DNA of 64,000 nt. Origin: Candidatus Koribacter versatilis Ellin345 (lineage in GTDB: Bacteria > Acidobacteriota > Terriglobia > Terriglobales > Acidobacteriaceae). The stretch is from positions 3,596,001 to 3,660,000 of the forward strand of contig NC_008009.1 in the NCBI RefSeq assembly GCF_000014005.1, in the 5' to 3' direction. The notes beneath the pieces were generated by a model. That model saw only the letters and a list, made by a program, of their open reading frames with translations. It was not told the DNA's origin and did not search any database. How positions within the stretch are numbered: the first letter of the stretch is position 1; the number at the start of each line of letters is the position of its first letter. The position numbers were made by a program, and so were the translations under genes. Positions 1 through 64,000 of the stretch are shown here, one piece after another.

Positions 1-2
1 CG

Positions 3-929
3 ATTGACGACCAGGCGGCCGGTATTCCGGGAATCACTCGCGCCGCTGCCGATGTCAGCGCAGCATATCGAAAGGGCGAGTTCGATTCCGCTCCGTTGAA
101 GACGGCTACGCATCGACTTGCGTATCTGCAGGTTCGGATGCCCGCGACCTACGCGGCCTGCCGACACGTCTTCCAGAAAACGCAGGAGAAGATGCCAGGC
201 TTCGCTCCGGAATCACTGCTCGATCTCGGCGCGGGACCGGGCACAGCTTGCTGGGCAGCAGTGGAACTCTTCCCTTCTATCCAGAAGGTCGCGCTGGTGG
301 AACGCGATCTCGAACTGTTACGTATGGGGAAATCGCTCGCGCAAAGTTGTGAGCCTCTGAAGAACGCCAACTGGCTCTCCGCCGACATTCGCGCCTTCAC
401 GCCCGATGCGCACGATCTCGTCGTCATTTCTTATACTCTCGGCGAACTCAAGGCCGCTGAAGCGCAGCGTCTCGTTCGCGCCGCATGGAAAGTTGCGAAG
501 TTGCTTATCCTGATCGAGCCCGGCACACCCAAAGCGTTCGCCCGAATGGCCGACCTCCGCAAACAGCTCATTGCAGACGGCGCCACGATGGCCGCTCCCT
601 GCCCGCACGAACGCGAATGTCCGCTTCTCGTTCGCGGCGATTGGTGCCACTTCTCCGAACGGCTCGAACGTACTGCGGAACATCGCCGCATCAAGGGGGG
701 CTCGCTCGGCTATGAAGATGAGAAGTTTTGCTACCTCTCAGCCACGCGATTGCCGCTCGCAGACCGTCGCGGCCGAATCGTGCGCCATCCGCGGATTCAT
801 TCCGGCTTCGTGCAATTGGAAGTCTGCGCGCCGGACGACCTGAAAAAGATCACGGTCACGAAGTCGCTGAAAGAGACCTACCGCTCCGCCCGCAAAGCCG
901 AGTGGGGCGACCAGTGGTCGTCTAGCTGA
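3..929 (+). CDS. Rsm22-family methyltransferase-like protein, 5' end outside window
   Basis: The frame is open from the first bases of the window, so the true start lies upstream; the first internal start is a TTG at 96. The protein has a Rossmann SAM-binding motif, SLLDLGAGPGTA, and the family block AYLQVRMPATYAA. Rsm22/METTL17 proteins associate with the small ribosomal subunit and are needed for its assembly or translation. Four cysteines (residues 169, 175, 184 and 212 counted from the TTG) lie in CPHERECPL, DWCHF and KFCYLSATR, matching the iron-sulfur cluster ligands described for this family. The stop overlaps the end of the convergent aminotransferase gene by 8 bp. Family assignment is confident; the substrate is unknown. 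Confidence 0.85.
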   Translation: MDDQAAGIPGITRAAADVSAAYRKGEFDSAPLKTATHRLAYLQVRMPATYAACRHVFQKTQEKMPGFAPESLLDLGAGPGTACWAAVELFPSIQKVALVERDLELLRMGKSLAQSCEPLKNANWLSADIRAFTPDAHDLVVISYTLGELKAAEAQRLVRAAWKVAKLLILIEPGTPKAFARMADLRKQLIADGATMAAPCPHERECPLLVRGDWCHFSERLERTAEHRRIKGGSLGYEDEKFCYLSATRLPLADRRGRIVRHPRIHSGFVQLEVCAPDDLKKITVTKSLKETYRSARKAEWGDQWSSS

Positions 930-2085
930 ATAGCGTCGCGTTCGAGTGCCGCACTGGCGCGTAGCTCGACGATTGCGGCTGTCGCATTACATCCTCGAAA
1001 GCGCTCCGAAACCGCACCATCTCTTGCGGCGTGCCCACGGTAACGCGGACATGTGTCTGCCATATCGGCCAGGCGCGTCCGATCAGGATTCCCTTACCTG
1101 CCATGCCGGCGATCACCGTCTGCGTCGGACGCTTCGCATCGAGCATGAAGTGGTTCGCCTGCGATGGCACATATGCGAATCCCTTCGAAGTCAGCCAGTC
1201 AAAGGTCTCCTGCCGCGCATCGGCGTTGATCGTCTTCCGCTTCGCAACCAGCGACGCATCTTTCAAGCTTGCGATCCCTGCCTGCGTCGCGGTCACCGGA
1301 CACATTGTCCATCCACCTTGTTCGCGCACTTTTTTGAGCAGGTCGGGACGCGCTACAGCCGCACCTAACCGCGCTCCGGCCATTCCATAAAGCTTGCTGA
1401 AGGTGCGCAGCACCACGATGTCTTTGTCCGCTGCTGCAAGGTCGAGGCAAGGCGTCGCATCGGAAAAGTGGATGTAGGCTTCATCGAGCACTACGATCGA
1501 GCCCTTGGGCTTGTTCGCGAGCAGCCACTCGACATCCGCTCGGCTCGTCACCGACCCAGTGGGATTGTTCGGCGACGCGACATAGTACACTCCGGCATTC
1601 GGCGAAGCCGCCACCATCGCCCGCACATCGTGCGAGTAGTCTTTCGCGAGCGGCACTTTCAAGACCTTCACGCCCATGGCATCTGCTGTCCGCGCCGCAG
1701 CTTCATAGCCGGGGTCCGCAATCACGAGTGGTTTCTCTGCATTACAGAATGCCGAAACACAGTACGAAAGCGGTTGGCTCGATCCTGAGTATGGATCTAC
1801 GTACTCCGTTTTCAGTCCACCCTGGGATGCAAACAAACTCACGAACTCCTCCGCGTACTCGTCGTGATAGCGTCCGCTCTCCGCAATCGCTGTGGTCATC
1901 GCGGCGCGCGCCGCCTCGCACGGACCTAACGGATTCTCATTCGCATTCAGAAACACGGCGATGGGACCAACGGCTTTCATGCTCCGTCGTTGCGCGAACG
2001 CAAACTGCGCTTCCGTGCTCGCGACCAAAGCTGCTCCGGCGAACGAAGCCGTGCGAAGGAAAGAACGACGATCGATCTGAATCAT
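922..2085 (-). CDS. Exported HisC-like class I/II aminotransferase
   Basis: This is a 387-residue fold-type I PLP enzyme most like histidinol-phosphate aminotransferases. Visible landmarks are NANENPLGP near residue 48, SPNNPTG at 171-177, the cofactor aspartate in LDEAYIHF (D201) and the Schiff-base lysine in RTFSKLYGMAGARLG (K231). Unlike biosynthetic HisC it begins with a twin-arginine signal, DRRSFLR, followed by a hydrophobic stretch ending in alanines near residue 30. It is therefore predicted to be folded with its cofactor and exported by Tat. No histidine-biosynthesis genes are nearby, so the real amino donor or acceptor cannot be named. Confidence 0.85.
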   Translation of the reverse strand: MIQIDRRSFLRTASFAGAALVASTEAQFAFAQRRSMKAVGPIAVFLNANENPLGPCEAARAAMTTAIAESGRYHDEYAEEFVSLFASQGGLKTEYVDPYSGSSQPLSYCVSAFCNAEKPLVIADPGYEAAARTADAMGVKVLKVPLAKDYSHDVRAMVAASPNAGVYYVASPNNPTGSVTSRADVEWLLANKPKGSIVVLDEAYIHFSDATPCLDLAAADKDIVVLRTFSKLYGMAGARLGAAVARPDLLKKVREQGGWTMCPVTATQAGIASLKDASLVAKRKTINADARQETFDWLTSKGFAYVPSQANHFMLDAKRPTQTVIAGMAGKGILIGRAWPIWQTHVRVTVGTPQEMVRFRSAFEDVMRQPQSSSYAPVRHSNATLFS

Positions 2086-2127
2086 GGAGTCACCCCGAGT
2101 CCATGCATTCTACCTAAATCGCAACAC

Positions 2128-2162
2128 AAAGGGCACAGATCGATAACTCAAGACCTGTGCCC
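2128..2162 (-). terminator. Rho-independent terminator after pfkA
   Basis: An 8-bp perfect stem (GGGCACAG at 2131-2138 with CTGTGCCC at 2155-2162) lies 43 bp past the pfkA stop and, read on the minus strand, is followed by TTTGTGTT. The loop is fairly long (16 nt). Confidence 0.6.
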
Positions 2163-2205
2163 CCAAATACCCTGTGTATTTCGTACCCTTCGTGTTGAAA
2201 GGCTT

Positions 2206-3174
2206 CTATCGCGACAGCACGTGCGCCAACTGGTACAGCTCCGGCGAAATCCCCTTCGTCCTGCCGGTGACTTCGCTATACGGCGTTGTCGAGACCACGC
2301 CCTGGTTCATGCCGACGACGACGCCCGAGATCCCTTTATCCAGCGCTTCCACTGCACCAGCGCCCAAACGCGACGCCAGCAGACGATCGTAGGCCGTGGG
2401 CGTGCCACCGCGCTGCACGTGTCCGAGAATGGTCGCGCGCAGTTCGAAGCCCGTGTTCTTATCGTGGAAATATCTCACCAACTGTTCGGCGTTGTGCTTC
2501 GCGCCTTCCGCTACCACCACCATCGCGTGCGCCTTCCCACGACGATAAGCGTCATGGATCGCTTCGGCGATTTGGTCAGGCTCGAAGTCAATCTCGGGCA
2601 CCAGCACCAGTTCTGCGCCCCCCGCGATTCCAGCCATCAAGGCCAGGTATCCACACTTGCGCCCCATCACTTCAATCAGAAAGCCACGTTGATGCGAGGC
2701 TGCGGTCACGCGCAAACGATCAATCGCTTCGAGGGCGATATTCAGTGCCGTATCTACGCCAATGGTGATCTCCGAACCGACGAGATCGTTATCAATCGTC
2801 GAAGCGACTCCCAGCGTCGGAAATCCCATATCGTTCAGCGCCGCGCCGCCGGTTTGTGACCCGTTACCGCCGATTACGACGAGCGCGCCAATCCCGCTGC
2901 GATTTAAGTTTCGCAACGCCTTTTCGCGCACGTCCTCTTTTTGGAATTCCGGGCACCGCGCACTCCCGAGAAAGGTGCCGCCCTTTGAAAGCAGACCGCC
3001 TACATCGCGCGCCGCCAGTTCGCGATAGTCGCCCGCGACCAGGCCGGCGTAGCCTTGGTTCACACCCATTACGGTCCAGCCCTTTGCAATCGCCGAGCGA
3101 GTCACCGACCGGATTGCGGCGTTCATTCCGGGGGCATCACCGCCGCTGGTCAGCACCGCGATCTTCCTGCTCAT
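2206..3174 (-). CDS. pfkA: ATP-dependent 6-phosphofructokinase
   Basis: This 322-residue protein matches the usual bacterial length of about 320 and phosphorylates fructose 6-phosphate in glycolysis. The start at 3174 (MSRKIAVLTSGGDAPG) is chosen because it begins exactly at the family N-terminus and has GGAG about 9 nt upstream; an open extension to 3300 is not family-like. Visible motifs are GGDAPGMNAAIR, the phosphate-binding segment IGGNGSQTGG (102-110) and the catalytic TIDND (126-130). The glycine of the GGNGS motif favours ATP over pyrophosphate as donor. The usual GGDGS aspartate is asparagine here. It is followed by its own terminator. Confidence 0.92.
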   Translation of the reverse strand: MSRKIAVLTSGGDAPGMNAAIRSVTRSAIAKGWTVMGVNQGYAGLVAGDYRELAARDVGGLLSKGGTFLGSARCPEFQKEDVREKALRNLNRSGIGALVVIGGNGSQTGGAALNDMGFPTLGVASTIDNDLVGSEITIGVDTALNIALEAIDRLRVTAASHQRGFLIEVMGRKCGYLALMAGIAGGAELVLVPEIDFEPDQIAEAIHDAYRRGKAHAMVVVAEGAKHNAEQLVRYFHDKNTGFELRATILGHVQRGGTPTAYDRLLASRLGAGAVEALDKGISGVVVGMNQGVVSTTPYSEVTGRTKGISPELYQLAHVLSR

Positions 3175-3285
3175 TCCAATCTCCGATAGAGAAATTAAGT
3201 CAGATACAGAATAAACGGTGGGCCGCAGCTCTGGAGGTTTCGCGCAGGTAACTTTCGAGCTAAGTGCCACGATCGGAACGAGGGC

Positions 3286-3315
3286 AAAAAAAGGAGGCAC
3301 GGTTTTCCGTGCCTC
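3286..3315 (-). terminator. Strong rho-independent terminator after the BON-domain gene
   Basis: A perfect 9-bp stem (3294-3302 with 3307-3315) with a four-base loop is followed on the minus strand by CTTTTTTT. It lies 32 bp past the BON gene stop and just upstream of pfkA, so the two genes are separate units. Confidence 0.85.
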
Positions 3316-3347
3316 GGAGGGATTCGAGATCGAAATGCGTTTGTCGA

Positions 3348-4097
3348 TTAGCCTTTGTTCACCGTCAGGTGGTTCTCCACAGAGAAAGCGCCGAACACAC
3401 CATTCGCCCGCATGAACGCGATCGTCTTGTCGGCTTGGGACTGCACGCTGCCGTACAACGCCACGTGACCGTTGGCGACTACGATGCGGATCGGCGTTGC
3501 CGGATCTGTGCCGTAGCGTCCCAGGCTTGCATCGCCATAGATTGCGCGGAACACCCGTGCGCGCAAGTCATCGTCCGAAATCGACGTCGGCAGAATCTTG
3601 ACCTGGTCCACCACGTCCTTCACGCCTTCCTGGCTGTTCACCAGCGCCAGCGCGGAATCCTTGTCCGGTTGCCAGCGCACTTCGCCATCGAGCGTTACTT
3701 TCCCATCCTGTACGGACGCAGTGACATTGTTGAATACGTGACCATATCCATAGCGGTCATACGCCAGTTTGCGATTCAGTGTGGCCTGCAATTGGGCGTC
3801 GGCCACGTCTTTGCCGCCGACCTCAATCTGGTCGTCCACTTCTTTCACGCCGGCGACCTTCTTCGCCTTTTTCTCAGCGTCAACTTTCGCCTGGTACTTC
3901 TCGACGGTGCCACCGAGTGTCACGACAGCGTTGTTCGACTTCACGGTCACTTGCTGGAATTGCTTGTTCTTCAGCTTGCCTTGGATCTCCTGCTGCAGGG
4001 TAGCGTCCGAAGTGACTGAGGCCGAGGCCGATATCGCCAAACCTGCAACCGCCGCGAAAAGCAGCGCTGCCTTGGGCCCGAAACTTCCGTTTTTCAT
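3348..4097 (-). CDS. Exported protein with three BON domains
   Basis: The 249-residue product starts with a signal peptide (MKNGSFGPKAALLFAAVAG, then SASA). The ATG at 4097 has AGGGA 7 nt upstream; the ATG at 4103 is the alternative. After cleavage come three consecutive BON domains: the first ends in VKEVDDQIEV, the second has VTLDGEVRW then VKDVVDQVKIL, the third has VALYGSVQSQADK. BON domains are thought to bind membranes or phospholipid and occur in OsmY and secretin-associated proteins, so this is probably a periplasmic envelope-stress or envelope-stability protein. It is transcribed alone, between pfkA and an MFS carrier. Confidence 0.85.
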   Translation of the reverse strand: MKNGSFGPKAALLFAAVAGLAISASASVTSDATLQQEIQGKLKNKQFQQVTVKSNNAVVTLGGTVEKYQAKVDAEKKAKKVAGVKEVDDQIEVGGKDVADAQLQATLNRKLAYDRYGYGHVFNNVTASVQDGKVTLDGEVRWQPDKDSALALVNSQEGVKDVVDQVKILPTSISDDDLRARVFRAIYGDASLGRYGTDPATPIRIVVANGHVALYGSVQSQADKTIAFMRANGVFGAFSVENHLTVNKG

Positions 4098-4302
4098 CTT
4101 CATATCCCTTTTAACCCCTTGGTTAATTAGACCCGGCACAAGGGAAAAAGTCGCACGCCGCACCTTTCTTTACAGAGGATCCATACGGTATTGCGCGGTG
4201 ATCTTGCCAACAGCCAGCACAAACCGTTTGTTTCCATATTCCGGCTGTCGGCGCAAGGCATGGTGCCCGTAGCGATTCAAGGATCGGATTTCGGGATTGA
4301 GT

Positions 4303-5601
4303 TCAACGCGACGCTGAAGCTTCGGCCACGAGTAATTCCGCCGATCGTTCCCATTTCACCTGTTCGATCTTCCCTACGACGAACGTCCATGTAGCTGCGC
4401 CGATGCACAGAACGACTGCCACCGATACGAAGGCCGAGCGGAAGCTTCCCGTCTGTCGCACCACGAATCCAGTTACTACAGGCACTACGACGCCAGCCAT
4501 ATTTCCAGAGCAATTCTGGAATCCCACCCAGCGTCCAGCGGCTTGCGAGCCCGCGAGCGTCTGCGGGATCGCCCAGATATTGGAGGCGCTCACACCGAAG
4601 CTCGCCATGGCTAGCCACAACAGAATCGTGGATCCGCGCGCGCCCGGAACGAAGGCAGCGAGAGCGAGAAAGGTGGCACACGACACATAGCCGCCGGCAA
4701 CGAAGGTTTTTCGGACAACGGTCGTCGTTGCACCGGACCGTATCCACCGGTCCGAGAGCCAACCCGCGATTCCCGCACACACCGCTCCACCGAAGTAACC
4801 GGTTGCTCCGATGCGCGCCATCTGCGCCATCGAAAAATGCCGCTCGCGCAACAGGTAGTACGGCAGCCAGGTGAGCAGGAAGTAGTTCACATAGTTGCCG
4901 CAAAACAGTCCGATACAACTTCCCCACGCCGAACGCAGGCAGACAAACTCCAGCAAGCTTGGCGAAGATTGTTTGCTGGATGCAGGAACGAGGTTCCTGC
5001 TCGGCGACCACTTTAACCACAGAGGAATCCAGAGCATGCTGCCCAAGCCGAGGATGATGAAGAATGGCCGCCATCCGAACCGCGCCATCAGGGTGCCGCC
5101 GAGCAGTATCCCGAATCCCGGACCAACCGCCAACCCCATGGCGAGCACGCTGTTCGCCACGCCGCGATGTTCTTCTGGATAATTCAAGGCAATGATCTTC
5201 GAGTACGCCGGGAACGACACCGCTTCCCCCATCCCGACAATCAGCCGCAACGCGAATAAGGCAACGAACGTGTGCACCAGGCCGGTTGCCGCTGTGGCCA
5301 CGGACCACGCCGCGAAACAGACCGCGAACAAGTAATACACATTTACGCGGTCCGCCAGCCAGCCATACAAAGGCTGTAGCAAAGCGTAGGTCCAGAAGAA
5401 GGCCGAAAGCAGCACGCCCAGTTGCGCGGGGTTGATATGCATTTCGTCCTGCACCATCGAAGCTGCAATCGACAGGTTGCCGCGGTCGATGTAGTTGATA
5501 AAAACGCTGACGCCAATCAACACCAGCAGGACAATAAGAAACCCCGGGAGCCGCTTGTGCTCTGACGGTATGGTTGTCATGGAGAGAGCCGCGATTCTCA
5601 T
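4303..5601 (-). CDS. MFS transporter, anion:cation symporter-like
   Basis: This is an integral membrane protein of about 430 residues with roughly 12 hydrophobic segments. The first carries INYIDRGNLSIAA, typical of the ACS branch of MFS that moves sugar acids and other organic anions. Further landmarks are YGWLADRVN in the loop after helix 2 and IVGMGEAVSFPAYSKI in helix 4. The start is uncertain: ATG codons at 5601 and 5580 and a TTG at 5622 are all possible. A longer frame overlaps it but lacks membrane-protein composition. No substrate can be inferred from neighbours. Confidence 0.82.
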   Translation of the reverse strand: MRIAALSMTTIPSEHKRLPGFLIVLLVLIGVSVFINYIDRGNLSIAASMVQDEMHINPAQLGVLLSAFFWTYALLQPLYGWLADRVNVYYLFAVCFAAWSVATAATGLVHTFVALFALRLIVGMGEAVSFPAYSKIIALNYPEEHRGVANSVLAMGLAVGPGFGILLGGTLMARFGWRPFFIILGLGSMLWIPLWLKWSPSRNLVPASSKQSSPSLLEFVCLRSAWGSCIGLFCGNYVNYFLLTWLPYYLLRERHFSMAQMARIGATGYFGGAVCAGIAGWLSDRWIRSGATTTVVRKTFVAGGYVSCATFLALAAFVPGARGSTILLWLAMASFGVSASNIWAIPQTLAGSQAAGRWVGFQNCSGNMAGVVVPVVTGFVVRQTGSFRSAFVSVAVVLCIGAATWTFVVGKIEQVKWERSAELLVAEASASR

Positions 5602-5688
5602 GGATGGACCTGCGATTTGCAACGCTTTTCAGGCACTTGCGACCCAAACTGTTAAAATGTCCTTTTACCCGGAGTCACTCCAGCCATC

Positions 5689-7053
5689 ATGTTTGACAAT
5701 CTTTCCGACAAGCTCCAGCGAGCGTTCAAGTCCCTGCGTGGCCAGGGCAAACTCACCCCAGAAAACATGGAAGAGGCGCTGCGCGAAATTCGTCTCGCGC
5801 TCCTCGAAGCCGACGTCAACTTTAAAGTCGTAAAAGAAGTAGTTGACCGTATCCAGTACAAAGCGCTCGGTGAAGATGTAATGACCGCGCTTTCGCCCGC
5901 CGAGCAGGTCGTTAAGATCGTCCGCGACGAACTCATAGCTATCCTCGGCAAAGACACTGCCAAGGTGAAGTTCGCTTCGCAGCCGCCGACCATCATTCTC
6001 ATGGCCGGCCTCCAGGGTTCCGGTAAGACCACGACCTCCGGAAAGCTCGCGCATTGGTTGAAGAATGGCGGCCATCGCCCCATGCTGGTTTCGGTTGACG
6101 TCTACCGCCCCGCGGCCCGCGAGCAACTTAAAGTAGTGGCTCAAGCTATCAACGCTAAGCTCTACGAAGGCAAGGTTGAGGAAGCGAACACGGATACCGT
6201 CGTTCGCCTCGCCAAAGAAGCCCGTCGCGAGGCCATCAGCAACGGCTGCAACATCCTCATCGTCGATACCGCTGGCCGTCTCCACATTGACGACCAGCTC
6301 ATGGACGAGATGCAGCACCTCAAGACGCTGCTCAATCCGCAGGAAATCCTGTTCGTCGCCGACGCCATGACCGGCCAGGACGCCGTCAACTCCGCCAAGG
6401 AATTCCACGACAAGCTGACCCTCACCGGCGTGGTCCTCACCAAGATGGACGGCGACGCTCGTGGCGGCGCTGCGCTCTCCATCCGCCAGGTCACCGGCCA
6501 GCCCATCAAGTTCATCGGCGTCGGTGAAAAGTACGACGCTCTCGAACCCTTCCACCCCGACCGCATCGTCGGCCGCATCCTCGGCATGGGCGACGTCCTC
6601 TCGCTGATCGAGAAGGCCGAAGCCAGCATCGACAAAAAGAAGTCGGAAGAGTTCGCCAGCAAGGCGCTCAGCGGCGACGGCTTCTCACTCGCCGACTTCC
6701 GCGATCAACTTAAACAGGTTAAGAAACTCGGATCACTCCAGTCGATCATCGGCATGCTGCCGCGCATCGGTCCCTTCGCCGGCCTCCAGCAAGTCGCCGA
6801 CAAGGTGGACGACAAAGAGCTCTCTCGCGTGGAAGCCATCATCAACTCCATGACGCCCCATGAGCGCGAGCATCACGACGTGATCAACGGAAGCCGCCGC
6901 AAACGCATCGCGAATGGCTCCGGTACCAGCGTGCAGGAAGTGAACCAGCTCCTCCGCCAGTACTCGCAAATGCGCAAAATGTTCAAGACCATGTCGAAGC
7001 CCAGCTTCGCCAAGCGGCTGAGCGGGATGAAGATGCCGAACGGAATGCAGTAG
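5689..7053 (+). CDS. ffh: Signal recognition particle protein Ffh
   Basis: This 454-residue GTPase binds 4.5S RNA and signal sequences of nascent membrane and secreted proteins and delivers them to FtsY. Domains in order are the N helical bundle (1-85), the G domain with P-loop GLQGSGKTT (107-115), DTAGRLHID and TKMDGDARGG, then the methionine-rich M domain from about residue 300, with the RNA-binding stretch SRRKRIANGSGTSVQEVN. GGAG lies about 14 nt before the ATG, which is long. It is transcribed alone and followed by a clear terminator. Confidence 0.96.
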   Translation: MFDNLSDKLQRAFKSLRGQGKLTPENMEEALREIRLALLEADVNFKVVKEVVDRIQYKALGEDVMTALSPAEQVVKIVRDELIAILGKDTAKVKFASQPPTIILMAGLQGSGKTTTSGKLAHWLKNGGHRPMLVSVDVYRPAAREQLKVVAQAINAKLYEGKVEEANTDTVVRLAKEARREAISNGCNILIVDTAGRLHIDDQLMDEMQHLKTLLNPQEILFVADAMTGQDAVNSAKEFHDKLTLTGVVLTKMDGDARGGAALSIRQVTGQPIKFIGVGEKYDALEPFHPDRIVGRILGMGDVLSLIEKAEASIDKKKSEEFASKALSGDGFSLADFRDQLKQVKKLGSLQSIIGMLPRIGPFAGLQQVADKVDDKELSRVEAIINSMTPHEREHHDVINGSRRKRIANGSGTSVQEVNQLLRQYSQMRKMFKTMSKPSFAKRLSGMKMPNGMQ

Positions 7054-7056
7054 ATT

Positions 7057-7105
7057 TTTACTGCAAATGCAGTAAAGGGCTGGCACACGCCGGCCCTTTG
7101 TTCTT
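7057..7105 (+). terminator. Tandem overlapping hairpins, terminator of ffh
   Basis: The first hairpin (7057-7065 with 7068-7076) is a perfect 9-bp palindrome. The second (7074-7084 with 7089-7099) has 11 pairs including one wobble and runs into CTTTGTTCTTTG. They share 7074-7076, so only one can form completely. The second is the likely terminator. Confidence 0.75.
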
Positions 7106-7121
7106 TGCCAGTCTTTCGTTC

Positions 7122-7169
7122 TGTCATCCTGAGCGGAGCGCACGCAGTGCGCGCAGTCGAAGGACCCCT
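7122..7169. repeat. Dispersed intergenic repeat, copy 1
   Basis: The unit begins TGTCATCCTGAGCGGAG, has a GC-rich variable middle and ends GTCGAAGGACCCC. Related copies are at 20693-20738 and 49549-49597. All three lie just past the 3' end of a gene. Function unknown. Confidence 0.75.
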
Positions 7170-7261
7170 TACCCTCACGAGACTGCGCCCTTCACGCGAT
7201 AATTAAACACTTAAGAAGCATCGGTCTATAATCCTCCAATTCCCGCGCGAGGAGAGCCCTT

Positions 7262-8656
7262 TTGACGACCGCGTCGTCCCCGATGAGCGCTTCTCCTGCC
7301 CCGATCGACCCCCATCATCTCCCCAGCGAAAAACGCATTCATCTCCTCGCCCTTGCCGCCATCATTTTCTTCACCACGTGCGGCGGAGCCTTCGGACTCG
7401 AGCCGCTCATCGGCGCTGTTGGCCCTGCGCTCTCGCTCGTCTTCATCCTTGTCACTCCGCTGCTCTGGAGCCTCCCAACCGCATTGATGGTCGCCGAACT
7501 CACCGCGATGATGCCCGAAGAAGGCGGCTTCTATGTCTGGATCCGCGAAACGTTTGGCTCGCTTTGGGCCGTGCAACAGGCCTGCTGGACGATGACCATC
7601 TCCGTCATCTGGCTGGCGATGTATCCCATCCTCTTCGTCGGCTATCTCGGATTCCTAATCCCGGAGATCGCCGCACCCGCGCACCCGTTCCTCCGCTGGG
7701 GAATTACGGGCCTCATGATTGCTAGTGGGCTGCTATTGAATCTCCGCGGTTCACATACCGTCGGAGGCGCCGCCCAGATCGTCACCAGCATCGTGCTCGG
7801 CACCTTCGTCGTCATGCTCATTACATGGCTGGCGCGCCTCCATAATCCCCGACTCATCCCTGGCATCCTTCATCGCGATATCCGCACACCGCATCCCGGC
7901 GCGCTGCTGCTCGGGATCTCCTTCACAGTCTTCAATTATTCCAGTTGGGATAGCGTCTCAACCTACGCTGGCGAAGTCGATCAGCCGCAGCGCAATTACC
8001 CGCGCGCCATCATCTATGCGCTCGCCCTCACCGTGCTTTGCTATTTGATTCCGGTGGCCGCTGGCATCACCGTTACCACTGACGCCAACATCTGGAGCAG
8101 CGACCAAGGCTGGCCGGTAATCGCGCGCCTCATCGGCGGAACCTGGCTGGGTACACTCATGGCCGGCGCGGGCCTTGCTTCGATCTGGGGATTGTTCAAC
8201 GGCCAGCTTCTCTACGTCTCGCGCCTTCCGTATGCGCTCGCCCGCGACGGATGGCTGCCTAAGATTTTCGCGAAAACTTCCACCGACACCGCCCCGCCTC
8301 GTGCCGCGCTCTTCGCTTTTTGCGGCATCACCGCACTCTTCACCGCGTTCTCTCTCGGGTCCCTGGCGATCATCCAATGCGTGCTTTACTGTGCTGCGCT
8401 TACCCTCGATTTTCTCGCTCTCTTCATGCTCCGGATTCGACGTCCGCACGCCGAGCGCAGCTTCAGCGTGCCCGGTGGCTGGCTCGGCATCGCCTACGTC
8501 TGCGTTTCTCCGTTTATCTTTGCGTTGTTTGTGCTGTATGCCGGTCTGCGCGACTGGCGAGCCTATCCGGGACAACTTCTCGTCATCCCGCTAGTCACCG
8601 CCGCTGGTCTTTGCCTGTACTATTCCCGGCGCACTCGAGCTAGTGCCGGTTCATGA
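7262..8656 (+). CDS. APC-family amino-acid permease
   Basis: This inner-membrane carrier of 464 residues has about 12 hydrophobic segments. Its N-terminal half carries a glycine-containing first helix (FFTTCGGAFGLEPLIGAVG), MMPEEGGFYVWIRETFG and later NYSSWDSVSTYAGEVDQPQR, all typical of the amino acid-polyamine-organocation superfamily. The TTG at 7262 is taken as start because GAGGAG lies 7-8 nt upstream; an ATG at 7283 is the alternative. Its end overlaps the convergent outer-membrane protein gene by 17 bp. Substrate unknown. Confidence 0.85.
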   Translation: MTTASSPMSASPAPIDPHHLPSEKRIHLLALAAIIFFTTCGGAFGLEPLIGAVGPALSLVFILVTPLLWSLPTALMVAELTAMMPEEGGFYVWIRETFGSLWAVQQACWTMTISVIWLAMYPILFVGYLGFLIPEIAAPAHPFLRWGITGLMIASGLLLNLRGSHTVGGAAQIVTSIVLGTFVVMLITWLARLHNPRLIPGILHRDIRTPHPGALLLGISFTVFNYSSWDSVSTYAGEVDQPQRNYPRAIIYALALTVLCYLIPVAAGITVTTDANIWSSDQGWPVIARLIGGTWLGTLMAGAGLASIWGLFNGQLLYVSRLPYALARDGWLPKIFAKTSTDTAPPRAALFAFCGITALFTAFSLGSLAIIQCVLYCAALTLDFLALFMLRIRRPHAERSFSVPGGWLGIAYVCVSPFIFALFVLYAGLRDWRAYPGQLLVIPLVTAAGLCLYYSRRTRASAGS

Positions 8657-9497
8657 ACTCCGGATACCACACGACGTCCACACCGACGTTGTGCTGGTAT
8701 TGCGTCTGCCGGCCAGCGCTGTTTAGCGGAAAAGACCAGTAGGGCGTGGCCACCCAATGATGTTCCTTGCCCAACGCTTTGCTCAAGCCAACCTTGAACG
8801 TCTGCGCGTACTCCTCTGGAATAAAAAGGTAATACGAGTCGTACTCGACGAACCACGAGGCCCCCAGGCGGCGTGTGCTCAACGTGATGTCCGGCTCGAA
8901 CTCGTGCGTGCCCAAGCCTCGGTTGATGTAAATCGAATGCTTGTAATTGAACACCGCGTTCAGCACATAGCGAGGCCGAAACACCTGCGTAATTCCATAC
9001 GCAACTTTAAAGTCGGTGCTGCTCCCGCCCAGCAACGGATCGCTCGCCGTGGCCCCATCCAGTTCAACCAGCGCACCGGTGGAGAAACTCTCTCCCTTAT
9101 AGATGTACCCGCCGAACTGAAACTCCATGTTGCCAATCCCCGTCGCCGAATCCGTCGGGGTCGAAACATGGCTCACCGGTAGCAGAACGGTGAAGGCGAG
9201 CCGATCGTTCGGTCCAAAGCCATACAGCGCCTTGACCCGAAATCGATTTACGAAAACATCGCCTTCCTGTGATTTGTAGTCGTAACGATAGACCAGGCGA
9301 GACTTGAGATAGGTGATGTCTTTCTCCGCGTTCTCCTGCTTCATCTCGGCAGTCTGATCCGGCGCAGCAGAGGCGCCGGTCGTCTGCCCTTGGCCCTGCT
9401 GGGGAGCAGGAGCGCTTTGCGCCAGCGACGGCGCCACCGTGATCGCGAGCGATGCAATCCAGAAAAGAAGAACAGATCGAGAATGAAAGGTGCTCAC
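8640..9497 (-). CDS. Putative outer-membrane beta-barrel protein
   Basis: The 285-residue protein begins with a signal peptide ending near SLAQSAPA, followed by a low-complexity Gln/Ala/Gly linker. The rest is made of alternating polar and aromatic strands, for example RLVYRYDYKS, VFVNRFRVKALYGF, FGGYIYKG and YVLNAVFNYKHSIYI. It resembles the transporter-like barrel group that includes the MetA-pathway phenol-degradation proteins, but I recognise no diagnostic motif. It overlaps the permease gene tail to tail. Export and barrel fold are likely; the role is not known. Confidence 0.65.
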   Translation of the reverse strand: MSTFHSRSVLLFWIASLAITVAPSLAQSAPAPQQGQGQTTGASAAPDQTAEMKQENAEKDITYLKSRLVYRYDYKSQEGDVFVNRFRVKALYGFGPNDRLAFTVLLPVSHVSTPTDSATGIGNMEFQFGGYIYKGESFSTGALVELDGATASDPLLGGSSTDFKVAYGITQVFRPRYVLNAVFNYKHSIYINRGLGTHEFEPDITLSTRRLGASWFVEYDSYYLFIPEEYAQTFKVGLSKALGKEHHWVATPYWSFPLNSAGRQTQYQHNVGVDVVWYPEFMNRH

Positions 9498-9561
9498 GTC
9501 AAACGATGTTCAGACGTGTCACATGGCACGTCTGCTGGCAATTTTTGCAGGTCTCATCCTG

Positions 9562-11067
9562 CTATCCCTGCGGCTGCAGCTTCACCAGTTCCTGCGGATG
9601 GATATACAGTTTCGACCGGTCAACCTTCCCAGTCATGCGTTGCGGCATGCTCATCTCATATTTCACCGGCTCGCGATGCTCGGCGATCTGCCGCTCGGCG
9701 TTGTACACGCTGTCGAACTTGAACAGCATCTTCACAAAGTTCGTCTGCCCACGCATCAACAGCTTCGCCGCAATCGACGTCGCATCCAGCGCTGCGCGCC
9801 AGCCCATATACTTCATGGTCATCGCCTTCTGCGTATTGACGAGCTCTCGATAGAACTCTTCCAGCGACATCTTGGTCGGCATCACCGCGTGCTGCACGTC
9901 GAACAGCCGGTAATCCCGAGTGCTGAATTCGCGCGACTCCGTCAGCCACGACTCCGTCCCCGGATACGGCGTATTCACCGATATCGAAACGATCTCCGGC
10001 ACACTCAACGACCACTCGCGCACCGCCGCGAATTTCGCCTTGTCCCAGCTCGGATCAGCAATGATGTTCAGTGCGACCGTGATTCCCTCTTTGCGCGTGA
10101 ACTCCAGCGCCTCGAGGTTCTTGCCGGCCGTCGTGCGTTTGCGGTTCGCCTTCAGACCTTCGTCGTCGATCGCCTCGAGCCCGAGGAACATATATTCCAG
10201 CCCCAGCTTGCGCCAGTACTTGAACACTTCTTTGTTGCGCAGAAGGACGTCGCCACGGGTCTCGAGGTAGTACTCCTTCTTCACGTTGCGTTTCTCGAGT
10301 TCTCGACCGATGGCGAACCCATGCTCGGGCTCGATAAAGCACACATCGTCCACCAGGAAAACGCCCGGCTCCTTGATGCGAGCCATCTCTTCCGCGGCGC
10401 TTTCCGGACTGCGCTTCCGATAGCTGCGTCCATAAAACGTCCACGCGCTGCAGAACACGCAATCCCACGGACACCCGCGCGTGAACTCCACCGACGCTGC
10501 CGGATCCAGCACCCCGATGAAATAACTCTTCCGCTTTGAAGTCAGCTCGCGTGCCGGATGCAAATCGTCAATCGACTTCACCATCTCCGCATGCGGCCCT
10601 TCGCCATCCAGGGACACCACACCCGGCAATTCATGCACCCGCTTGCGATCGTCTGCCGCGGCTTCCAAAACACGTGGAGCGACTCCCTCGCCCTCGCCGC
10701 GCACTACGCAATCAATCGCGCCTTCGGCGTGGTTCAAAATGTCCTTCGCCACAAACGACGCGCTATGCCCGCCGACGAAGAAAAACACGCCCGGCATCTT
10801 CCGCTTCGTCTCTTTCGCCAAATCCACAACTTCGGGAACGTTAGGCAAATAGTTCAGAGAGAACCCAATCGCATCCGGCTTCCACTCATCAAGAATGCGG
10901 AAATAATCCTTGTGCGAAAAGATCTGCAGATCCAGCAGCCGGACGTCATATCCCGCAGCCTTGCAGGCCGCCGCCACTAGCTCGCAGCCAATCGGCTCCA
11001 AACGCAAAAACACTTTGGACGACATCAGTGCACTTGGGTGCACAAACAGCGCTTTGAATTTCTTCAT
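9562..11067 (-). CDS. hpnR: B12-binding radical SAM enzyme, probable hopanoid C-3 methylase
   Basis: This is a protein of about 501 residues. The N-terminal cobalamin-binding-like domain (MKKFKALFVHPSALM to about 170, with PDAIGFSLNYLPNVPEV and FFVGGHSASF) precedes a radical SAM domain with the CxxxCxxC cluster motif in RGCPWDCVFCSAWTFYGR. This arrangement and the EFTRGCPWDCVFCSAW block resemble HpnR, which methylates hopanoids at C-3. The ATG at 11067 matches the family N-terminus; 11076 is an alternative and 11190 seems too long. No other hopanoid genes are in the window, so the substrate is inferred from similarity only. The fallback call is a B12-dependent radical SAM methylase. Confidence 0.68.
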   Translation of the reverse strand: MKKFKALFVHPSALMSSKVFLRLEPIGCELVAAACKAAGYDVRLLDLQIFSHKDYFRILDEWKPDAIGFSLNYLPNVPEVVDLAKETKRKMPGVFFFVGGHSASFVAKDILNHAEGAIDCVVRGEGEGVAPRVLEAAADDRKRVHELPGVVSLDGEGPHAEMVKSIDDLHPARELTSKRKSYFIGVLDPAASVEFTRGCPWDCVFCSAWTFYGRSYRKRSPESAAEEMARIKEPGVFLVDDVCFIEPEHGFAIGRELEKRNVKKEYYLETRGDVLLRNKEVFKYWRKLGLEYMFLGLEAIDDEGLKANRKRTTAGKNLEALEFTRKEGITVALNIIADPSWDKAKFAAVREWSLSVPEIVSISVNTPYPGTESWLTESREFSTRDYRLFDVQHAVMPTKMSLEEFYRELVNTQKAMTMKYMGWRAALDATSIAAKLLMRGQTNFVKMLFKFDSVYNAERQIAEHREPVKYEMSMPQRMTGKVDRSKLYIHPQELVKLQPQG

Positions 11068-11204
11068 GGGTCCCATGTGAGTACTCGGGCGGATTTGGAC
11101 ACTGTTTATACACTGCTTAGGGTCGTACCCCAAGAAAGTTCCCCGGCACTTCCCCACTTTTCGGGTATGATGTGCGCCATTTATAGCCATTTTGGGAGAA
11201 ATCG

Positions 11205-12647
11205 TTGAAGCCTGCGCTCCTCGTGTGCCTGCTGCTCTGCGGCTTTGTGATGTCCGCGCAATCGCCTCCGCCGATCAAGATCGGCGATGTCACCTTCTCC
11301 GGCAGCATTCGCGAGCGCGGCGAGGCTTGGGATTTCTTCGACGCCGGAACCGGCGGCAACGCCTACGGCTTCTCCGGCACCACCATCCGTTTTGGATTCT
11401 CGCAACAGAAAACGTCATATGACTGGAACGTCGAATTTCTCTCACCCATCCTTCTCGGTCTTCCCGAGCAGGCCGTTCAACCTGCGCCCTTGGGACAACT
11501 AGGCCTCGGCGGTTCTTACTACGCCGCGAATGACAAGCAACAGAACGTCGGCTTCGTAAACCTGAAGCAAGCATTCATTCGCTTCAAATCGAAACAGGAC
11601 TCTCTTCGCATCGGACGCTTCGATTTCAACGACGGCACCGAAGTCGCTCCCGCCGATCCCACACTCGCCGCATTAAAGAGCGATCGCATCTCCCAGCGTC
11701 TCATCGGCGTCTTCGGTTTCTCTGACGTCCTCCGCAGCTTCGACGGCGTCCAACTCTCCTCGAACCGCGGACCCTGGAACATCACGGCTCTCGGTGTAAT
11801 TCCTACGCGCGGCGTCTTCCAGGTAGACGCGTGGGGATGGGTCAAAACTCCGTTTGTCTATGGCGCCGTTACTCGGCAGGCCAATCTCGGCCGCAAGACC
11901 AAAGCCGACTGGCGCATCTTCGGCCTTTACTACAACGACGATCGTCCCATCGTGAAAACCGATAATCGCTCAACTGCACTCCGTGCAAGCGATCTCGGCG
12001 GGATCAACCTCGGCACCTTCGGCGGACACTTCCTCTCCGCCACGCCCTCCGAATCAGGAACCTACGACTTCCTCGCCTGGGGAGCCGCGCAATTCGGCAC
12101 CTGGGGACAACTCGATCACCGCGCCGCAGCCGCGTCCATCGAAGGCGGATGGCAGCCTACACTCTGGAAGCCCGCGCGTCCCTGGTTCCGCACCGGTTAC
12201 GACTGGACCAGCGGCGATGCCGACGCGAAGGATGGCACTCACGGCACCTTCTTCTCCGTGCTACCTACGCCACGCATCTACGCGCGATTTCCGTTCTTCA
12301 ACGCGATGAACAACCGCGACATTTTCGGAGAAATAGTGTTCCGCCCTGGACCGGCCGTCACCACGCGCACAGACATCCACAGCCTCTGGCTCAGCAGCAG
12401 CCACGATCTCTGGTACTCCGGCGGCGGCGCATTCCAGCCGTGGACCTTTGGCTACGCCGGTCGTCCCGCGAACGGCTCAACGTCACTCGCTACGCTCTAC
12501 GACACCAGCATCGACATCAAGGCCACATCCGCTTTGAATTTCGGCTTCTATTTCGGATACGCCGTCGGCGGCGATGTGATCAAAAAGATCTTCACCACCA
12601 ACGCCAACGGCGCATTGGGATTCATGGAAGTGACCTACAAGTTCTAG
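11205..12647 (+). CDS. Alginate-export-type outer-membrane porin
   Basis: The 480-residue protein has a signal peptide (KPALLVCLLLCGFVMSAQ) and a long barrel-like body ending in a C-terminal phenylalanine (EVTYKF), as expected for a BamA substrate. Blocks such as VTFSGSIRERGEAWDFF, GFVNLKQAFIRFKSKQDSLRIGRFDFNDG and DIHSLWLSSSHDLWYSGGGA are typical of the alginate-export (AlgE-like) family, which in Acidobacteria is probably a general porin for acidic sugars. The TTG start has GGGAG 6-8 nt upstream. Its stop overlaps the convergent aminoacylase gene by 4 bp. Substrate unknown. Confidence 0.78.
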   Translation: MKPALLVCLLLCGFVMSAQSPPPIKIGDVTFSGSIRERGEAWDFFDAGTGGNAYGFSGTTIRFGFSQQKTSYDWNVEFLSPILLGLPEQAVQPAPLGQLGLGGSYYAANDKQQNVGFVNLKQAFIRFKSKQDSLRIGRFDFNDGTEVAPADPTLAALKSDRISQRLIGVFGFSDVLRSFDGVQLSSNRGPWNITALGVIPTRGVFQVDAWGWVKTPFVYGAVTRQANLGRKTKADWRIFGLYYNDDRPIVKTDNRSTALRASDLGGINLGTFGGHFLSATPSESGTYDFLAWGAAQFGTWGQLDHRAAAASIEGGWQPTLWKPARPWFRTGYDWTSGDADAKDGTHGTFFSVLPTPRIYARFPFFNAMNNRDIFGEIVFRPGPAVTTRTDIHSLWLSSSHDLWYSGGGAFQPWTFGYAGRPANGSTSLATLYDTSIDIKATSALNFGFYFGYAVGGDVIKKIFTTNANGALGFMEVTYKF

Positions 12648-14128
12648 TGCACGGGCGCGCGCGCCGCACGTCCCGGGAAGACTCCCTCCGCGAGGTTGCC
12701 GTCACTCACCACGGGCACTCCATTCACCAGCACGAACTGAATCCCCGCGGAATACTGCATCGGCTCTTCAAACGTCGCTTTATCAATCACGCGTTGCGGA
12801 TCGAACACGGTGATGTCGGCATCAGCGCCTACGCGAATGCGGCCTTTGTTCTTGAATTCCGGCGTCCGTTTCTCCAACCGTTGCGCCGGCATCAAGGTCA
12901 TTTTTCTCAGCGCGGTCATCAAATCGAGCGCATGTTCCTCGCGCACGTAGTGTCCCAGCACACGTGAAAACGTCCCGTTCCCGCGCGGATGCACCTTCGG
13001 CCCAGTGAACTGCGGCCCATCGCTCGCGATCATCACCATCGGATTCGCGACCGCGGTTCTCGCCGCCGCTTCTGGAATCGAGAAGATCACCGCCGGCCCG
13101 CCTTGCTTCCGATATTTCGCGAATGTCTCCTGCGTCAGTCGCTCGCCTGTGCCCACCCATTGCAGGTCCTTGTACGTGATCCCCATCTTCTCCTGCCATC
13201 CGGGCTCAAATATCGCACTCTCCAGCCCTGTACTTGCGGCAATGTACGGATAGCACTCCGTGGTCACATCCAACCCACGCTTCTGCGCACCTTCGATCAT
13301 CGCAATCAACTGTGGTGTGTCGCGCAGCCCCATGCTGGTGACATGCACCACGTGCAGAGGCGCACCCGTAGACTCCGCCGCCGCAATCACTTCTTCCAGC
13401 CCAGCCAGTCCGGTCTCCGGCTCTTTGATTCCCGCCCACCGCAAATGCACATGCACCGGCGCGCCGTTCTTCGCAGCAATCCGAAACATGTCCACGATCT
13501 CCTCGTGTGACGCAGCCGCCGTGTAGTTAATCCCCATTCCCACTGCGAGCGCTCCCGCGTCCAACCCTGCCTGAATCCTCTGTTGGATTTCGGCAAGCTC
13601 TTCCGAAGTAGAAGCACGGTACTCCGCGTCACCTGTAGGTAGCCATTTTCCGGGATCTTTCAGCACCTTCATTCGCACCGGGATATGCCCAATGCTCACG
13701 CCATAATTGATCAGCGCCTTCCCTTCGCGATTCGCGTACCACTGCGCAACATCGTCGGTCCCAACTTCCAACTCGAGCGAAGTCGTTACTCCATCGTGGG
13801 CCTGGAACTGGTAATTGCGCGGCTCCTGCCCATGCTCATGCATGTCGATGAAGCCGGGTGCCACCACCAACCCTTTAGCGTCAATCGTGCGCTTCCCGGT
13901 AATCGCCGCAGTCGAAACTGCAACGATCTTCCCGTGGCGAATTCCGACATTCCGCATCGCATCGAGCCCCGACTCGGGATCCATGACGCGCCCGTTCAAG
14001 ATCACGACGTCATACGGCCGCCCGCTCGCATTGGCGCGAAGTGAATGGAAGTGGACGACGACAGCAAAAAGGGCGCATGCGACGATCACCGCGCATAACG
14101 CCCTCACAATTCCAGACAGTTTCTTCAT
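12644..14128 (-). CDS. Exported D-aminoacylase-like amidohydrolase
   Basis: This 494-residue metal-dependent hydrolase belongs to the N-acyl-D-amino-acid deacylase group. It starts with a membrane-spanning or signal segment (VRALCAVIVACALFAVVVHF) and continues with DVVILNGRVMDPESGLDAMRNVGI, the metal-binding GFIDMHEHG and VHVHLRWAG / PLHVVHVTSM, which carry later metal ligands. A second landmark is MIASDGPQF with the metal aspartate. It would release amino acids from N-acylated D-amino acids, perhaps from cell-wall debris, in the periplasm. The natural substrate is not shown by context. Confidence 0.82.
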   Translation of the reverse strand: MKKLSGIVRALCAVIVACALFAVVVHFHSLRANASGRPYDVVILNGRVMDPESGLDAMRNVGIRHGKIVAVSTAAITGKRTIDAKGLVVAPGFIDMHEHGQEPRNYQFQAHDGVTTSLELEVGTDDVAQWYANREGKALINYGVSIGHIPVRMKVLKDPGKWLPTGDAEYRASTSEELAEIQQRIQAGLDAGALAVGMGINYTAAASHEEIVDMFRIAAKNGAPVHVHLRWAGIKEPETGLAGLEEVIAAAESTGAPLHVVHVTSMGLRDTPQLIAMIEGAQKRGLDVTTECYPYIAASTGLESAIFEPGWQEKMGITYKDLQWVGTGERLTQETFAKYRKQGGPAVIFSIPEAAARTAVANPMVMIASDGPQFTGPKVHPRGNGTFSRVLGHYVREEHALDLMTALRKMTLMPAQRLEKRTPEFKNKGRIRVGADADITVFDPQRVIDKATFEEPMQYSAGIQFVLVNGVPVVSDGNLAEGVFPGRAARAPVH

Positions 14129-14156
14129 GGCGCCGAATTATACCGGCGGTACAAAA

Positions 14157-16691
14157 TCACTCAATCCTTAAAGCCTGCATTGGCTCAATACTTGCCGCCC
14201 TCCGCGCCGGAATAAATCCTGCCACCAGCGCCGCAGCCGACAGCACCGCGATCCCGATCGCCAGACTCGCCGGGTCCCACGCCTTCACGTTGTAGAGCTG
14301 GTCCGCCATGTAATGCCCCCCGATCAGCGTGAGCGGGATCCCAATCGCCAGCCCCAATCCCACTCGAACGGCTACCCCACGCAATACCAGCCGCACCACG
14401 TTGCCGCGGTCCGCACCAAGGGCCATCCGCAATCCAATCTCCCCCGTCCGGCGGGCCACCGCATACGACGTAATTCCGTACAGTCCCACCGACGCGAGTA
14501 TCAGCGCGAGTGCGCCAAACAACATCGTCAGCCGTGAAATCAAACGTTCCTGTGTGAGGTTGTCGCCAATCTGGAATTCCAGCGAATGCAGGCTGTTGAT
14601 CGTGATGTTGGGATCAATGTCCGCCAGCGTCCTCCGGACCAGTTCATCCACGTTCGATGGCGGCTGCGAAAAGTGCAGCGTGATCGAGTTGGCGTAGAGC
14701 GATCGTCCCTCCGCCATTTTGGCGTTCGGTTCTTCCACTTTCAATTCCTGCGTCAGCGGACGGAAATACATCGCTCGCATCTTCTGGTGCGGGTCCTGAT
14801 ACTTGGCGTCCTTCACCACTCCCACGATCTCGAACGCACCGGAATACTTCATATCGAAAACTCCGAAGTGCTTGCCGATCGGCTCTTCCTTCGGGAAGAA
14901 CTTCTTCACAAACGCCTCGTTGACCACCGCCACGAACTGCGATGTCGGCGTGTCCGACTCCTGTAACCCGCGCCCGCGCAGAATCGGCTGACCCATCATC
15001 TTGAAGAATTGCGGATTCACACGGTCCCACGACGACCCGTTATCCTCCTGCGGCCCCGGCTCCGGACGCCCTTCTATACGAATGCCCTCGCCCCAGTTGT
15101 TTCCCTCGAGCGTGCTGTAGAGCGCGATACCTACACCGTCCACTCCCGGAATCGAACCGAACCGCTCTTCCAATCGCTGATACAGCGGCTGCAAAGTGGT
15201 GGGCGTGTATCCGGCGCCCATAAGGTCAAAGTGCACCACGTAGCGGTTGTCGGTCTTTAAGCCGAAGTCCTGGTGCTGCAAGTTGCGCAGGCTCTTCGTC
15301 ATCAGTCCCGCACTTACCAGCAGCGCCAACGAGAGCGCCGCCTGGAACACGATCAACCACTTCTGCGGCATCGATGCTCCGTCTTTGGTCGTGCGGCTGG
15401 TTCCGCGCAGCGCATCTGCCGGATCGGAATGTGACGTAATCCACGCCGGCACGATGCCGAAGATCACCCCTGTGCCCAGCGACAACAGCAGTGCAAATCC
15501 CAACACCGGTAACGATGGCGTCGCATGGATAGGCAACTGCGGCGAATCCGGGAATGCCAGCGAGAGAATCGTCCGCGTTCCCGCGTAAGCCACCACAAGT
15601 CCAACCAGCCCCGCCATGAACGCGAGCAGAACGCTCTCCACAAGCATCGAGCGAATTAACCTCTTCCGCGCCGCGCCCATCGCCATGCGAATGGAAATTT
15701 CCGTTCGCCGTGTCGCGCCGCGCGCCAGCAGCAAGTTCGCCACGTTCGCGCACGCCACCAATAACACCAGCGCAGAGATCGCCATGAGCAGATACAGGCC
15801 CTTCCCGGTCTCCTGCTGCATGTTCTGGATCCCGCCCCCCGCCGGCACGATCACCACGTGCTGCTTCGGGATCACCTCTTTCCCACCGTTGCGGGTGTAC
15901 ATCTCCACGCCCGACAGCCACACCCGCAGAGTGTTCGACACCTTCGCTTGCAGCGGTCCTATCTGCACCCCGGGCTTGAGGCGTCCAATTGCATAGAGCC
16001 AATTGCTCTCTCTCACGTGAAGGATCGAAGTGTTCCCTTCCAGCACCGGCTCGATTGCCAGCGGAATCCACAGTGCCGGCGGACTGCTGCGCAGGCGGTC
16101 CCCATAGAATCCCGGCGGCGCAATGCCAATCACCGTCACCGGCTTGCCTTGCAGATACAACGTGGAACCAACCAGCGAAGGATCGCCAGCATAATCGTTC
16201 TGCCACGTCGTGTAGCTCATCACCACCGCCGGCGCGGCGCCGGTAACGTCATCACTCATCGTCATGAGCCGACCGGTGTAAGGAACAATTCCGAACGTGG
16301 TGAAGTAATTTCCCGACACGTACTCGGTGCGCAGCGCCTTACCTAGCGCTGATCCCCGCCGGACCGACATCTCGTTCCCGCCCGATTGCATGGCCGCCAG
16401 TTGCTCGAACTCCGGCGTGTTATCGCGGAGGCTCGTGTAGAGGTCGTATGAGAACAAGTCGAAGTCGCCATCGTCGCCCATGAAGCCGCCATTCACGCAG
16501 CAGTCGTCCTTGTCGCCAATTCGATACAGAGTATTGGGATCCACCACGGGCAGAGACTTCAACAGCACCGCATGAACCAGAGTGAAGATCGCCGTGTTGG
16601 CGCCAATTCCCAGCGCGATCGTCAGCACTACGGTGAACACAAATCCCGGCGACTTCAGGAACTGACGAAAAGCGAGGCGTACATCATGCAT
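14157..16691 (-). CDS. Stand-alone MacB/FtsX-type ABC permease (ADOP family)
   Basis: The 844-residue product has four predicted membrane-helix groups in a duplicated plan: an N-terminal helix (SPGFVFTVVLTIALGIGANT), a MacB-like periplasmic domain, an FtsX permease unit with NVANLLLARGATRRTEISIRMAMGA, then a second periplasmic domain and a second FtsX unit with TGEIGLRMALGADRGNVV. This is the 'acidobacterial duplicated orphan permease' layout, a paralogous family that usually has no adjacent ATPase gene, and none is adjacent here. The start at 16691 (MHDVRLAFRQ) is the family start. The transported substrate is unknown. Confidence 0.88.
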   Translation of the reverse strand: MHDVRLAFRQFLKSPGFVFTVVLTIALGIGANTAIFTLVHAVLLKSLPVVDPNTLYRIGDKDDCCVNGGFMGDDGDFDLFSYDLYTSLRDNTPEFEQLAAMQSGGNEMSVRRGSALGKALRTEYVSGNYFTTFGIVPYTGRLMTMSDDVTGAAPAVVMSYTTWQNDYAGDPSLVGSTLYLQGKPVTVIGIAPPGFYGDRLRSSPPALWIPLAIEPVLEGNTSILHVRESNWLYAIGRLKPGVQIGPLQAKVSNTLRVWLSGVEMYTRNGGKEVIPKQHVVIVPAGGGIQNMQQETGKGLYLLMAISALVLLVACANVANLLLARGATRRTEISIRMAMGAARKRLIRSMLVESVLLAFMAGLVGLVVAYAGTRTILSLAFPDSPQLPIHATPSLPVLGFALLLSLGTGVIFGIVPAWITSHSDPADALRGTSRTTKDGASMPQKWLIVFQAALSLALLVSAGLMTKSLRNLQHQDFGLKTDNRYVVHFDLMGAGYTPTTLQPLYQRLEERFGSIPGVDGVGIALYSTLEGNNWGEGIRIEGRPEPGPQEDNGSSWDRVNPQFFKMMGQPILRGRGLQESDTPTSQFVAVVNEAFVKKFFPKEEPIGKHFGVFDMKYSGAFEIVGVVKDAKYQDPHQKMRAMYFRPLTQELKVEEPNAKMAEGRSLYANSITLHFSQPPSNVDELVRRTLADIDPNITINSLHSLEFQIGDNLTQERLISRLTMLFGALALILASVGLYGITSYAVARRTGEIGLRMALGADRGNVVRLVLRGVAVRVGLGLAIGIPLTLIGGHYMADQLYNVKAWDPASLAIGIAVLSAAALVAGFIPARRAASIEPMQALRIE

Positions 16692-17224
16692 GGTCGATTG
16701 GGTCCTCTCGCGAGCTATACAGGCAGTTACGTTGCCAAGCACACGACGGTTCCATGCAGAAAACAAGGTACTTAGGATTCTATGAAATTACGAAGATGTT
16801 CGTAGAGAAGAAACGCTGACCAGTTTCGGACAGTGTTCGAAAACATCCCGCGTCAAGTACGAGCCTCACGTCCGACAAGTACGCCGATCACAGATTTTGT
16901 TGCACGATCTCTCGTACTCTGCCTACCTGGGGCATTCCCAAAGAATCATTCCGCTCTTTGACAATTAACTGCACCGAGACTTGGGATCTCCGCCGAAAGG
17001 CGTGCAAGCCGCGCTGCTCAGTGCTCGAACTTAATCGTTTATTTCCAATATTTTGCGGGAAACTATATCGCTAACTTACTGAAAACAAACCCCGACGTTA
17101 GGCCACCACGTCGGTAACCCTTTTGTTTTCAATATTTTGTCACTTAAATCTTTTGTTTTGAATATTTTGCGGAGATTTTCTCGCTAACCCGATGAAAACA
17201 GAGATCGGGGTGGGGAGGGGTACC
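16692..17224. other. 533-bp non-coding region upstream of the ADOP permease
   Basis: No credible gene is present. The region separates the ADOP permease (leaving leftwards) from the 3' end of the decarboxylase-hydrolase gene, so it should hold the permease promoter and the terminator of the other gene. Its right half is AT-rich and repetitive (see 17036-17212). The left half shows nothing I can name. Confidence 0.6.
17036..17212. repeat. AT-rich direct repeats around AATATTTTG
   Basis: AATATTTTG occurs at 17047, 17131 and 17161. The last two sit in near-identical 20-bp units (TTTTGTTTT, C or G, then AATATTTTG) spaced 30 bp apart. The first and third units also share what follows: a CGG run, TCGCTAAC and GAAAACA. 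GAAAACAAA at 17081-17089 is the complement of TTTGTTTTC, so stem formation is possible. The composition contrasts with the GC-rich surroundings. Confidence 0.7.
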
Positions 17225-18367
17225 CTACAGAATCGCTTCCGCCAACTCCACCGGCTTCATCAGGCTCACCATGTGCGCCGCGCCCTCGATCACTTGCACT
17301 TTCGCACGGTGGATTCTCTTCCCCATCTCCCGCATGGATTCCACGGTCGCACCCTTGTCGAGTTCCGCGGCAATCAACTTCGTGGCCACCTTGATTTCGT
17401 TCAGTCGCTCCCACAAATGCGGCTCGGCGATGGCACGCCACGCTCCGGCCCAGTTCTCCACCATCCCGCGCAGAATTCGCTCCCGGGCGTACCGCACCGT
17501 CCATCCGTTCACCGCCAGCCACTCTGGCGTGAACCACCGCGTCAGCGTCGCGCCCATCTGCGGTTCTACGCCGTGCTTCTCCGCGTCGTGCGCGCGCTGC
17601 TGATAAAGCTCTTTATTACCGTGAACCGCACTTGCCACCACGGTAAGGTGCTTTAGCCGCTCCGGATGTTCGAGCGCGAACTCAAGCCCCACAATGCCGC
17701 CAAGCGACAAACCAACGAGATGGAATTTTTCAAGCCGCGCGCGATCGGCGAGTTCCAGCAAATCGTCGGACCAGCGTTTCACCGTCAGTGGTTTCGGCGC
17801 CGGCGCTGCATGGCCATGTCCGCGAAGATCGTACGCAAGTACGCGATGATGTTTTGCCAACGGCTTGATCACGTCGCGCCACATCCGCCAGTCGAGCCCG
17901 ATTGCATGCAGCAGCACAATCGGATCACCCTTCCCGGTCTCCGATACCACGGTTTCGTGGTCGCTGAGCTGGATCTTCTTTGGCAGTCCGGGCCGCGAAA
18001 TCTTCTGTTCGCTGAAAATCGCTCGCACCTCGCGCAACGCATTCAGTCCGCGCGGAAAACCAGCATATGGCGTCAAGTGCTCGACCAGCGCAACCAATTC
18101 GTCGGGATCCACACCGCACCGCAGCGCTGCGCTCAAATGCACGCGCAATTGCGTCTCTGCGCCACCCAGTGCCGCAATGATGCCGCACGTCACCAATTCG
18201 CGCTCACGCCGACCGAGTTCCGCACGCGCAAAGATCTCGCCATAAACGCTTTCTACGAGCATGTCGGCCATCGCTGGCGACGTCTGCCGAACCGTTCGTA
18301 CTACGGCTGCGCTGCGCTCGCCGTCAATCGCGTGCATCTCGTGCGCGCCCACCGTCTTTCTGCTCAT
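17225..18367 (-). CDS. Carboxymuconolactone-decarboxylase / alpha-beta hydrolase fusion
   Basis: This 380-residue two-domain protein has a CMD/AhpD-like helical domain at the N-terminus (about 1-125: ELGRRERELVTCGIIAAL, VHLSAALRCGVDPDELVAL). An alpha/beta hydrolase follows (about 130-380) with the nucleophile elbow GLSLGG, oxyanion region LLHAIGLDW, RGHG and a late histidine in EGAAHMVSL. The two activities, 4-carboxymuconolactone decarboxylase and 3-oxoadipate enol-lactonase, are consecutive steps of protocatechuate breakdown and are fused in PcaL proteins, but there the hydrolase comes first. AAGGAG lies 9 nt before the ATG. No other pca genes are nearby, so the aromatic pathway is not certain. 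Confidence 0.78.
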   Translation of the reverse strand: MSRKTVGAHEMHAIDGERSAAVVRTVRQTSPAMADMLVESVYGEIFARAELGRRERELVTCGIIAALGGAETQLRVHLSAALRCGVDPDELVALVEHLTPYAGFPRGLNALREVRAIFSEQKISRPGLPKKIQLSDHETVVSETGKGDPIVLLHAIGLDWRMWRDVIKPLAKHHRVLAYDLRGHGHAAPAPKPLTVKRWSDDLLELADRARLEKFHLVGLSLGGIVGLEFALEHPERLKHLTVVASAVHGNKELYQQRAHDAEKHGVEPQMGATLTRWFTPEWLAVNGWTVRYARERILRGMVENWAGAWRAIAEPHLWERLNEIKVATKLIAAELDKGATVESMREMGKRIHRAKVQVIEGAAHMVSLMKPVELAEAIL

Positions 18368-18516
18368 ACGAACGGCTCCTTATTCCTTGTACTAGTATGG
18401 GATACGTGCCCCGTGCGTGTCCTACAACATAGCAGAAACTCGCCTCTCGATTTGTTATCCTGATAAGTGCAAGTCGCAAGAAACCTTCAGAGCTTCTCAC
18501 CGCTTCCTAGTGAGGG

Positions 18517-19623
18517 ATGGCAGTTCCCCTCGAAAGCGGTACAAGCGTGAGCGCTGCCGCAACCGCGCTGGCCCGTGAACTCCGGCGTCCTCAGCTCACC
18601 GCAACCTCGGCAAACCTGGATTTCCTCCGGGCAATCGCCGTGATGTTTGTGTTTGTGGACCACCTGTTCCTGACCGTCGGGATCCAGCGCATTGCCTTCT
18701 TCAGCCCCGCCGATCTCGGACGTGTGGGCGTCTACTTCTTCTTCGTCCACACCTGCCTGGTGCTGCTCATGTCGCTAGAGCGCACACCGCTCAACGGCTT
18801 TAAGAAGGTCTTTCACTTCTATCTGCGGCGGATGTTCCGTATCTACCCGCTGGCCGTCTTCTTCGTCCTATTGGTCTATCTCTGCAACGTGCCGCAGGAT
18901 GTCTGGGGTGCAGGCACCGCGCCGCACGACCTTCGCACCGTAATGGCGAACCTGCTCCTCGCACAGAACGTGATGGGCACCTCGTGCCTGTTCGGCCCAC
19001 TCTGGAGCCTCCCCCTCGAAGTCCAGATGTACCTCATGCTCCCGCTGGTCTTCTATCTTGTGCGTCGCATTTCGCCGCCGACGCTGCTCGCGCTCTGGGG
19101 TACCTCGGTCCTCGCCGCGATCGCGTATCTCCCCTTCCGCAGCAGCGGCCACGTCCTCTGGCGTCTCGACGTCATCCTCTTTGTCCCCTGCTTCATGGGA
19201 GGAGCAGTGGCTTATCAAATTGCGCGGCGTTCCCGCCCTCTGCTTCCGAGCTGGCTGTGGCCGGTGACGATTATGGCGGTCCTCAACGTGTATCTCGCGT
19301 TCGAGCGCCAACGCTATGGATGGGTCGCCTGCCTGCTTCTCGGCCTCAGCGTCCCATTTTTTGCGCAGATCCAATACCAATGGATAACCCGCGCCGCCAA
19401 ATGGATTGCGACTTATTCCTACGGGATTTATCTAAGCAACATCGTCATCTTGTGGTTCGCATTTCGTATCTGCGCCCGCTCGATGCCGCGCTTCGTTGTG
19501 TGGAGCATATTTGTTGCTGGAGCCATCACCATCCCCATGGCCTGCTTCCACTGGATTGAGAAGCCGCTCATGAAGATGGGTGGCACCCTGGCCGACCGCT
19601 TCTTCCGCACTGAAGCCGCATAG
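18517..19623 (+). CDS. Membrane acyltransferase, family 3 (OafA/YrhL type)
   Basis: This 368-residue integral membrane protein has about ten hydrophobic segments. The family signature is LDFLRAIAVMFVFVDHLF at about 28-45, with the conserved Arg and His, followed by GRVGVYFFFVHTCLVLL. Members transfer acetyl or other acyl groups to sugars of lipopolysaccharide, exopolysaccharide or other envelope molecules. GAGGG sits directly against the ATG, closer than ideal; a GTG at 18547 is an alternative without a better ribosome site. The acceptor molecule cannot be told from the neighbourhood. Confidence 0.85.
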   Translation: MAVPLESGTSVSAAATALARELRRPQLTATSANLDFLRAIAVMFVFVDHLFLTVGIQRIAFFSPADLGRVGVYFFFVHTCLVLLMSLERTPLNGFKKVFHFYLRRMFRIYPLAVFFVLLVYLCNVPQDVWGAGTAPHDLRTVMANLLLAQNVMGTSCLFGPLWSLPLEVQMYLMLPLVFYLVRRISPPTLLALWGTSVLAAIAYLPFRSSGHVLWRLDVILFVPCFMGGAVAYQIARRSRPLLPSWLWPVTIMAVLNVYLAFERQRYGWVACLLLGLSVPFFAQIQYQWITRAAKWIATYSYGIYLSNIVILWFAFRICARSMPRFVVWSIFVAGAITIPMACFHWIEKPLMKMGGTLADRFFRTEAA

Positions 19624-19672
19624 TTTCGACGTTTCTTAACTATCCAACCGCATTCGAAATTCTGGAGAACGT

Positions 19673-20689
19673 ATGGCAAAGATGCGTGCTGTTCAAATTG
19701 CTGCGGCCCATGGCGCATTCGAACTTGTCGAACGTGATATCCCTCAACCCGGTGCCCGCGAAGTGCGAATCAAAGTGCAGGCTTGCGGCGTCTGCCATAG
19801 CGATTCAGTCGTAAAAGAAGGCATCATGCCGACCAGCTATCCGCGCGTTCCCGGCCACGAAGTTGTGGGCGTGATTGATGCCCTCGGCAAAGACGTGCCG
19901 CGCTGGAAGGTTGGCGACCGAGTTGGCGTTGGCTGGAATGGCGGCTACTGCGGCTATTGCGACAACTGTCGTCGTGGCGATTTCTTCGCCTGCACTTCGG
20001 GCCCGTTCATCACCGGACTGACCTCAGATGGCGGTTACGCGGACTACATGATCGCCCGCCCCGAAGCGCTTGCCCTCGTGCCCACAGATCTCTCACCGGA
20101 AGACGCTGCCCCTCTGATGTGTGCTGGCGTCACCACCTACAACTGCTTGCGCAACAGCGGCGCCATACCGGGTGATCTCGTCGCTGTCCTCGGCATCGGC
20201 GGGCTCGGCCATCTCGCGGTGCAGTACGCAGCGAAATCTGGCTATCGCACCGCGGCCATCGCGCGCGGTGCCGACAAAGCTGCGCTCGCGAAACAACTCG
20301 GTGCGCATCATTACATCGACACCGAGAAAGAAGATCCGTCTAAGGCTTTGCAAACGCTCGGCGGCGCGAAGGTGATCCTCTCCACTGTTACCGCAGCCGA
20401 TGCTATGGAAGCGACTCTCGGCGGACTCGCCATTCGCGGCAAGTTCTTCCTGATTGGCGCAGTGCCCTCGATGAAGATCAATCCACTCCAGATGCTCACG
20501 TTCCGCCAGGGCGTGGAAGGTTGGTATTCGGGAACGTCGATTGATTCGCAGGACACGCTGAACTTCAGCGTGCTCGAGAACGTCCGGTCAATGAATGAGG
20601 TCTATCCGCTGGAGAAAGCCGCCGAAGGCTATGAGCGAATGCTGAGCGGCAAAGCGCGTTTCCGCGTCGTGCTAAAAACAGGAAATTAA
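19673..20689 (+). CDS. Zinc-dependent alcohol dehydrogenase (MDR family)
   Basis: The 338-residue protein shows the full medium-chain zinc dehydrogenase pattern. Catalytic zinc ligands are in ACGVCHSD and PGHEVVGV, four structural-zinc cysteines are in YCGYCDNCRRGDFFAC, and the NAD(P)-binding motif is AVLGIGGLGHLAVQYA. It should oxidise primary or aromatic alcohols, or reduce aldehydes, in the cytoplasm. GGAG lies 8-9 nt before the ATG. It is 49 bp downstream of the acyltransferase gene on the same strand, so co-transcription is possible but functionally unexplained. Confidence 0.9.
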   Translation: MAKMRAVQIAAAHGAFELVERDIPQPGAREVRIKVQACGVCHSDSVVKEGIMPTSYPRVPGHEVVGVIDALGKDVPRWKVGDRVGVGWNGGYCGYCDNCRRGDFFACTSGPFITGLTSDGGYADYMIARPEALALVPTDLSPEDAAPLMCAGVTTYNCLRNSGAIPGDLVAVLGIGGLGHLAVQYAAKSGYRTAAIARGADKAALAKQLGAHHYIDTEKEDPSKALQTLGGAKVILSTVTAADAMEATLGGLAIRGKFFLIGAVPSMKINPLQMLTFRQGVEGWYSGTSIDSQDTLNFSVLENVRSMNEVYPLEKAAEGYERMLSGKARFRVVLKTGN

Positions 20690-20692
20690 CTC

Positions 20693-20738
20693 TGTCTTCC
20701 TGAGCGGAGCGCGAAGCGCGGTGTCGAAGGATACCTAT
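20693..20738. repeat. Dispersed intergenic repeat, copy 2
   Basis: This copy reads TGTCTTCCTGAGCGGAG, a short GC-rich middle and TGTCGAAGGATACC, related to the copies at 7122 and 49549. It fills the gap between the convergent dehydrogenase and P450 genes. Confidence 0.7.
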
Positions 20739-20751
20739 CGCTCGCCGCGCT

Positions 20752-22134
20752 CTATCCGCGAGCTTCCGCCACAACTCGCACACCGTTCCTGGGCCGCAGC
20801 GTGATCAACGACTGCGGCTCAAACGTTTGTCCCGCCACGAGTCGGAAGCGATACTTCTGCACCAGAGTCGCCAGCAACAACGCGCCTTCCATCCAGGCAA
20901 AGGCTTCGCCAATACACTGCCGCCCGCCGCCGCCGAACGGGAAATACGCAAACTTCGGACGCCCCGCTTTTGCTTCCGGACGAAACCGCTCCGGATCGAA
21001 GCGTAGCGGATCAAGCCAGAACTCTTCGCTGCGATGCATCACCCACTGGCTCATCATCACGGTCGTTCCGCCCGGCAGGAAGTAGTCGCCGAGTTGGAAG
21101 TCGTTGATTCCTTGCCGGACCATCGCCCACGCAGGCGGATACAACCGCATCGACTCCGCCAGCACCATCTCGATGTACTTCAACTGCGGTACATCCTCGA
21201 CGCTCGCCATGCGGCCATTGAGGACGTCATCCACTTCTGCGAGCACCCGCCGCTCTACTTCCGGATTCTCACCCAGCAGTCGGAACGTCCACGACAGTGC
21301 GTTTGCGGTTGTCTCGTAGCCAGCCAGGAAGATCGTGACCACCTGGTCACGCAGTTGTTCTTTGCCTTCCGGCGTTTCGACGTCCGGGATCGCCTGGATC
21401 ATCATCGAGAGCAGATCGCCGCAGTCGCGCTTCGGCCCGTGCAGGTGCGACTCGATCATTCGGTTCACCGTCTCATCCACCCGACGACGCGCCTTGCGAA
21501 ATTTAATCACCTGCGGCCATGGCAAGTGCAACATCAGCTGTGGCGCCGGTACCGCCATCATGAAGTTGTACACATCCATGATGTTGCTGATTTCGTGTGC
21601 GACTACGCCTGCTTCGTGATCGAGGTCAGTGTCGAACAGCGTCTTCCCTACCACCTTCAGCGCGAGTTCCATGAACATCTGCGCCAGATCGAACTCGATT
21701 CCCGGGGCGATGCGATCGCGGGTTTCAATCGTGAGCCCCACCATTTGGTCCGCGTAGCTCCTGATGCGTTGCCGGTGGAATGCCGGTTGCGCCGCCTGGC
21801 GCTGGGAACGCCAATCCTGCTGTTCGGCAGTGATCATGCCGTTGCCCAGGAGGACCTTCGTTCGACGCACGGGCTCGCCCTTGACGAAGTTGTCGTTCTG
21901 AACGACGAGCACTTCGCGGATTAGTTCTGCGTCCGCGAGGAACACGACTCTTTTGTTGCCGACGCGATAGCCGCCGACCTTGCCGTAGTCGCGCTTGAGG
22001 CGCTCGAAAAACCGGAGTGGATCAATCGGGCCGAGATTCTTCAATCCCTCCCAAAGCAGGTTGTGCTCGACGCCCCGCGGGAAACGGTACTGCCGTTCCT
22101 TCTTCGCGGGCAGATGAAGTGTTTCGGTGCTCAT
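20752..22134 (-). CDS. Cytochrome P450
   Basis: The 460-residue soluble P450 carries the I-helix oxygen-activation motif AGYETTANALSW, the K-helix ExxR in ESMRLYPPAW, and the heme-binding loop FPFGGGGRQCIGEAF with the proximal cysteine. It has no membrane anchor or fused reductase, so it needs separate redox partners. Sequence style (FLAGYETTA, RLYPPAW) resembles the CYP102/CYP110-like fatty-acid or terpenoid hydroxylases, but the substrate is not known. It starts 13 bp after the XRE-cupin regulator gene on the same strand, so the pair is probably one operon controlled by that regulator. Confidence 0.93.
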   Translation of the reverse strand: MSTETLHLPAKKERQYRFPRGVEHNLLWEGLKNLGPIDPLRFFERLKRDYGKVGGYRVGNKRVVFLADAELIREVLVVQNDNFVKGEPVRRTKVLLGNGMITAEQQDWRSQRQAAQPAFHRQRIRSYADQMVGLTIETRDRIAPGIEFDLAQMFMELALKVVGKTLFDTDLDHEAGVVAHEISNIMDVYNFMMAVPAPQLMLHLPWPQVIKFRKARRRVDETVNRMIESHLHGPKRDCGDLLSMMIQAIPDVETPEGKEQLRDQVVTIFLAGYETTANALSWTFRLLGENPEVERRVLAEVDDVLNGRMASVEDVPQLKYIEMVLAESMRLYPPAWAMVRQGINDFQLGDYFLPGGTTVMMSQWVMHRSEEFWLDPLRFDPERFRPEAKAGRPKFAYFPFGGGGRQCIGEAFAWMEGALLLATLVQKYRFRLVAGQTFEPQSLITLRPRNGVRVVAEARG

Positions 22135-22147
22135 CCCTGTGTTTACT

Positions 22148-22735
22148 CTACTCCGCCGTCACGACCAACGCGGAGCAGGGCTTCTTCTGCGCGTTGCGAT
22201 AGGTGTGCGGCACCGAGGAATCAAAATAGATCGAATCCCCCTGGCTCAGCTCGTAAGGAATCCCGCCGATCACAAGTTCGAGTTTGCCGGCGAGTGTATG
22301 CAGAAACTCAAAACCCTGGTGCTGATGCAATCGCAGGGTCTCCGCCGGTACATGTTCGAAGTCGGCAAGAAAGGCGTTCAGCTTAGGCTCAAGGGCGGCG
22401 AAGTCGAGGCTCTCAAAGTAATAGGCGACGTCCCGGGTATTCGGCCGCTCCGGGAAGCGCAGGCGTTCGTCCTTGCGCACGACCGAAACGACATGCCGTC
22501 TACTCTCATCCGCAAAGAAATAATCGAGCCCAACGCTGAACACCAGCGCGATCCGCAGCAGTGTCGGCAAAGTGGGAAATAACTTGCCGCGTTCCAGCTT
22601 CGACAGCAATGCCGGCGACAGCCCGGTATGTTTCCCGAGTTCGACGAGTCCTAGTTTCTTTTTCAAGCGGAGAGCGCGCAGCTTCTCCCCAATGCGATAC
22701 GGCTTGAGCCCGCTAACGATGGTTTCGTTCACCAC
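22148..22735 (-). CDS. XRE-type regulator with C-terminal cupin domain
   Basis: A helix-turn-helix of the XRE type (IGEKLRALRLKKKLGL to SPALLSKLERGKLFPTLPTL) is followed by a cupin (LHQHQGFEFLHTLAGKLELVIGG to YFDSSVPHTYRN). This domain pair is common in regulators sensing small metabolites. The GTG at 22735 has AGAGG 8 nt upstream and is preferred to a TTG at 22753. The gene lies directly before the P450, and an inverted repeat in its upstream region is a likely operator, suggesting autoregulation and control of the P450. Confidence 0.85.
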   Translation of the reverse strand: MVNETIVSGLKPYRIGEKLRALRLKKKLGLVELGKHTGLSPALLSKLERGKLFPTLPTLLRIALVFSVGLDYFFADESRRHVVSVVRKDERLRFPERPNTRDVAYYFESLDFAALEPKLNAFLADFEHVPAETLRLHQHQGFEFLHTLAGKLELVIGGIPYELSQGDSIYFDSSVPHTYRNAQKKPCSALVVTAE

Positions 22736-22775
22736 TGCAATCGCCTCTTTCAATTATCTTACAGTGAAATTATAT

Positions 22776-22801
22776 TTGCATGATATTCAATTATGATGCA
22801 A
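22776..22801. promoter_or_regulatory. Candidate operator of the XRE-cupin/P450 operon
   Basis: The inverted repeat TTGCATGATA (22776-22785) and TATGATGCAA (22792-22801) has 9 of 10 matching pairs across a 6-bp spacer. It sits in an AT-rich stretch about 40 bp upstream of the regulator start. This is the position and symmetry expected for a dimeric XRE repressor. Confidence 0.5.
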
Positions 22802-22904
22802 GAACAGATTGCTTTGCCGCAACGACACTGCATTGAATTTCGAAATTCCTGCCGCTGCGGAATAGAGCTCGGTGAGAAGGTGCGAGTTTTTCTAGAATAG
22901 GACT

Positions 22905-23753
22905 ATGCGTTTGACCCGGCAGGTCGCCCCGCTCGTTGCTCTGCTCGTCCTTTTCACCAGTTGTTCTCGCAAACCCGAGCGTCGTTACGACTTGAGCGGC
23001 AAGATCATCGCCATGGACGCCAAAGCGCACGAACTCACCATCCAGCACCAGGACATTCCCGGCCTGATGAAAGGCATGACGATGCCCTTCCGCGTAAAGG
23101 ACGACTGGGTCTTCCAGGCTGCGCATCCCGGCGACAGCATCACCGCGACGCTCGTGATCAGCGGTGACAGCTCACATCTGGAGAATCCGGTCATCACCCA
23201 GAGCAGCGGCCCGACCACCATCGACGGCAGCGTCCGCGTGCCGCAAATTGGCGACACCGTGCCGGATTTCGCTTTCACAAATCAGGATGGTAAGAAGATC
23301 AAGCTCGTGCAGTTTCGGGGCAAGACACTGCTGCTCACGTTCATCTACACCCGCTGCCCGCTGCCGGACTATTGCATCCGCATGAGCAATAACTTCAGCG
23401 CAGTTGCCCGCCAGATGAAGCAGCAGCCCTCGATCTACGACAAGACGCAACAGCTCAGCATCAGCTTCGATCCGGAGTACGACAAGCCCGCAGTTCTACG
23501 TGAATACGGCGGGCGCTACGCCGGGGATGTGGATCCGAAGTTCACGCACTGGCAGTTCGTAACGGCGACGCCGGAAGAAACGAAGAAAGTGGCCGACTTT
23601 TTCGGCCTGAGCTATACGCCAGACGGCGCGACCATCGTGCACTCGTTGCGAACGGCGGTCATCGGACCCGACGGCAAGATCGCGCACATCTTCAGCGGCA
23701 ATGACTGGAAGCCGGAGGATGCAGTCTCAGCGATGGAAAGCACGCTGCAGTAG
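22905..23753 (+). CDS. Lipoprotein with CusF-like and SCO domains
   Basis: The 282-residue protein begins with a lipoprotein signal (LVALLVLFTSC lipobox). Domain 1 (about 27-100) is a CusF-like copper-binding fold with DLSGKIIAMD and KGMTMPFRV. Domain 2 (about 110-282) is an SCO thioredoxin-like fold with GDTVPDFAFTNQDGK, FIYTRCPLPDYCIRM and the histidine in GATIVHSLRTAVIG. SCO proteins load copper into the CuA site of cytochrome oxidase. The two active-site cysteines are separated by five residues rather than the usual three. No cytochrome-oxidase genes are adjacent, so delivery to another copper enzyme is possible. Confidence 0.87.
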   Translation: MRLTRQVAPLVALLVLFTSCSRKPERRYDLSGKIIAMDAKAHELTIQHQDIPGLMKGMTMPFRVKDDWVFQAAHPGDSITATLVISGDSSHLENPVITQSSGPTTIDGSVRVPQIGDTVPDFAFTNQDGKKIKLVQFRGKTLLLTFIYTRCPLPDYCIRMSNNFSAVARQMKQQPSIYDKTQQLSISFDPEYDKPAVLREYGGRYAGDVDPKFTHWQFVTATPEETKKVADFFGLSYTPDGATIVHSLRTAVIGPDGKIAHIFSGNDWKPEDAVSAMESTLQ

Positions 23754-24233
23754 CTAAGCTACGCTCCGATCGTCGGTTGCAACGGTACGGTCGTCGCGCA
23801 GCTGCACGGTCTCGTTGATCGCAGTCAACTCGCGCATTCGGTTGGCTTGCACGTCCCAGTACTCCACCGCATTGATCGTGACCTTCAGCAGGATGAGTTC
23901 GGGATCATCGAGGCCCATGGGGAACCAGCGCTTGTATTCATCGCGCCACAGCCTCTCAGACGTCGGCCGGTTTCGTACCAGCTCGCACGTCCCGGCCACC
24001 GAGACGAAGCGCATGTTCGTGAGATCGGAGTAGGCAACGTTCACTTCGCGGTTGTTGCGAATCTCGTCCGCCTTTGAACTGTGCGCCGAGGTGAAGAACC
24101 AGAGGAAGCCATCATCGGAAACCGCCTGGGTGGCCATAGGCCGGCTGTGGAGCTGCCCATTCGCGTGGACGGAGACAAGCATGCACATCTGGATATCGGC
24201 AATCAGTTCGTTCAGCCTGTCAATCAGGATCAT
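23754..24233 (-). CDS. Pyridoxamine 5'-phosphate oxidase-like flavin protein
   Basis: The product is 159 residues. The split-barrel pattern (MCMLVSVHANGQLHSRPMAT, FLWFFTSAHSSKADEIRNN, VNVAYSDLTNMRFVSVAG) is that of general-stress-protein-26-like members of the PNPOx superfamily, which bind FMN or F420. They are generally not the B6 enzyme itself. The ATG at 24233 has GGGAG/GAGAG about 8 nt upstream; the longer frame to 24269 is unlikely. Its stop directly abuts the convergent SCO gene. Confidence 0.8.
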   Translation of the reverse strand: MILIDRLNELIADIQMCMLVSVHANGQLHSRPMATQAVSDDGFLWFFTSAHSSKADEIRNNREVNVAYSDLTNMRFVSVAGTCELVRNRPTSERLWRDEYKRWFPMGLDDPELILLKVTINAVEYWDVQANRMRELTAINETVQLRDDRTVATDDRSVA

Positions 24234-24343
24234 CGTCACTCTCCCAATTGGTTTGAACCTCGCCGCCAATCAGGGGTTTGCTGCGCCGCCCCTGTCGGAA
24301 AAGATTCATCCGGTGCGCAAGCTGATGTAGACTGCCTTTCCAA

Positions 24344-26485
24344 ATGGCCGGCAGTTTTCGCCCCACGCTAAAACAGATTTTTGGCGTTAGCCTGATCGGG
24401 CTCACGGTAGCACTCGTGTTGCTCTACACGGTGTTCTCTGCTGGTTCGCAGCGCACCATTCTTGAGAGTGCGGAGCGGTTCCGGATCGCCGCCAGCCAGG
24501 AAGCCGCCACCCGTGTGGATAACTCGCTGAACATCGCTCCCCGCGCTGCACAAGAGTTTGAGCGGCAGATCCATTACGGCATCACCAATGAACGTAATAT
24601 TGCGTCGGTCGAAGCCGGTCTGCTGCAACTCTTCATCGCCAACGAAAGCGTTTCGGAAGCTAGTTTCACGCACGCGCATTCGTCGGGCTTCGATAGCGAC
24701 GACAACCTGAAAGTCGTTCCGAAAAGCGCGATCGAAGTTTCCGTGTATCGCACGAGAGACTCTGACGTAATCACGTCGAGTCGCACCTGGTGGGAGAAAG
24801 ACAAATATGTCGCCGAATCGCATCAGCTGCCGCTCAGCGCGGGAACACCTGCTGCGACGCCGGTTCCCGACCCCACGTTGCACCTGACCTTCCAAGTGCC
24901 TGCCAGCCGAAACCGCCAAGGCCAGCTGCTCTGGACCGACTTGCACTGGTCGCAACTCGATGCCAATCTTCCGGAAAACAAGCGGCGCGTCGAAGTCAGC
25001 GTGCAGAAAGCGATTCTCGCTTCGGACGGCGAATTCGTCGGTGTGCTGCGTCTTGGCCTCGCGAAAGACCAGATTGACCGAGCGATTCACCTGCGTCTCA
25101 GCGGCGCAGGACAGGACGACCAGCACCTCGTCTTTCTCTGTGACAATACCGGGCGGCTGATCGCCGGGCCGGGAATGAACCGCGTTGTCGAGTCCGGCGA
25201 CGATCTCCGCATCGCCACCGATAACCAGCCTCCTGCGATTGTCGAAGCACTCAAACAACCGGCGCTCGGCAATATCGACAGCGATCACTCGATTGCCACG
25301 AATTCATTCCTCATCGGAAGTGAGCGTTACCTCGTCACCTACCGCGCGCTCGCCGGGACGCAGGGTTGGATCGTCGGCGTGGTGGTTCCGCGAGCCTACT
25401 ATTTGCGCGGGCTGGAACGTACGCGGCAAATCGTGCTCGGCGCGACGATTGGACTGATCGTCTTTACTCTTCTCATCGGCGCTTACATTCTTCGCCGCAT
25501 TAACCGAGCTCATTCTCTGCTCGTGCGGGAAACCCTCCGCATGAACCGCTTCGAATTTTCGCCGACGCCTGACCGCTCTCGCATTCGCGACGTCAACGAC
25601 GTCCTCGAAGGGTTGGAGCGTGCGAAGACTGCCGTGCGCGCTATGGGCAAATATGTTCCGCTTGATCTGGTTCGCGGGCTGTATCAGAAGGGCAAGGAGC
25701 CTGAACTCGGCGGCGAATCCGTCGAGCTCTCGATTCTCTTCACGGACATCAAGGACTTTACTACCGTCGCGGAGAAGATGGAGCCGCATCGTCTTGCCGA
25801 TGTCCTTGGTCTGTATTTGCAAACCATGACGCAGACCATCCAGAAAGAAAAGGGCACAATCGACAAGTTCATCGGCGATGCCGTGATGGCCTTCTGGAAC
25901 GCACCGGAGCCGGTTGGCTATCACGCTCTTCTTGCTTGTCACGCAGCGTTGAACTGCATGAGTGCTCTCAATCATTTGTTCGCGTCGCCCTCCTGGAAGG
26001 GCATTCCGCGATTCGAGACGCGGTTCGGATTGCATCGCGATACGGTTTCTGTGGGACATTTCGGCGCGCCCGACCGGTTCAACTACACCGCCATCGGCGA
26101 TGGCGTGAATCTCGCTTCGCGACTTGAAGCTCTTAACAAACAGTATGGGACTTCGATCATCGTTAGCGATGCGATGTATGTTGCAGCGAGCGACCACTTC
26201 GAATTCCGACGCTTGGACCGTGTTGCTGTGAAGGGCAAGAGTCGCGGCGTCGATGTCTATGAACTGGTTTGTGAGAAGGCAGAAGACGCGCAGCGCCCCG
26301 CTCATATTGTCCAATATGAAGAAGCGCTCACCGCTTACATGGATGCGGATTTCGAAGGTGCTCTGAGCGTATTCGCTGCCTTGCCCGCGGATCCGCCGAG
26401 CGTTGTCATGGCCAAGCGCTGCCGCGAGTTCCTGGCCCATCCTCCCGAGCTCTGGGACGGTACCTATGCCCTGCACACTAAATAG
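24344..26485 (+). CDS. Membrane-bound class III adenylate cyclase with extracytoplasmic sensor
   Basis: The 713-residue protein has a membrane segment near residues 15-33 (VSLIGLTVALVLLYTVFSAG), an extracytoplasmic sensor region of about 310 residues that resembles a double-Cache fold, a second membrane segment near 360-380 and a C-terminal cyclase domain. That domain has the metal aspartates in LFTDIKDFT (about 467 and 471), DKFIGDAVMAFWNAP and FNYTAIGDGVNLASRLE. The lysine of DKFIGD favours ATP as substrate. It probably makes cAMP in response to an external ligand. A TPR-like tail follows the catalytic domain. Ligand unknown. Confidence 0.88.
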   Translation: MAGSFRPTLKQIFGVSLIGLTVALVLLYTVFSAGSQRTILESAERFRIAASQEAATRVDNSLNIAPRAAQEFERQIHYGITNERNIASVEAGLLQLFIANESVSEASFTHAHSSGFDSDDNLKVVPKSAIEVSVYRTRDSDVITSSRTWWEKDKYVAESHQLPLSAGTPAATPVPDPTLHLTFQVPASRNRQGQLLWTDLHWSQLDANLPENKRRVEVSVQKAILASDGEFVGVLRLGLAKDQIDRAIHLRLSGAGQDDQHLVFLCDNTGRLIAGPGMNRVVESGDDLRIATDNQPPAIVEALKQPALGNIDSDHSIATNSFLIGSERYLVTYRALAGTQGWIVGVVVPRAYYLRGLERTRQIVLGATIGLIVFTLLIGAYILRRINRAHSLLVRETLRMNRFEFSPTPDRSRIRDVNDVLEGLERAKTAVRAMGKYVPLDLVRGLYQKGKEPELGGESVELSILFTDIKDFTTVAEKMEPHRLADVLGLYLQTMTQTIQKEKGTIDKFIGDAVMAFWNAPEPVGYHALLACHAALNCMSALNHLFASPSWKGIPRFETRFGLHRDTVSVGHFGAPDRFNYTAIGDGVNLASRLEALNKQYGTSIIVSDAMYVAASDHFEFRRLDRVAVKGKSRGVDVYELVCEKAEDAQRPAHIVQYEEALTAYMDADFEGALSVFAALPADPPSVVMAKRCREFLAHPPELWDGTYALHTK

Positions 26486-26507
26486 TTCGCAGCTTTCGGA
26501 GGCGCCA

Positions 26508-26555
26508 ATGAATCAATATCTCTTCGCGACGATTCGGGAGGGGATTCGTGGGTGA
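26508..26555 (+). CDS. Possible 15-residue leader peptide before the DedA gene
   Basis: The small frame MNQYLFATIREGIRG starts at an ATG preceded by GGAGG (4-5 nt) and ends in a TGA that overlaps the first codons of the DedA-rhodanese gene by 8 bp. This would allow translational coupling. There is no further support, and it may be chance. Confidence 0.3.
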   Translation: MNQYLFATIREGIRG

Positions 26556-27519
26556 GCTCGGCCATTTTTTAGAAGTCTACGGATACCTGGTCATATTTAT
26601 ATGGGTATTCGCCGAGCAGGTCGGACTCCCCATTCCCGCTCTTCCATTGCTGCTGTCCGCAGGCGCCCTGGCATGGCATGGCAGACTCAGTTTTCCGGTC
26701 GCGCTCATTACAGCTCTGATGGCCTGTCTCGCCGCTGACACGTTCTGGTACGAACTCGGCAAGCGCCGAGGATCCGCCGTTCTGAATGTGCTCTGCAAAA
26801 TGTCTCTCGAGCCCGACTCGTGCGTGGAGCGCACCCGAGGCGTCTTCGACCGCCGTGGTCCACGCTCCCTCCTCTACTCGAAGTTTGTGCCGGGACTCAA
26901 TACGGTAGCCGCGCCGATTGCCGGCATGTCGCGCATCTCCTACGAAAAATTCTTGCTGTTCGACATTCCGGGTTCGCTCTTGTGGTCTGGAACATTGCTT
27001 CTTCTCGGCTATTTATTCAGCGAGCGCGTCGATGCGATTCTTCAGCATTCGCAAATGGTCGGGCGTTTCCTGTTCATGGCTGCGGTGCTGGTTGTTATCG
27101 GCTGGATCCTTTGGAAATACGAGCAACGGCGACGTTTTCTTAAGTCCGTGAGCATCGGCCGCATTACGCCCGAGGAACTGCACTCGAAGCTGATCGCCGG
27201 CGAAACGCCCACGATCATCGACCTGCGCCATCCGCTCGACGTTCTCACGGATCCACGGGTGATTCCCGGCGCATTGCAAATCCGCATGGACGATCTCGCG
27301 AAACGAGCCAAGGAAATCCCGCGCGATCGCGAAATCATTTTGTACTGTACTTGACCAAACGAAGCTAGCAGCGCCCGTGCGGCGCTGGAACTGAGGAAGG
27401 TCGGGATACGGCAGGTGCGTCCACTGGCTGGTGGGCTGAATGAATGGAAGCGTCTGAACCTTCCGCTTACCGAAGAACAACTGATCCAGTTGGGAACGGC
27501 CGTGACCGGCGACGCCTAA
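26548..27519 (+). CDS. DedA membrane protein fused to a rhodanese domain, with in-frame TGA (candidate selenoprotein)
   Basis: The GTG start has GGGAGGGG close upstream. Residues 1-205 are a DedA/SNARE-associated membrane domain (FAEQVGLPIPALPLLLSAGA, KFVPGLNTVAAPIAGMSR) as in lipid-carrier flippases. Residues 215-323 are a rhodanese domain (ETPTIIDLRHPLDVLTDPR, IPRDREIILYCT). The frame reads TGA at 27352-27354, just after YCT, then continues without another stop as PNEASSARAALELRK, PLAGGLNEWKRLNLPL and on to a TAA at 27517-27519. As I recall, related proteins have YCTCPNE, so TGA replaces the second cysteine. A hairpin 21 nt downstream could be a bacterial SECIS. The alternative is a nonsense mutation giving a 268-residue truncated protein. 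Confidence 0.7.
27369..27387 (+). promoter_or_regulatory. Candidate bacterial SECIS hairpin
   Basis: A perfect 7-bp stem, CAGCGCC (27369-27375) with GGCGCTG (27381-27387), encloses the five-base loop CGTGC. The loop begins 22 nt after the TGA, inside the 16-37 nt spacing expected of bacterial SECIS elements, and has a G as its second base. The same bases encode the common SARAAL segment, so the hairpin could also be a by-product of coding. Confidence 0.5.
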
Positions 27520-27527
27520 ACGACCTT

Positions 27528-30080
27528 CTATCCGACGACGGAGCTGGACTCTGACGCAGATGCCGGCGGCGCTGCTGTGAGAATGGCCTCTGGTTTGGGT
27601 TTGGGAACCCACGGCTGCTCGAATGGCCCGATGTGCCAGATATCTCGCGCGTATTCGAGGATCGTGCGATCGCTCGAGAATTTCCCGATTCGCGCGACAT
27701 TGATCGCAGCTTTGCGCGACCATAGCTCCTGGTCGAGGTAGTCCTCGTCCACCGACTCATTGATCTCGACGTACGAGGGCAAGTCCGCAAGATGGAAATA
27801 ACGATCGCCGCGATAAAGAATTTCGTCCACAATCCAGCGGAATAACCCAGGCTCCTGCGGTGAGAAGCGATCGCTGCCCAGGGAATCCATTACGGCCTTG
27901 GTGCGCTCGTTCTTGGCGTAGTATTCCTGCGCGTTGTAGAGGCCCTTGCGCTTCATCTCCTCGATCTGCTCTACCCGCAATCCGAAGAGATAAAAATTCT
28001 CTTCCCCGACTTCCTCAAGGATCTCGATGTTGGCGCCATCGTAGGTTCCGACGGTCAGCGCTCCGTTCATCGAGAGCTTCATGTTGCCGGTACCGGAGGC
28101 TTCCATGCCTGCGGTCGAAATCTGCTCGCTGACGTCGGCGGCCGGAATGATGATCTCAGCCAGCGAGACTCGATAGTCCGGCAAGAACGCAACCTTGATC
28201 CGGTCTTTCATCCGCGGATCGCTGTTCACCACTGACGCTACGTTGTGGATGAGCTTGATGATCTGTTTCGCTGCCCAGTATCCCGGTGCCGCTTTACCTG
28301 CAAACACAAACGTTCGCGGGACCTTGATCTCCACACCATGGTCCACGCATTGCAGATACTGATCGATAATGCGCATCACGTTCAGCAGTTGCCGCTTGTA
28401 CTCGTGAATGCGTTTGATCTGCACATCGAATAGCGACGACGTATAGACCTGCACGCCAGTCTGGTCGAAGATGACCTTCGCCAGCCGGTTTTTGTTGTGC
28501 TGTTTTACTTCACGGAATTTCGCGCGGAACGCCGCGTCATCGGCAAACTTCTGGAGCCCCCGCAGCAGCGAGAGATCAGTGACCCATCGCTCACCTATGG
28601 TTTCTGTGAGAAGCGCAGCGAGCCCGGGATTCGATTTGTGCAGCCACGGCCGTGGGGCCACGCCGTTTGTCTTATTGCTGAAACGCTCCGGCCACAACTT
28701 CGCAAAATCCGGCACCAGCGTGGATTTGACGAGCTCGCTATGCAATGCAGCCACGCCATTCACGGCATGGCTTCCGATGATCGCCAGGTGCGCCATGCGC
28801 ACTTGCTTGTCCGCGGCTTCCTCGATGATGGAGGTCCGCCGCATCAAGTCGGGATCGGTGAAGGAATATTCCGAAATGCTACGCAGGAACTGGTGATTGA
28901 TTCCGTAGATAAGCTGCATGTGCCGCGGCAGCACGCGCTCCATCAGCGATACCGACCAGCGTTCCAATGCTTCCGGCAGCAACGTGTGGTTGGTGTACGC
29001 GCAGGTGGCTTGGGTCAGTTCCCACGCCTGTTCCCACTCCAGCCCCTTCTCGTCAATGAACACGCGCATCAACTCCGCGACCGCAAGGCTCGGATGCGTA
29101 TCGTTCATCTGGATCGCGACCTTCGACGGGAACTGCTCGTAGCCTTTGTGATCGAGATCGTAGCGGCGCACCAGGTCGCCGATGGCACATGCGACCAGGA
29201 AGTACTCCTGCACCAATCGCAGTTCCTTGCCCGACATCACCGAGTCCGACGGATACAGCACGCGCGAAATGTTCTCGTTGCCGATCTTCTGCTCGACGGC
29301 GCGTATGTAATCGCCGCGGTTAAAGATCTCAATGTCGAAATCTTCCGAAGCGCGCGCTGCGAACAGTCGCAGGAAATTGACGGTCTCGCCGCCCCATCCG
29401 ACCACCGGCATATCGCTTGGAATGCCGAGCACGAATTTCTGGCTCGTCCAGATCTGCCGCAGATTGCCGTGGTTGTCACGTGAGGTCTCTACGCGGCCAT
29501 AAAGGGGAATGCTCAGCGCGCGATCCGGGCGTCCAATCTCGAACGGTGTGCCGTTGGCCTTCCAGCGGTCCGGCTTCTCGCGCTGGAAGCCACCGTTGAT
29601 CTCCTGCCGGAACAATCCGTACTCGTAGTCAATGCCATACCCATACCCCGGCATTCCCAAGGTCGCCAGAGACTCCAGGAAGCACGCCGCAAGACGACCC
29701 AAGCCACCGTTCCCGAGACCAGCATCGAGTTCGCACGCCAGGACGTCGTCCAACGACATCCCTATGCTCGCGAGCACCTCGCGCATCAGTTCCGTAATGC
29801 CAAGGTTGTGCAGGTTATCGTTCAGGGACCTTCCCATCAGAAACTCCATGGAAAGGTAGTACAGGCGCTTCGAGTCTTTACTGCGGACGCGCTCTTCGGT
29901 CTCGATCATGCGGTCCACAATGCGATCGCGGACGGCAAGCGACACGGGCGTCAGCAGCTCAACCGGCCCCAGAAGGCGCGGATTGCGCAGAACCAATGTG
30001 TACCGGATATGACGGTAAATCGCTTCGCGAAGCAGCTCGGCAGGCCGAACGTTCGGCAGTAAGTTCGAAGAGGAAGCCAT
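27528..30080 (-). CDS. glgP: Glycogen/maltodextrin phosphorylase
   Basis: This is an 850-residue GT35 enzyme releasing glucose 1-phosphate from alpha-1,4-glucans. Landmarks are LYYLSMEFLMGRSLNDNL near the N-terminus, GLGNGGLGRLAACFLESLATL, and the pyridoxal-phosphate lysine in ASGTGNMKLSMNGALTVGT, followed by YDGANIEI. The start at 30080 (MASSSNLLPNVRP) has GGAG very close upstream; the frame stays open to a GTG at 30236, but those 52 residues are not family-like. The gene ends 8 bp from the end of the convergent DedA-rhodanese reading frame. Confidence 0.95.
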   Translation of the reverse strand: MASSSNLLPNVRPAELLREAIYRHIRYTLVLRNPRLLGPVELLTPVSLAVRDRIVDRMIETEERVRSKDSKRLYYLSMEFLMGRSLNDNLHNLGITELMREVLASIGMSLDDVLACELDAGLGNGGLGRLAACFLESLATLGMPGYGYGIDYEYGLFRQEINGGFQREKPDRWKANGTPFEIGRPDRALSIPLYGRVETSRDNHGNLRQIWTSQKFVLGIPSDMPVVGWGGETVNFLRLFAARASEDFDIEIFNRGDYIRAVEQKIGNENISRVLYPSDSVMSGKELRLVQEYFLVACAIGDLVRRYDLDHKGYEQFPSKVAIQMNDTHPSLAVAELMRVFIDEKGLEWEQAWELTQATCAYTNHTLLPEALERWSVSLMERVLPRHMQLIYGINHQFLRSISEYSFTDPDLMRRTSIIEEAADKQVRMAHLAIIGSHAVNGVAALHSELVKSTLVPDFAKLWPERFSNKTNGVAPRPWLHKSNPGLAALLTETIGERWVTDLSLLRGLQKFADDAAFRAKFREVKQHNKNRLAKVIFDQTGVQVYTSSLFDVQIKRIHEYKRQLLNVMRIIDQYLQCVDHGVEIKVPRTFVFAGKAAPGYWAAKQIIKLIHNVASVVNSDPRMKDRIKVAFLPDYRVSLAEIIIPAADVSEQISTAGMEASGTGNMKLSMNGALTVGTYDGANIEILEEVGEENFYLFGLRVEQIEEMKRKGLYNAQEYYAKNERTKAVMDSLGSDRFSPQEPGLFRWIVDEILYRGDRYFHLADLPSYVEINESVDEDYLDQELWSRKAAINVARIGKFSSDRTILEYARDIWHIGPFEQPWVPKPKPEAILTAAPPASASESSSVVG

Positions 30081-30276
30081 GGACTCCAGGCCTGTAACGG
30101 CCGAGCTTTGAGAGGTCCTTCTTAGAGGTCCTTCCCGTTTCGCGCGGGGCTCACCTGTTTCGTTCGACCAACGATACAGATACGCCACTTTTACCCCGAG
30201 CGGTGCGTTCATTGTACCCGAATCCCCCATCGGCACGATGAGAGAAGAAGGTTACTGAGTGGCTAATTAAATCGAA

Positions 30277-31356
30277 CTAAGAAGCCCGCGCACGCTTCAG
30301 ATCGTCAGCCGCCGGACGGAAATCGGGAAGCAAACTGACCGAGGTCTGCAACTCGGCCAATGCCACTTCCTTCTTCCCCTCCCTCAGCATCAGCAACCCA
30401 AGCTGCCAGTGAGCATGACCCTGATGTGGCTGCCCGCCCTCAGCCTCCTGCGCCAGATATTTCTTTAGATAGCGTTCCGCGCGGGCGTTGTCTTTGCCGG
30501 TGGCGACCAACGCTTTCCCGGCTTCGAAGTACGGCACAAGGTCATCGCCATCCGCGCGTTCCGCCAGCGACAACATCGCATCAAGATCGGCCCATCGGTT
30601 CTGTTCTGCATAGATCGCAGCCAGAACCGCATACGAACCGGAACGTCCGGCATCCAGCGCCAGCGCAGCCCGCGCATACTTCGCCGCCCGCCCGAGATCG
30701 TGACGATCGCTGCCGATGTAGAGGTGGGCGAGGCGATCTTGCACTTCGTAATTTTTCGGATCGACTTGCGCCGCCTTCAGCAGCCACTGTTCTTCGCCGG
30801 CGACATCTTTCTTCTCTTCCGCTCCCGTGGCGCGCGCGAGATAAGAGCGGCCCGGATTGAGCTGCATGATCGTCTCGACCATGTGCTCGGCCTTATCGTG
30901 ACCGCCGCCGGCCACCGCCGGCGCAGCGTTGTAGTAGGACGCCAGGAACTCCGCCGCATCAATGCTGCGTGGATCGAGTTGAAGCGCGAGTTCGCCTTCC
31001 TTTTTCCCACGGCGCGCAATTGCCAAACCGGTCACCAGGTTCAGCTTGATCGCCTTTAATCCCAGCGATTCGCCCAGCACGCGATGCGCTTCCGACATAT
31101 TCGGGGCGATTTCAATGGCTCGTTCGGAATAAGACTGCGCCTGGTCGAGGCGGTCCTGGGCAAGGCTCACACGCGCCAGGATGTAGAGCGCGTCGGCGTC
31201 ATTTGCATTCTTCTGCAAACGTTGTTGCGCAATGGCGCGGGCACGCTTGTAGTGCCCCGCGTTCATCAGGTCTTCAGCGGTTTTATCCAGCGCAAAAGCG
31301 GAGCTGGCAAAGTTTAAGAACAGCAAGGCCCCGAGGGCCGCAAAACGACACTTCAT
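30277..31356 (-). CDS. Exported TPR-repeat protein
   Basis: The 359-residue protein has a signal peptide (KCRFAALGALLFLNFASSAFA) and then at least six tetratricopeptide-like helix pairs, for example GHYKRARAIAQQRLQKNANDADALYILARVSLAQDRLDQAQ and the C-terminal GHAHWQLGLLMLREGKKEVAL, split here only for description. TPR arrays mediate protein-protein contacts, so this is probably a periplasmic scaffold. Nothing indicates its partner. It lies between glgP and a phosphoesterase gene on the same strand. Confidence 0.8.
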   Translation of the reverse strand: MKCRFAALGALLFLNFASSAFALDKTAEDLMNAGHYKRARAIAQQRLQKNANDADALYILARVSLAQDRLDQAQSYSERAIEIAPNMSEAHRVLGESLGLKAIKLNLVTGLAIARRGKKEGELALQLDPRSIDAAEFLASYYNAAPAVAGGGHDKAEHMVETIMQLNPGRSYLARATGAEEKKDVAGEEQWLLKAAQVDPKNYEVQDRLAHLYIGSDRHDLGRAAKYARAALALDAGRSGSYAVLAAIYAEQNRWADLDAMLSLAERADGDDLVPYFEAGKALVATGKDNARAERYLKKYLAQEAEGGQPHQGHAHWQLGLLMLREGKKEVALAELQTSVSLLPDFRPAADDLKRARAS

Positions 31357-31420
31357 TCTTTAAAAAGGTTCCTGCGAGTTTTAACCGACGGGCCTTAGGG
31401 GGACCAACAGTTCCCTTTTA

Positions 31421-34171
31421 TTATCGCAGACCGACCGTGTGTTTGGGGGCTGGCATCGGTGTATCACCTTTGGTAACCCGCCACAAAATGGAGTTTAACT
31501 TTTGCGTATCAACCTGGTCGGGCTTCGAGAAATCCATCTTTGCCGACTCTTGCGCCCCCGTTGCCTGCGGCCCATTTGCCGTGAAGATGAGTTTGTTCTC
31601 CCGATTTCGATAATCGGCTTTATAAGGTGCCTGTGAACCATCGCCGGCGAAGAGCGGCGCCATCAGAGCGGCCTGCGCATCGTTGTGGTTCATAGGAGGC
31701 AAGCCGAGCAGTGACTCCATGGTGTGGATCACATTCACTGTCGTGTAGAAGTTGTGCTCGACATAGGGCTTCTCCTGTCGCTGCGCATACTTGCTGATCA
31801 CAAAAGCAATCGAGCGATGCGCATCTACATGGTCCGCGCCATCTTGCGCATCGTCCTCAAGCACAAAGATCGCTGTGTCGTCCCAGTACGGGCTGTGTGA
31901 CAGCGCTTCTACTACGCGCCCCACCGCAAGATCATTATCGGCGACCGCGGCCTGTGGCGTTGGCATGCCCGGCGATGTGCCCGCAGTATGGTCCTGCGGC
32001 AACCGCAGCAATACAAAGTTTGGAAGCTGCTCACCCGTCCCGCTCTCCCGCGCCTTCACGAAGCCATCGAACTCATTCAGGAACTCGTCAACGCGGAGCT
32101 GATCGGGATAATCAGTCTTGAAATCGGCGTACTTGGGATCGAAGTGTCCCCGCAGCTCACGCTTGGTCGGCGTGTTCTTTGCGATCATCGGGATCGGCCA
32201 TGGATAGGGGCTCGGGCCACCTTTCGGATCGCCCACGTTCGCGGGTAGCGCTTCGCCTTGCTTGATTTCCGCCCGAGCACAAACTCCCTTGCTCGCCCCG
32301 GTGGACGCCGGACTGTTCTGCTTCTTCGCCTCGCACCACTCCGTGTCAATGAACTCACCGTAGTGCCGATAGCTCAGATGATGCCGCGCGACGTTCGTCC
32401 AGAGATATCCAGTGCCCGGCTCATTGATGTCGTCTTCGTCGTGCTCAACGGGATAGATGTCGCCGACCTTTCCTTCGAAATCGTAACCGCGCTCGCTATT
32501 GCGATATGCGATCGGCCATGCCAACTCGGTGTACTCGGTATCAATCGCTGCAGTCGACCACACGTGACCATTGCCGCTCACTTCGCCCGAGTCGTAGAAG
32601 TTATCCAGCACGCCAAACTGCCTGGCGATCGCATGCAGGTTCGGCGTAATGTCCGCGCCGAACATTGTGAGCGATGGATCGCCGTCCCCGACGCCAAGGT
32701 CTCCGAGCACCTGATCGTAGGTGCGGTTTTCTTTGATGATGTAGATCACGTGCTTGATCGGGTTCTTGCCGCGCGCGAATGCAATCTCACTGCTGCGTCC
32801 GCTGAGTCGGTTTTCTTCCAGCACGGCTTGCTTGTATTCGTCAGAATGCTGCGCGATCGATGCGATGGGAAGTCGAGCGAGTGAACCGTGCATCAGCGTG
32901 GCGATGTAGGTGTTATTTTCTTTCGACCCTGGTTCCGGCGCATTTGGCACTGCGCCCTTCGCCTTGCCGCTCGCGATTAGCAGATCATCGCCAACAACCG
33001 TGAGCGCCGTCGGGTACCACTCTGTCGGCACGAAAGCTTTCACCGTGGGAATAGCCGTCCCCGAAATCTGCGACGGAACCGCAAACTGCAGGACTGCATC
33101 CGCCGAAGCGTCAGCGACGAAGACCGACTTACCATCCGGCGCGAACGCCAGCGCATCCGGATACACGCCCTCGTAATTCTGCCCCGGCAATTGCGTGGAG
33201 AAGTCGCCGATCTGCTTGCCTTCGCGCGCATCCACTACCGCGACCGCGTCCCGCGTCGCCAGAGCGATGAACAAATACCGGCCCTCCGGCGAGAGCGCCA
33301 GCGCATTGGGGTGCGACCCGGTGCGGCTCTCATCGTGGCTTCGATCGAGCTCAACTCGTCGCGCCACACGCAGTTTCTTCAGGTCAAGTTCGACTACCGA
33401 AGAATCGTTCCACAACGCGCTCCACGCCGTGCTTGCATCCTTTGAAACGACTAGACGATACGGAAACCGCGACGGCAGCACGCCCTTCCCGCGCGAAACA
33501 TCGAATCGGTGTTTGATCTCCCCACTCGTGGCGTCGAGGAGCAGGACCGAATCCGATAAATTCGACGCCACCAGAAGCATCTCGTGCCCGTTCTGCTCGA
33601 ACACTGCAAGCCCCGCAGGATACGGGTTTGCGAGTCCTTTGCGGAGATGCTCTGTCCCGTACGAGATCTTCTGCCTCGATTTGATCGCTAGCAGCGGCAG
33701 CTTCAGAAATCCGCTCGGCGCCACCACGCCATCCTTAAAGCTGTACACTGCAATCCCATTTCCCAATTCCGAATCCTTCGTGCTCTCGGGATGCGTCAGC
33801 GACGCCACCGACGCGTACAGTTTCTTGCCGTCGCGACTGAATACCAGCCCCACAAAGTAGGTCTGCGGCGCGTTGGCGTCAAAATGCGGATCGGTAAAAT
33901 CTCGGAGCTCGTTCGTCGCTACATTCAGAACCGCGATCGACTGCCGGAACTGCGACTCACGCGAGCCATAGCCGTTGTTCAAAATCGCTACGTACTTCCC
34001 GTCAGGACTGACCGCCATCTCGGTCGGATAGGCATTCAACGTGCGGGGCGCACCCGGCGCCTCCGCTGAGATCGCTTTGGTAGTAGGCAGCGGAATTTCC
34101 TTCGGCTGTTGGGCAGCGAGTACAAGCGGGGTAGCAAAGAATGCGAGAGCGAGGACGGACCTGCACATCAT
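31421..34171 (-). CDS. Exported beta-propeller / phosphoesterase (alkaline-phosphatase fold) protein
   Basis: The protein has 916 residues, starting at MMCRSVLALAFFATPLVLAA, a clean signal peptide; the open extension to 34267 is not convincing. The N-terminal half is a YVTN-type beta-propeller (repeats such as PTEMAVSPDGKYVAILNNG, PDALAFAPDGKSVFVADAS). The C-terminal half is a phosphoesterase domain related to phospholipase C and acid phosphatase, with IKHVIYIIKENRTYDQVLG, DNFYDSGEVSGNGH and IFVLEDDAQDGADHVDAHRS. It is probably a periplasmic or secreted phosphatase or phosphodiesterase. The substrate is unknown. Confidence 0.85.
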   Translation of the reverse strand: MMCRSVLALAFFATPLVLAAQQPKEIPLPTTKAISAEAPGAPRTLNAYPTEMAVSPDGKYVAILNNGYGSRESQFRQSIAVLNVATNELRDFTDPHFDANAPQTYFVGLVFSRDGKKLYASVASLTHPESTKDSELGNGIAVYSFKDGVVAPSGFLKLPLLAIKSRQKISYGTEHLRKGLANPYPAGLAVFEQNGHEMLLVASNLSDSVLLLDATSGEIKHRFDVSRGKGVLPSRFPYRLVVSKDASTAWSALWNDSSVVELDLKKLRVARRVELDRSHDESRTGSHPNALALSPEGRYLFIALATRDAVAVVDAREGKQIGDFSTQLPGQNYEGVYPDALAFAPDGKSVFVADASADAVLQFAVPSQISGTAIPTVKAFVPTEWYPTALTVVGDDLLIASGKAKGAVPNAPEPGSKENNTYIATLMHGSLARLPIASIAQHSDEYKQAVLEENRLSGRSSEIAFARGKNPIKHVIYIIKENRTYDQVLGDLGVGDGDPSLTMFGADITPNLHAIARQFGVLDNFYDSGEVSGNGHVWSTAAIDTEYTELAWPIAYRNSERGYDFEGKVGDIYPVEHDEDDINEPGTGYLWTNVARHHLSYRHYGEFIDTEWCEAKKQNSPASTGASKGVCARAEIKQGEALPANVGDPKGGPSPYPWPIPMIAKNTPTKRELRGHFDPKYADFKTDYPDQLRVDEFLNEFDGFVKARESGTGEQLPNFVLLRLPQDHTAGTSPGMPTPQAAVADNDLAVGRVVEALSHSPYWDDTAIFVLEDDAQDGADHVDAHRSIAFVISKYAQRQEKPYVEHNFYTTVNVIHTMESLLGLPPMNHNDAQAALMAPLFAGDGSQAPYKADYRNRENKLIFTANGPQATGAQESAKMDFSKPDQVDTQKLNSILWRVTKGDTPMPAPKHTVGLR

Positions 34172-34217
34172 GGCAGAAAGCTTACATGAAGCCGTTGGCA
34201 GCTTCGTAAAAAGCTGG

Positions 34218-34823
34218 TCAGCAACTCTGCCGGATGTGCGCGAGAACCGCGGCAACCTCCTCGGCAATGTCCGCCGTGCCGTAGAGCTTCACATTGGCAT
34301 AGGCCGCGGTCGGCCGCACGAACGCCTCGGTTGCCGGGATCACCGACTCCCGAAACTGCTGCGCGACATATTCAGGCTTTCGGCCGCGCTCGCGAACATC
34401 CCGCTCCGCCCGCCGCTCGAAGCACACCGCATCGTCCATCTCGACATAGACCCTCGTAGGCAGCATCGTTCGCAGCCGCTCCCAATAGAGCGTAAACAGG
34501 CCTTCGACAATGATGTACTCCGTCGGAGGAACTTCGCGCGTTTCTTGGAGGCGCGTATGCCTGCTGAAGTCGTATAGCGGCTGCTCGATGCCCTCGCCCT
34601 TCGCCAGCGCCGCCACCTGCATGAAGAGCAAGTCCGTGTCGAGAATGTTTGGATCGTCGAAGTTCAGCCGCTCACGGTCTTCAAAGGAGAGATGCGAAAG
34701 GTCGGGATAGTAAGCGTCAATCGGAATCAGCGTCGCGCTCTTCAACTCGTGCGCAAGATGTTCGGCGAGATAGCTCTTGCCTGCGCCGGAGGGCCCAGCG
34801 ATCCCGATCAAATACGGTTTCAT
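34218..34823 (-). CDS. udk: Uridine kinase-like P-loop kinase
   Basis: The 201-residue protein has a Walker A motif in IGIAGPSGAGKSYLAEHLA, then PIDAYYPDLSHLSFEDRERLNFDDP and EYIIVEGLFTLYWERLR, the typical order of the uridine kinase/phosphoribulokinase group. It should phosphorylate uridine or cytidine. Its ATG overlaps the TGA of the purine nucleoside phosphorylase gene in an ATGA arrangement, so the two are translationally coupled. This also fixes the start at 34823 rather than 34961. It closes the nucleoside-salvage operon. Confidence 0.85.
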   Translation of the reverse strand: MKPYLIGIAGPSGAGKSYLAEHLAHELKSATLIPIDAYYPDLSHLSFEDRERLNFDDPNILDTDLLFMQVAALAKGEGIEQPLYDFSRHTRLQETREVPPTEYIIVEGLFTLYWERLRTMLPTRVYVEMDDAVCFERRAERDVRERGRKPEYVAQQFRESVIPATEAFVRPTAAYANVKLYGTADIAEEVAAVLAHIRQSC

Positions 34824-35662
34824 GCCACCGACGCCGCGATTTTCGGCAGCACCGCGCGCAGCAACGCCAGGAATGTGTCTTTCACGCGTCGCCCGGTCTC
34901 CAGCACTTCCTCGTGATTGATCGCCTCGCCCGACAATCCAGCCGCCATGTTGGTCACGCACGATATCGCCAGCACTCGCACGTCCATGTGTCGCGCTACG
35001 ATCACCTCGGGCACGGTGGACATCCCGACGAGGTCCGCACCCATGCGTGCAAGCATCTGGATCTCCGCCGGGGTCTCGTAGCTCGGTCCGTGCATCGCCG
35101 CGTAAATGCCTTCGTAGTACGGAATGTCCAATCGCTTCGCTTCTGCCTCAGCGATCTTCCGGTACTCGCGATCGTAGGCATAGGTCATATCCGGAAAGCG
35201 CGGGCCGAAACGGTCGTCGTTCGGACCAATCAGCGGGCTGCCGCCCATCATATTGATGTGGTCGCGAACCATCACCAGGGCGCCACGACCATACTGCGGA
35301 TTGATGCCCCCGGCCGCATTCGTCAGCACCACGGCCTTCACGCCGAGTTGATGCAGTACTCGCATTGGAAACGCTGCCTGCGCAAACGTATTCCCCTCGT
35401 AAAAGTGCGCGCGCCCTTGCATCACTGCCAGCGACAAACCTACGAAGTTCCCAATCACCAGGTTCCCCGCATGTCCAATCGCGGTTGAGACGGGAAAATG
35501 TGGAATCTCGCCAAACGGGATCGTGCTCGGTTGCGCAAGTTCGTTCGCGAAGTCGCCCAGCCCAGATCCCAGCACAACCGCCACGTTCGGACGCACTGGG
35601 CACTTCGATCCAATGAACCTCGCTGCGTATTCCGCTTGCAGAAACGCTTCTGGCTTAAGCAT
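34820..35662 (-). CDS. punA: Purine nucleoside phosphorylase
   Basis: This is a 280-residue trimeric-type PNP converting inosine or guanosine and their deoxy forms plus phosphate to base and sugar 1-phosphate. Motifs are VVLGSGLGDFANEL, MQGRAHFYEG, LTNAAGGINPQYG, GPSYETPAEIQML and AISCVTNMAAGL. The start at 35662 (MLKPEAFLQAEYAARF) overlaps the end of the transporter gene by 8 bp, and its stop overlaps the kinase start by 4 bp. Its sugar product after mutase action would feed DeoC upstream in the same operon. Confidence 0.93.
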   Translation of the reverse strand: MLKPEAFLQAEYAARFIGSKCPVRPNVAVVLGSGLGDFANELAQPSTIPFGEIPHFPVSTAIGHAGNLVIGNFVGLSLAVMQGRAHFYEGNTFAQAAFPMRVLHQLGVKAVVLTNAAGGINPQYGRGALVMVRDHINMMGGSPLIGPNDDRFGPRFPDMTYAYDREYRKIAEAEAKRLDIPYYEGIYAAMHGPSYETPAEIQMLARMGADLVGMSTVPEVIVARHMDVRVLAISCVTNMAAGLSGEAINHEEVLETGRRVKDTFLALLRAVLPKIAASVA

Positions 35663-36911
35663 GCAACAGAATCCCCACAATTGACGCCGACATCAGGTTC
35701 GCCATCGTTCCGGCCAACATCGCGCGAAAACCCAATCTAGCAAGGTCGTTTCTGCGGTTCGGGGCCAACGCACCCAATCCGCCGATCTGAATACCCACCG
35801 AGCTCAAGTTCGCGAAGCCGCACAGTGCGAACGTCGCAATCGTGAACGACCGCGGATCGAGTCCCGCCTTTTGTTGTCCAAGCATGGTGAAAGCCACCAG
35901 TTCATTCAGCACCATGCGCGTGCCGAGCAGGTTCCCGACGTTCAAGCAATCGCGCCAAGGAATTCCAATCAGCCACGCGAACGGCGCAAAAATCGCCCCG
36001 ATGATGGTCTCCAACTTGTCGGGAAACCACTTGAAGCCGTGCGCCGCCAGCCAGTTGTGGCTGCCGCCAAGAACGCCGTTGATCAGCGCAATCAGCGCGA
36101 GAAACGAGATCAACATCGCCCCCACGTTTAGCGCCAGCCACAATCCGTCGGTCGTTCCCTTCGCCGCTGCGCCCAGTACGTTCGCGTGCTTCTCTTCCCC
36201 TGTGAGTTCCTCTTCGGTCGTCGCCTCCAGGCGTCCCGCGGTTAGTGGTGTCTCTGTTTCCGGCACCAGCATCTTGGCGATCACGAATGTTCCCGGTGCC
36301 GTCATGATCACCGCCGCGAGGATGTGCTTCGCCTCAATCCCCTGCAGGATGTACGCGCCCATGATCGCCCCAGACACATGCGCCATGCCGCTCGTCATCA
36401 CCACCATTAGTTCGCTCTGGGTCAGTTTTGGCAGGAACGGACGGATCGTCAGCGGCGCTTCCGTTTGCCCCATGAAAATGCTGGCAGCCACATTCAGCGA
36501 CTCGGCGCCGCTCGCGCCCATAAAGCGCATCATCACCTTCGCAACATTGCGAATGATGAACTGCATAATTCCGTAGTGATAGAGGATCGCGAAGAACGCC
36601 GCGATAAAAATAATGACCGGCAACACCTGGAACGCAAAGAAGAACCCGTACTTCCCGCCGCTCGCCCCAAGATCACCAAACACAAAGCTCGATCCGGCGA
36701 ACGAGAACGACAGCAACTTCTTAGCGCCGTCGCCGCCTATTTGCATGATGCGTTGCCCGATCGGCACCCGCAGCACAAAGATCGCAAACAGTATTTGGAG
36801 AATAAGGCCGATGATCACCGTCCGCCACTTGATCGCGCGACGGTTGGTCGAGAAGAGATAAGCCAGGCTCAGAAAAACCAGCAGACCGAGAACACCGGTC
36901 AGGCGCTCCAT
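35655..36911 (-). CDS. Concentrative nucleoside transporter (CNT/NupC family)
   Basis: The 418-residue inner-membrane protein has about ten hydrophobic segments. It carries the CNT signatures ESLNVAASIFMGQTEAPL (with the conserved GxTEAPL) and LVAFTMLGQ, followed by the C-terminal SFTIATFALCGFANLSSVGIQIGG. CNT carriers import nucleosides with protons or sodium. The position directly before and overlapping the purine nucleoside phosphorylase supports a nucleoside substrate. Confidence 0.94.
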   Translation of the reverse strand: MERLTGVLGLLVFLSLAYLFSTNRRAIKWRTVIIGLILQILFAIFVLRVPIGQRIMQIGGDGAKKLLSFSFAGSSFVFGDLGASGGKYGFFFAFQVLPVIIFIAAFFAILYHYGIMQFIIRNVAKVMMRFMGASGAESLNVAASIFMGQTEAPLTIRPFLPKLTQSELMVVMTSGMAHVSGAIMGAYILQGIEAKHILAAVIMTAPGTFVIAKMLVPETETPLTAGRLEATTEEELTGEEKHANVLGAAAKGTTDGLWLALNVGAMLISFLALIALINGVLGGSHNWLAAHGFKWFPDKLETIIGAIFAPFAWLIGIPWRDCLNVGNLLGTRMVLNELVAFTMLGQQKAGLDPRSFTIATFALCGFANLSSVGIQIGGLGALAPNRRNDLARLGFRAMLAGTMANLMSASIVGILLHA

Positions 36912-36982
36912 GCACGCTCCTGTGCGACTAAATCAGCAGAAGATTAGCAGGAGCTTCGCTGGAATCGAAAGGACTTTAGCTT

Positions 36983-37696
36983 TTATTCGGGCGCACCCAG
37001 TTCCCGTACGATTGCCACACTCGCGCTGGAACCGATACGATTGGCGCCGGCCTCGAGCATCGCTTCGGCGTCCGCTAGCGTACGAATTCCGCCCGCTGCC
37101 TTCACGCCGAGTTTGGTTCCCACCACGCCGCGCATCAGGTGAACGTCGCTTGCAGTCGCGCCAGCCTTGCTGAAGCCCGTTGAGGTCTTCACGAAGTCCG
37201 CGCCACCTTCCATCGCCAGCGCGCAAGCAAATATCTTCTCTTTGTCGCTCAGAAACGCCGTCTCAATGATGACCTTCAGGATCGCTCCACCATCATGGGC
37301 CAATTGCGCCAGGCTTCGGATCTCCGCCTGGATCAAGTGCCGTTCACCAGCCTTCACCGCGCCGATCGGGATCACCATGTCGAGTTCCTGCGCGCCAAGT
37401 TTCAGCGCCTCCGCGGCCTCGAACAATTTCACCGTGGTCAACGTCGCACCCAGTGGGAATCCAATGGTCGTCCCCACTTTGACTCGCGCGCCGCGCACCA
37501 CGCTTTTGGCATGCGCCAGCAGGTCGGGATTCACCATCACCGAAAAGAATTCATAACGCAGTGCTTCTTCGCACAGGCGTGTGACTTCCTCGCGGGTCGC
37601 TTCTGGCTTTAATAATGTGTGGTCAATGACGGCGGCGATGGCGTGCCAGCCGTTTACGGAATTTCTGACGTCGGGAAGCGCGACGTTCATCACCAT
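36983..37696 (-). CDS. deoC: Deoxyribose-phosphate aldolase
   Basis: This 237-residue class I aldolase cleaves 2-deoxyribose 5-phosphate to acetaldehyde and glyceraldehyde 3-phosphate. Landmarks are IDHTLLKPEATREEV, VGTTIGFPLGA, ELDMVIPIGAVKAG, the Schiff-base lysine in FVKTSTGF and VKAAGGIRT. It sits 71 bp before the nucleoside transporter and 49 bp after hpt, in the same direction, and recovers the sugar moiety of imported deoxynucleosides. Confidence 0.95.
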   Translation of the reverse strand: MVMNVALPDVRNSVNGWHAIAAVIDHTLLKPEATREEVTRLCEEALRYEFFSVMVNPDLLAHAKSVVRGARVKVGTTIGFPLGATLTTVKLFEAAEALKLGAQELDMVIPIGAVKAGERHLIQAEIRSLAQLAHDGGAILKVIIETAFLSDKEKIFACALAMEGGADFVKTSTGFSKAGATASDVHLMRGVVGTKLGVKAAGGIRTLADAEAMLEAGANRIGSSASVAIVRELGAPE

Positions 37697-37745
37697 TGCA
37701 GACCGATTTTACACCCGATTTGAAATTGATTTTCAGTTACAAAAG

Positions 37746-38264
37746 TTACTCTTCCACCACACAAATGTCAGGCAAATTCCTGTAACGTTCGGCAGCATCC
37801 ATCCCATACCCGACAACAAATTTATCCGGAATCTCAAACCCAACGTAGTCCGCCCGGATAGGCATCTTCCGGCGCTCTGTCTTATCTAACAGTGCCGCGA
37901 TCTTCAGCGCCTTCGGGTGATGCGCGCCAAACACCTTCATCAGGTACGACATCGTGAGCCCAGTATCGAGGATGTCTTCCACAAGAATAACGTTCTTCCC
38001 CTCCATGGAATTGTCCACGTCCTTGTTGAGCTTTACCTCGCCACTGGTCTGCTTCTCGCTGCCGTAACTCGAGACCGCGATGAAGTCGAACGTCGCATCC
38101 AGCGCGATGTTCCGTGCCAGATCGCTCAGAAAAATCGCCGCGCCCTTGAGCACGCCGATCAGCACCACCGGCTGTCCCTGGAACTCGGCGCTGATTTCCG
38201 CGCCAATTTCTGCCACACGTTTCTGGATCTGCTCACGCGAAAGAAGAACCTTAAGGTTGGGCAC
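37746..38264 (-). CDS. hpt: Hypoxanthine phosphoribosyltransferase
   Basis: The 172-residue enzyme forms IMP or GMP from hypoxanthine or guanine and PRPP. It has the PRPP-binding VILVEDILDTGLT, the flexible-loop region SSYGSEKQTSG, and the base-contact segment PDKFVVGYGMDAAERYRNLP. It is the first gene of the minus-strand salvage group and consumes the base released by the phosphorylase. Confidence 0.95.
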   Translation of the reverse strand: MPNLKVLLSREQIQKRVAEIGAEISAEFQGQPVVLIGVLKGAAIFLSDLARNIALDATFDFIAVSSYGSEKQTSGEVKLNKDVDNSMEGKNVILVEDILDTGLTMSYLMKVFGAHHPKALKIAALLDKTERRKMPIRADYVGFEIPDKFVVGYGMDAAERYRNLPDICVVEE

Positions 38265-38390
38265 GTTCTGTCCTGCTGCTGGAATAAAAATGGGATGTTA
38301 GATGAGCCGAGCACCACGTTCAAGCAACTTGCGACACCGGCCAAACCGCGCCATCCTGTTATGATTCGCCTTCATCCGGAGCAAGCGCTG

Positions 38391-39920
38391 ATGACATCCT
38401 TTCGCAAGCGTTCGGTCGTTCTTTTCGTTCTCCTTTCTTCGTTTGTTTTCTCACAAGCCAAACCCGCGCCCGCTGCCGCTTCCGGCGAAGCCCGCACCGA
38501 TCGCTACATGCAGTCCATTCGCGGCAATATTCCGTTGCTCACGGAGTTTCTGCAGGAAATGCCCAAAGGCGGCGACCTTCACTATCACCTCTCCGGCGGC
38601 GTCTACGCCGAGACGATGATCGGCTGGGCCGCTGAAGGCAAGCTCTGCGTCACCACCCAAACCCTCGAACTCGTGAAGCCGCCATGCAATGAAGGCGCCG
38701 GCAATGTTCCCGCCGAGAGCGCGCTAAGCAACCCCGTCCTCTACCGTCAAATGGTGGACGCCTGGTCTATGCGCAACTGGCAGGAGGGACACGAGTCAGG
38801 CCACGATCATTTCTTCGACACCTTCGAAAAATTCGGCCTCTCCAATGACGGCCACACCGGCGACATGCTCGCCGAAGCCGCCCGCCGTGCTGCCGCCAAC
38901 CACGAGCTCTACCAGGAACTGATGCTCACCGCCGATGGTGGACGCGTTTCCGAAGTCGGCAAGCACGTCGGCTGGATCGAAGATTTCAAGACGATGCGCG
39001 AGACTCTCCTGGCCAATGGTCTGCTCGACGCCGTAGCCACCGGCAGCAAAAACATCGCCGAAGCCGAACAGCAGCGCGACGCCGCTCTCCAGTGCACCGG
39101 CGCGAAACCGGAGCCTGCCTGCAAGATCACTCAGCGCTTCATTTATCAAGTGCTTCGTGGGTTGTCGAAGCAGGTCGTCTTCGCGCAAATTCTTGCGGGC
39201 TTCGAAATGGCTTCACGCGATCCCCACGTCGTTGGCTTCAATCTCGTCATGCCTGAGGACTACTACGTTCCGATGCGCGACTATGACTTGCACATGCGTA
39301 TCATCGACTTCCTCAAGCCGCTCTACCCCAAGGTGCACATCTCTCTGCACGCCGGTGAACTCGCACCCGGCCTCGTTCCACCCGATGGCCTCAGCTTTCA
39401 CATCCGCGAAGCTGTTGAACTCGGACACGCGGACCGCATCGGTCACGGTGTAGACGTGATGGAAGAAGACAACGCGCTCGACCTCGTTAAAGAAATGGCC
39501 AAGCGCAAGGTTATGGTCGAGATCAATCTCACCAGCAACGATGTCATTCTTGGCATTCGTGGCAAAGACCATCCACTCGCCACCTATATGAAGTACGGCG
39601 TTCCGGTCGCGCTCTCCACTGACGACGAAGGCGTCTCCCGTTCCGATCTTTCGATGGAATACATGCGCGGCGCCACCGATCAGGGGCTCACCTACGCGCA
39701 ACTCAAAACGATGGCCCGCACTTCGCTCGAGCACGCATTCGTTAGCGGCGAAAGCCTCTGGCGCGACGAACACTTCGCTCGCGTCAAGCAATGCGCGGCT
39801 GACCGCGTTGCGCCTGAGAAGCTCTCTGAAGGGTGCCAGTCGTATTTGCGAGCGAATCAAAAGGCAATGCTGCAATGGGAGTTGGAGAAGCAATTCGGAG
39901 CTTTTGAAAGCCGCTGGTAA
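38391..39920 (+). CDS. Exported adenosine deaminase-like enzyme
   Basis: The product has 509 residues. The start at 38391 has GGAG 9 nt upstream and opens a signal peptide (RSVVLFVLLSSFVFSQA); the open frame further upstream is antisense to hpt and is ignored. The metal-dependent adenosine deaminase pattern is complete: KGGDLHYHLSGG with the HxH ligands, HISLHAGEL, GHADRIGHG and the metal aspartate in LSTDDEGVSR. It is longer than cytoplasmic Add and resembles the secreted ADGF-like group. It would convert external adenosine to inosine, a substrate for the divergent transporter-phosphorylase operon. Confidence 0.88.
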   Translation: MTSFRKRSVVLFVLLSSFVFSQAKPAPAAASGEARTDRYMQSIRGNIPLLTEFLQEMPKGGDLHYHLSGGVYAETMIGWAAEGKLCVTTQTLELVKPPCNEGAGNVPAESALSNPVLYRQMVDAWSMRNWQEGHESGHDHFFDTFEKFGLSNDGHTGDMLAEAARRAAANHELYQELMLTADGGRVSEVGKHVGWIEDFKTMRETLLANGLLDAVATGSKNIAEAEQQRDAALQCTGAKPEPACKITQRFIYQVLRGLSKQVVFAQILAGFEMASRDPHVVGFNLVMPEDYYVPMRDYDLHMRIIDFLKPLYPKVHISLHAGELAPGLVPPDGLSFHIREAVELGHADRIGHGVDVMEEDNALDLVKEMAKRKVMVEINLTSNDVILGIRGKDHPLATYMKYGVPVALSTDDEGVSRSDLSMEYMRGATDQGLTYAQLKTMARTSLEHAFVSGESLWRDEHFARVKQCAADRVAPEKLSEGCQSYLRANQKAMLQWELEKQFGAFESRW

Positions 39921-39927
39921 CAGTAAG

Positions 39928-39952
39928 GGGGCAATCCTTATCGAATTGCCCC
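39928..39952. terminator. Hairpin after the adenosine deaminase gene
   Basis: GGGGCAAT (39928-39935) pairs perfectly with ATTGCCCC (39945-39952), 7 bp past the stop. There is no T-run, so termination is likely but not certain. Confidence 0.45.
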
Positions 39953-39974
39953 ACCTCGCAAACTTATCAAACTT

Positions 39975-40250
39975 TTATCGGATCCGGTCAAAACCGGCAT
40001 CGTACCCGGCCTCATACTGCGTGCGGTCCGCATCTGCGCTCCACCGTCCGGCGGCAACATGATGCAACCGTCCTTCTTCGGCATCGTGCTTTCCCATGTA
40101 TAGCCCATCGCGGAAGGCTGCGTCCGTTCCATGCAACACCCGGGCGGTATTTCCGTCGGTCGCGCCCGCGGAAACATTGCTCGAGAGCGCGGCCCCTGCG
40201 CCGAAGCTCATTGCCATCGCCAAAGCGTATCCGCTGATTTTTCTCTTCAT
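39975..40250 (-). CDS. Small exported protein of unknown function
   Basis: The 91-residue protein has a signal peptide (KRKISGYALAMAMSFGAGAA) and a mature part of about 65 residues with two matching motifs: AAFRDGLYMGKHDAEEG and TQYEAGYDAGFDR, both aromatic plus paired glycines. GGGAGAAG lies 6 nt before the ATG. I recognise no named family. It is transcribed alone between the adenosine deaminase and the two-component system. It is probably real given its start signals and composition. Confidence 0.65.
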   Translation of the reverse strand: MKRKISGYALAMAMSFGAGAALSSNVSAGATDGNTARVLHGTDAAFRDGLYMGKHDAEEGRLHHVAAGRWSADADRTQYEAGYDAGFDRIR

Positions 40251-40400
40251 TGATCTTCTCCCTCGGCTGGTTTGTGGCCTGCAAGGAGTAGATCATCGGC
40301 ACCCGGAAAGGTCCGTAAAGTGGTTGTAAAGAGCGCGTAAACTCGCGACGAAACAATTTCTTATGGCTCTCATCGCGCCCGCTTCATTAGCGCGCAAAGC

Positions 40401-41090
40401 TTATAGGGCCGCGAACTTATAGCCCAGCCCAGGCACGGTGTGCACCCACTGCGGCTGCTTCGGATCGGGCTCGATCTTCTGGCGCAAACTCGCAATATGC
40501 ATGTCCACGGTCCGCGTATAGGTCGATGCACTGTAGCCCCATACCTCTTTCAGCAACTCGCCGCGCGATACAGTTTTTCCGCGGTTCTCCAGCAGGTAGC
40601 GCAGCAACTGGAACTCGCGCGCACTCAACGCCACCGGTTTCCCCTCACGCGTCACTTCCGTTCCCCGCAAGTCCACGCGCAAATCTCCGAACTGCTGCAC
40701 TTCTTCCTTCTCCGGCGGACGCATCGGCGATCGCCGCAGTAGCGCCTCAATCCGCGCCATCAATTCGATCATCTCGAAGGGCTTGGTCATGTAATCGTCG
40801 GCGCCGATTTTCAGCCCCACGACTTTATCCACCAATTGTCCTCGCGCGGTGAGCATCAGGATCGGCGTCGCCACTCCCGCCTGCCGGATGTCGCGGCACA
40901 CGTCGAATCCGTTGCGCTTCGGCAATTGAATGTCGAGGATGATCAGGTCAAACACATTGCGCGTTCCATGGTGGTAGCCTTCCTCTCCATTGCGGGCCAC
41001 CTCTACCGAGTAGCCTTCTGCGCGCAGCCGGTCGGTCAGCGTCGTGAGCAGCGCTTCTTCATCTTCGATCAGCAAGATATGTTCGTTCAT
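40401..41090 (-). CDS. OmpR-type response regulator
   Basis: The 229-residue protein has a receiver domain (phospho-acceptor aspartate in DLIILDIQLPKRNGFDV, lysine in DDYMTKPFEM) and a winged-helix DNA-binding domain (LSAREFQLLRYLLENRGKTV to DMHIASLRQKIEPDP). Its start overlaps the histidine-kinase stop in an ATGA arrangement, so the pair is translationally coupled. Target genes are not shown. Confidence 0.93.
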   Translation of the reverse strand: MNEHILLIEDEEALLTTLTDRLRAEGYSVEVARNGEEGYHHGTRNVFDLIILDIQLPKRNGFDVCRDIRQAGVATPILMLTARGQLVDKVVGLKIGADDYMTKPFEMIELMARIEALLRRSPMRPPEKEEVQQFGDLRVDLRGTEVTREGKPVALSAREFQLLRYLLENRGKTVSRGELLKEVWGYSASTYTRTVDMHIASLRQKIEPDPKQPQWVHTVPGLGYKFAAL

Positions 41091-43075
41091 GCGCTGGTCA
41101 ACACTCCCGTAGTTGCTGCTTCCGCCGCAGTCCGCAGCGGCGAATCTTCCGCAAACGGCAGGTGCAGCGTAAATGTGCTCCCCTTGCCGACTTCACTGCT
41201 CACGGTCAATGATCCGTTCATCGCCTCCGCCAGGCTTTTTGCCAGCGGCAATCCCAGGCCCGTGCCGCGGATTTGCGCGGCAGCGATCTGTGGACTGCGA
41301 TAGAACGGCTCGAAGACATGTTCCAACTCATCCGCTGCAATGCCCATGCCGCGGTCTTCTACCCCAATCAAGATCTCCCGTCCCTCCGGACTCGCCTTCC
41401 GGCGCGCTGTAACGCGCACCCACTTCGCTTCGCCGCCATACTTCACGGCATTGATCACCAGGTTCTGCACACACTGCGACACCGCACTCAGGTCCGCAAT
41501 CACCTGTGGCAATCCGCTCTCCATCTCTGATTCGAGCTTGACTCCGGAAACATCGAGCAATCCGGCTGTGTTCGACACCACCACTTCAATAATCTTTCTG
41601 ACGTCCAGGCGCTCCAGATGGTAGGTCTGTCGTCCTTCACGCGTCGCGGCGAATAACAATATCTGTTCCACCAGCGCGATCAATTGCCGCCCCTGGACTT
41701 TGATCATCTCCCCATAGCGTTGTAGCTGCTGCTGCCCATTGACCACGCCGTCGCTCAGGTTATCGGCCGCGGAACAAATCACGGCCAGCGGGGTACGCAA
41801 TTCGTGCGATACGGTCGCTACAAACTCCATTTGCAGCCGCGCCAACCTCTGCGCTCGGCGCGTCACCACAATCAGCATCGTCATCGTCGCGCCCAGCAGC
41901 AACAGGATGCCAAGGCTGATTCCAAGGTCCCGCCGCCGGATCGCCGCCATTTGCGCCTCCAGAGAACCACGCCGGTGTCTCACCACCAGGTTCCAGTGCG
42001 GCTCATGCCCGCCATCCTGCATCACCGGCATCCACGTCGGCGCCGCCATGTTTCGCATCTCCTCCACGTTGGTTGCGCGCTTCGCGCCTCCGGCATGGAA
42101 GTCGCCGGCAAAATCGTGCGAGAGCTGCGTGCCATTGGTCGGAGGCGGACCAAAAATATCAAGCACCGCATCCGGGTGGTCGAACGGACGCTGCACAAAT
42201 TCCGGCGACGACGAGTACAACACCCGCTCCGTTCGCCCGGCAATCACCGCGTTGTCGTAGTTCGCTCCCTGTGGGCCGCCGAAGTAATGGAGCGCCAGTT
42301 CCGGCAGTAATTTCTGTTCGAGTACCTTGGCGTCCAGTTCAATCACGATCCACGTCACCGGCTCCGTATCGTCGCGATCGAAATCCCGCTCTGGCAATCG
42401 CGCGTGTTCCTGTTCTTCGCGCAACTCCGCATCCGCTGCGCGAAAGCGCTTTCCGTGTCCCTCCCGCTCATCGGTCTCTACGTCGTTATGGATGAGCGGA
42501 TGTACCAGCGCTGGAAGGTTTTGCTCGAATTGCCAGCCGAACAACGGATCGTGTGGAATCTGCCCGCGAAGATTGTCTTCCCGCGTGTGTGGATCGTCGG
42601 TCACTCGCCGCTCCAGCATCTCTGGATCAAGCGACTGCCGGCGCAGTTCATTCATCATCGCTGCAAAACGCGGCGGCGGGTTCTCACGATGGAAACGCTT
42701 CTCCCCGATATCGCGGCGAAACACAGCTTCCTCGCCGGACCTGGGCACGCGAATCAGGTACAGGTTCGCGAACAGTTCAGGACGCGTCGCCGTTCCGTGC
42801 CACGCTCGATAGCGCTCAAAATAAGTGTTCCAGTTCTCTCGATTGTCGGGCTCGGAGCTGACCTGCATCGCGAAGGCAGGCTCCGAAATCTCCCTCAGCA
42901 GGCTTAAGTGCCAGTCCAGTATGGATGCCTTCAGGCTCGCATTGATTCGTGCTTCAGTCGCGTCGGTAACTCGTTTGCTCCACCGATACTGAAGCACGGC
43001 AAGTGCCGCCAATACCGCCACCATCGCCACGATAATGGCAGTCCAGAGCGCGCGTTCTTGAAGACGGTTTCTCAC
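41087..43075 (-). CDS. Membrane sensor histidine kinase
   Basis: The 662-residue kinase starts at a GTG. It has a membrane segment near residues 12-30, an extracytoplasmic sensor region of about 340 residues rich in charged residues, a second membrane segment near 388-405, a HisKA domain with the phospho-histidine in ATVSHELRTPLAV, and a HATPase domain (NLVINAVKYGG, VEDRGMGIAADELEHVFEPF, GTGLGLPLAKSL). The sensor region matches no family I know. It is coupled to the response regulator by a 4-bp overlap. The signal is unknown. Confidence 0.92.
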   Translation of the reverse strand: MRNRLQERALWTAIIVAMVAVLAALAVLQYRWSKRVTDATEARINASLKASILDWHLSLLREISEPAFAMQVSSEPDNRENWNTYFERYRAWHGTATRPELFANLYLIRVPRSGEEAVFRRDIGEKRFHRENPPPRFAAMMNELRRQSLDPEMLERRVTDDPHTREDNLRGQIPHDPLFGWQFEQNLPALVHPLIHNDVETDEREGHGKRFRAADAELREEQEHARLPERDFDRDDTEPVTWIVIELDAKVLEQKLLPELALHYFGGPQGANYDNAVIAGRTERVLYSSSPEFVQRPFDHPDAVLDIFGPPPTNGTQLSHDFAGDFHAGGAKRATNVEEMRNMAAPTWMPVMQDGGHEPHWNLVVRHRRGSLEAQMAAIRRRDLGISLGILLLLGATMTMLIVVTRRAQRLARLQMEFVATVSHELRTPLAVICSAADNLSDGVVNGQQQLQRYGEMIKVQGRQLIALVEQILLFAATREGRQTYHLERLDVRKIIEVVVSNTAGLLDVSGVKLESEMESGLPQVIADLSAVSQCVQNLVINAVKYGGEAKWVRVTARRKASPEGREILIGVEDRGMGIAADELEHVFEPFYRSPQIAAAQIRGTGLGLPLAKSLAEAMNGSLTVSSEVGKGSTFTLHLPFAEDSPLRTAAEAATTGVLTSA

Positions 43076-43229
43076 GAGCTCACCGGTTCAGCGTTTGCTG
43101 AATGTTTTCAGTTTTGACGGGCTAACGACCGAAGTTGATACCGCAGTGCGTGTATGGTAGCGGATTTTCGTCATTTCGAAAACCGCCCCGCAACCGGCAG
43201 CTCTCGCTGGCTTAGCGAGGGCCTTCCAT

Positions 43230-44525
43230 TTACTGGGATTCCCAGCGCCGCGCGAAGAAACGTGCGATCACGAAGAGCACAATCCCTGCGCCGAGCAGCA
43301 CGCTCACCTGCTGCCAAAGATGAATCAATGGCTCGTCGTACCAGAACACCTTCGTGAAGCCATCGATTGCCCAACCGTTGATCGTAAACAGTCCGGCCTT
43401 CTGCATCGTCGGCGGCATCAGGAAGCGCGGAAACATACTGCCGCCAATCGCCGACATCGTCAGGATGAGCAGCGTGCTTACGCCTCCCTGCTGCGCTCGC
43501 GTTTTAGAAACACTGGCGAGAATCATGCCGAAGTTCGCGACTGCGAATGCGGTCGAAATGCCCATCACCAGGAAGCCTGCGATGTGCTGCCACAAATCGA
43601 GGTGAAACACCGCCCATCCCCACAGGAACATCACGCAGAGCTGCAGGAACGCCAGCACTGTGCAATACGTCATCTTTCCCGCAAGCAACGTCCCCATGCT
43701 CACCCGCGAACTCAATACGCGATCCAGCGCGCCACTATCCGACTCATCGAGCAGCGACCCGCCCGCCGCACTCGCGGTGAACAGCAGGAACATCACGCCG
43801 ATGCCAGCCGCGTAAAACGAGATCATCGACGCATTTTTGTGCTCGCCCACCACATCGCGAATCTGCATCGCAACCAGCGTCTGCTCTTGAGCGGGCTTCG
43901 CCGCCGTCGTTCCAGCAGCGTCCTTCTGCTTCAGGTATTCGCGATACTGCGCCAGGTCTGAATCAATCCGCTTTCGCTGTTCTCCCGTCAGCCCACCTGC
44001 CGCGCGCGAGAGATAATCCACACTCTGGTTCGCCATCACGTCGCCCATCGAGGTCATCACAACCTTCTGCAGCATTCCCGCAATGACTTGCGCCGCAATC
44101 GGATCGGAGCTGTCGTGGAGAATCTGAATCTTCGGCTCGTCATCTGTGTGCGGTTCGAAGGAAATCGGATGCGCACCAAATCCCTTAGGAATAATTAGCG
44201 CCGCCGGGAATTCTCCACTCTTCACGCCGGACTCGGCGGTCTGCGCCGTGTAGTCTGGCTTCGGCGCTTCGTCCTTTTTATCCTCCGGGCGTGTGAACGC
44301 GTTCAGTGATGGCTCCGCTTTCAGCCCTTCTGCTAGCCTTTGCGATGCCGGCGACTGGTCTTCGTCCACCACCGCCACGCTCACCTTCGCCGTGCTACTG
44401 TGCGACTGTCCGAAGATCACCGCGAAGATACTGAAGAACGCCACCGGCAGGATGAACGACAGCAGCATCGCCCCGCGGTCCCGGCGCAGTCCTCGTAAAC
44501 TCGTTCGTACAATGGCAGCAATCAT
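43230..44525 (-). CDS. ABC-2 type exporter permease
   Basis: The 431-residue protein has one N-terminal membrane helix (LLSFILPVAFFSIFAVIFG), a large extracytoplasmic domain (about 45-235) and five to six C-terminal helices, including MISFYAAGIGVMFLLFTASAAGGSLLDESDSGALDRVL, split here only for description. This is the YhhJ/DrrB-like exporter plan. The ATG overlaps the ATPase stop (ATGA), so the two form one transporter. A 154-bp gap separates it from the histidine-kinase gene downstream. Substrate unknown; drugs, lipids or peptides are possible. Confidence 0.88.
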   Translation of the reverse strand: MIAAIVRTSLRGLRRDRGAMLLSFILPVAFFSIFAVIFGQSHSSTAKVSVAVVDEDQSPASQRLAEGLKAEPSLNAFTRPEDKKDEAPKPDYTAQTAESGVKSGEFPAALIIPKGFGAHPISFEPHTDDEPKIQILHDSSDPIAAQVIAGMLQKVVMTSMGDVMANQSVDYLSRAAGGLTGEQRKRIDSDLAQYREYLKQKDAAGTTAAKPAQEQTLVAMQIRDVVGEHKNASMISFYAAGIGVMFLLFTASAAGGSLLDESDSGALDRVLSSRVSMGTLLAGKMTYCTVLAFLQLCVMFLWGWAVFHLDLWQHIAGFLVMGISTAFAVANFGMILASVSKTRAQQGGVSTLLILTMSAIGGSMFPRFLMPPTMQKAGLFTINGWAIDGFTKVFWYDEPLIHLWQQVSVLLGAGIVLFVIARFFARRWESQ

Positions 44526-45445
44526 TCGCGCAGGTCCCTTCCCGTCAGTTGCAGAAACACTGACTCCAGATTCGGCCGTCGCAGCACCACGTCAATCACC
44601 TCAAGTCCACTCTTGCTCGCGCCATCCAGCAGCCCTGCAATCTCTGTCGGCTGCTCAATCGAGAAGTGTGCGATCTCTCCATCGAACGTCCCGCCGCGCG
44701 CTGCCGCAAATGCTGCGCTCTGCCCTTTCGCGTCCTTGATTCGCATCAGCACATCGCTGCGTCCGCCAAACGACTCATGCACGAGATCATCGCGCGTACC
44801 CGATGCGATCACCTTGCCGTGATCGATAATGGCGATCCGATCGCATAGTCGTTCGGCCTCTTCCATGTAGTGGGTCGTATAGATGATCGCCATGCCTTCC
44901 GCGCGCAACGCCTCGATCATTTCGAAGATGTGATTGCGCGACTGTGGATCCACTCCCACCGTCGGTTCGTCCATCAGCACCATTTTTGGACGATAGATCA
45001 ATCCGCACGCCATGTTCAGCCGACGCTTCATGCCACCCGAAAGCTCCTTCACAGGCGCGCCCGCTCTGTCTTCCAGCGTCGCCCACTTCAAACACCAGGT
45101 GATCGCATCGCGCAAAGCGTTCCCACTCAGCCCCTGGTAGCGTCCGAATGAATCGAGGTTCTCGCGACATGTCAGGAGCGGATAGAGCGCAATCTCCTGC
45201 GGCACCCACCCAATCGCTGCCCGCGCCTCACGCGACTCTGCCGCGGACCCGAATATCTGAACCGTGCCCGCATCCGGCTTCACGCGTCCAACAATGCTGC
45301 GGATTGTCGTGGACTTCCCCGCGCCGTTCGGGCCGAGCAGGCCAAGGCACTCCCGTTCGCGCACCTCGAGCGAGATTCCGTCCACTGCCGTGACCTGGCC
45401 AAATCTTTTAACCAGCCCGTCAATTCGAAGTGGTAGCGCACTCAT
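44522..45445 (-). CDS. ABC transporter ATP-binding protein
   Basis: The protein has 307 residues counted from MSALPLRIDGLVKRFGQ at 45445. Walker A is LLGPNGAGKSTT, the signature is ELSGGMKRRLNMA, Walker B is PKMVLMDEPTVGVDPQ and the switch histidine is in YTTHYMEEAERL. It energises the ABC-2 permease encoded immediately downstream and overlapping by 4 bp. It is of the DrrA/CcmA type. The C-terminal about 70 residues form the accessory domain usual in this branch. Confidence 0.94.
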   Translation of the reverse strand: MSALPLRIDGLVKRFGQVTAVDGISLEVRERECLGLLGPNGAGKSTTIRSIVGRVKPDAGTVQIFGSAAESREARAAIGWVPQEIALYPLLTCRENLDSFGRYQGLSGNALRDAITWCLKWATLEDRAGAPVKELSGGMKRRLNMACGLIYRPKMVLMDEPTVGVDPQSRNHIFEMIEALRAEGMAIIYTTHYMEEAERLCDRIAIIDHGKVIASGTRDDLVHESFGGRSDVLMRIKDAKGQSAAFAAARGGTFDGEIAHFSIEQPTEIAGLLDGASKSGLEVIDVVLRRPNLESVFLQLTGRDLRE

Positions 45446-45582
45446 AGTCACAGGATTGTACGTGCACATCCGACTCGTCGTTCCAGTTCGGCATCTACTT
45501 TCTTTGTAACCGTTGGGTAAATTTGCGGACGCGTAAGCGCCGCTGCTAAACTCACAAGTCCTTCAGACTGGACTCCACAAAC

Positions 45583-47298
45583 ATGATCGTCTTCCGCAAA
45601 CCGCTTTCGGGTGTTGATCGCCCGCAGATGGACGCCGACGTTGTGATCGTAGGCGGCGGCCCGGCCGGCATGGCCTGTGCCCTCCGTCTCTCGCAACTCA
45701 TCGACGCGCACAACCAGGCCAACCCGGAACTCCAGGTCAGCAAAGAAAATATCTACGTCCTTGAAAAAGCGCGTGAGGTCGGCCAACACTGCCTCAGTGG
45801 AGCCCTGCTCGATCCGCGTTCGATGAACGAACTCCTCCCCGGCTGGGAGAAAGAAGCTCCGATTGAGGCCCCGGTTTCGAAGGAATCGGTCTACTACCTG
45901 ACCAAGACCGGCAAGATCAAAGCGCCCATCACGCCGCCGCCCATGCGTGACCACGGCAACTACGTGATCTCGATCAACCGCTTCGTGAAATGGATGGGCG
46001 AAAAAGTCGAAGCCACCGGCATCACGCTCTTCACTGGCTTCGCCGGCAGCGAGCTGCTGATTGAAGACGGCAAAGTCACCGGCGTTCGCACCGACGACAA
46101 AGGCGTGGACAAGCGCGGCGAGCAAAAATCCAATTTCGACCCCGGCTACGATCTCAAAACCAAGGTCCTCATCCTCGCCGAAGGCCCGCGCGGCTCGCTA
46201 ACCAAGCAACTCGTCGGCCGCTTCAATCTCGAGGAGCACCGCAATCCGCAGACCTACGGCGTCGGGGTCAAAGAGTTATGGGAACTCCCAGCGGGTCGTG
46301 TCGCTGCCGGCGAAGTCATCTACACCCTGGGCTACCCACTCACCTTCCAGGAATACGGTGGCGCGTGGATCTACGGCGGCAAAGACAACGTCGTCTCGCT
46401 TGGTTTCGTCACCGGCCTCGATTACGAAGATCCGCGCATCGATCCACAGCACGTGCTGCAATCCTTCAAGGCGCATCCATTTATCGCCAAGCTGCTCGAA
46501 GGCGGCAAGATGATCCGCTACGGCGCGAAGTCATTGCCCTACGGCGGATGGTGGGCGCTCCCACCCCTCGCAGGTGACGGCTGGATGATCATCGGCGACT
46601 CTGCAGGCTTCCTCAACTCGCAGCGCTTGAAAGGCATTCACCTCGCCATCAAGAGCGGCATGCTTGCCGCCGAGAGCGCCTTCGACGCGATGCTGGCCAA
46701 CGAGTTCTCGAAGAAACAGCTTCAATCGTTCCCCGACAAAGTGAACGACAGCTGGATTCGCACTGAGCTCTGGCCCGTACGCAACTTCCACCAGGGCTTC
46801 GAACACGGCTTCGTCCAGGGAATGATGCACACCGCCCTACAGCAGGTCACCGGCGGTCACGGCATCATGAACAAATATCCCGCGCACGCCGGCCACACCA
46901 AGATGCATCCCGTGTGGGACATGCTTGGCTACGGCGATCGCCGTCAGCGACTCATCGGCCCCGCCAAGGGCGACGGCAAGCTCACGTTCGACAAACTCAC
47001 CGACCTCTATCACTCCGGCACCAAACACGAAGAAGACCAGCCCGCGCACTTGGTCATTCACGACACGAACATTTGCAGTACGCGTTGCGCGAAAGAATTC
47101 GGTAACCCCTGCACCAACTTCTGCCCCGCGAATGTGTACGAGATGGTTGACTCGCAAGACGTTCCTGGCGGGAAAGAGATCCACCTCAACCCGTCGAACT
47201 GCGTCCACTGCAAGACCTGCGACATCATGGACCCGTACGAGATCATCACCTGGGTTCCGCCTGAGGGCGGCGGCGGACCGAATTACGACGGGATGTGA
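45583..47298 (+). CDS. Electron transfer flavoprotein-ubiquinone oxidoreductase
   Basis: This 571-residue membrane-associated enzyme passes electrons from ETF to quinone. It has an FAD-binding GGGPAGMACALRLSQL near the N-terminus, KAREVGQHCLSGALLDPRS, GDSAGFLNSQRLKGIHLAIKSG, and a C-terminal 4Fe-4S ferredoxin-like segment with cysteines in NFCPANVYE and NCVHCKTCDIMDPYEI. The length matches bacterial and mitochondrial ETF-QO. It links fatty-acid or amino-acid oxidation to the respiratory chain. The ETF subunits are not in the window. A strong terminator follows. Confidence 0.95.
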   Translation: MIVFRKPLSGVDRPQMDADVVIVGGGPAGMACALRLSQLIDAHNQANPELQVSKENIYVLEKAREVGQHCLSGALLDPRSMNELLPGWEKEAPIEAPVSKESVYYLTKTGKIKAPITPPPMRDHGNYVISINRFVKWMGEKVEATGITLFTGFAGSELLIEDGKVTGVRTDDKGVDKRGEQKSNFDPGYDLKTKVLILAEGPRGSLTKQLVGRFNLEEHRNPQTYGVGVKELWELPAGRVAAGEVIYTLGYPLTFQEYGGAWIYGGKDNVVSLGFVTGLDYEDPRIDPQHVLQSFKAHPFIAKLLEGGKMIRYGAKSLPYGGWWALPPLAGDGWMIIGDSAGFLNSQRLKGIHLAIKSGMLAAESAFDAMLANEFSKKQLQSFPDKVNDSWIRTELWPVRNFHQGFEHGFVQGMMHTALQQVTGGHGIMNKYPAHAGHTKMHPVWDMLGYGDRRQRLIGPAKGDGKLTFDKLTDLYHSGTKHEEDQPAHLVIHDTNICSTRCAKEFGNPCTNFCPANVYEMVDSQDVPGGKEIHLNPSNCVHCKTCDIMDPYEIITWVPPEGGGGPNYDGM

Positions 47299-47319
47299 TT
47301 GATTCCAAGAAGCCTTCTG

Positions 47320-47345
47320 GCACGACGCGAAAGCGTCGTGCTTTT
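47320..47345 (+). terminator. Rho-independent terminator after ETF-QO
   Basis: A perfect 9-bp stem, GCACGACGC (47320-47328) and its complement (47333-47341), is closed by a GAAA tetraloop and followed by TTTTCTT. It lies between two convergent genes. Confidence 0.9.
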
Positions 47346-47347
47346 CT

Positions 47348-48712
47348 TCACTCTGCTCCCACTCCCTTCACCTCTCCGCCCTTGATCACCATCTCAATCG
47401 TCCGCGTATTCGAAATCTCCTTCAACGGATTCTCCCGCAGCACCACCAAATCCGCCGTCTTCCCAGCTTCAACCGACCCGCTCTCCCGGTCTTTCCGCAT
47501 GAATTCCGCCGCATCCAGCGTCGCCGCGCGCAGCGCCTCTGTCGGCGTCATCCCCATCTTTACCAGCAATTCCAACTCCCGATGCAGCGACGGCCCCGGA
47601 AAATCCATCACATCCAGTGAGTCGCTCCCCGCCAGCATCCTCACTCCCTGCTTATGCAGAAACGCCGCGATTCGCTGATCCCCCTTCCACTCCCTCTGCA
47701 GTAATTCCATGTGGGCATCTGAATTCTCCCCACGAAGCTTCTCCGCCGACCAATCCTCTTGCAATTTCTTCGGCAGCAGCTTGAGATATGCATCGTTCCT
47801 CGACAGCGTCGTCACATTCGCTCCGATCTCTTCTGCCACGAGCGTCGGCACCAGCCACGTTCCGTGCTGCACCATCGCTTCTGCGACAGCGGCGCAGTTC
47901 TTCTCATCGAAGTCATCCTCCGCCGCATTCACCGCGCGGTCGTACGCATCGGACTCCTTCGAATCGAACGATGCAATGAGCTTCTCCCGGTTCTCCTTCG
48001 GATGCCCCGAGCAATCCAGTGCCAGCACGCTCCAATTGATGTGCTCAATGCTCCGCTGTCCCGCCGCCGTCGCCTCCTGCACCGTCACCCCGTACGGCAG
48101 GTGTCCCACGAAATCAATCCCCTGCCTTTTGGCTTCTTCGCTAAGCGGAAAGTAGGCCGCGCGCGGGATATGCAGGATCTTGATGAAGTCCGCTCCCTGC
48201 GCCTTCAACTCGTCCACGGCTTTCACCGCATCGTCGGCCGACCGCACCGTGCGTTGTTCCGGCGCGGTCGACTTCTGCGTCGAGAGCATCGGCCCGCCGA
48301 AATACAAATTCGGCCCGCGCTGTTTCCCTTCCGAGATCTCGCCGCGCCACTTTTTCATCACCTCGATATCGCTTCCCATGTCGCGAACCGAGGTAATTCC
48401 GTAGTTCAGCAACTCGTTGAGAAGAACACTGCTCCACTTCCCGTCGGCACTTACTCCCGCGAGGTGCACATGCATGTCCCAGAGTCCGGGCATGACATAC
48501 CCACCCGTGTGCAACACGACGACACTTTTATCCAGTTTCCCCGCCGCACCCACGCTGCGAATGCGTTCCCCCTCGATCACGACATCCCGATGCTCGATAA
48601 TTTTCCCCGCACGCACATCCACCACGTTCACGTCGTGCAGAACGGTCGATTTCTGCGCCCAACCGCTCACCGGAATTACAAGAAAAGCAAAAAGCAACAG
48701 TCGTCTCAGCAT
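47348..48712 (-). CDS. Exported imidazolonepropionase-like amidohydrolase
   Basis: The protein has 454 residues from MLRRLLLFAFLVIPVSGWAQ, a signal peptide; the open extension to 48820 is discarded. The metal-dependent amidohydrolase pattern comprises VIEGERIRSVG, the HxH motif in VMPGLWDMHVHLAG, HLPYGVTVQEATAAGQRSIEH and the aspartate in RMLAGSDSLDVMDFPG. Members hydrolyse cyclic amides, dipeptides or xenobiotics and are abundant as secreted forms in Acidobacteria. The substrate is unknown. Confidence 0.83.
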   Translation of the reverse strand: MLRRLLLFAFLVIPVSGWAQKSTVLHDVNVVDVRAGKIIEHRDVVIEGERIRSVGAAGKLDKSVVVLHTGGYVMPGLWDMHVHLAGVSADGKWSSVLLNELLNYGITSVRDMGSDIEVMKKWRGEISEGKQRGPNLYFGGPMLSTQKSTAPEQRTVRSADDAVKAVDELKAQGADFIKILHIPRAAYFPLSEEAKRQGIDFVGHLPYGVTVQEATAAGQRSIEHINWSVLALDCSGHPKENREKLIASFDSKESDAYDRAVNAAEDDFDEKNCAAVAEAMVQHGTWLVPTLVAEEIGANVTTLSRNDAYLKLLPKKLQEDWSAEKLRGENSDAHMELLQREWKGDQRIAAFLHKQGVRMLAGSDSLDVMDFPGPSLHRELELLVKMGMTPTEALRAATLDAAEFMRKDRESGSVEAGKTADLVVLRENPLKEISNTRTIEMVIKGGEVKGVGAE

Positions 48713-49161
48713 CGCCGCCGAGTCTAACCCACGTCTTTCCAATTCAAAGCAGCGATACTCGAACCGCGCAAAATCAGGGACGACCCCACGCGAAAGTAAG
48801 TTATTCACCTCAGTAACCAAAATTCGATTACCCGCTTGTTACCGGCGTTATATTTACTTTTGCAGGGTCTGGCTGCATTATCTTCCCCGTAAGTTCGGCA
48901 GTTCTGGGGGAGGGCTGCCGTCGGCGCCCTGTGGCGAAAGCCCGGGGCGTTTGATTTTTTGGGCGAGACTTCTCGAACTTGCTGCCCGACAAGTTCAAGC
49001 CCCATTCCGGACCCAATTTCGTGGCACTTCCTCACCTGAGTCCAAACTGAGGATTCCGCCATCTAACTCAAGTGATAGGATGAAATTTCGGCCTAAGGGT
49101 GCAATCCGGGCCGTATGTAGTCCACCCGGAATCCTGGGTTCTATCTCAGCCTGGAGGCGCA
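48713..49161. other. 449-bp non-coding divergent region before thioredoxin
   Basis: No credible gene is present. It separates the divergent amidohydrolase and thioredoxin genes and must contain both promoters. The right part holds several strong hairpins described separately at 48880-48999. Confidence 0.6.
48880..48999 (+). promoter_or_regulatory. Candidate structured leader / attenuator upstream of thioredoxin
   Basis: Read on the plus strand, hairpin A (48912-48929, seven pairs with one bulged T) and hairpin B overlap at 48925-48929. Hairpin B has outer stem CGCCC 48925-48929 with GGGCG 48945-48949, inner GGC-GAAA-GCC at 48933-48942. Only one can form. Hairpin B is followed by TTTGATTTTTT, as in an intrinsic terminator, so A would be an antiterminator. 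A further 9/10-bp hairpin lies at 48972-48999. The architecture is seen directly; regulation of trxA is inferred, and I recognise no known riboswitch class. Confidence 0.4.
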
Positions 49162-49491
49162 ATGGCAACTGACACGATCGTAGAAGTAACAGATTCGAAT
49201 TTTGACCAATTAGTTCTGAAATCCGATAAACCCGTCCTCATTGATTTCTGGGCAGCATGGTGCGGTCCCTGTAAGGCACTCGCCCCGATCGTGGACGAAG
49301 TGGCGCAGTCGTATAACGGCAAAGTAACGGTCGGCAAAATGGACGTCGACAAGAACGCCGCGACCCCGTCCCGCTACGGCATCCGTGGCATCCCCACCCT
49401 TCTGCTCTTCAAGGGCGGCCAGGTGCAGGAACAAATCGTCGGCTACGTGGCCCGCGAGCGCATCGAGCAGGCGATCAACAAAGCCCTCTAA
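49162..49491 (+). CDS. trxA: Thioredoxin
   Basis: The 109-residue thioredoxin has the redox motif in DFWAAWCGPCKALAPI and the cis-proline loop GIRGIPTLLLFKGG. It reduces protein disulfides in the cytoplasm. The start at 49162 (MATDTIVEVTDSNFDQ) has GGAGG just upstream and matches the family N-terminus; an in-frame start at 49099 is too long. A long, structured 5' region precedes it and a strong terminator follows. Confidence 0.96.
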   Translation: MATDTIVEVTDSNFDQLVLKSDKPVLIDFWAAWCGPCKALAPIVDEVAQSYNGKVTVGKMDVDKNAATPSRYGIRGIPTLLLFKGGQVQEQIVGYVARERIEQAINKAL

Positions 49492-49511
49492 AGCGCACCT
49501 ATAAAAAGTTC

Positions 49512-49545
49512 AAGCCCAGCCGCAAAGGCTGGGCTTCCTATTTTC
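49512..49545 (+). terminator. Rho-independent terminator after thioredoxin
   Basis: A perfect 10-bp stem, AAGCCCAGCC (49512-49521) with its complement at 49527-49536, has loop GCAAA and a T-rich tail (CCTATTTTCTT). It begins 20 bp past the stop. Confidence 0.92.
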
Positions 49546-49548
49546 TTC

Positions 49549-49597
49549 TGTCATCCTGAGCGGAGTCGCGCAGAGCGCGACGTAGTCGAAGGACCCC
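49549..49597. repeat. Dispersed intergenic repeat, copy 3
   Basis: This copy begins TGTCATCCTGAGCGGAG, has an inverted GC-rich centre (TCGCGCAGAGCGCGA) and ends GTCGAAGGACCCCT. It is closest to the copy at 7122. It lies between the thioredoxin terminator and the end of the phosphatase gene. Confidence 0.75.
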
Positions 49598-49620
49598 TAT
49601 CTCCGCACCGATGCCTCGCC

Positions 49621-51423
49621 CTACCGATGCCTCGGCAGCACTGGCTCCTTCACCAGCTGTTTCTCTCCCGCCGCGTTCGCCTGATCAAACTTTCCATCGG
49701 TCGTGACCTTCATCACCATCAACACCTTGTCGTCAATGTTCTTCCCGCCGACGGAGAATGCTGTCACTTCTTCCAGCACCGCTTCTACAATCTCTTTCGC
49801 GTGCTTCGACCGATGCCGCGCCACTGCCTCCGCGAGCCGCTCGGTCCCATACTCTTCGTCTTCAGTATTGCTCGCTTCCTCAATGCCGTCGGTGCAGCAC
49901 ACCAGGATGTCCCCCGGCTCCAACTTCGCCGAGCCTCGGTTGTACTCCGCATCCGGGAACAATCCGATCACCGTCCCGCCATCTTCAAGCGTCTTGAACT
50001 CGCCCGTCGCGCCCTTCACAAGGATCGGCGGCACGTGCCCTGCGTTGATGTAATGCAACCCACCGCGACGAATATCCACCAGCCCCAGGAAGATGCTGAG
50101 GAACTTCTCCGACTTGGTGTCGTTGAAGATCATTTCGTTCAGCGAGATCGTCAGCACCTCGAGCGAGTGCAGGTGCATCACCAGCGCGCGCAGCGTCGCT
50201 TGCAAGTTCGACATCACCAACGCCGAACTAACGCCCTTGCCTTCGACGTCAGCAACAACGATCAACAGCGTTTGCGGACCCAGGTTTAGAAAGTCGTAGT
50301 AATCGCCGCCGACCTCGTAACACATGTGGTTGATCACGGCGATGTCGTATCCCGGCACCACCGGCGGCGCTTCCGGCAACAGGCTGCGCTGAATGTTTCT
50401 CGCCACCGCCAGGTCGCGTTCCATGCGCTGCTTCTCGAGTGCCTCGCGGTGCAGCCGTGCATTCTCCAGGGCCATAGCCATGTGGCCGGTCAGCTTGGTA
50501 AGGAACTCCTGGTCTTCGGGGGTGAACCGTCCGTGCGTGGATTGGTTCAGCAACTGCAGCACGCCGACGATCTCATTATTGTGGTGACGAATCGGCAGGC
50601 ACAGCAGCGACTTCGTCGTGTACCCAGTCTTCTGGTCGAAGCTGCGATCGAAGAACGGCAGCGTGTACGCATCGGCCACGTTGATCACTTCGCCGGTCTC
50701 CGCCACACGGCCTGCCACGCCACGCCCGAATGGCACGCGCAGTTCCTGGTGCTCCAGTCCCGACGCCACAATCGACCACAACTCCTTGTGTGCCTTATCT
50801 ACAAGGAACACGCTTCCCCGGTCGGCCTTCACCTCGGTGCGCGCGATCTTCATGATCAACTCGAGCAGCTCTGCAAGATCGAGCGTCGAGTTCAGCAGTC
50901 GCGTCGCTTCGAACAGCAACGACAGCTGCGTAATCGTCTTCTGGCTATCTTCGGACGCGAACATCTGGTGCAGCGCGATTGCGCTCGCATCGGCGAAGGT
51001 CTGCCACCAGCCCCTCTGTTCATCGCTTGGCGGATTTTGCGCCGCGTTCACCACTACGCCAAGGCACTGATTGCAATTCACCAGCGGATGCACCGAGACA
51101 TACGCCAGCGTGCTCGTCGGCTCCTGGGCGGAAATCTGTTTGCGCTCCGTGAACGCCTGGCCAATCGGGTTCCCTTCCACCGACATCCGCAGCATGTTGT
51201 GCTCGGCCGCCGCTCCCGCCGCGCTCGCGAGGTTCAGGTTGTCGCTACCGTCATGCAGCCAAAGCTCGGAGCGTGCAGCCCCAAAGTTCGCCACCATCAG
51301 CGTGCTGATCTGCGAAATGAGGTCGTTCTGCGAACGCGGCGCAGTAATGTGAGTAATCGCGGTTGCGAATGCCTGGAGGAGGTCGTCCTGCTGTCCGCTG
51401 GGCACGGTGCCAGTAGCCGTCAC
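49621..51423 (-). CDS. GAF-domain SpoIIE-type (PP2C) serine phosphatase
   Basis: The product is about 600 residues. A GTG at 51423 has AAGG 7 nt upstream and is preferred to the longer frame to 51459. Two GAF-like domains (about 30-165 and 185-330, the second with KADRGSVFLVDKAHKELWSI) are followed by a SpoIIE/RsbU phosphatase domain with GGDYYDFLNLG, VVADVEGKGVSSALVMSNLQ and DILVCCTDGIEEASN. Such proteins dephosphorylate anti-sigma-factor antagonists in partner-switching stress pathways after sensing a signal through GAF. The partner proteins are not in the window. Confidence 0.88.
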   Translation of the reverse strand: MTATGTVPSGQQDDLLQAFATAITHITAPRSQNDLISQISTLMVANFGAARSELWLHDGSDNLNLASAAGAAAEHNMLRMSVEGNPIGQAFTERKQISAQEPTSTLAYVSVHPLVNCNQCLGVVVNAAQNPPSDEQRGWWQTFADASAIALHQMFASEDSQKTITQLSLLFEATRLLNSTLDLAELLELIMKIARTEVKADRGSVFLVDKAHKELWSIVASGLEHQELRVPFGRGVAGRVAETGEVINVADAYTLPFFDRSFDQKTGYTTKSLLCLPIRHHNNEIVGVLQLLNQSTHGRFTPEDQEFLTKLTGHMAMALENARLHREALEKQRMERDLAVARNIQRSLLPEAPPVVPGYDIAVINHMCYEVGGDYYDFLNLGPQTLLIVVADVEGKGVSSALVMSNLQATLRALVMHLHSLEVLTISLNEMIFNDTKSEKFLSIFLGLVDIRRGGLHYINAGHVPPILVKGATGEFKTLEDGGTVIGLFPDAEYNRGSAKLEPGDILVCCTDGIEEASNTEDEEYGTERLAEAVARHRSKHAKEIVEAVLEEVTAFSVGGKNIDDKVLMVMKVTTDGKFDQANAAGEKQLVKEPVLPRHR

Positions 51424-51572
51424 GAAGAAACCTTTCGGGGACCGGGGGCGCGCGGCCAAGTGCGCTCACCGCTCCCGGAGCGAGTGCCGATAACTATATT
51501 GCGCGTACCGTGCGAAGTAAATAGAGGGAATGCGCCAAAGCCGCGTCTCTGGCTCGTTATAATGGCAGTTTC

Positions 51573-52814
51573 ATGCCAAATTTCGCACCTGTAGAAGAAC
51601 AACTCGCCTACCTGAAGAAGGGCTCTGCCGAAATCATCCGCGAGAGCGACCTCCGCGAACGCCTCGAAAAGTCGCGCCAAAGCGGCAAACCGCTGCGCGT
51701 GAAAGCCGGCTTCGACCCCACGGCCCCCGATCTCCACCTCGGCCATACCGTGCTGATGCGCAAGCTAAAGCACTTTCAGGACCTCGGCCACACCGTCATT
51801 TTCCTGATCGGCGACTTCACTAGCCTTATCGGAGACCCCACCGGCCGCATCGCGACCCGTCCGCCGCTCACCCGCGAGCAGATCGACCAGAACGCCGAAA
51901 CCTACAAAGCCCAGGTCTTCAAGATTCTCGACGGCGCCAAGACCGAAGTCCGCTTCAACAGCGAATGGCTCGGCAAACTCGACTACGAAAAGCTCATCCG
52001 CCTCACCGCGAAGTTCACCGTCTCGCAGATGCTCGAGCGCGACGACTTCCATAAGCGCTACACAGACGAGAAGCCCATCGCCATGCACGAGTTCCTCTAC
52101 CCCGTGGCGCAGGCCTACGACTCCGTTTGCCTCGAAGCCGACGTCGAACTCGGCGGCACCGACCAGAAATTCAACCTGCTCATGGGCCGCGAACTGCAGC
52201 GCCACTACAACCAGCCCAGCCAGATCGTCCTCACCATGCCGCTGCTCGAAGGCACCGACGGCGTGCAGAAGATGTCGAAGAGCTACGGCAACTACATCGG
52301 CATCACTGAAGCCCCGGAAGAAATGTTCGGCAAGGTCATGTCCATCAGCGACGCGTTGATGTGGCGCTACTACGAACTCCTCACCGATGTGAAGACCGAA
52401 GAGATCGAAGCGCTCAAAGCGAAAGTCGCAGCTGGCGAAGCCCACCCCATGAAGGTGAAGCAGGACCTCGGCAAAATCATCATTAGAGACTTCCACAACG
52501 CCGAAGCCGCCGAACACGCGGCAGAAAACTGGTCGAAGCAATTTCAGAAAAAAGAAGTGCCGGACGAGTTGGAAGAAGTCGCGCTCACCGCAGCCGACAT
52601 CGGTCTCGACGGCGGCACCAGTGTCCGCCTCGACCGCGTTCTGGCAAAAGCAGGCCTGGCCGATTCCATGACGGACGCCGGCCGCAAAATCAAAGTCGGC
52701 GCTGTGAGAATAGACAGCGAAGTTGCCTCCGCCCCGCACCTGACCATCGCCGGCCTCCCTGCAAGTTGGGTAATTCGCGTAGGAAAACGCATGAAGCGCG
52801 TAACCGTGAGCTAG
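51573..52814 (+). CDS. tyrS: Tyrosyl-tRNA synthetase
   Basis: This 413-residue class I synthetase has the HIGH-type motif in [20 protein letters not shown], the tyrosine pocket region [13 protein letters not shown], the KMSKS motif in [13 protein letters not shown] and a C-terminal S4 RNA-binding domain (about 345-413, [16 protein letters not shown]). It charges tRNA-Tyr. The ATG at 51573 gives a complete N-terminus. The gene is 17 bp before a small secreted protein gene on the same strand. Confidence 0.96.
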
Positions 52815-52831
52815 CAGACCAGGACTCGAGA

Positions 52832-53533
52832 ATGACAAAGGGCGCGTTCATTTCATTCTTCGTCGCCGCGTCGATGATCCCGGCCACCCTCTTTTCGCAG
52901 TCACCCTCGAGCGAATACCAGGGCTCGCCGTATCACGACAGCCGCTATCAAGCGGGCGCCCAGAAGATTCCGGGAAAGGTGTTCTGTGCATACTATGACC
53001 TGGGCGGGGAGGGCGTCGCCTATCACGACACCGACCCACAGAACCACGGCAGCGGAGAACTGAATCCAGCCGATGGCTCCTACCTCAATGAATTTCGTAT
53101 CCACGAGGGCGTGGATATCTCCTACACGAAATTCAATCGCAAGCCGAACCTGATCGACGACAATCCCTTCAACAAAGTCGTTCCGCCCGCGGACCTGCCT
53201 TACGTTGGCTGGACGGAGCCCAGCGAATGGTTCAACGTCACGGTTGAAGTCGCGCAGACCGGAACCTACGCGGCCGATTTCCTTTACACCTCGAACCGCG
53301 GCGGAACGATTTCGATCGACGTGAACGGAAAAGACGCGACCGGCCCGCTCGATATCACGACAACCAACGATCCCGCTGACCCGCTACCCTGGCGTCAGTG
53401 GCATCACTGGAATGTTGCTGGAGATCTGTTCAAGGTCACCTTGAGTAAAGGAAAGAACATTCTCACCGTGCACGTCCTGACGAACGGAAGTATGAATCTG
53501 GCGTACTTCGATTTCAAGCCAGTGAAGAAATAG
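52832..53533 (+). CDS. Secreted carbohydrate-binding-module-like protein
   Basis: The 233-residue protein has a signal peptide (TKGAFISFFVAASMIPATLFSQ) and a jelly-roll-like domain from about 35: GKVFCAYYDLGGEGVAYHD, VGWTEPSEWFNVTVEVAQTG, GGTISIDVNGKDATGPLDI and ILTVHVLTNGSMNLAYFDF. The pattern EWFNVTVEVAQTGTY is that of CBM6/35-type modules usually attached to glycoside hydrolases; here the module stands alone. AGGA lies 7-8 nt before the ATG. It probably binds a polysaccharide outside the cell. Confidence 0.75.
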   Translation: MTKGAFISFFVAASMIPATLFSQSPSSEYQGSPYHDSRYQAGAQKIPGKVFCAYYDLGGEGVAYHDTDPQNHGSGELNPADGSYLNEFRIHEGVDISYTKFNRKPNLIDDNPFNKVVPPADLPYVGWTEPSEWFNVTVEVAQTGTYAADFLYTSNRGGTISIDVNGKDATGPLDITTTNDPADPLPWRQWHHWNVAGDLFKVTLSKGKNILTVHVLTNGSMNLAYFDFKPVKK

Positions 53534-53613
53534 CGCCAGACTGCACATTTCTGCTCACGCTTCCACGGAACTTCCGGTCTAAACTCATCGTCGCAGTACG
53601 CGAAAGGACTCGC

Positions 53614-55305
53614 GTGCAAATCGCGCCAATCTCGCGACTCTCCCTCCTCGCCGACTGCGGGCTGCTCCTCCTCGCACTGCATCTCCCCATTCACGCCCAG
53701 GAACAAGCCAATACGCCGAGAGATCTCGTTTACAGCGGCCCATGCAGACTCGGCGAAGCGCTGCCCGACACGCCGCGTTTTGAAGTGACCGGCGTCGTCC
53801 TGAATAACGTCACCGGATCGCCGATCGAAGGAGCTACCGTCAAGCTCAGTAGCGAATGCATATCCGACGAGCGCGCCCGCGCCACCACAACCGACGATGA
53901 AGGCAGGTTCACGTTCACCCACGTCCGCGGAATGGATGCCTACATCACGGCCACCTTCGGCGAGGCTTTCCCGGAGTGGAATGTTGGCCGCCGCGCCGAC
54001 GACCCGCTGAATCGCTACACGATTGGCCCGCACACCGGAGTGATTACCCTGCGCCTTGCGCCACCCGCTTACATCACCGGTGTCGTGCGCGGCGCAGACG
54101 GCGCTCCGCTCTCTCCGGCGATGGTAACTCTGCGTTGTCTCCGCCCGTGGGGCGGCTGGCCGCAACACGAGGGCTGCAGTTCGTCCAACGTGAAACCCGA
54201 CGGGTCGTATCGTCTCGGCCCGCTGCTGCCCGGTCGTTATGCGGTCGTTATCGAGCCCGAGGTGGAATTCGGAAAAGCTCCTGCCCCTGATGCCGATGGC
54301 GTAACCCGCAGCTATGTGCCGGTGCGCCAGCCTGCGCTTACCGACGACGAGAGTTGTCCCTATTTCGATCTGAAGGAAGGCGAGCAGAAGCGGCTCGACT
54401 TTAAGCTCAAGCGCGAAGTGTTGCACCACATCACGGGCGCGATCACCGGCAAGTCTTGGACGACCGTGAACGTCGTCGATCGCCTCGGCTCGCAATCTTA
54501 TCCGGTGAAACTTCTGGCGCAGTGTTGCGAGTTTGAGGCATGGGCGCCAAACGGAAGCTTCCGGATAGTCGGCGACGGCAACCTCAAAGGCGAAGTCTCG
54601 ATCAAGGTCCAGGACGGTGATCTTTCCGGCGTGGCGCTCCCCGCACACTCCGACGACCGCCTCACCATCCCCATCGAAGTCTCGAGTACTGCTCCGCCCA
54701 ACGAGAACAGCGTTTGCCTGTTCGGCGAGACAGCTTGTGGCTTCTGGTACGCGAACTTCCTCCGCTTCAACCCGCAAGGTGAGTTTGACGTAGTGCTTCA
54801 ATCCAGCATGAACGGCAGCACGTCCGACGGAGTACGACATGAGTCGGTCGAGGTTCCCTCCGGCAATTACGAGCTGATCGTTTCGACCACAGGCAACGTC
54901 TACGCCCAAACCATCTCATCGGGCGCGACAAATTTGTTGCGCGAGCGTCTCGCCGTGAATCCGGGCGACATACCCTCGCCCATTCGCATCGTGCTCGCCG
55001 AAGGCGAAATCGTCACCGGCACAACTCTGCGCAACGGCAAGCCGGCACGCGCGTTCGTGTATGCCGTTCCCAGCGAGAACGATGCTCGCGCTTTTCAGGG
55101 CGTCCCCAGCGACGAGCATGGGCAGTACAAGCTTGAGGGGCTCGCGCCTATCCAATACCACTTCTTCGCTTCCGACGTGGAACTGAACCTCGACCTTCAC
55201 GATCCCGACGCAATGCGCCCCTGGCTGCAATCCTCCGAGACGCGCAGCCTTGCATCCGGGAGTACCACGTCGCTAGATCTACACGTGTTGACTCCTGCGA
55301 AGTAA
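53614..55305 (+). CDS. Secreted carboxypeptidase-regulatory-like domain protein
   Basis: The 563-residue protein starts at GTG with AAAGGA upstream and a signal peptide ending near LPIHAQEQ. It contains repeated Ig-like/transthyretin-like units: FEVTGVVLNNVTGSPIEGATV with DDEGRFTF, ITGVVRGADGAPLSPAMVTL with PDGSYRLGPLLPGRYAVVI, and a late GTTLRNGKPARAFVY with DEHGQYKLEGLAP. These CarboxypepD_reg units are very common in exported acidobacterial proteins. No catalytic domain is present. The role is unknown; adhesion or a surface scaffold is possible. Confidence 0.75.
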   Translation: MQIAPISRLSLLADCGLLLLALHLPIHAQEQANTPRDLVYSGPCRLGEALPDTPRFEVTGVVLNNVTGSPIEGATVKLSSECISDERARATTTDDEGRFTFTHVRGMDAYITATFGEAFPEWNVGRRADDPLNRYTIGPHTGVITLRLAPPAYITGVVRGADGAPLSPAMVTLRCLRPWGGWPQHEGCSSSNVKPDGSYRLGPLLPGRYAVVIEPEVEFGKAPAPDADGVTRSYVPVRQPALTDDESCPYFDLKEGEQKRLDFKLKREVLHHITGAITGKSWTTVNVVDRLGSQSYPVKLLAQCCEFEAWAPNGSFRIVGDGNLKGEVSIKVQDGDLSGVALPAHSDDRLTIPIEVSSTAPPNENSVCLFGETACGFWYANFLRFNPQGEFDVVLQSSMNGSTSDGVRHESVEVPSGNYELIVSTTGNVYAQTISSGATNLLRERLAVNPGDIPSPIRIVLAEGEIVTGTTLRNGKPARAFVYAVPSENDARAFQGVPSDEHGQYKLEGLAPIQYHFFASDVELNLDLHDPDAMRPWLQSSETRSLASGSTTSLDLHVLTPAK

Positions 55306-55447
55306 CCTTCCGCTCGTTAGAGATCTGCACCGTCTCTGATTTCCTCGAATTTTTTTGCACCCTCTGTCGAATTCCGCTCTGCTGGTTCGACCATAGAGTG
55401 AAGGCAGCACAACGAGGCCCCCTAAAGACAAATTCCAGGAGACGACA

Positions 55448-55801
55448 ATGCCGCAATTTTTGGTTGCTGGTTACCTTCCCGACGACTTCGACCCGTCCCA
55501 AATGGACGAAGCGGCGGGCCTCAGAATCCACGAGCTCAACAAAGACATGATCGCTGCCGGCGTCAGAAAATTCGCTTGCGGACTCGGTCAAGCGAAGTCT
55601 CTGCGCTCACAGACCGATGGCGAAGTCCTCATCACCGACGGTCCATACCTTGAGACCAAGGAACACATCGGCGGTTTTTGGATTTTGGAATGCGCTGACA
55701 TGGACGATGCCATGTCATGGGCGCGCAAAGCCGTCGCCGCCACTCGCGGCCAAGGCGAAGTGCGGGAGATTTTCTTCATGCCCGCTCCCGAAGAGAACTA
55801 A
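55448..55801 (+). CDS. YCII-related (DGPF-type) protein
   Basis: This 117-residue ferredoxin-like-fold protein has the family pattern DGEVLITDGPYLETKEHIGGFWILECADMDDAMSWA, quoted in outline, with the DGPY variant of the DGPF motif. GGAG lies 9 nt before the ATG. Such proteins often sit beside ECF sigma factors, but none is here. The function is not known. Confidence 0.8.
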   Translation: MPQFLVAGYLPDDFDPSQMDEAAGLRIHELNKDMIAAGVRKFACGLGQAKSLRSQTDGEVLITDGPYLETKEHIGGFWILECADMDDAMSWARKAVAATRGQGEVREIFFMPAPEEN

Positions 55802-55838
55802 GCGATACGTTGTCCCACCAGGATGAAAGATATTTCAT

Positions 55839-56756
55839 TCATGGACGAACGCGGATAATCGTCTTCCCCTTGCTCCGTTCGGTCGGGTTCAAGGTGGCGA
55901 CCGCATCCTCGAGGCCGGCCACTTTGCCGATGATTGTCCGCAGCCGGCCATCCCGGACCCGCTGGACGAGCTCACTCAATTGGGCGCGATCGGATACGAC
56001 GACGAAGTCGATCGTCAGGCCGCTAGAGGGCCGCGCCTCGGTCGGGCCGGCAATCGTCACCAGCGTTCCTCCGGCGCGAATCAGACCCGCAGACCGCTTT
56101 GCGATGTCGCCGCCGAGGACATCGAAAACCAGATCGACCGCGCCAACATCTTCCAGGGCGTCGTTATCGAGGTCGACGAACTCCTGTGCGCCGAAGTCGA
56201 GAGCCGTCTGACGGCGGGCAGCGCGTCCAGTGCCGATGACGTACGCACCGGCCTCACGTGCGAGCTGGCTCGCCATCGAACCGACTACGCCCGCCGCACC
56301 GTGCACGAGGACGCTTTGTCCCGCACGAAGGCGGCCGTGCTCGAACAGCCCCTGCCACGCGGTCAGACCAGACATCACAAGGGCCGCGCCCACGTTGAAG
56401 TCGACGTCGCCCGGCAGCGGTGCAAGGTTGTGTGCCTCCACGGCCACCTGTTCCGCCAGCGTGCCGTCGCGATACCAGTCGGTGAGGCCGAACACCCGCT
56501 GTCCAATCGACAACCCTGTCGTGCCATAGCCGAGAGCGGTGACCACTCCGGCCAATTCGTGTCCGGGGATGGAAGGACTCCGGTCACGGCCGGCGCGATC
56601 AGTCCAGGTCGAGGGCCAAGTCAGCTCATCCCCAGTGAATCCCGACGCGTGAACCTGAACAACTACATCGTTTATCGCCGCCTGCGGCGCGGGCCGCTCC
56701 TCCAGTTTCATCCCGGCAGTTCCCGCAGCCTGGTCCGTCACCACAATCGCCTTCAT
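55839..56756 (-). CDS. NADP-dependent quinone-oxidoreductase-like protein (MDR family, zinc-free)
   Basis: The 305-residue protein has the medium-chain reductase layout: MKAIVVTDQAAGTAGMKLEE, IPGHELAGVVTALGYGTTGL, then the nucleotide-binding SVLVHGAAGVVGSMASQLA and VDLVFDVLGGDIAKRSAGL. It lacks structural-zinc cysteines, so it is of the quinone/enone reductase type rather than an alcohol dehydrogenase. It is convergent with the YCII-like gene and the last conserved metabolic gene before the IS region. Confidence 0.85.
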   Translation of the reverse strand: MKAIVVTDQAAGTAGMKLEERPAPQAAINDVVVQVHASGFTGDELTWPSTWTDRAGRDRSPSIPGHELAGVVTALGYGTTGLSIGQRVFGLTDWYRDGTLAEQVAVEAHNLAPLPGDVDFNVGAALVMSGLTAWQGLFEHGRLRAGQSVLVHGAAGVVGSMASQLAREAGAYVIGTGRAARRQTALDFGAQEFVDLDNDALEDVGAVDLVFDVLGGDIAKRSAGLIRAGGTLVTIAGPTEARPSSGLTIDFVVVSDRAQLSELVQRVRDGRLRTIIGKVAGLEDAVATLNPTERSKGKTIIRVRP

Positions 56757-56898
56757 CGCTCACCACCCTGTCTCGATCTCAACTTCATGACATATTCTCC
56801 TTCCACGGTCAGGGCATATTGGAATGGAATAGCCGGAAGTCCCGCAATCATCGGGATGCCGGGTCATGGCAAAGCGATGCCACTCAAGACATTTTCGG

Positions 56899-56918
56899 AT
56901 TACTTGTGATCAGGCGAT
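56899..56918. repeat. Target-site motif left of IS copy 1
   Basis: ATTACTTG, TGATCA, GGCGAT: this 20-bp motif abuts the left end of IS copy 1. It matches, without gaps, the motif left of IS copy 2 (59567-59586) and an unoccupied motif at 63401-63420. Confidence 0.75.
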
Positions 56919-56984
56919 TAATGAGATGGTCCGCCGCCGAGTACGATCTTTCGGCTCGGCAGATTCCAACAGGAGGATCATCTC

Positions 56985-58016
56985 ATGCGTATCGTAGCGG
57001 TCGGTATCGATCTCGGTAAAACCGTGTTTCACCTGGTGGCGATGGGAGAGCGCAACCGCGTGCTGGTGCGGCGGAAGTTCTCGCGTCAACAGCTGTTGGC
57101 TTACACGGCCAACCTCGAGCCCACTTTGATCGGCACCGAAGCCTGTGCCGGCGCCCATTTTCTCGCGACAGCCCTATGTGCGCAGGGACACGACGTGCGC
57201 CTCATGGCAGCCCAGTTCGTGAAGCCTTACCGTAAGTCGAACAAGAGTGACTTTCTCGATGCCGAGACGATCGCCGACGCGGTGCAGAAGGAGAACATGC
57301 GCTTCGTGCCAGTCAAGACCGACGAGCAACTCGATCTGCAGGCTATGCACCGCGTGCGCACTCGCCTGGTGCAGCGGCGCACGGCACTGATCAACGAGAT
57401 CCGCGGGTTCCTGCTGGAGCGCGGCATCATCTTTCCCGCGAAGCCGATTCACCTGCGCAAGCAACTTCCGGGTGTACTGGAAGACGCGACCCAGAACCTG
57501 ACGCCGAGGCTGCGCTGGCTGCTCTCTGAACTTGCGGAGGAGTGGAAGGAGTTGGAAGCTAGGATCATCGCTATCAGCGACGCCATCGAGCGGATCAGCA
57601 CCAGCGATCCGCTCTGCCAGCGCCTGCGCAAGATCCCCGGCTTCGGGCCGCTGGTCTCAACAGCAACCGTAGCTGCTATCGGCAACGGATCGTCATTCCG
57701 CAGGGGTCGCGACTTCGCGGCATGGCTCGGTGTTGTTCCCCGACAGTACTCCACGGGCGGCAAGACGGCGCTCTACGGCATGAGCAAACGCGGCAACCGT
57801 TATCTACGACAGCTGCTGATCCATGGCGCGCGTGCTGTCCTGATCCGGGTGAAGTACGACACCGCAGGGTTGGGGCAGTGGATCCACAAGCTGGCCGAGC
57901 GTGCACCGCGCAACAAGGTGATCGTCGCGATCGCCAACAAGCTGGCGCGTATCGCCTGGGCGGTACTCGCGAAGGGTGAGCCTTACCGCCATCAGCCCTT
58001 GGCGGCCGCAGTGTAG
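56985..58016 (+). CDS. IS110/IS1111-family transposase (recombinase), copy 1
   Basis: The 343-residue recombinase has an N-terminal RuvC-like DEDD domain (AVGIDLGKTVFHLVAMGE, LIGTEACAGAHFLA, YRKSNKSDFLDAETIADA), a coiled middle part and the C-terminal Tnp_20 domain (KIPGFGPLVSTATVAAIGN, AAWLGVVPRQYSTGGK, YGMSKRGNRYLRQLL) that carries the catalytic serine. AGGAGG lies 9-10 nt before the ATG. IS110 recombinases act with an element-encoded RNA that pairs with donor and target DNA. The copy is intact and differs from copy 2 by three residues. Confidence 0.95.
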   Translation: MRIVAVGIDLGKTVFHLVAMGERNRVLVRRKFSRQQLLAYTANLEPTLIGTEACAGAHFLATALCAQGHDVRLMAAQFVKPYRKSNKSDFLDAETIADAVQKENMRFVPVKTDEQLDLQAMHRVRTRLVQRRTALINEIRGFLLERGIIFPAKPIHLRKQLPGVLEDATQNLTPRLRWLLSELAEEWKELEARIIAISDAIERISTSDPLCQRLRKIPGFGPLVSTATVAAIGNGSSFRRGRDFAAWLGVVPRQYSTGGKTALYGMSKRGNRYLRQLLIHGARAVLIRVKYDTAGLGQWIHKLAERAPRNKVIVAIANKLARIAWAVLAKGEPYRHQPLAAAV

Positions 58017-58338
58017 TTCGGCCGTGGAAAAGACGCTGCGCTTGGAAAGCAAAAAACGCTTTCCACTTTCCCACCGCCGCTGCGGCGGCTGGTGATCAAC
58101 CAGTTCTACCAGGGTCTGCGGAGGGAGAAGAAGGACGAGAAAACAGTCAAACGGCGCGCCGGAAAACCTGTTGTTGATAACGGTCTCACTGACCGAGCGA
58201 TTTATCAGGACCGGCGCGCGCGGATCATCATCGAGGCCCGGAGAATCGAATCTCCACATTGAGGCCGGATACATTTGCGCAGACTGTCATTCCGTCCATC
58301 ACTCTACCTCTTGCAGTCCGGCGGCGGACCATACATTA
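58017..58338 (+). ncRNA. Candidate bridge RNA region of IS copy 1
   Basis: This 322-bp tail has no credible gene but many hairpins: 58044-58050/58058-58064 (7 bp), 58074-58079/58083-58088 (6 bp), 58089-58093/58099-58103 (5 bp), and a long-range 8-bp stem 58155-58162/58211-58218 enclosing GGTC-GACC at 58182-58194. Two of its three differences from copy 2 fall in the loop of the first hairpin, leaving the stem intact. IS1111-type elements encode their guide RNA on this side. RNA boundaries are not determined. Confidence 0.55.
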
Positions 58339-58506
58339 CCAACAGCGATCAGAATGCACGCCGGGTGCCCCACTTCTCGCGTGTGAAAATCGGAGGCTGT
58401 CACCGCGCCTATCGACAATCGTGTTGCCTCGGGACTGGTTGCCGTATTGCGATTTCTTGCCAATCAAGCGTGCACTGCCCGCCGATCTCAACTCGATTTC
58501 CCAACA
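58339..58506. other. Non-coding flank right of IS copy 1
   Basis: No gene is seen. The flank contains GGGTGCCCCACTTCTCGCG (from 58363), related to the palindrome at 61551-61577, so it is probably a relic of a dispersed intergenic repeat. Confidence 0.45.
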
Positions 58507-59022
58507 TCATTCCTCTAAGCACTCGTAATAAATCGAGGAGCCATCGCTCTCGACCGTGTTCTCCGCCAGTTTGCGGAAAGACGGCCAAACCTCTCTCGTG
58601 ATTCTGACCCGATTGTTGCAGAGAATCTGTTCGTGATCGGCACACACCAGGCGGTGCTCGCGGTTCGGAGCCTTGTCATTCAAGTCGAAGCAGATCGCAT
58701 CGAAGCTCCCCGTGTCAGGCCGTCCGACTTGGAACAGTCCAGCCGGAACGAGTAACTCACTCAAGCTTCCGTTCGCCCTTGACGTAGCTCCGAAGAACTC
58801 GCTCGCCTCAACCGCAGGCCCCCACGCAAAGAGCGTGATTCCGCCAACGTCAAAGGCGGGAAAAGAATAATGCGAAAGGAAGTGCTCAAAGGACTGCGGC
58901 ATCCTTTTCGACAGCTGCTGTTCTAGCCGTGCGAACAGTTCGAGATTGTCCTGTGCTTGGACCGGAACGCCATGGTCCACGAGTTTGCTGACAAACGTCT
59001 CGACCAAATCGTCTGGGTTCAT
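58507..59022 (-). CDS. SMI1/KNR4-like (SUKH-type) protein
   Basis: The product has 171 residues from MNPDDLVETFVSKLVDHGVP. The segment LSKRMPQSFEHFLSHYSFPAFDVGGITLFAW, quoted in outline, resembles the SUKH fold (an acidic/aromatic SF..FL..Y pattern), and FDAICFDLNDK continues it. SUKH proteins are common immunity proteins against secreted toxins, but many have other roles. The start is set by the ATGA overlap with the upstream membrane protein gene. No toxin gene is visible. The assignment is moderate. Confidence 0.6.
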   Translation of the reverse strand: MNPDDLVETFVSKLVDHGVPVQAQDNLELFARLEQQLSKRMPQSFEHFLSHYSFPAFDVGGITLFAWGPAVEASEFFGATSRANGSLSELLVPAGLFQVGRPDTGSFDAICFDLNDKAPNREHRLVCADHEQILCNNRVRITREVWPSFRKLAENTVESDGSSIYYECLEE

Positions 59023-59495
59023 GCTAGTTCGGCTCGCGGTTTCCGAAACACTCGCAGCACCGCTGACGCGACAGTCGTCCACGCGCCAGCCCACAATACG
59101 ATGATCAGTGCGTATTGCACTACCCCCGAAACTGTAAGAGCAGCGTCATGGAAATCTTGGCGGACGATTCCACCGGTGTAGGTCGCAGTCCATCCAAACA
59201 GAGCGGCAAGCAGTGCTCCAAAAGCGGACGACACGCGGCTGATCGTGTTTCGACTGCTCGACCACCCGATTTCATTGATGAGCCACCATCCTAAGGTGCC
59301 AAAGATCGCGAACACGAGGAACAGCGCAAGGTCGCTCTCAAATCGCGAGATTGCAATTGAGCACAAAGGGTCAAGGGAAACCAGTCGGTACCAAGTGCCT
59401 CCGGGCCTGGCGGCCGATGACAAACCCGTCACGATGCACAGGAGCAAGTGAGTACCGGGCAACAAGATTCTGATCGCTCTTGAGTTGAAGGCCAT
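59019..59495 (-). CDS. Small membrane protein of unknown function
   Basis: The 158-residue protein has about four hydrophobic segments: near 8-28 (IRILLPGTHLLLCIVTGL), 55-75 (LALFLVFAIFGTLGWWLI), 90-108 (AFGALLAALFGWTATYT) and 120-145 (VVQYALIIVLWAGAWTTVAS). No family is recognised. Its stop overlaps the SUKH-like gene start by 4 bp, so the two are translationally coupled. It lies entirely between the two IS copies. Confidence 0.6.
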   Translation of the reverse strand: MAFNSRAIRILLPGTHLLLCIVTGLSSAARPGGTWYRLVSLDPLCSIAISRFESDLALFLVFAIFGTLGWWLINEIGWSSSRNTISRVSSAFGALLAALFGWTATYTGGIVRQDFHDAALTVSGVVQYALIIVLWAGAWTTVASAVLRVFRKPRAELA

Positions 59496-59566
59496 TCAGG
59501 ACAACCGCGACTGGAAGCATAACCTCTGCTAACGGCCCTCACCACAAGGCATCGTGCCACACCGGC

Positions 59567-59586
59567 ATTACTTGCGATATGGCGAT
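59567..59586. repeat. Target-site motif left of IS copy 2
   Basis: ATTACTTG, CGATAT, GGCGAT: this motif aligns without gaps to the one left of IS copy 1. Joining left and right flanks of copy 2 gives the palindrome TGGCGATTATCGCCA at the insertion point. Confidence 0.75.
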
Positions 59587-59652
59587 TAATGAGATGGTCC
59601 GCCGCCGAGTACGATCTTTCGGCTCGGCAGATTCCAACAGGAGGATCATCTC

Positions 59653-60684
59653 ATGCGTATCGTAGCGGTCGGTATCGATCTCGGTAAAACCGTGTTTCAC
59701 CTGGTGGCGATGGGAGAGCGCAACCGCGTGCTGGTGCGGCGGAAGTTCTCGCGTCAACAGCTGTTGGCTTACACGGCCAACCTCGAGCCCACTTTGATCG
59801 GCACCGAAGCCTGTGCCGGCGCCCATTTTCTCGCGACAGCCCTATGTGCGCAGGGACACGACGTGCGCCTCATGGCAGCCCAGTTCGTGAAGCCTTACCG
59901 TAAGTCGAACAAGAGTGACTTTCTCGATGCCGAGACGATCGCCGACGCGGTGCAGAAGGAGAACATGCGCTTCGTGCCAGTCAAGACCGACGAGCAACTC
60001 GATCTGCAGGCTATGCACCGCGTGCGCACTCGCCTGGTGCAGCGGCGCACGGCACTGATCAACGAGATCCGCGGGTTCCTGCTGGAGCGCGGCATCATCT
60101 TTCCCGCGAAGCCGATTCACCTGCGCAAGCAACTTCCGGGTGTACTGGAAGACGCGACCCAGAACCTGACGCCGAGGCTGCGCTGGCTGCTCTCTGAACT
60201 TGCGGAGGAGTGGAAGGAGTTGGAAGCTAGGATCATCGCTATCAGCGACGCCATCGAGCGGATCAGCACCAGCGATCCACTCTGCCAGCGTCTGCGCCAG
60301 ATCCCAGGCTTCGGGCCGCTGGTTTCGACAGCAACCGTGGCCGCTATCGGCAACGGGTCGTCGTTCCGCAAGGGTCGCGACTTCGCGGCGTGGCTCGGTG
60401 TTGTTCCCCGACAGTACTCCACGGGTGGCAAGACGGCGCTCTACGGCATGAGCAAACGCGGCAACCGTTATCTACGACAGCTGCTGATCCATGGCGCGCG
60501 TGCTGTCCTGATCCGGGTGAAGTACGACACCGCAGGGTTGGGGCAGTGGATCCACAAGCTGGCCGAGCGTGCACCGCGCAACAAGGTGATCGTCGCGATC
60601 GCCAACAAGCTGGCGCGTATCGCCTGGGCGGTACTCGCGAAGGGTGAGCCTTACCGCCATCAGCCCTTGGCGGCCGCAGCGTAG
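59653..60684 (+). CDS. IS110/IS1111-family transposase (recombinase), copy 2
   Basis: This 343-residue copy is nearly identical to the transposase at 56985. Thirteen base differences are packed into about 165 bp (60279-60426), mostly silent, giving RQIPGFG for RKIPGFG and FRKGRDF for FRRGRDF; one more at the end changes Val to Ala. The rest of the gene is identical. All motifs of the DEDD and Tnp_20 domains are retained, so it should be active. Confidence 0.95.
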   Translation: MRIVAVGIDLGKTVFHLVAMGERNRVLVRRKFSRQQLLAYTANLEPTLIGTEACAGAHFLATALCAQGHDVRLMAAQFVKPYRKSNKSDFLDAETIADAVQKENMRFVPVKTDEQLDLQAMHRVRTRLVQRRTALINEIRGFLLERGIIFPAKPIHLRKQLPGVLEDATQNLTPRLRWLLSELAEEWKELEARIIAISDAIERISTSDPLCQRLRQIPGFGPLVSTATVAAIGNGSSFRKGRDFAAWLGVVPRQYSTGGKTALYGMSKRGNRYLRQLLIHGARAVLIRVKYDTAGLGQWIHKLAERAPRNKVIVAIANKLARIAWAVLAKGEPYRHQPLAAAA

Positions 60685-61006
60685 TTCGGCCGTGGAAAAG
60701 ACGCTGCGCTTGGAAAGCAAACACCGCTTTCCACTTTCCCACCGCCGCTGCGGCGGCTGGTGATCAACCAGTTCTACCAGGGTCTGCGGAGGAAGAAGAA
60801 GGACGAGAAAACAGTCAAACGGCGCGCCGGAAAACCTGTTGTTGATAACGGTCTCACTGACCGAGCGATTTATCAGGACCGGCGCGCGCGGATCATCATC
60901 GAGGCCCGGAGAATCGAATCTCCACATTGAGGCCGGATACATTTGCGCAGACTGTCATTCCGTCCATCACTCTACCTCTTGCAGTCCGGCGGCGGACCAT
61001 ACATTA
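60685..61006 (+). ncRNA. Candidate bridge RNA region of IS copy 2
   Basis: This is the same hairpin-rich tail as in copy 1. Differences are two bases in the loop of the GGAAAGC/GCTTTCC hairpin (60712-60732) and one base in a purine run near 60794. All stems are conserved. Confidence 0.55.
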
Positions 61007-61013
61007 TCGCCAG

Positions 61014-61478
61014 CTATTTGGAATTGCTCTTCTGAACCCACTCTCGTGTTCCAGTGATAGTGTCAATCTCCTTCGCCAAAGAAAGCACCCGTCCGGGGCG
61101 GTTGCAGCCTTCCAAGACCTCATGCAGTCGCGCTCCTATCGTTACCGAGATGCGCACTTCTGGATAGTCCACGCAAACGTTGCGCTCTTCGGGCCAATCG
61201 AAGAAGTTTTCTGCTTTAAGCCTCATCATCAGCTTTTTGACAACCTGCGCCGAAACCGTTTTCTCACGCTCGCCCTCCGCGACCACGTAGTATTTCCCTT
61301 CGTAACGAACGCGTCCGACACCGTCGATCGTAACGACGTATCCGGGGCAAGCTCCCACGCACCCTGTACGTTCGAGTTTCACGAGGAAATCGCCGGTCGG
61401 CGCGGTGTCTTGCCCCCACACAGAACCGAGGCATAAAAGAGCGAGAAGAAAGGCAGAACAGACAAACTGTCTTTGCAT
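61014..61478 (-). CDS. Exported DUF6438-like protein
   Basis: The product is 154 residues with a signal peptide (QRQFVCSAFLLALLCLGSVWG). The mature part begins FLVKLERTGCVGACPGYVVT followed by IDGVGRVRYEGKYYV, the pattern of the DUF6438 family (a paired-cysteine CxxxC strand then GxGxVxYEG). A second cysteine pair (NVCVDYP, LEGCNRPG) may form a disulfide. The function is unknown. Its 3' end lies 8 bp from IS copy 2. Confidence 0.7.
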   Translation of the reverse strand: MQRQFVCSAFLLALLCLGSVWGQDTAPTGDFLVKLERTGCVGACPGYVVTIDGVGRVRYEGKYYVVAEGEREKTVSAQVVKKLMMRLKAENFFDWPEERNVCVDYPEVRISVTIGARLHEVLEGCNRPGRVLSLAKEIDTITGTREWVQKSNSK

Positions 61479-61550
61479 AGTGATTAGAATCAATAAATCT
61501 GGACTGGCAAAGATCGTTGGCGATAACAGCTCTTACCATTACCTATTTCG

Positions 61551-61577
61551 CCACTTCTCGAAAATCGCGAGAAGTGG
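61551..61577. repeat. Palindromic REP-like element
   Basis: A perfect 10-bp inverted repeat, CCACTTCTCG with CGAGAAGTGG, lies around loop AAAATCG in the gap before the gamma-glutamyltransferase gene. The preceding TACCATTACCTATTT recurs (one change) at 63374-63388, and CCACTTCTCG recurs at 58370-58379. Confidence 0.65.
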
Positions 61578-61643
61578 GCGATCTGGCCGTGTTGAAATCG
61601 TAAGAGAACGAAGCTTAAAAGAAAAGATGGGAGTTGTCGCCTT

Positions 61644-63332
61644 ATGCGCAACAAGAGTTTGATACTAGCGGTTCTTCTCCTTTCACTCGTTCCCTGCGTG
61701 TGGCCCCAGGCCACGAAAGCGCCGTTCCTCTCGCGCCATGCGAGTATCGCTGCCGGCAGCCACGGCGTGGTTGTTTCCGGCAAGCCTGCCGCCACAGCCG
61801 CCGGCATCAAGATTCTGCAGCAAGGCGGAAACGCCGCCGACGCTGGTGCCGCTACTCTGCTGGCGCTGTCTGTCACCTCAGTAGGTGCGTTCTGCGTGGG
61901 AGGAGAAATCCCCATCCTGGTTTATAGCGCGGATCAAAAAAGCGTGAAGCTGCTGGAGGGACAAGGCGAGGCCCCACGCGATCCCAAAGCGATCGCATGG
62001 TACATGAAGCATGGAATCCCGGACGGTGATGTCAAAGCCGCCGCTGTACCTGGCACCATCGATGCGATCGTCACCCTGCTGAAGCTCTACGGAACAAAAA
62101 GCTTCGAGGAGGTCGTACAGCCGACGCTGGCCATTCTGGATGCCGGCGGTCCTACTTGGTATATCGATACCGGCAGCGGCGAGCGGATCGAAACGGGCGT
62201 GCACTGGCAGGCTGACCTGGCCGTGACTTATCGCAAATTGGTGGACTCGGAAAAGGCCGCGAAAGGTACGCGGCAGCAGAAATTGCAGGCAGTCTCGGAT
62301 CGCTTCTATCGCGGCGATATCGCTGACGCCCTGGAAGCCTGGTATATCGAAAAGGGCGGATTCCTGCGCAAGCAGGATTTGGCCGCGCACAAGACTCCGG
62401 TCGTGGATCCGCTCAAAACCACATATCGCGGCTACGAGGTATATAAGGCTGGTCCTCTGACGCAGGGTCCATATCTCTCCCAGACACTGCGGCTGTTGGA
62501 AGGTTTCGACCTGAAGAAGATGGGCTTCAATTCGGCGGATTACATCCACACGGTGATTGAAGCGGAGAAGCTGGCGCTGGCCGACCGCGATGAGTATTAC
62601 GGCGATCCGAACTACGCGAAAGTGCCGATGCAATTGTTGCTCTCAGATCAGTACACCAATATGCGACGCGAGCTGATCGATCCGAAGCGGGCATCTCTCG
62701 AGCTCCGGCCCGGCGATCCTTACAATATGAAAGCGACCAGGCCGCCCACGATCACCGGTCCATGGCATGGAGGAACCACGGTGATGTGTGTAACAGACAA
62801 ATTTGGCAACGTCATCGCGGCGACTCCGAGCGGGCTGTCGAGCACAGCGGGCGTGGCCGGACGCACAGGTATCATTCATGGAAGCCGGCTCAGCAGCCTG
62901 AACACATTTGCCGGAACTCCCAACGTCATCCAAGCTGGCAAACGGCCACGAATCACGCTGAGCCCCACGCTGCTTTTCCGTGACAACCACCCGGTGATGG
63001 CGATCTCCGTAGCGGGCGGCGATCAGCAGGATCAGGCGGCCATCCAGGTCATCCTTGACTACGTGGAATTCGGCATGAAGCCCGAGGAGGCGTTTAGCGC
63101 GCCTCGCTTCTCCACCACGCATTTCATCAGTTCCTTCAGCCAGGAGCGCGCCGAGTTGGGCAGCCTGTCTCTCCCGAACGCTCTGCCTGAAGAAGTGCAG
63201 GCCGATCTGAGGGCTCGCGGGCACGTGATTACCATGAGCCGCGAAGCAGTAGGTGGAGTGGCGCTGATCGGCATTGACCCCAAGGCCAAACAGGCTACAG
63301 CCGTGGGCCCGGCCGCCGGCGAGATGGAATAG
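61644..63332 (+). CDS. ggt: Gamma-glutamyltransferase family protein
   Basis: This 562-residue exported Ntn-hydrolase has a signal peptide (RNKSLILAVLLLSLVPCVWP). The heavy-subunit part starts VSGKPAATAAGIKILQQGGNAADA, and the likely autoprocessing threonine is in HGGTTVMCVTDKFGNVIA (the usual motif is GTTH). The small-subunit part has SPTLLFRDNHPVMAISVAGGDQQ. GGGAG lies 10 nt before the ATG. It would hydrolyse glutathione or other gamma-glutamyl compounds in the periplasm. The changed residues after the nucleophile suggest a divergent subfamily, so specificity is uncertain. Confidence 0.88.
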   Translation: MRNKSLILAVLLLSLVPCVWPQATKAPFLSRHASIAAGSHGVVVSGKPAATAAGIKILQQGGNAADAGAATLLALSVTSVGAFCVGGEIPILVYSADQKSVKLLEGQGEAPRDPKAIAWYMKHGIPDGDVKAAAVPGTIDAIVTLLKLYGTKSFEEVVQPTLAILDAGGPTWYIDTGSGERIETGVHWQADLAVTYRKLVDSEKAAKGTRQQKLQAVSDRFYRGDIADALEAWYIEKGGFLRKQDLAAHKTPVVDPLKTTYRGYEVYKAGPLTQGPYLSQTLRLLEGFDLKKMGFNSADYIHTVIEAEKLALADRDEYYGDPNYAKVPMQLLLSDQYTNMRRELIDPKRASLELRPGDPYNMKATRPPTITGPWHGGTTVMCVTDKFGNVIAATPSGLSSTAGVAGRTGIIHGSRLSSLNTFAGTPNVIQAGKRPRITLSPTLLFRDNHPVMAISVAGGDQQDQAAIQVILDYVEFGMKPEEAFSAPRFSTTHFISSFSQERAELGSLSLPNALPEEVQADLRARGHVITMSREAVGGVALIGIDPKAKQATAVGPAAGEME

Positions 63333-63400
63333 ATTCTGGTTGAGTATTGTGGGCTATTCGATTAAGCAAAAACTACCACTACCTATTTTGGCACCGTCCG

Positions 63401-63420
63401 ATTACTTGCGAGAAGGCGAT
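63401..63420. repeat. Unoccupied IS target-like motif
   Basis: ATTACTTG, CGAGAA, GGCGAT followed by TTACCGATAGC: this matches both IS left flanks without gaps, and the bases after it resemble the right flank of copy 1 (CCAACAGC). No IS is present here. Confidence 0.7.
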
Positions 63421-63461
63421 TTACCGATAGCTATCGCGCAGCTCACGTCAATAATGCTTGG

Positions 63462-63989
63462 TCATTCAGTAATATCGCGATTGTTCAGGCGTACCACCGC
63501 CCACAAGTACAACAGGGCAGGAGGTAGCACATTGGCTAGGCCGAATCTCCATAACGGCTCCCGGAGGTTCGGAAGTTTATCGACGGGGAAGGCTTTTGTG
63601 ATTAACGGTGCAATCGGATAGTAAAGATATCTGAACGAGAGATAAGGAGCCAGCCCCGCTCTCATCGGCATGAAATTCAGAAAAAGAAATACTATTAGCG
63701 AGAGCATCACGGTGACGAATGCCTCTAGCAGTGTGCGCCTCAGCAATGCAAGGGAAGGTACGAGCCAGATAAAGCAAGCTGAAAAGAAGAGCAATCGTAA
63801 AGAAAACGACCAGACCGCGCCCGCCGATGCCCAGCCGATGTGCTGCCAACTACCGGCAAAACCAGACCAGCACACGAGTGTTGATATATAGATGACGACA
63901 ATCAGCAGACCATGGAGGCCGACCGCAATCAACTTGGAATTGGCGTAGGATGTCCGCGAGCACGGAAAACTGCAGCCGATCTTAATCAT
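63462..63989 (-). CDS. Membrane protein of unknown function
   Basis: The 175-residue protein has four hydrophobic segments: near 22-42 (AVGLHGLLIVVIYISTLVCW), 57-80 (AVWSFSLRLLFFSACFIWLV), 90-108 (AFVTVMLSLIVFLFLNFMP) and 150-167 (FGLANVLPPALLYLWAVV). No family is recognised. The ATG lies 11 bp from the window end, so a longer upstream start cannot be excluded. Confidence 0.55.
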   Translation of the reverse strand: MIKIGCSFPCSRTSYANSKLIAVGLHGLLIVVIYISTLVCWSGFAGSWQHIGWASAGAVWSFSLRLLFFSACFIWLVPSLALLRRTLLEAFVTVMLSLIVFLFLNFMPMRAGLAPYLSFRYLYYPIAPLITKAFPVDKLPNLREPLWRFGLANVLPPALLYLWAVVRLNNRDITE

Positions 63990-64000
63990 CCCGTATTGGC

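Follow-up and report, generated by a model that had tools for sequence, protein, structure and literature searches.

A putative selenocysteine-containing fusion of a DedA-type membrane domain and a CxU rhodanese in Candidatus Koribacter versatilis and other Acidobacteriota

Selenoproteins of the CxU rhodanese type and fusions between DedA and rhodanese domains are both already in print, each separately. The 2026 compilation of 119 selenoprotein families (PMC13188914) includes five rhodanese forms, among them a CxU form and TsoB, and its Table 1 lists the former as rhodanese-like selenoprotein form 3 (NF041203, rhodanese_LYCAU). TsoB (NF045694, rhodanese/DsbD fusion-like) unites, judging by its name, a selenocysteine (Sec) rhodanese and a DsbD-like part in one selenoprotein. 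The 119 families of that table include no DedA, VTT or SNARE-associated entry, and in the open-licence literature we found no paper on a DedA-rhodanese selenoprotein or on selenocysteine in Koribacter. DedA-rhodanese fusions such as Pseudomonas aeruginosa PA1209 belong to COG0586 and have the VTT domain followed by the rhodanese domain (PMC10127716, PMC12893004); the passages of these two papers that deal with the fusions do not mention Sec or a Cys pair. According to the pertinent section of PMC10127716, COG0586 is the subfamily of putative undecaprenyl phosphate (UndP) flippases, in which Glu39, Asp51, Arg130 and Arg136 (YghB numbering) are essential, and the connection to rhodanese domains is called unclear. 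Fusions of DedA proteins to pyridine nucleotide-disulfide oxidoreductases (COG0398) likewise combine a VTT domain with thiol redox machinery; they represent a different DedA subfamily and a different partner, and the same section reports no Sec for them. With respect to Acidobacteriota, the table of a 2006 survey (PMC1794560) gives three selenoprotein families, and Occallatibacter riparius has three known selenoprotein genes, which are unnamed in the relevant part of PMC12013277, so that an annotated relative of the gene described here may exist.

Here we describe a gene in Candidatus Koribacter versatilis Ellin345 that appears to encode something new, a membrane-fused VTT version of the known CxU rhodanese selenoprotein. 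It lies in a stretch of 64,000 nucleotides, which was analysed as a whole and is referred to as the window; positions are those of the window, and the features are as follows.

26548 to 27519, forward strand: candidate VTT(DedA)-rhodanese fusion selenoprotein gene, 323 aa with Sec as residue 269, start codon GTG as in the list of open reading frames
26632 to 27012, forward strand: VTT (DedA) membrane domain, residues 29-155 (Pfam PF09335, E 3.3e-11)
26794 to 26796, forward strand: codon for Cys83, kept in 65/66 aligned fused homologues
26821 to 26823, forward strand: codon for Cys92, kept in 65/66 aligned fused homologues
27166 to 27453, forward strand: rhodanese domain, residues 207-302 (Pfam PF00581, E 9.1e-12)
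27346 to 27348, forward strand: codon for Cys267, invariant (66/66), matching in alignment the Cys of a rhodanese of solved structure
27352 to 27354, forward strand: in-frame TGA, read as Sec (U269), Cys in relatives
27369 to 27387, forward strand: SECIS-like stem-loop CAGCGCC-CGTGC-GGCGCTG, from hairpin folding and comparison of loci

An initial annotation, made from the letters and their open reading frames, had proposed a TGA inside a DedA-rhodanese reading frame that stays open for another 54 codons. Our reading of the open reading frames agrees: 54 sense codons follow the TGA at 27352-27354 before the TAA at 27517-27519, and the frame through the TGA reads ...EIILYC-T-U-PNEASSARAAL...PLAGGLNEWKRLNLPL... 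With the TGA read through, Pfam reports the VTT domain at 44.2 bits (cut-off 33.9) and the rhodanese domain at 45.8 bits, also above its cut-off; were the TGA taken as a stop, the annotated gene would end at 268 aa and the end of the rhodanese domain would be lost. An AlphaFold model of the fusion has a mean pLDDT of 91 over the whole model and a pTM of 0.79, with a helical VTT domain. Foldseek matches the rhodanese half to solved rhodaneses with a probability of 1.00 (e.g. 3gk5, TM 0.88 by target length), and among the best 50 of 359 matches the aligned lengths suit the rhodanese half and none fits the VTT half. Rfam at its gathering thresholds and ARAGORN gave no ncRNA match and no tRNA, respectively, in the 64-kb window. 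The closest named relatives of the fusion gene in a scan of public genome contigs are for the most part labelled Acidobacteria.

The gene is flanked upstream by what we take to be a cyclase-like protein (24344-26485) and, on the other strand, by what is presumably a glycogen-phosphorylase-like protein (27528-30236). By eye, neither of these recurs at the 13 other TGA loci inspected, and in the 14 TGA loci altogether no neighbour recurs beyond loci of one genus. Inspection of the longest flanking frames of the same 14 loci gave no support for a sulfur or selenium pathway in the gene neighbourhood.

The rhodanese half of the window protein and NF041203 have the rhodanese fold and the placement of the CxU motif in common. 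NF041203 models 126 positions, and the fused proteins add to this a membrane VTT domain with a Cys pair of its own. Against its cut-off of 115 bits, the window protein scores 72.2 and four fused relatives 75.1, 81.5, 85.0 and 88.1, i.e. all below; of the six Sec rhodaneses without the VTT part, the five scanned score 83-125 bits, and one of these (L123, 125.4 bits) passes. TsoB differs in having two Sec (UxxxxU; Table 1 in PMC13188914) and in carrying a DsbD-like part where the fusions described here have VTT; the window protein, with its single Sec and 14 bits against the NF045694 cut-off of 805, is not TsoB.

The host genome (5,650,368 bases in one contig, 100% complete according to the tool used) was searched for selA, selB, selC and selD, the absence of which would have spoken against Sec, and all four were found: selA at 560.5 bits, selB at 360.8 bits and selD at 363.2 bits, all above cut-off, and a tRNA-Sec at 66.4 bits, which ARAGORN also identifies as tRNA-SeC with anticodon TCA. 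These genes and the fusion gene lie far apart on the chromosome, without linkage. The selD gene (L018, G000:C1:102988-103917) itself has an in-frame TGA (KAAGUASKL), which we take to be the known Sec site of SelD, and the host SelD is thus probably a selenoprotein too.

To compare relatives we pooled loci from 396 genomes of the phylum, searched with read-through allowed, from public genome contigs that were scanned, and from fetched stretches; the sampling of the Sec form thus covers Acidobacteriota. Near-copies were kept in both locus sources and some of the proteins are identical, while VTT-only matches with in-frame stops (G258:C198 and G084:C20) were left out. Among the matches listed, 139 loci span the Sec column, with TGC in 58, TGA in 38 (the window's own included), TGT in 37 and other codons in six. 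Seven of the 139 (L127, L128, L156-L160) were omitted from the Sec/Cys counts on account of a degenerate motif or an alignment running into an unrelated tail, leaving 132 usable loci among the matches listed, 38 with TGA and at least 94 with TGC or TGT. All TGA matches spanning the column, among those listed, were fetched, and the Cys count is a lower bound since approximately nine more non-TGA matches (≈30% identity) spanning the column were left out; moreover, the contig scan used six patterns including YCTCPNEA and returned 51 loci, all Cys, so this part of the sample is biased towards Cys. The Cys relatives (YCTCPNE) that the initial annotation had named are real, TGA and Cys do alternate at this column, and the possibility it had raised that TGA is private to this isolate falls away, the same column being TGA in 37 other loci. 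A tree built with the Sec/Cys residue masked, from 32 Sec and 87 Cys fused proteins (119 in all), requires at least ten changes between Sec and Cys, five of them forced by well-supported branches; the tree is a quick one with several long branches and these figures are rough. For the codons after the TGA, synonymous to nonsynonymous differences were 15:4, 5:10, 14:7, 9:8 and 8:3 in five close pairs (synonymous in excess in four, the reverse in one), 10:10 in one further pair, and 12:20 and 13:17 between the window and two distant relatives.

The 38 TGA loci comprise 32 fusions and six rhodaneses without a matching VTT part (L121-L126), which come from the same phylum and have the same motif and hairpin. 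Three genomes (G341, G192 and G258) have both the fused form and such a Sec rhodanese without VTT. A second and more divergent group of Sec VTT-rhodanese fusions (L114-L120) was also seen, in which L116-L120 have Leu, Ala or Gln instead of Pro after Sec; the Cys members L161 and L162 group with it, and genomes G188 and G257 have Sec copies from both fused groups. Genomes with Cys copies also contain paralogous fusions (L127, L156-L159) where the second Cys of CxC is replaced (CSS, CAS, CNR), which suggests loss of the CxC chemistry; L127 in addition has an in-frame TAG. One fused Cys gene (L155, G221:C8:1595-2484), from a genome with both selA and tRNA-Sec, is split in two overlapping frames, reflecting either a frameshift or an assembly error. 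Finally, a TGA reported in a DedA paralogue of the host (L129) was considered as a Sec codon and rejected, as it is the ordinary stop of that gene.

The Sec machinery was compared between 33 genomes with a TGA copy and 40 with Cys copies only (73 in total). A selA match above cut-off is present in 32 of the former (all except G341), whereas only four of the latter have one (G394, G068, G043 and G221), and these same four are the only Cys genomes with a tRNA-Sec of at least 60 bits, compared to 29/33 TGA genomes; in the other four TGA genomes (G215, G330, G230 and G026) the best tRNA-Sec match is 50-51 bits. When restricted to the fused genes in the tree, selA is found in 29/30 TGA vs 3/39 Cys genomes (Fisher P 6e-15, ignoring relatedness); the machinery and the TGA share phylogeny, with only two to three independent pairs, so that a sign test would have no power. 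In G341, whose assembly is 97% complete, there are a TGA copy and a tRNA-Sec of 72.8 bits, and the missing selA match above cut-off may be due to a missing contig or to another route of Sec synthesis. The persistence of Cys forms without selA above cut-off, in 36 of the 40 Cys genomes, indicates that the reaction also runs with sulfur, and Sec presumably tunes its rate or its resistance to over-oxidation.

At the RNA level, the 7-bp hairpin CAGCGCC-CGTGC-GGCGCTG begins 15 nt after the TGA, with its loop starting at 22 nt and its end at 33 nt. The stem, loop and spacing are just as the initial annotation had described them, and the G it had noted in the first two loop bases is the second base. 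The hairpin thus has the layout of a bacterial SECIS element, a stem-loop immediately 3' of UGA with a G in the first two loop bases (distance and G rule as given in that annotation). Conserved loop guanosines are also noted in a figure legend in PMC1088965. Among 37 distinct sequences of the family the loop G (column 26) never varies. Folding of 41 nt from the TGA gives exactly this hairpin at -13.5 kcal/mol, with 32/200 shuffled sequences being as good (z -1.03); the corresponding values are z -2.09 and 7/200 for 59 nt from the TGA, where UGACC pairs at the base of the hairpin and the structure reaches approximately 27403, and z -0.31 and 70/200 for 56 nt beginning 7 nt ahead of the TGA. The hairpin energy alone is unexceptional and too weak by itself. 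What places the hairpin beyond chance is that the TGA, the hairpin register and the loop codons recur in 37 other loci.

Specifically, each of the inner four stem pairs is formed in 95-100% of the 38 TGA loci, whereas two of them are formed in only 36% and 44% of the 94 Cys loci. The two outermost pairs show no such gain (45% and 39% in the TGA loci vs 46% and 64% in the Cys loci), so the conserved core of the stem amounts to four to five pairs. Compared with synonymous-codon shuffles, the window has 7/7 pairs vs a mean of 3.6 (equalled or exceeded in a fraction of 0.008), fused TGA loci (32) on average 5.6 vs 3.9 (median fraction 0.12 per locus), the six TGA loci without VTT 5.2 vs 4.3, and 88 fused Cys loci 4.3 vs 3.8; the folding energy of the 32 fused TGA loci improves little on such shuffles (mean z -0.53, with 4/32 below 0.05). 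The clearest sign is the Arg codon in the loop: two of the TGA loci have Ser at this codon, and of the 36 with Arg, 35 use CGT or CGG, while CGC is the commonest Arg codon in the upstream part of these genes (250 codons at most; 348/705, vs 230/705 for CGT and CGG together; Fisher P for loop vs upstream 1.2e-15, ignoring relatedness), and in Cys loci with Arg at this codon CGT or CGG is used in 5/20. This bias in the TGA copies indicates that the RNA is constrained beyond the protein. The stem covariation score was 0.079 vs a shuffled mean of 0.054, with 28/500 shuffles as high, classical covariation being weak because the stem hardly varies. A hairpin model built from the family (R1) recovered the window's site in the host genome with E 2.4e-10 and six more sites with E between 0.04 and 8.9; the next three matches (L170, L171 and L172) were rejected as selenoprotein sites since a plausible selenoprotein frame is absent.

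Taken together, the machinery, the alternation of TGA and Cys, the association with selA and the recoding signal strongly support the Sec candidate, and we put the probability that the TGA at 27352 is decoded as selenocysteine at roughly 0.95. That Sec decoding goes together with a redox role of the CxU motif in sulfur or selenium handling we regard as probable.

As to the rhodanese half, PF00581, Foldseek and the alignment of Cys267 all indicate a rhodanese fold with a catalytic Cys, and a CxU motif is present at the active-site loop as in NF041203. In the protein alignment and model, made from 66 of the 119 fused proteins with the window's gene included, Cys267 and residue 269 (Cys or Sec) are invariant. 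Cys267 aligns with the Cys of VCRAG in the rhodanese part of BpPRF, at chain position 334; C314 is named as the rhodanese-inactivating position in the title of a structure entry, and we infer that position 334 is C314, offset by a 20-residue tag. As Cys267 thus occupies the position of the rhodanese persulfide Cys, Sec269 would be the +2 residue of a CxU pair. The placement of Sec in the active-site loop by the initial annotation therefore stands as far as the loop is concerned, although the residue lies two positions past that of the persulfide Cys.

In the VTT half, Cys83 and Cys92 lie in the motif LC[RK]xSLEPDSC and are kept in 65 of the 66 aligned fused proteins, the exception being L095 with a gap and an unknown residue there. 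The 17 loci fetched as VTT-only matches include 14 without both cysteines and three that keep both; of these three, L178 has a rhodanese part just downstream in another frame (14/16 are without the pair if it is set aside), and in L160 and L176 a rhodanese domain was not found. Both positions are His in L177 (G265:C4:120265-120861), a close VTT-only relative whose genome contains the fused Sec form as well. In the AlphaFold model the two cysteines lie on successive helices, Cys83 close to where the first ends and Cys92 close to where the second begins. The loop with the two cysteines (residues 70-104) has eight Lys/Arg vs four Asp/Glu, and the segment before the rhodanese domain (residues 193-206) five vs none; by the positive-inside rule this charge distribution suggests that both the Cys pair and the rhodanese domain probably face the cytosol.

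On this basis the following sequence of events can be proposed. SelB with Sec-tRNA would bind the stem-loop just past the UGA at 27352 and insert Sec, whereupon translation would continue through the rhodanese domain and yield a membrane protein of the VTT(DedA) type, carrying at its C terminus a probably cytosolic rhodanese domain. Cys267 and Sec269 would form the CxU pair, in which Cys267 would become a persulfide or perselenide on accepting sulfane sulfur or selenium, and the attack of Sec269 on this group would free sulfide or selenide and leave a Cys-Sec bond, with which the Cys83/Cys92 pair could then exchange electrons. Overall, the protein would work as a membrane-anchored reductase or transferase for persulfides (or selenium/sulfur oxyanions), not as a flippase for lipid carriers. 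A relay through the four residues Cys83, Cys92, Cys267 and Sec269 is a tentative proposal, with odds of about one in three. Speaking against it, the VTT-only relatives L160 and L176 retain the Cys pair although no rhodanese domain was found in them. Slightly more speculative still are the passage of electrons, or of sulfane sulfur or selenium, between the two VTT cysteines and the CxU loop, and the conversion of a flippase-type VTT domain into a Sec-driven thiol relay with the CxU loop, at or across the membrane.

An alternative that accepts the selenoprotein keeps the VTT half as a lipid flippase, which the rhodanese half would sense or tune by sulfur or selenium chemistry. The assignment of DedA-rhodanese fusions to COG0586, with its putative UndP flippases (PMC10127716, subfamily section), agrees with this, as do the equivalents of Glu39, which is E or D in 61/66, and of Arg130, which is Lys in 66/66 and hence still basic. 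Against it, the equivalent of Arg136 is Ser, Asn, Ala or Gly in all 66 and never Arg, the PGE acid corresponding to Asp51 is D or E in only 3/66, and a new Cys pair is fixed in the domain; which acid is Glu39 and which Asp51 is our reading of the alignment with the 17 loci fetched as VTT-only matches. Relative to the COG0586 fusions, three of the four UndP-site residues are replaced in this family; the VTT domain of a COG0586 flippase is there, without its full basic pair and its full acid pair. The site thus looks remodelled, flipping of the same lipid, undecaprenyl phosphate, by the VTT half seems unlikely, and we give this alternative about one chance in five. The description of the DedA domain as flippase-like in the initial annotation accordingly holds for the VTT fold match and not for the residues.

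Less probable again, by about half, is that the VTT half admits a selenium or sulfur oxyanion, which the Sec-rhodanese reduces or passes on, e.g. towards SelD. For a DedA protein of Cupriavidus metallidurans, a connection with the uptake of selenite or resistance to it has been reported (Ledgham 2005, as cited in PMC8679861 and PMC10127716), and the alteration of acids and arginines at the phosphate-lipid site would fit such a role. That 36/40 Cys genomes have the Cys version and no selA above cut-off argues against selenium supply alone as the core role, and the fusion gene is not linked to the sel genes in the host genome.

Read-through of the UGA without Sec, e.g. by a near-cognate tRNA, would leave the frame open just as well; it is very improbable given that the alternative residue is Cys, that selA and tRNA-Sec co-occur with the TGA, and that read-through of this kind would need no loop kept at synonymous sites. 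The reading that an ordinary Cys DedA-rhodanese gene has recently suffered a nonsense mutation, or contains a sequencing error, as the preponderance of TGC/TGT among the sampled relatives (at least 94/132, 51 of them from the Cys-biased scan) might suggest, is rejected with near certainty, because the TGA recurs at the same codon in 37 other loci and is tied to selA and tRNA-Sec, constraint on the loop codons is seen in the TGA copies but is absent from the Cys copies, and the frame downstream of the TGA is conserved.

Read as a Sec-containing fusion, this gene extends the bacterial selenoproteome, within Acidobacteriota, by an architecture in which the selenoprotein is fused to a membrane domain. 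It also bears on why rhodanese domains join DedA proteins, a connection that is unclear according to the relevant section of PMC10127716, in that thiol/selenol redox chemistry, and not lipid-carrier recycling, is what the Sec variants suggest together with the fixed Cys pair. If true, the relay would constitute a membrane redox module with a logic like that of DsbD or the rhodanese-DsbD fusions in a different membrane fold, and the family-wide Cys pair in the VTT domain makes the redox-relay reading testable.
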